A stretch of 8,804 nucleotides of DNA from a bacterium (GTDB lineage: Bacteria > JAJVIF01 > JAGGVT01). The notes under the pieces were generated by a model that was not told the origin of the DNA, did not search any database, and was given only the letters and a program-made list of their open reading frames with translations. Shown one piece after another: positions 1 through 8,804 of the stretch; the first letter of the stretch is position 1, and every line of letters begins with the position of its first letter. The position numbers were made by a program, and so were the translations under genes. The stretch lies in assembly GCA_021157815.1 (NCBI GenBank), contig JAGGVT010000144.1:1-8804 (forward strand). Direction: 5' to 3'.

Positions 1-726
1 GAAATGCCTTTTGATGAAGTTATCAAATATCTTGATGACGATGGCGATGGCGTCGTGATTCCATTTGGGACAGTAGAGCCGCACGGACGGCATCTCCCAA
101 TGGGTACGGATAACCTTCTGGCGCAGTCGATAGGGGAGAGAATAGCGGAGGAATTCAACTGGCTGATTGCTCCAACCCTGAATTACGGCGTGAACAACAC
201 GCTCGCGATGTATCCCGGCGCGACTACAATCGCCCCTGAAATCTATGCGGAATTTGTAACTCAGATAGTTGAGGGATATATCAAACTCGGTTTCAATCAC
301 ATTGTTCTAAACAACGGGCACGGACCTAACGTGAACGGGCTTGAACAAGCCGCGCGAAAACTTTCCGGGACATATCCTGAAGCCAGAATATTTGTAATCA
401 GCTGGTGGGATTTGGACAAGGAGCCTCTTGATAAGGTTTATGAGGGCAAATCTGCGGGGCATGCGGGCCTGGATGAAACCGCTGCTGTGATTTATTTCCA
501 AAATGACCTTGTGCAAAAGAAAAAATTCACATCCGATTCATACTGCATTCGCAAAAATGGCTTCAAGGTTTATCCGTCACCCGCGTCATGTATTCCGGGT
601 GATGATGATTCGATACCGGATTTCAGCGTTAAAAAAGCGAAAAAATTCACGGAGATGGTTCTTGATATTATCTATGAGAATATCACTGATGCCCTGGAGG
701 GCTTTTCGAGTAACCTGTTGGATTAG
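1..726 (+). CDS. Creatininase-family metal-dependent amidohydrolase, 5' end cut by the window
   Basis: This is a creatininase/creatinine-amidohydrolase family protein; members hydrolyse cyclic or linear amide bonds with two metal ions. Counting from the first ATG (position 4), the signature EPHGRHLPMGTD lies at residues 25-36, with E25, H27 and D36 as likely metal ligands. NNGHGPN at 103-109 matches the family NGHGGN block and supplies H106. HAGLDET at 152-158 matches the usual HAGExET block, but the first acidic residue is Leu155 while E157 is kept. The codon before the ATG is GAA in frame, and Glu-Met-Pro-Phe-Asp-Glu-Val fits the family's pre-strand segment, so the real start probably lies upstream of the window. 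The visible 240 residues are close to full length (family about 240-260). The stop is TAG at 724-726. The substrate cannot be told: the family also includes enzymes of cofactor and formamide metabolism. No terminator is evident behind it. Confidence 0.88.
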   Translation, partial: EMPFDEVIKYLDDDGDGVVIPFGTVEPHGRHLPMGTDNLLAQSIGERIAEEFNWLIAPTLNYGVNNTLAMYPGATTIAPEIYAEFVTQIVEGYIKLGFNHIVLNNGHGPNVNGLEQAARKLSGTYPEARIFVISWWDLDKEPLDKVYEGKSAGHAGLDETAAVIYFQNDLVQKKKFTSDSYCIRKNGFKVYPSPASCIPGDDDSIPDFSVKKAKKFTEMVLDIIYENITDALEGFSSNLLD

Positions 727-766
727 ATCAGACTAAAAATGCGATAAAATATTTCTGAAAATACAA

Positions 767-796
767 TTGACTTTTTGCCAATATTGAATAAATAAT
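767..796 (+). promoter_or_regulatory. Candidate sigma70 promoter for the ferredoxin gene
   Basis: TTGACT (767-772) is followed after 18 nt by AATAAT (791-796). Each hexamer differs from consensus at one position. Transcription would begin near 803, giving a leader of about 60 nt to the ferredoxin ATG. It was placed by eye only. Confidence 0.45.
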
Positions 797-826
797 CATT
801 GTCTTTTTTTCTTGCGCAATGATTAT
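792..826. repeat. 10-bp inverted repeat overlapping the -10 region
   Basis: ATAATCATTG (792-801) is matched exactly by its reverse complement CAATGATTAT (817-826) across a 15-nt T-rich spacer. The left arm covers most of the proposed -10 box and the right arm falls just past the expected transcription start. It could be an operator or a 5' leader hairpin. It is not a plausible terminator for the preceding gene, because no T-run follows the right arm. Confidence 0.5.
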
Positions 827-866
827 CACAAGCAAGAGTTAAATGGTGATTCGGGAGATTTAATAT

Positions 867-1103
867 ATGAGAGTATGGATAGATGAGGGATGTATCGGAT
901 GTCGGTTGTGTGAAGAGATTTGCCCTGAAGTTTTTCAGGTTGATGAAACGGCATCCGTCATTGAGGAGAATATTCCTGGTAACGAGGAAGCAATTGCTGA
1001 AGCCGCCGGGGAATGCCCGGTTGAGGTGATTATTGTCTCGGAAGAGAATTTTGATTTAATCGATGAAGACGATGACGTTGGCGTCATTGATGATGAGTTG
1101 TAA
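867..1103 (+). CDS. Small single [4Fe-4S] ferredoxin
   Basis: This 78-residue soluble electron-transfer protein resembles the monocluster ferredoxins of Thermotoga and Desulfovibrio. C9-x2-C12-x2-C15 lies in CIGCRLCEEICP, and a distant C50-P51 supplies the fourth ligand. C19 corresponds to a cysteine that forms a disulfide in some relatives. The expected partner cysteine, around residue 42, is absent here, so no such disulfide is likely. The last 15 or so residues are a strongly acidic tail (FDLIDEDDDVGVIDDEL), giving an unusually acidic protein. The start is supported by GGGAG at 853-857, 9 nt before the ATG. The gene stands alone, with no oxidoreductase next to it, so its partner is unknown. 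It is convergent with the zinc-ribbon/RDD gene across an inverted repeat. Confidence 0.9.
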   Translation: MRVWIDEGCIGCRLCEEICPEVFQVDETASVIEENIPGNEEAIAEAAGECPVEVIIVSEENFDLIDEDDDVGVIDDEL

Positions 1104-1120
1104 AAGCCAAATCTTGAAAA

Positions 1121-1209
1121 CCGAGCCTCGAACGTTAGTGAGAGGTAGGTGCGACAATAGATAAGCTTAAATTACCTCGGAAAACCTCTCACTCACGTTC
1201 GAGGCTCGG
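1121..1209. repeat. Long inverted repeat, 26-bp arms, between convergent genes
   Basis: The arms 1121-1146 and 1184-1209 are complementary at 25 of 26 positions. The one difference (T at 1135, where the right arm would require G) still allows a G-U pair in RNA. The spacer is 37 nt, and an extra AGGT/ACCT pairing (1147-1150 with 1174-1177) can extend the stem. The outer ends read CCGAGCCTCGAACG and CGTTCGAGGCTCGG. Read on the minus strand, the stem is followed by TTTTCAAG, so it might terminate the RDD gene. The arms are much longer than a normal terminator needs, which suggests a MITE-like or REP-like element. No target-site duplication is clear. Confidence 0.75.
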
Positions 1210-1271
1210 ATAATTCTTAATCGTTACAACATGAAACCACAAAGTTTTAAACATTTCCTAAATATTCCTTG

Positions 1272-1847
1272 CTATCTTCTATAGATAACGAGCGTTTTTG
1301 ATAACTGATCGTGCCATGCTTTTCCGTAGTAATTATAAAACGGCGCGATTACACCCGCGAAAAGAAACAGAAAAGAAAAAACACATGTGATGGATCTGCT
1401 AATTGCTTGAATGAGTGTTGGAGGCTTGACACTGTCCGAGTCAACAACCTGTATCCCAACAATCATTTTCCCGATTGTCCGTCCGCTGATGGCAGTGAAA
1501 AAAGTGAAATAAACAAACGCTTCGAAAATCGACATGAACGGGATGAACTCTTTTATCTGCGAAAACTGGTTCATTGAAAAAACAGTCAATCCAACGATTA
1601 TCAACCAGTCGAACATGAACGCGACAACGCGGCTTGAATAAAGCGCCGGGATGATTTCCGAACGAATTTCCTTTTTAAACGCTTCATCAGCGCTGATGGT
1701 TTTAATGCCGTAATTCTGATGGTACCTGTTTCTGATTCGCTTGATATCGCCTTCGGTAAGCTCCGCAGGCAGATTAATACTGGAACCGCAGTGTGTGCAG
1801 ATCGATGCGTGATCAGGTATTTCAAGTCCGCAGAATGGGCAGTACAT
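1272..1847 (-). CDS. Zinc-ribbon plus RDD-domain membrane protein
   Basis: This is a 191-residue predicted inner-membrane protein. An N-terminal zinc ribbon has C3-x2-C6 (CPFCG) and C17-x2-C20 (CTHCG). A polar, charged linker follows (about 22-68). The RDD domain starts at SSRVVAFMFDWL, giving the family's conserved R73 and D80, continues through GRTIGKMIVGIQVVD (122-136), and ends with WHDQLSKTLVI (178-188), which holds the conserved Asp. Membrane segments lie at about 73-92, 103-120 and 153-172. RDD proteins are of mostly unknown function; some have been linked to ion transport. The start at 1845-1847 is preferred because GGAG lies 11 nt upstream (1859-1862) and the protein then begins directly at the zinc ribbon. 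An in-frame ATG at 1896-1898 would add 17 residues but has no ribosome binding site. The gene is divergent from the lipoprotein gene at 1950 and convergent with the ferredoxin gene. Confidence 0.88.
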   Translation of the reverse strand: MYCPFCGLEIPDHASICTHCGSSINLPAELTEGDIKRIRNRYHQNYGIKTISADEAFKKEIRSEIIPALYSSRVVAFMFDWLIIVGLTVFSMNQFSQIKEFIPFMSIFEAFVYFTFFTAISGRTIGKMIVGIQVVDSDSVKPPTLIQAISRSITCVFSFLFLFAGVIAPFYNYYGKAWHDQLSKTLVIYRR

Positions 1848-1869
1848 AATTGGTTTTTCTCCGGTGAAT

Positions 1870-1875
1870 ATTATA
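1870..1875 (-). promoter_or_regulatory. Possible -10 box for the zinc-ribbon/RDD gene
   Basis: On the minus strand this reads TATAAT, and transcription would start just ahead of the GGAG ribosome binding site at 1859-1862. I see no good -35 hexamer at 15-19 nt. The placement fits the shorter start at 1847 and would exclude the longer one. Confidence 0.3.
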
Positions 1876-1889
1876 TCATCTGTTGAGAG

Positions 1890-1917
1890 TTGCATCATTA
1901 GCGCAATCTTTTATAAT
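1890..1917 (+). promoter_or_regulatory. Candidate sigma70 promoter for the lipoprotein gene
   Basis: TTGCAT (1890-1895), a 16-nt spacer and a perfect TATAAT (1912-1917) are present. The predicted transcript starts near 1924, upstream of the GGAGG ribosome binding site at 1939-1943. Confidence 0.5.
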
Positions 1918-1949
1918 ATCCAGTGATATCAACAGGTCGGAGGTTTAAA

Positions 1950-2384
1950 ATGAAACGAATATCTTTTCTTATGGTTATATTCATTATTGTTGCAGGGGCA
2001 TTCACGGGGTGTATTGCCAAAGATCCGGTGTATGACATCGTTATTCAGGAAGTGAAGGACAGTCTTCAGGAGGAATTCAGTGATGAGCTTGCGATGGTAG
2101 AGAAAATCATCATATTCGAAAACACGATGAAAGTGTACATGCTTGATGAATACAATTCAGAAGGACTCAAGGATTTTGCCAAAGCCATAACCCGGATATA
2201 TGGTGAAAGAATGAGAGACAACAAAAAACTGGCACAGACATATCATCTGCATATCTTCCAGAAAAAGATGATTGACAACAAAATGCAGATGAAGATGATT
2301 GCCGAATGCCGGTTTGAAAATGGCTCAGACAAGGTTACGGTAAAAGAACTTGGCCTTGGCGAAGGCAAATATGATGTTTATTAA
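1950..2384 (+). CDS. Predicted lipoprotein of unknown function
   Basis: This 144-residue protein is predicted to be exported and lipid-anchored. It has a basic N-terminus (MKR), a hydrophobic core at about 4-17 and a lipobox-like FTGC ending at C21. Phe at -3 is not the usual Leu/Val, so processing is likely but not certain. The mature part is rich in charged residues, mostly mixed alpha/beta, with a Met-rich Lys-rich stretch (KKMIDNKMQMKMI) in its second half. I recognise no domain. The start is set by GGAGG at 1939-1943, 6 nt before the ATG. An upstream in-frame GTG at 1923 would place nine extra residues, including two Arg, ahead of the signal and lacks a Shine-Dalgarno site. The gene is a single transcription unit: it has its own promoter upstream and ends in an intrinsic terminator at 2413-2437. 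Confidence 0.75.
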   Translation: MKRISFLMVIFIIVAGAFTGCIAKDPVYDIVIQEVKDSLQEEFSDELAMVEKIIIFENTMKVYMLDEYNSEGLKDFAKAITRIYGERMRDNKKLAQTYHLHIFQKKMIDNKMQMKMIAECRFENGSDKVTVKELGLGEGKYDVY

Positions 2385-2412
2385 ATTTGAATCGTAATTA
2401 TTGGCAATGCGA

Positions 2413-2437
2413 AACCGGGCACATCGCCCGGTTTTTT
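2413..2437 (+). terminator. Rho-independent terminator after the lipoprotein gene
   Basis: AACCGGGC (2413-2420) pairs perfectly with GCCCGGTT (2426-2433) around a 5-nt loop, and the stem runs into a T-tract ending at 2437. It lies 28 nt beyond the stop codon. Confidence 0.88.
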
Positions 2438-2445
2438 AAATCTAT

Positions 2446-2624
2446 CCTGGGAGCGCTGGTCTCTGACCGGCACCTGTGGTAGGTTAATAGATATCAATTG
2501 AGCTTATCTAACAAACAATATACTAAAAGATAGGCGTTGAGTTAATCAACCATGTTTGTAAGATTCCCGTTTTTACATTTTAGCTAATCCGTTCAGGTGC
2601 CGGTCAGAGACCAGCGCTCCCAGG
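2446..2624. repeat. 179-bp palindromic (MITE-like) element with perfect 31-bp arms
   Basis: The arms 2446-2476 and 2594-2624 are exact reverse complements over 31 bp. They begin CCTGGGAGCGCTGG and contain CTCTGACCGG. Each arm can also fold on itself: GCTGGTC pairs with GACCGGC around TCT, with one G-U. The 117-nt interior is AT-rich and continues the pairing imperfectly, for example GGTT near 2482 with AACC near 2549, and the flanking TTATCT with AGATAG. No open reading frame of note lies inside. It fills nearly the whole gap between the convergent lipoprotein and HD genes. A non-autonomous transposable element is the likeliest identity. I could not identify target-site duplications, and the flanks are simple A/T runs. 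Confidence 0.82.
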
Positions 2625-2681
2625 AAAAAATATTTTTATAAAATGCAATAACTTAAAACATGGTTTTTCAGGGGCGACTAT
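2625..2681. other. AT-rich spacer, nothing recognised
   Basis: This is a short A/T-rich stretch between the palindromic element and the end of the HD gene. A weak AAAAC/GTTTT pairing is the only structure. I see no convincing terminator for the HD gene on the minus strand. Confidence 0.5.
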
Positions 2682-3236
2682 TTACAACCCCAGGTCATCC
2701 GCGATTCCCTGCATGGCGGTCAGGCTAATCTCGATGAAGCGCGTGAGTTCAATTCCAAGTTCAGGTTCGCATGTTTTCATTTGATCTCTGCTTGCATTGG
2801 CGGCGAATCTGGCTTCCTTGAATCTTTTTTTTACTGATTTGAGTTTAACTGACGCGAGTTTTTTGTCCGGCCTGACCAGCGCTGATGCGGTAATCAATCC
2901 GGTCAGGGGGTCGCAGGCGTAAAGCGCTTTTGCCATTTTTGATTCACGCGGTAATCCATGGACACCGTTATGCGCCGCGACTGCCTGAACGATTTCATCA
3001 TCGAACCCTTTTTCCTTTACCATCTCCGCGCTTAAAAGTGAATGGCGCGATAAATCATCACCGAGGATCTCAAGGTCAACATCATGAACAAGCCCTGCGA
3101 TTCCCCACCGGTCTTCATCCTCGCCCAGCTCAGATGCAAGCGCGCGCATCACCGCTTCCGTGGCGAGCATGTGTTTAACCAGATTTTCCGTTTTAATATT
3201 CTCTCTGACAAATTGGAGTGCTTCATCTCGATTCAT
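2682..3236 (-). CDS. HD-domain metal-dependent phosphohydrolase
   Basis: This 184-residue cytoplasmic protein has a complete HD metal-binding set: H22 (LVKHMLATE), H51-D52 (GLVHDVD), H65 (SRHSLL), H89 (AAHNG) and D109 (YACDPLTG). HD-domain proteins of this size, usually annotated as HDIG-type hydrolases, cleave phosphomonoesters or phosphodiesters, often of nucleotides. The substrate here is unknown. All metal ligands are present, so it should be active. The C-terminal third (about 125-184) is a basic helical region without known motif. The start has AGAGG (3245-3249 on the minus strand), 8 nt upstream. It is the third gene in the run ileS - lipoprotein - HD protein, but the 109-nt gap upstream of it contains a 75-bp palindromic repeat, so cotranscription is uncertain. 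Confidence 0.88.
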   Translation of the reverse strand: MNRDEALQFVRENIKTENLVKHMLATEAVMRALASELGEDEDRWGIAGLVHDVDLEILGDDLSRHSLLSAEMVKEKGFDDEIVQAVAAHNGVHGLPRESKMAKALYACDPLTGLITASALVRPDKKLASVKLKSVKKRFKEARFAANASRDQMKTCEPELGIELTRFIEISLTAMQGIADDLGL

Positions 3237-3265
3237 GACTATAACCTCTCATTAGTTGTTTTTTG

Positions 3266-3340
3266 TAGCCCGGTTTCTCATTAACCGGGAAAATTATGGT
3301 CGATTCACGCAATACCCCGGCAAAGGGATGCCGGGTTACA
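3266..3340 (+). repeat. 75-bp double-hairpin repeat, copy A
   Basis: It matches copy B (6954-7028) at 62 of 75 positions in an ungapped hand alignment, and in the same orientation. It holds two tandem hairpins: CCCGGTT/AACCGGG (starting at 3269) and CCCGGC/GCCGGG (ending at 3335). The outer ends, TGTAGCCCGG and CCGGGTTACA, are also near-perfect inverted repeats, so a cloverleaf-like fold is possible. It resembles a REP or MITE family. It lies in the leader of the HD gene, between it and the lipoprotein gene. Confidence 0.8.
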
Positions 3341-3345
3341 AGATA

Positions 3346-3768
3346 CTAAAGCTTATCGATAACAAATGTGCCTTCGCTAAATGAAATGCCTGACTGGTAG
3401 TAAAACGTGCCTGTGAATATAAGTTGAACGTGATCAATCAACCCGTCAAACTCGCCAAAGTCGCCTGTTATATTATATGAGGAAAACAGGATATTGTCGC
3501 CGTCATATTCCACATGGGCATCGTAGATGTATGTATTATTCAGGTAAATTGAGACAAGGACATTTTCGTTATACTCATAGAAACTCAAATCTACTTTATC
3601 GACCAGTCCGGTTGTCGTTTCAGAAAGCCCTGACCAGTTGCCAAGCAGGTGGTCCAGTTCCTCCTGTGTTGGCACATCAACCGGAATGTATGGCGTTGTG
3701 CTGGTAGATGAGCATCCTGCTGCAGGCATGAGGAGCAGAAGCAGTCCGTATATAATTATTTTTCGCAT
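3346..3768 (-). CDS. Predicted lipoprotein, lipocalin-like beta pattern, downstream of ileS
   Basis: This 140-residue protein has a typical lipoprotein signal: MRK, hydrophobic residues 4-14, then PAAGC with the acylated C19, followed by a Ser/Thr linker. The mature part is almost entirely beta-strand-like. It opens with LLGNWSG (about 42-48) and ends with GTFVIDKL, a pattern seen in small lipocalin-like or beta-barrel envelope proteins in which alternating strands turn back on glycines. That is inference from pattern, not a recognised family. The ATG is only 4 nt past the ileS stop codon. Its ribosome binding site AAGG sits in the last ileS codons, 9 nt before the start, so it is almost certainly cotranscribed with ileS and possibly translationally coupled. 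Why a lipoprotein is tied to a tRNA synthetase is not apparent. Confidence 0.78.
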   Translation of the reverse strand: MRKIIIYGLLLLLMPAAGCSSTSTTPYIPVDVPTQEELDHLLGNWSGLSETTTGLVDKVDLSFYEYNENVLVSIYLNNTYIYDAHVEYDGDNILFSSYNITGDFGEFDGLIDHVQLIFTGTFYYQSGISFSEGTFVIDKL

Positions 3769-3772
3769 GGTG

Positions 3773-6700
3773 TTATGCCTTCATAATTGATACTGTAAGT
3801 TTCATGCCGCCGAATTCAAAATCTTTTCCATCGCTTAGTGAATCTGAAATCTCAAATTTCTGCGCGAGAACCTCCTCGGCGATATACTTCCGCATGCTGT
3901 CGAGAGCGCGCATTAAAGCGTCATCGCCGCAAACCGCAAGATTTATTCTGTCCTCGACATCCAGCCCGATATCCTTTCTATAGACTTGGATTCGACGGAC
4001 AGCTTCTCTCGCGAATCCCTCCATTCTGAGTTCATCCGTCAATTCAGTATCGAGAGCCGCGTGAATCTGCCCGTCAGTTTCGATAACAAATCTTTCTCCC
4101 TCGACTTTTTCCATAAGAATCATCTCATCAGGAACAGTAACAGATTCGCCGTTCACTTGGATCTCGATATCGCCATGACTCTTCACCCAGTTATTTCGAG
4201 TGGAGGAATCAAGCACTTCCATTGCCGATTTCACAGCGTTTACATTCTTGCCAAAGACAGGGCCCGCTTTTCTCAAGTCAATCATGAGCTTTACATCAAG
4301 CAGTTCGTCGAAATTATCAACGAATTTGATTTCCTTTACATTAAGTTCAGACAGCACATCATCGCTGAATCGTTCAACCGCTTCTTTGCTGTCGTCTGAA
4401 ACAACAAAATAAACTGCGGCGAGAGGCTGTCGTACTTTCATTTTCGATCTCTGCCGCGCCGCAAGCGCAAGCGAAACCGCAGCGCGCATTTTCGCGATAT
4501 CATTTTCCAGTTCAGTATCGCACAAACTGTCATCGGCTTTTGGATACTCGGTATGATGAACGCTTTCAGGCGCGTCGGGATAATTGCTTCTCACAAGATT
4601 CTGGTACATATCCTCGGTAACAAAAGGAATGATCGGCGCGAGCAGTCGAATGGTCGCAACAAGGCAGTAATAGAGCGTATCGTAACCGCTTTGCTTGTCA
4701 GCGTCAAACTCGCCTTTCCACAGGCGCCTGCGTGACCGTCGGATGTACCAGTTTGAAAGGTCATCCCAGAACGTCTCGCATGACTGAACAATCGCGCTGA
4801 TTTCATATTCCTCGTAATTTTTCCACGTACTTGAAATGAAACTTTGCATGCGTGAAATAATCCACCGGTCAAGGTCGCATGACACTTCCTTTGGCGGTTT
4901 GTCCCATGATTCAAACTTTGGATTATCGATGTTGGCGTATGTTACGAAAAAGCTATAACAGTTCCAGAACTGGAGGAATTTCTTGACAACCTCCTTGCCC
5001 GGACTGTATCCGAATCTTAGCGGTGTTGTTTTCGGCTGGCCGGCGTAAATCCAACGCATGACATCGGCGCCCATGATTTTAACAGCGTCATCGAACCAGA
5101 TTGCGTTGCCCCAGCTTTTATGCATTTCCTTTCCGTCTTCATCGCCCACTTTCTCGTGAGCCATGCAGACCTTGTACGGTGCCGCATCCTCCAGAACGAC
5201 AGACATGAAAAGCATGGAATAGAACCAGCATCGTATCTGCGCGCGCATTTCAATAATCAGTTCAGCCGGGAACCATTTTTCCCATTCCTCATGATCAGTG
5301 AAATAGGACATCGTGGAGAAAGGCACGATTCCAGCATCCAGCCAGCAATCGCCGACATCAAGAACCCGTTTGACTTTCTTCCCGCATTTCGGGCATGTGA
5401 TTTCAATATCGTCAATCCATGGCCTGTGCAGTTCAGGAATATCTTTCAAGTCGATACCAGCTTTTTCCGCAAGTTCCTCTTTGCTCCCGATGATTGTTGT
5501 TTCACCGCATGAGCATGAGTAAAACGGCAGTGGAAGCCCCCAGAAACGTTTTCGTGAGATACACCAGTCGCCCATGTTAAAAAGCCAATCATCCATCCGC
5601 TTTTTCAAAAAGTCCGGAGACCATTTGATTGTTTCATTCGCTTTGTAGAGGCGGGGTTTGAGCTCCTCTGTCGCGATGAACCATTCGTCAACAAGACGGA
5701 AAACAAGATCAGCGCCGCATCTCCAGCATGTCGGATAGCGATGCTCGTACTCCTCGGTTTTATAGAGGAATCCTTTTTGTTTGAGATGTTCAAAAACGGC
5801 TGGCGCGATATCCGCGACGTTTCGTCCGGTGAAATCGCCGAAACCATCGATATAATCGCCGGCTTCATCAATCGGTGCGATCATTCCAATATCGTTTTCC
5901 TTAATCTGGCTGAGTTCATAGTCCTCAAGGCCACATCCGGGCGCGATGTGAACAACGCCGGTACCCTCCTCACTGCTGATCATTTCCCACGCGATAATTT
6001 TATGGTCGATTGCTTTTTGAGCTTCGAAATCATCGAATGGGCCTGTGTAACGAAGTCCGATTAGCTCTTTTCCTGTAACAACGCCAATCTGTTCATAGTC
6101 GCCATCAAGCCTGTGGAGAACATCGACGCTTAAATACAGAATATCACCATTCTGTTTGACTTTGGCGTATTCGAATTTCGGATGAACGGCAAGCGCTGTG
6201 TTGGCGGTTAGTGTCCATGGGGTTGTTGTCCAGACAAGCATGAATTCATTGGGTTTATCAGTTATCGGTAGTTTCAGATAAACCGAATCGTGTTTCATGT
6301 CCTTGTAACTGTCAAGCATTTCGTGCTGGGACAGCGATGTCCCGCACCTGGCGCACCATGGCATCGGTCGATGCCCTTTGTAAAGCAGTCCCATCTCATT
6401 GCATTTTTTCAAAAAGGTCCAGATCGATTCGATGTTTTTATCGGTCATGGTGAAATAATCGTTGCCCCAATCCATCCATTGCCCAAGCGCGAGAGACTGT
6501 TCTGTGATTGTCTGCGAGTATTTAAGCACTCGTTCCTTGCAGGCTTTCGAGAAATTATCGAGCCCGAAATCGAGAATATCCTTTTTCGAATTCAGCCCAA
6601 GGTCTTTTTCAACCTCGACTTCCACCCACAATCCCTGACAGTCAAATCCGTTCTGGTATCGCTGGTGGTATCCGCGCATCGCCATGAAACGCTGGTATAT

Positions 6701-6898
6701 ATCTTTCAGAGTGCGTCCCCACGCGTGGTGAACGCCCATCGGATTGTTTGCTGTAATGGGGCCGTCCAGAAATGAATATCGCTTGCCACTGTCGCGATTC
6801 TTCTCGACAAGTTTATTGAATGCTTCGGTTTCCTTCCAGAACGCAAGGATTTTTTTATCGATCTCGATGAAGTTTAACGGTTCCGGCGGTTTGAACAT
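3773..6898 (-). CDS. ileS: Isoleucyl-tRNA synthetase, divergent long form
   Basis: This 1041-residue class I synthetase charges tRNA-Ile. The HIGH position reads PMGVHHAWG (53-61) and the KMSKS position reads EMHKSWGN (591-598); both differ from consensus. The editing (CP1) domain has WTTTPWTLTAN (223-233) and GTGVVHIAPGCGLEDY (312-327), so proofreading of valine should be intact. Cys pairs C182/C185, C391/C394, C462/C464 and C502/C505 suggest zinc ribbons in the connective regions. DWCISRKRFWG (444-454) and NWYIRRSRRRLWKG (716-729) are typical IleRS blocks ahead of and within the anticodon-binding part. The C-terminus (about 840-1041) lacks the zinc finger of E. coli-type IleRS, as in long archaeal/eukaryal-like forms. 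The start at 6896-6898 is chosen for AGGAG at 6910-6914. An upstream in-frame ATG at 7000 would put the 75-bp repeat into the protein. No T-box leader is visible. Confidence 0.94.
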   Translation of the reverse strand: MFKPPEPLNFIEIDKKILAFWKETEAFNKLVEKNRDSGKRYSFLDGPITANNPMGVHHAWGRTLKDIYQRFMAMRGYHQRYQNGFDCQGLWVEVEVEKDLGLNSKKDILDFGLDNFSKACKERVLKYSQTITEQSLALGQWMDWGNDYFTMTDKNIESIWTFLKKCNEMGLLYKGHRPMPWCARCGTSLSQHEMLDSYKDMKHDSVYLKLPITDKPNEFMLVWTTTPWTLTANTALAVHPKFEYAKVKQNGDILYLSVDVLHRLDGDYEQIGVVTGKELIGLRYTGPFDDFEAQKAIDHKIIAWEMISSEEGTGVVHIAPGCGLEDYELSQIKENDIGMIAPIDEAGDYIDGFGDFTGRNVADIAPAVFEHLKQKGFLYKTEEYEHRYPTCWRCGADLVFRLVDEWFIATEELKPRLYKANETIKWSPDFLKKRMDDWLFNMGDWCISRKRFWGLPLPFYSCSCGETTIIGSKEELAEKAGIDLKDIPELHRPWIDDIEITCPKCGKKVKRVLDVGDCWLDAGIVPFSTMSYFTDHEEWEKWFPAELIIEMRAQIRCWFYSMLFMSVVLEDAAPYKVCMAHEKVGDEDGKEMHKSWGNAIWFDDAVKIMGADVMRWIYAGQPKTTPLRFGYSPGKEVVKKFLQFWNCYSFFVTYANIDNPKFESWDKPPKEVSCDLDRWIISRMQSFISSTWKNYEEYEISAIVQSCETFWDDLSNWYIRRSRRRLWKGEFDADKQSGYDTLYYCLVATIRLLAPIIPFVTEDMYQNLVRSNYPDAPESVHHTEYPKADDSLCDTELENDIAKMRAAVSLALAARQRSKMKVRQPLAAVYFVVSDDSKEAVERFSDDVLSELNVKEIKFVDNFDELLDVKLMIDLRKAGPVFGKNVNAVKSAMEVLDSSTRNNWVKSHGDIEIQVNGESVTVPDEMILMEKVEGERFVIETDGQIHAALDTELTDELRMEGFAREAVRRIQVYRKDIGLDVEDRINLAVCGDDALMRALDSMRKYIAEEVLAQKFEISDSLSDGKDFEFGGMKLTVSIMKA

Positions 6899-6953
6899 TA
6901 GCGTGTTTTCTCCTGAGCTATAAAAAATAGATTTCCAAAACATAAATTCCTGA

Positions 6954-7028
6954 TAGCCCGGTTTCTTATTAACCGGGGAAATGGCGATAAATTCACACAT
7001 TACCCCGGCGAAAGGACGCCGGGTTACA
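6954..7028 (+). repeat. 75-bp double-hairpin repeat, copy B
   Basis: This is the second full copy of the family at 3266-3340, in the same orientation. It also sits directly upstream of a minus-strand gene (ileS, about 55 nt from its start). The hairpins are CCCGGTT/AACCGGG (6957-6977) and CCCCGGC with GCCGGG (around 7003-7023). TAGCCCGG and CCGGGTTACA form its ends. Any long-start reading of ileS would translate through it. Confidence 0.8.
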
Positions 7029-7080
7029 ATAAAATATGTTTTTTCGAATGCCTTAAATAATTAATTACAAATATTCATGA

Positions 7081-7095
7081 CAATCCTGAGGATTG
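7081..7095. repeat. Short perfect hairpin CAATCC-TGA-GGATTG
   Basis: A 6-bp stem with a 3-nt loop lies between repeat copies B and C, downstream of the helix-turn-helix gene. No T-run follows it on the minus strand, so it is a poor terminator. Confidence 0.35.
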
Positions 7096-7108
7096 ACAAT
7101 CAGCTGAC

Positions 7109-7165
7109 AGTCCGGTTTTTCATTAACCGGGAAAGCGGGGCGATAAATCATTTCGACCCCACCTG
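7109..7165 (+). repeat. Decayed partial copy (C) of the 75-bp repeat, overlapping a gene end
   Basis: AGTCCGGTTTTTCATTAACCGGGAAA (7109-7134, given here only as the hairpin TCCGGTT/AACCGGG) matches the first hairpin of copies A and B. The following CGATAAAT and CCCC segments also line up with copy B. The second GC-rich hairpin is missing or diverged past about 7165. The right part folds by itself (GGGG-CGA with TCG-A-CCCC). The stop codon (7148-7150) and last codons of the helix-turn-helix gene lie inside it. Confidence 0.6.
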
Positions 7166-7342
7166 GCTGTTGGATGGCTGCGCCGCGTATTGCTCAAGGT
7201 CACAACGGCGTATCCTCCAGTGCTTGCCGACTTTGAATCCCGGCAGGCGGCCCTCCTGTAAAAGTTTGTATATGGTCGGCACCGGTACTCGCAGGTATTG
7301 GGCGACCTCGTTGACAATCATAATGTCAATATCATCTTTCAT
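7148..7342 (-). CDS. Small excisionase-family (MerR-like, HTH_17) DNA-binding protein
   Basis: This 64-residue protein is almost entirely one winged helix-turn-helix. VNEVAQYLRVPVPTIYKLLQ (10-29) is the HTH, and LPGFKVGKHWRIRRCDLEQY (33-52) is the wing with the family's K-V-G-x-x-W-R-I pattern. Family members include phage/plasmid excisionases and many stand-alone chromosomal regulators; no integrase is nearby, so a regulatory role is more likely. The ATG at 7340-7342 has only a weak GGTGAT site 7 nt upstream (7350-7355). A second in-frame ATG at residue 8 has none. The C-terminal tail (AAQPSNSQVGSK) and stop codon come partly from a decayed repeat copy, which suggests the original 3' end was altered by that repeat. 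It is divergent from the glycosyltransferase gene and has a perfect-consensus promoter. Confidence 0.85.
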   Translation of the reverse strand: MKDDIDIMIVNEVAQYLRVPVPTIYKLLQEGRLPGFKVGKHWRIRRCDLEQYAAQPSNSQVGSK

Positions 7343-7356
7343 TTAGAATATCACCA

Positions 7357-7397
7357 TCCCGAAATCTATTTACGGGAGCACGGATGTTTCTATCCGT
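7357..7397 (-). other. Two small hairpins in the leader of the helix-turn-helix gene
   Basis: Between the promoter and the ATG, TCCCG/CGGGA (7357-7361 with 7373-7377, 11-nt loop) and ACGGAT/ATCCGT (7380-7385 with 7392-7397, 6-nt loop) can form. With a transcription start near 7412 the leader is about 70 nt, long for such a small gene. The inner hairpin would lie just ahead of the weak ribosome binding site. The second stem could also be a DNA operator. Confidence 0.4.
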
Positions 7398-7418
7398 TCT
7401 TTACAGATGTTCCCGGTT

Positions 7419-7446
7419 ATTATATGAGTCGGCATTTATGTGTCAA
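7419..7446 (-). promoter_or_regulatory. Perfect-consensus sigma70 promoter of the helix-turn-helix gene
   Basis: On the minus strand TTGACA (7441-7446), a 16-nt spacer and TATAAT (7419-7424) both match consensus exactly. It is the best promoter in the window and points away from the glycosyltransferase gene. Confidence 0.75.
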
Positions 7447-7488
7447 GGTTAAATTTCATTCAATGCATTTCTGTCATGCGTCTTAATT

Positions 7489-7497
7489 TGTTATAAT
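7489..7497 (+). promoter_or_regulatory. Extended -10 promoter of the glycosyltransferase gene
   Basis: TG-T-TATAAT (7489-7497) is a full extended -10 element; the -35 region (near 7469-7474, TTCTGT) is weak, as is usual for extended -10 promoters. Transcription would start near 7504, leaving a leader of only about 25 nt. Confidence 0.5.
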
Positions 7498-7528
7498 GCG
7501 TTTTTAAATTTTACTTTTGGATTCGATT

Positions 7529-8533
7529 ATGCCTGATTGTGTACTGGCTTTTATAATTTCGTTTATATCAACGGTAATATTAACGCCGGCTGTACGTTGG
7601 TTGTGCATACGTTTTGCGTTTTATGCCGACCCCAATCCGATAATCGCGACTCACAAGGTGGCTAAACCAACTCTTGGCGGAATCGCGGTTTATTTCTCCT
7701 TCCTTATCGCGCTTGCTGTTGTGATGATTCAAACAAACCAGATTTTATTTTTCCTCAAACTGCTCGCTGGAACAATGCCGATTTTTATCATGGGAATCTA
7801 TGATGATTTAAAAGGTTTGAGTTTCAAGTTCAAGGGACTTGCGGAAATTATCCTGGTTATCGCTTTCGTTTTAATTTTCAAAATCAAACCCGGATTTGAT
7901 GTTCATCCCGTTTTTGATTATTTTCTGATGCTCTTCTGGTTTGTTGGAATAATCAACGCTATCAATTTAATAGACATAATGGATGGCCTTGCATCTGGAA
8001 TCGGTTTGTTTGCGTCGCTGGGATTTTTTGTGCTCGCGGCCCTGATGGGCAGGCCCGAACTAATCCCCATTGCCGCCGCTCTTGCCGGATGTTACCTTGC
8101 GTTTCTATATTTCAATTTCAATCCCGCGAAAATATTTCTCGGCGACAACGGCTCTCTTGTAATGGGGCTTGCGCTTGCATATCTTGCTTTCGAATTGTTT
8201 GGGCACGAACCTTTATCGCCAAAAACAATGGCGCCTGTGATTATTCTGGCAATTCCTATTTTTGAGGTGTTCCTGCTTGTTCTGAGACGATTAAAAAAGA
8301 AAATAGGAGTATTCGAGGGTTCGCCTGATCATCTCGCGCTTGTTATTCAATCCTTTGGGTACTCAATACCTAAAACAGCGGTTATTATCTATCTCGTTGC
8401 CGCGATTCTTGTCGTCCTGGGATTATTGGTCGCAACATCATCAGTAACAGTCCAGGTGATTGTTTCGATTGTTGTTCTTGTAACGGCGGCATTTTTGCTT
8501 GGATTTATGCGTAACGTTAAGGTGAAAGGATAG
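7529..8533 (+). CDS. Polyprenyl-phosphate sugar-1-phosphate transferase (WecA/TagO/MraY family, GT4)
   Basis: This 334-residue polytopic inner-membrane enzyme moves a sugar-1-phosphate, typically GlcNAc-1-P from its UDP form, onto undecaprenyl phosphate to start an envelope polysaccharide. Motifs in order: HKVAKPTLGGIAVY (42-55), YDDLKGLSFKFKG (91-103) with Mg-binding D92-D93, NAINLIDIMDGLASG (143-157) with D149 and D152, FNFNPAKIFLGDNGS (195-209) with D206, PIFEVFLLVLRR (243-254), and GSPDHLAL (264-271). The last block replaces the HxHH loop of E. coli WecA, and E246 stands where TagO has Asp, so the sugar is not certain. About 10-11 hydrophobic segments are visible. MraY itself is less likely, since no cell-wall cluster gene flanks it. 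The ATG at 7529 is chosen; a TTG at 7517 would add four residues. Neither has a strong Shine-Dalgarno site. The gene is apparently monocistronic, with no clear terminator. Confidence 0.9.
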   Translation: MPDCVLAFIISFISTVILTPAVRWLCIRFAFYADPNPIIATHKVAKPTLGGIAVYFSFLIALAVVMIQTNQILFFLKLLAGTMPIFIMGIYDDLKGLSFKFKGLAEIILVIAFVLIFKIKPGFDVHPVFDYFLMLFWFVGIINAINLIDIMDGLASGIGLFASLGFFVLAALMGRPELIPIAAALAGCYLAFLYFNFNPAKIFLGDNGSLVMGLALAYLAFELFGHEPLSPKTMAPVIILAIPIFEVFLLVLRRLKKKIGVFEGSPDHLALVIQSFGYSIPKTAVIIYLVAAILVVLGLLVATSSVTVQVIVSIVVLVTAAFLLGFMRNVKVKG

Positions 8534-8665
8534 ATTGTCGCATATTGTGTTATTATGAATTTTGATTCTGGAAGAAGATGTATCTCCAATTATTTATTGA
8601 TAATAGGATACCTCTGAAAAAGCAAGAAATGATGCTAATTTTTATAAGCGAGAAAGAATGGATTC
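8534..8665. other. AT-rich non-coding stretch
   Basis: No gene, promoter or strong hairpin was found. A 49-codon reading frame from the ATG at 8578 runs on into the palindromic repeats to the right and is judged spurious. Confidence 0.5.
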
Positions 8666-8677
8666 CGGCTTTCGCCG
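8666..8677. repeat. Truncated REP-like hairpin
   Basis: CGGC-TTTC-GCCG forms a small hairpin inside ATGGATTCCGGCTTTCGCCG. This resembles the left side of common REP-type palindromes whose other half would read GGAATGAC-like. That half is missing: the GCTGTTGAAAAA inverted repeat begins at the last base of the stem. Confidence 0.45.
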
Positions 8678-8804
8678 CTGTTGAAAAAGGGCTGAATGTA
8701 GGGGGTAGGTCTCTGTGCCTACCCTAAATATTGGCATAAATACAGGGCAACCACGGAGAGTTGCCCCTACGGTCTGGGACAAAACGGGGTTTTTCAACAG
8801 CCCC
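8677..8804. repeat. Composite palindromic element with 12-bp terminal inverted repeats, possibly cut by the window end
   Basis: GCTGTTGAAAAA (8677-8688) is matched exactly by TTTTTCAACAGC (8790-8801), so the outer arms enclose about 100 nt. Inside are two hairpins: GGGTAGG/CCTACCC (8703-8709 with 8718-8724) and GGGCAAC/GTTGCCC (8745-8751 with 8760-8766). A longer pairing GTAGGGG/CCCCTAC (8698-8704 with 8764-8770) overlaps both. The GGCTGTTGAAAAA-type end resembles insertion-sequence termini, so a MITE is likely. No transposase reading frame is present, and the right boundary may continue past the window. Confidence 0.7.

Follow-up and report, generated by a model that had tools for sequence, protein, structure and literature searches.

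REPINs and RAYTs have been described mainly in Proteobacteria. REPINs are inverted doublets of REP sequences, with conserved ends and a spacer, and have been linked to RAYTs (Bertels and Rainey, 2011, PMC3116915). The spacers of REP dimers are usually 20-100 bp long, and REP dimers nested in longer palindromes were reported from A. variabilis, T. roseum, and H. neapolitanus (Di Nocera et al., 2013, PMC3733652). In addition, REPs are targeted by insertion sequences such as IS1397 and ISPsy8 (Tobes and Pareja, 2006, PMC1525189). Here we describe a repeat found in a stretch of 8,804 nucleotides (contig JAGGVT010000144.1, hereafter the window) from a bacterial genome assembly of 3.2 Mb in 221 contigs, which is 91% complete. 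On its tested anatomy this repeat works like a REPIN, apart from the RAYT link in its own genome.

A scan of the window returned, as the best inverted repeat by a wide margin, two segments of 32 nt with 100% complementarity and 117 nt between them. The earlier note on this DNA had rightly called the arms perfect, while their length is 32 bp (2445-2476 / 2594-2625) instead of the 31 bp given there. The features of the locus are as follows.

2414 to 2437, forward strand: terminator-like hairpin with a T-run, belonging to the upstream gene and identified by inspection of the sequence; context, outside the repeat.
2445 to 2476, forward strand: left arm, 32 nt, repeated in inverted orientation without a mismatch as the right arm; its sequence GGGAGCGCTGGTCTCTGACCGGCACC recurs genome-wide.
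2450 to 2471, forward strand: left REP unit, with the GGAG tag at 2450-2453, the stem at 2455-2461 / 2465-2471, and the loop TCT at 2462-2464.
2477 to 2593, forward strand: spacer, 117 bp, AT-rich, with no ORF, homologous across copies.
2594 to 2625, reverse strand: right arm, 32 nt.
2599 to 2620, reverse strand: right REP unit, mirror image of the left REP unit.
2626 to 2678, forward strand: right-hand portion of the shell, an IS5-derived MITE, with the terminal repeat TTTTTCAGGGGCGAC at 2664-2678.
2679 to 2680, no strand: dinucleotide TA beyond the end of the shell, the probable target, from the sequence and the outer ends of other copies.

The shell part was delimited by the homology of this flank in many copies, by a terminal pattern scan, and by the IS5-family remnants on contigs C28 and C217. 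Where the left shell is gone, the left arm of the window copy adjoins the terminator-like hairpin of the upstream gene, which is absent, together with its T-run, from the listing of the consensus terminator scan. The neighbouring genes are convergent: an unassigned ORF finishes at 2384, and the stop codon of an HD-domain gene lies at 2682-2684. No ORF of at least 80 aa was found to cover the element, in agreement with the proposal that it encodes no protein.

As RNA, the element has a predicted folding energy of -95.7 kcal/mol versus -41.9 +/- 3.9 kcal/mol for shuffled sequences (z = -13.7), and the corresponding DNA fold gives z = -12.3. Each arm is able to fold alone into the hairpin GCTGGTC-TCT-GACCGGC, the full arm unit being GGAG-C-GCTGGTC-TCT-GACCGGC. 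The spacer ends are loosely complementary as judged by eye, and the consensus structure of 36 copies contains no conserved spacer base pair between the arms. The idea that the interior continues the pairing is thus supported only weakly. The only Rfam match, to MIR8562, scored 51.9 against a gathering score of 211 and was taken for a generic long-hairpin match.

The arm pattern has 43 exact matches in its own genome, where a 191-bp query also retrieved about 40 full-length relatives; when copies cut by contig ends or insertions are counted as well, about 50 places carry arms or spacer. Every intact copy consists of two REP sequences in inverted orientation, and exceptions to the inverted pair with spacer are confined to contig ends, insertions, and truncations. 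Neither the element nor its arms occur in the three class relatives searched. Genome and viral collections yielded no exact arm match, and nothing similar was found in plasmids. An IleRS scan for a close relative yielded only homologues of 44-48% identity. The element is accordingly a multi-copy, non-coding repeat with no enzyme of its own, as had been supposed, and not a single-copy structure conserved in relatives.

Of 28 gene gaps that hold the module, 13 are convergent, versus 1 of 22 other gaps, an enrichment matching that reported for REPs (PMC3733652). Such a position, along with the strong fold, would be expected of a regulatory RNA or transcript-end structure under host-level selection, for example an mRNA-stabilising 3'-UTR hairpin between convergent genes, and it would also fit this explanation that old copies keep their arms and that several copies have the shell trimmed up to the arms. 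However, the stem is followed by an A-run and not a T-run on both strands, so that the element is not an intrinsic terminator, and the terminator scan lists none there; no pairing is conserved inside the arms; the loss of harmful insertions would yield the same position bias; and occupation of ~50 sites requires a mobility step anyway. We consider host-level selection on the transcript an improbable explanation of the repeat. The window copy, though no intrinsic terminator, could still be part of a transcript as a 3'-UTR hairpin.

For comparison of arms and spacer, 36 copies were oriented and then aligned, and a tree was made from the spacer. Across copies, 168-175 bp separate the outer arm edges; the spacers are conserved in length and ~75-92% identical to that of the window copy, whereas the arms are nearly invariant. 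Terminal-branch changes per site on the spacer tree amount to 0.73 and 0.62 in the arms versus 2.8 in the spacer, about four times fewer in the arms, although part of this low arm rate could stem from source lineages that were not sampled, and not from constraint acting on resident copies. The earlier note had attributed the exact arms to recent arrival or to active maintenance by mobility or gene conversion. Exact arms are no sign of recent arrival, because the arms are near-identical in all copies, whereas the spacers diverge by as much as about 25%. As to gene conversion, arms of the common class show 1.06 mismatches per 26 nt within one copy versus 1.14 between copies; since within-copy differences equal those between copies, the conservation is general and not the product of local arm-to-arm copying, and gene conversion between the arms found no support.

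Covariation was examined in 104 arms representing 23 distinct sequences. Two apical stem pairs vary compensatorily (T-A/C-G, T-A/T-A, and A-T/T-A), and the compensation falls inside one and the same arm, across subfamilies, which supports the earlier view that each arm forms a hairpin. Nearly all of the 104 arms carry the tag GGAG, on which ground membership in the GTAG REP superfamily was rejected; the string GGAG does not occur in the main text of PMC3733652. A second arm type (GGTTTCTAACC) exists in the same genome, and both arms are altered in the intact copies having the T/A arm type. Moreover, a short sister form of the usual REPIN size was detected at several places in the genome, consisting of inverted GGAGCGC-framework pairs with arm starts 68-71 bp apart and two small hairpins between the arms. 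Many of these short-form arms have an A.G mismatch in the apical pairs. Single or degraded arms are found at further places.

In most copies the arms continue into common flanks. On the right, the flank terminates with TTTTTCAGGGACGAC and then TA; on the left, it extends over ~135 bp in the fullest copy. The complete shell measures about 365 bp. The remnants on C28 and C217 have both termini in common with this shell and encode IS5-family transposase fragments, both matching NF033578 IS5 and one also PF05598; we therefore interpret the shell as a MITE derived from IS5. An intact autonomous IS was not found in the assembly. Some copies are consistent with a TA at each side, although a match of two bases carries little weight, and the window copy has one end only. 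A YTAR target duplication was rejected, as the four bases on the left and right are reverse complements and not direct repeats, and TA is the better reading. Nearly identical shell halves at the ends of contigs C30, C71, C73, C129, C164, and C206 suggest recent shell activity. The window copy keeps the right shell end alone (2664-2678), the left shell end and left TA being missing, and is thus an old, truncated member between convergent genes and not a recent arrival. Most copies lie inside the shell, and in these the 179-bp element is only part of the mobile unit.

These flanks also bear on an invertible DNA switch, in which the perfect 32-bp inverted arms would serve as recombination sites and the interior would flip. 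One copy (L040) has a left-type shell flank at its right side, as a flipped interior might produce; yet in the copies compared the spacer orientation tracks the shell flanks apart from this chimera, which is explained by a single recombination between copies. Against a switch there is also the result that no promoter-like signal rose above shuffles. We regard a switch as extremely improbable.

It could further be argued that the whole shell is the sole mobile unit and that the inner palindrome is the interior of an IS5-derived MITE, inherited as a passenger with no mobility of its own, given that shell flanks and IS5-type ends are found in most copies and that the recent, near-identical copies are of the shell type. 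Nevertheless, conservation is highest in the inner arms, though IS5 transposition should not need them; the same arm-spacer-arm core, with a matched T/A arm variant, recurs in C104 and its relatives inside an unrelated shell with GTGTCGGGAA ends; and no IS5 shell is seen around the short sister elements, which have the arm framework in common with it. A purely IS5-driven origin therefore seems rather unlikely to us.

Other elements were observed within the repeat itself. A MITE with GGGGCTGTTGAAAAA ends lies in the REP-arm loop in three copies (L132 on C133, L133 on C218, and L145 on C187), with an apparent 5-bp target duplication (TTCTA, TAGAA/TGGAA, and ATCTT). An element with CACTACTGTCCGGTTAA-type ends splits the spacer at apparently one site, about GAYRACAT, in L079 (C213), L080 (C53), L085 (C160), L130 (C192), and L131 (C119), and several of these contigs break nearby.

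The copies with T/A arms have different surroundings, which in C104 form a shell with GTGTCGGGAA ends. Other copies of the GTGTCGGGAA-ended shell hold other palindromic cores, one of them being the repeat that flanks the RAYT gene on C84, and in several second-shell copies the two flanks, once joined, make up a hairpin whose loop is the insertion point, with a TA repeat. Tentatively, REP-pair cores may be interchangeable modules in several unrelated MITE shells. Successive elements may insert into the loops of hairpins, in the order terminator loop, shell, REP-pair core, and arm-loop MITE; if all of them favour extruded hairpins, nested palindromes would be enlarged from their centre. We regard this as less likely than not. 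The palindromic cores differ between copies of the second MITE shell, with AAGAGCGTGTCGGGAAAGG ends (L146-L169, 24 ends in G000), which often sits in a terminator-like hairpin loop with a TA repeat. The window contains a further near-perfect inverted repeat (1121-1146 / 1184-1209, CCGAGCCTCGAACGT...), and its outer part recurs beside the second shell in C104 and C137.

The genome contains nine Y1_Tnp genes, none of which is clearly flanked by a module arm in this 91% complete, 221-contig assembly; the search for a RAYT with ends matching the arms, as recommended in the earlier note, thus gave no clear match in the genome. No arm-like sequence was found at the C83 Y1_Tnp locus. A degenerate copy (CCTGGGAGCGCTGGAATCTGTCCGACGCTCCCA) lies 5' of the C65 RAYT gene, which has its own unrelated GGGGACGG / GGGGACGGACAC flanks, and such a neighbour by chance is not improbable. 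Most of the nine genes are visibly bracketed, each by a different repeat family (L108, L109, L110, L111, L113, L114, and L115), indicating that pairing of REPs with RAYTs is customary in this genome and that several REP systems coexist in it. Two copies of the TAGCCCGGTTTC.../CCGGGTTACA repeat, from the family flanking the C182 RAYT gene, lie in the window (3266-3359 and 6954-7047). When 385 genomes were scanned for the wider arm framework, matches appeared in two others, G305 (23 matches) and G071 (3). In G305, a member of another phylum, one of three Y1_Tnp genes is flanked by GGAGCGC-type REPs, four at the 3' side and one at the 5' side. Its protein has no close homologue among six Y1 proteins of the genome under study (best identity ~31%). 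These REPs beside the G305 gene, together with the arm covariation, make a RAYT the right kind of enzyme to suspect, as had been anticipated.

We conclude that the element is probably a REPIN-type non-autonomous repeat in which two REP-like hairpins face each other across a 117-bp spacer, with arms recognised in trans by a RAYT, most copies being passengers of the IS5 shell, and the window copy being old. This reading builds on the observed anatomy, the multi-copy state, the stronger conservation of arms than of spacer, the arm covariation, and the location of most cores within an IS5-ended MITE shell. For the enzyme and the movement of the core, we infer, in line with what has been proposed for REPINs, that the arms would form hairpins in single-stranded DNA and be recognised in trans by a transposase of the Y1/HUH (RAYT) type; the need for hairpin recognition would explain the conservation of the arms. 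IS5 transposition would have dispersed the shell-borne copies, the core travelling as a passenger, and the present distribution may owe much to this transport.

The analysis adds a GGAG-tagged REP class, including a long-spacer form, from a sparsely sampled phylum, and ties the GGAGCGC framework to a RAYT gene of G305, which belongs to another phylum. REP pairs carried by IS-derived MITEs also represent a testable second spreading route that needs no enzyme of their own.

Like REPINs (PMC3116915), the element is an inverted REP pair with invariant ends, a less conserved spacer, and a long hairpin, and it is extragenic, present in many copies, and devoid of coding capacity. Unlike REPINs, it has no cognate RAYT that we could find in the same genome, most of its copies are nested in an IS5-type shell, and its spacer of 117 bp contrasts with the 71 bp between first residues in the SBW25 GI doublets (PMC3116915) and lies above the usual 20-100 bp (PMC3733652). 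With the GTAG and CGTC REP superfamilies (PMC3733652) it shares tagged stem-loop units, frequent dimers, and a location at convergent gene ends, and some dimer families there are likewise nested in longer palindromes, whereas its own tag is GGAG followed by CGC and not GTAG. As in IS5-family MITEs, the termini are common to internally deleted IS5-family remnants, and TA is the probable target; in contrast to them, the shell here holds a conserved inner REP pair, with no intact autonomous IS in the assembly. Finally, as described for IS1397 and ISPsy8 (PMC1525189), other mobile elements enter the repeat at a fixed point, the inserts in the present case being the GGGGCTGTTGAAAAA-ended MITE in the arm loops and another element at the spacer site.
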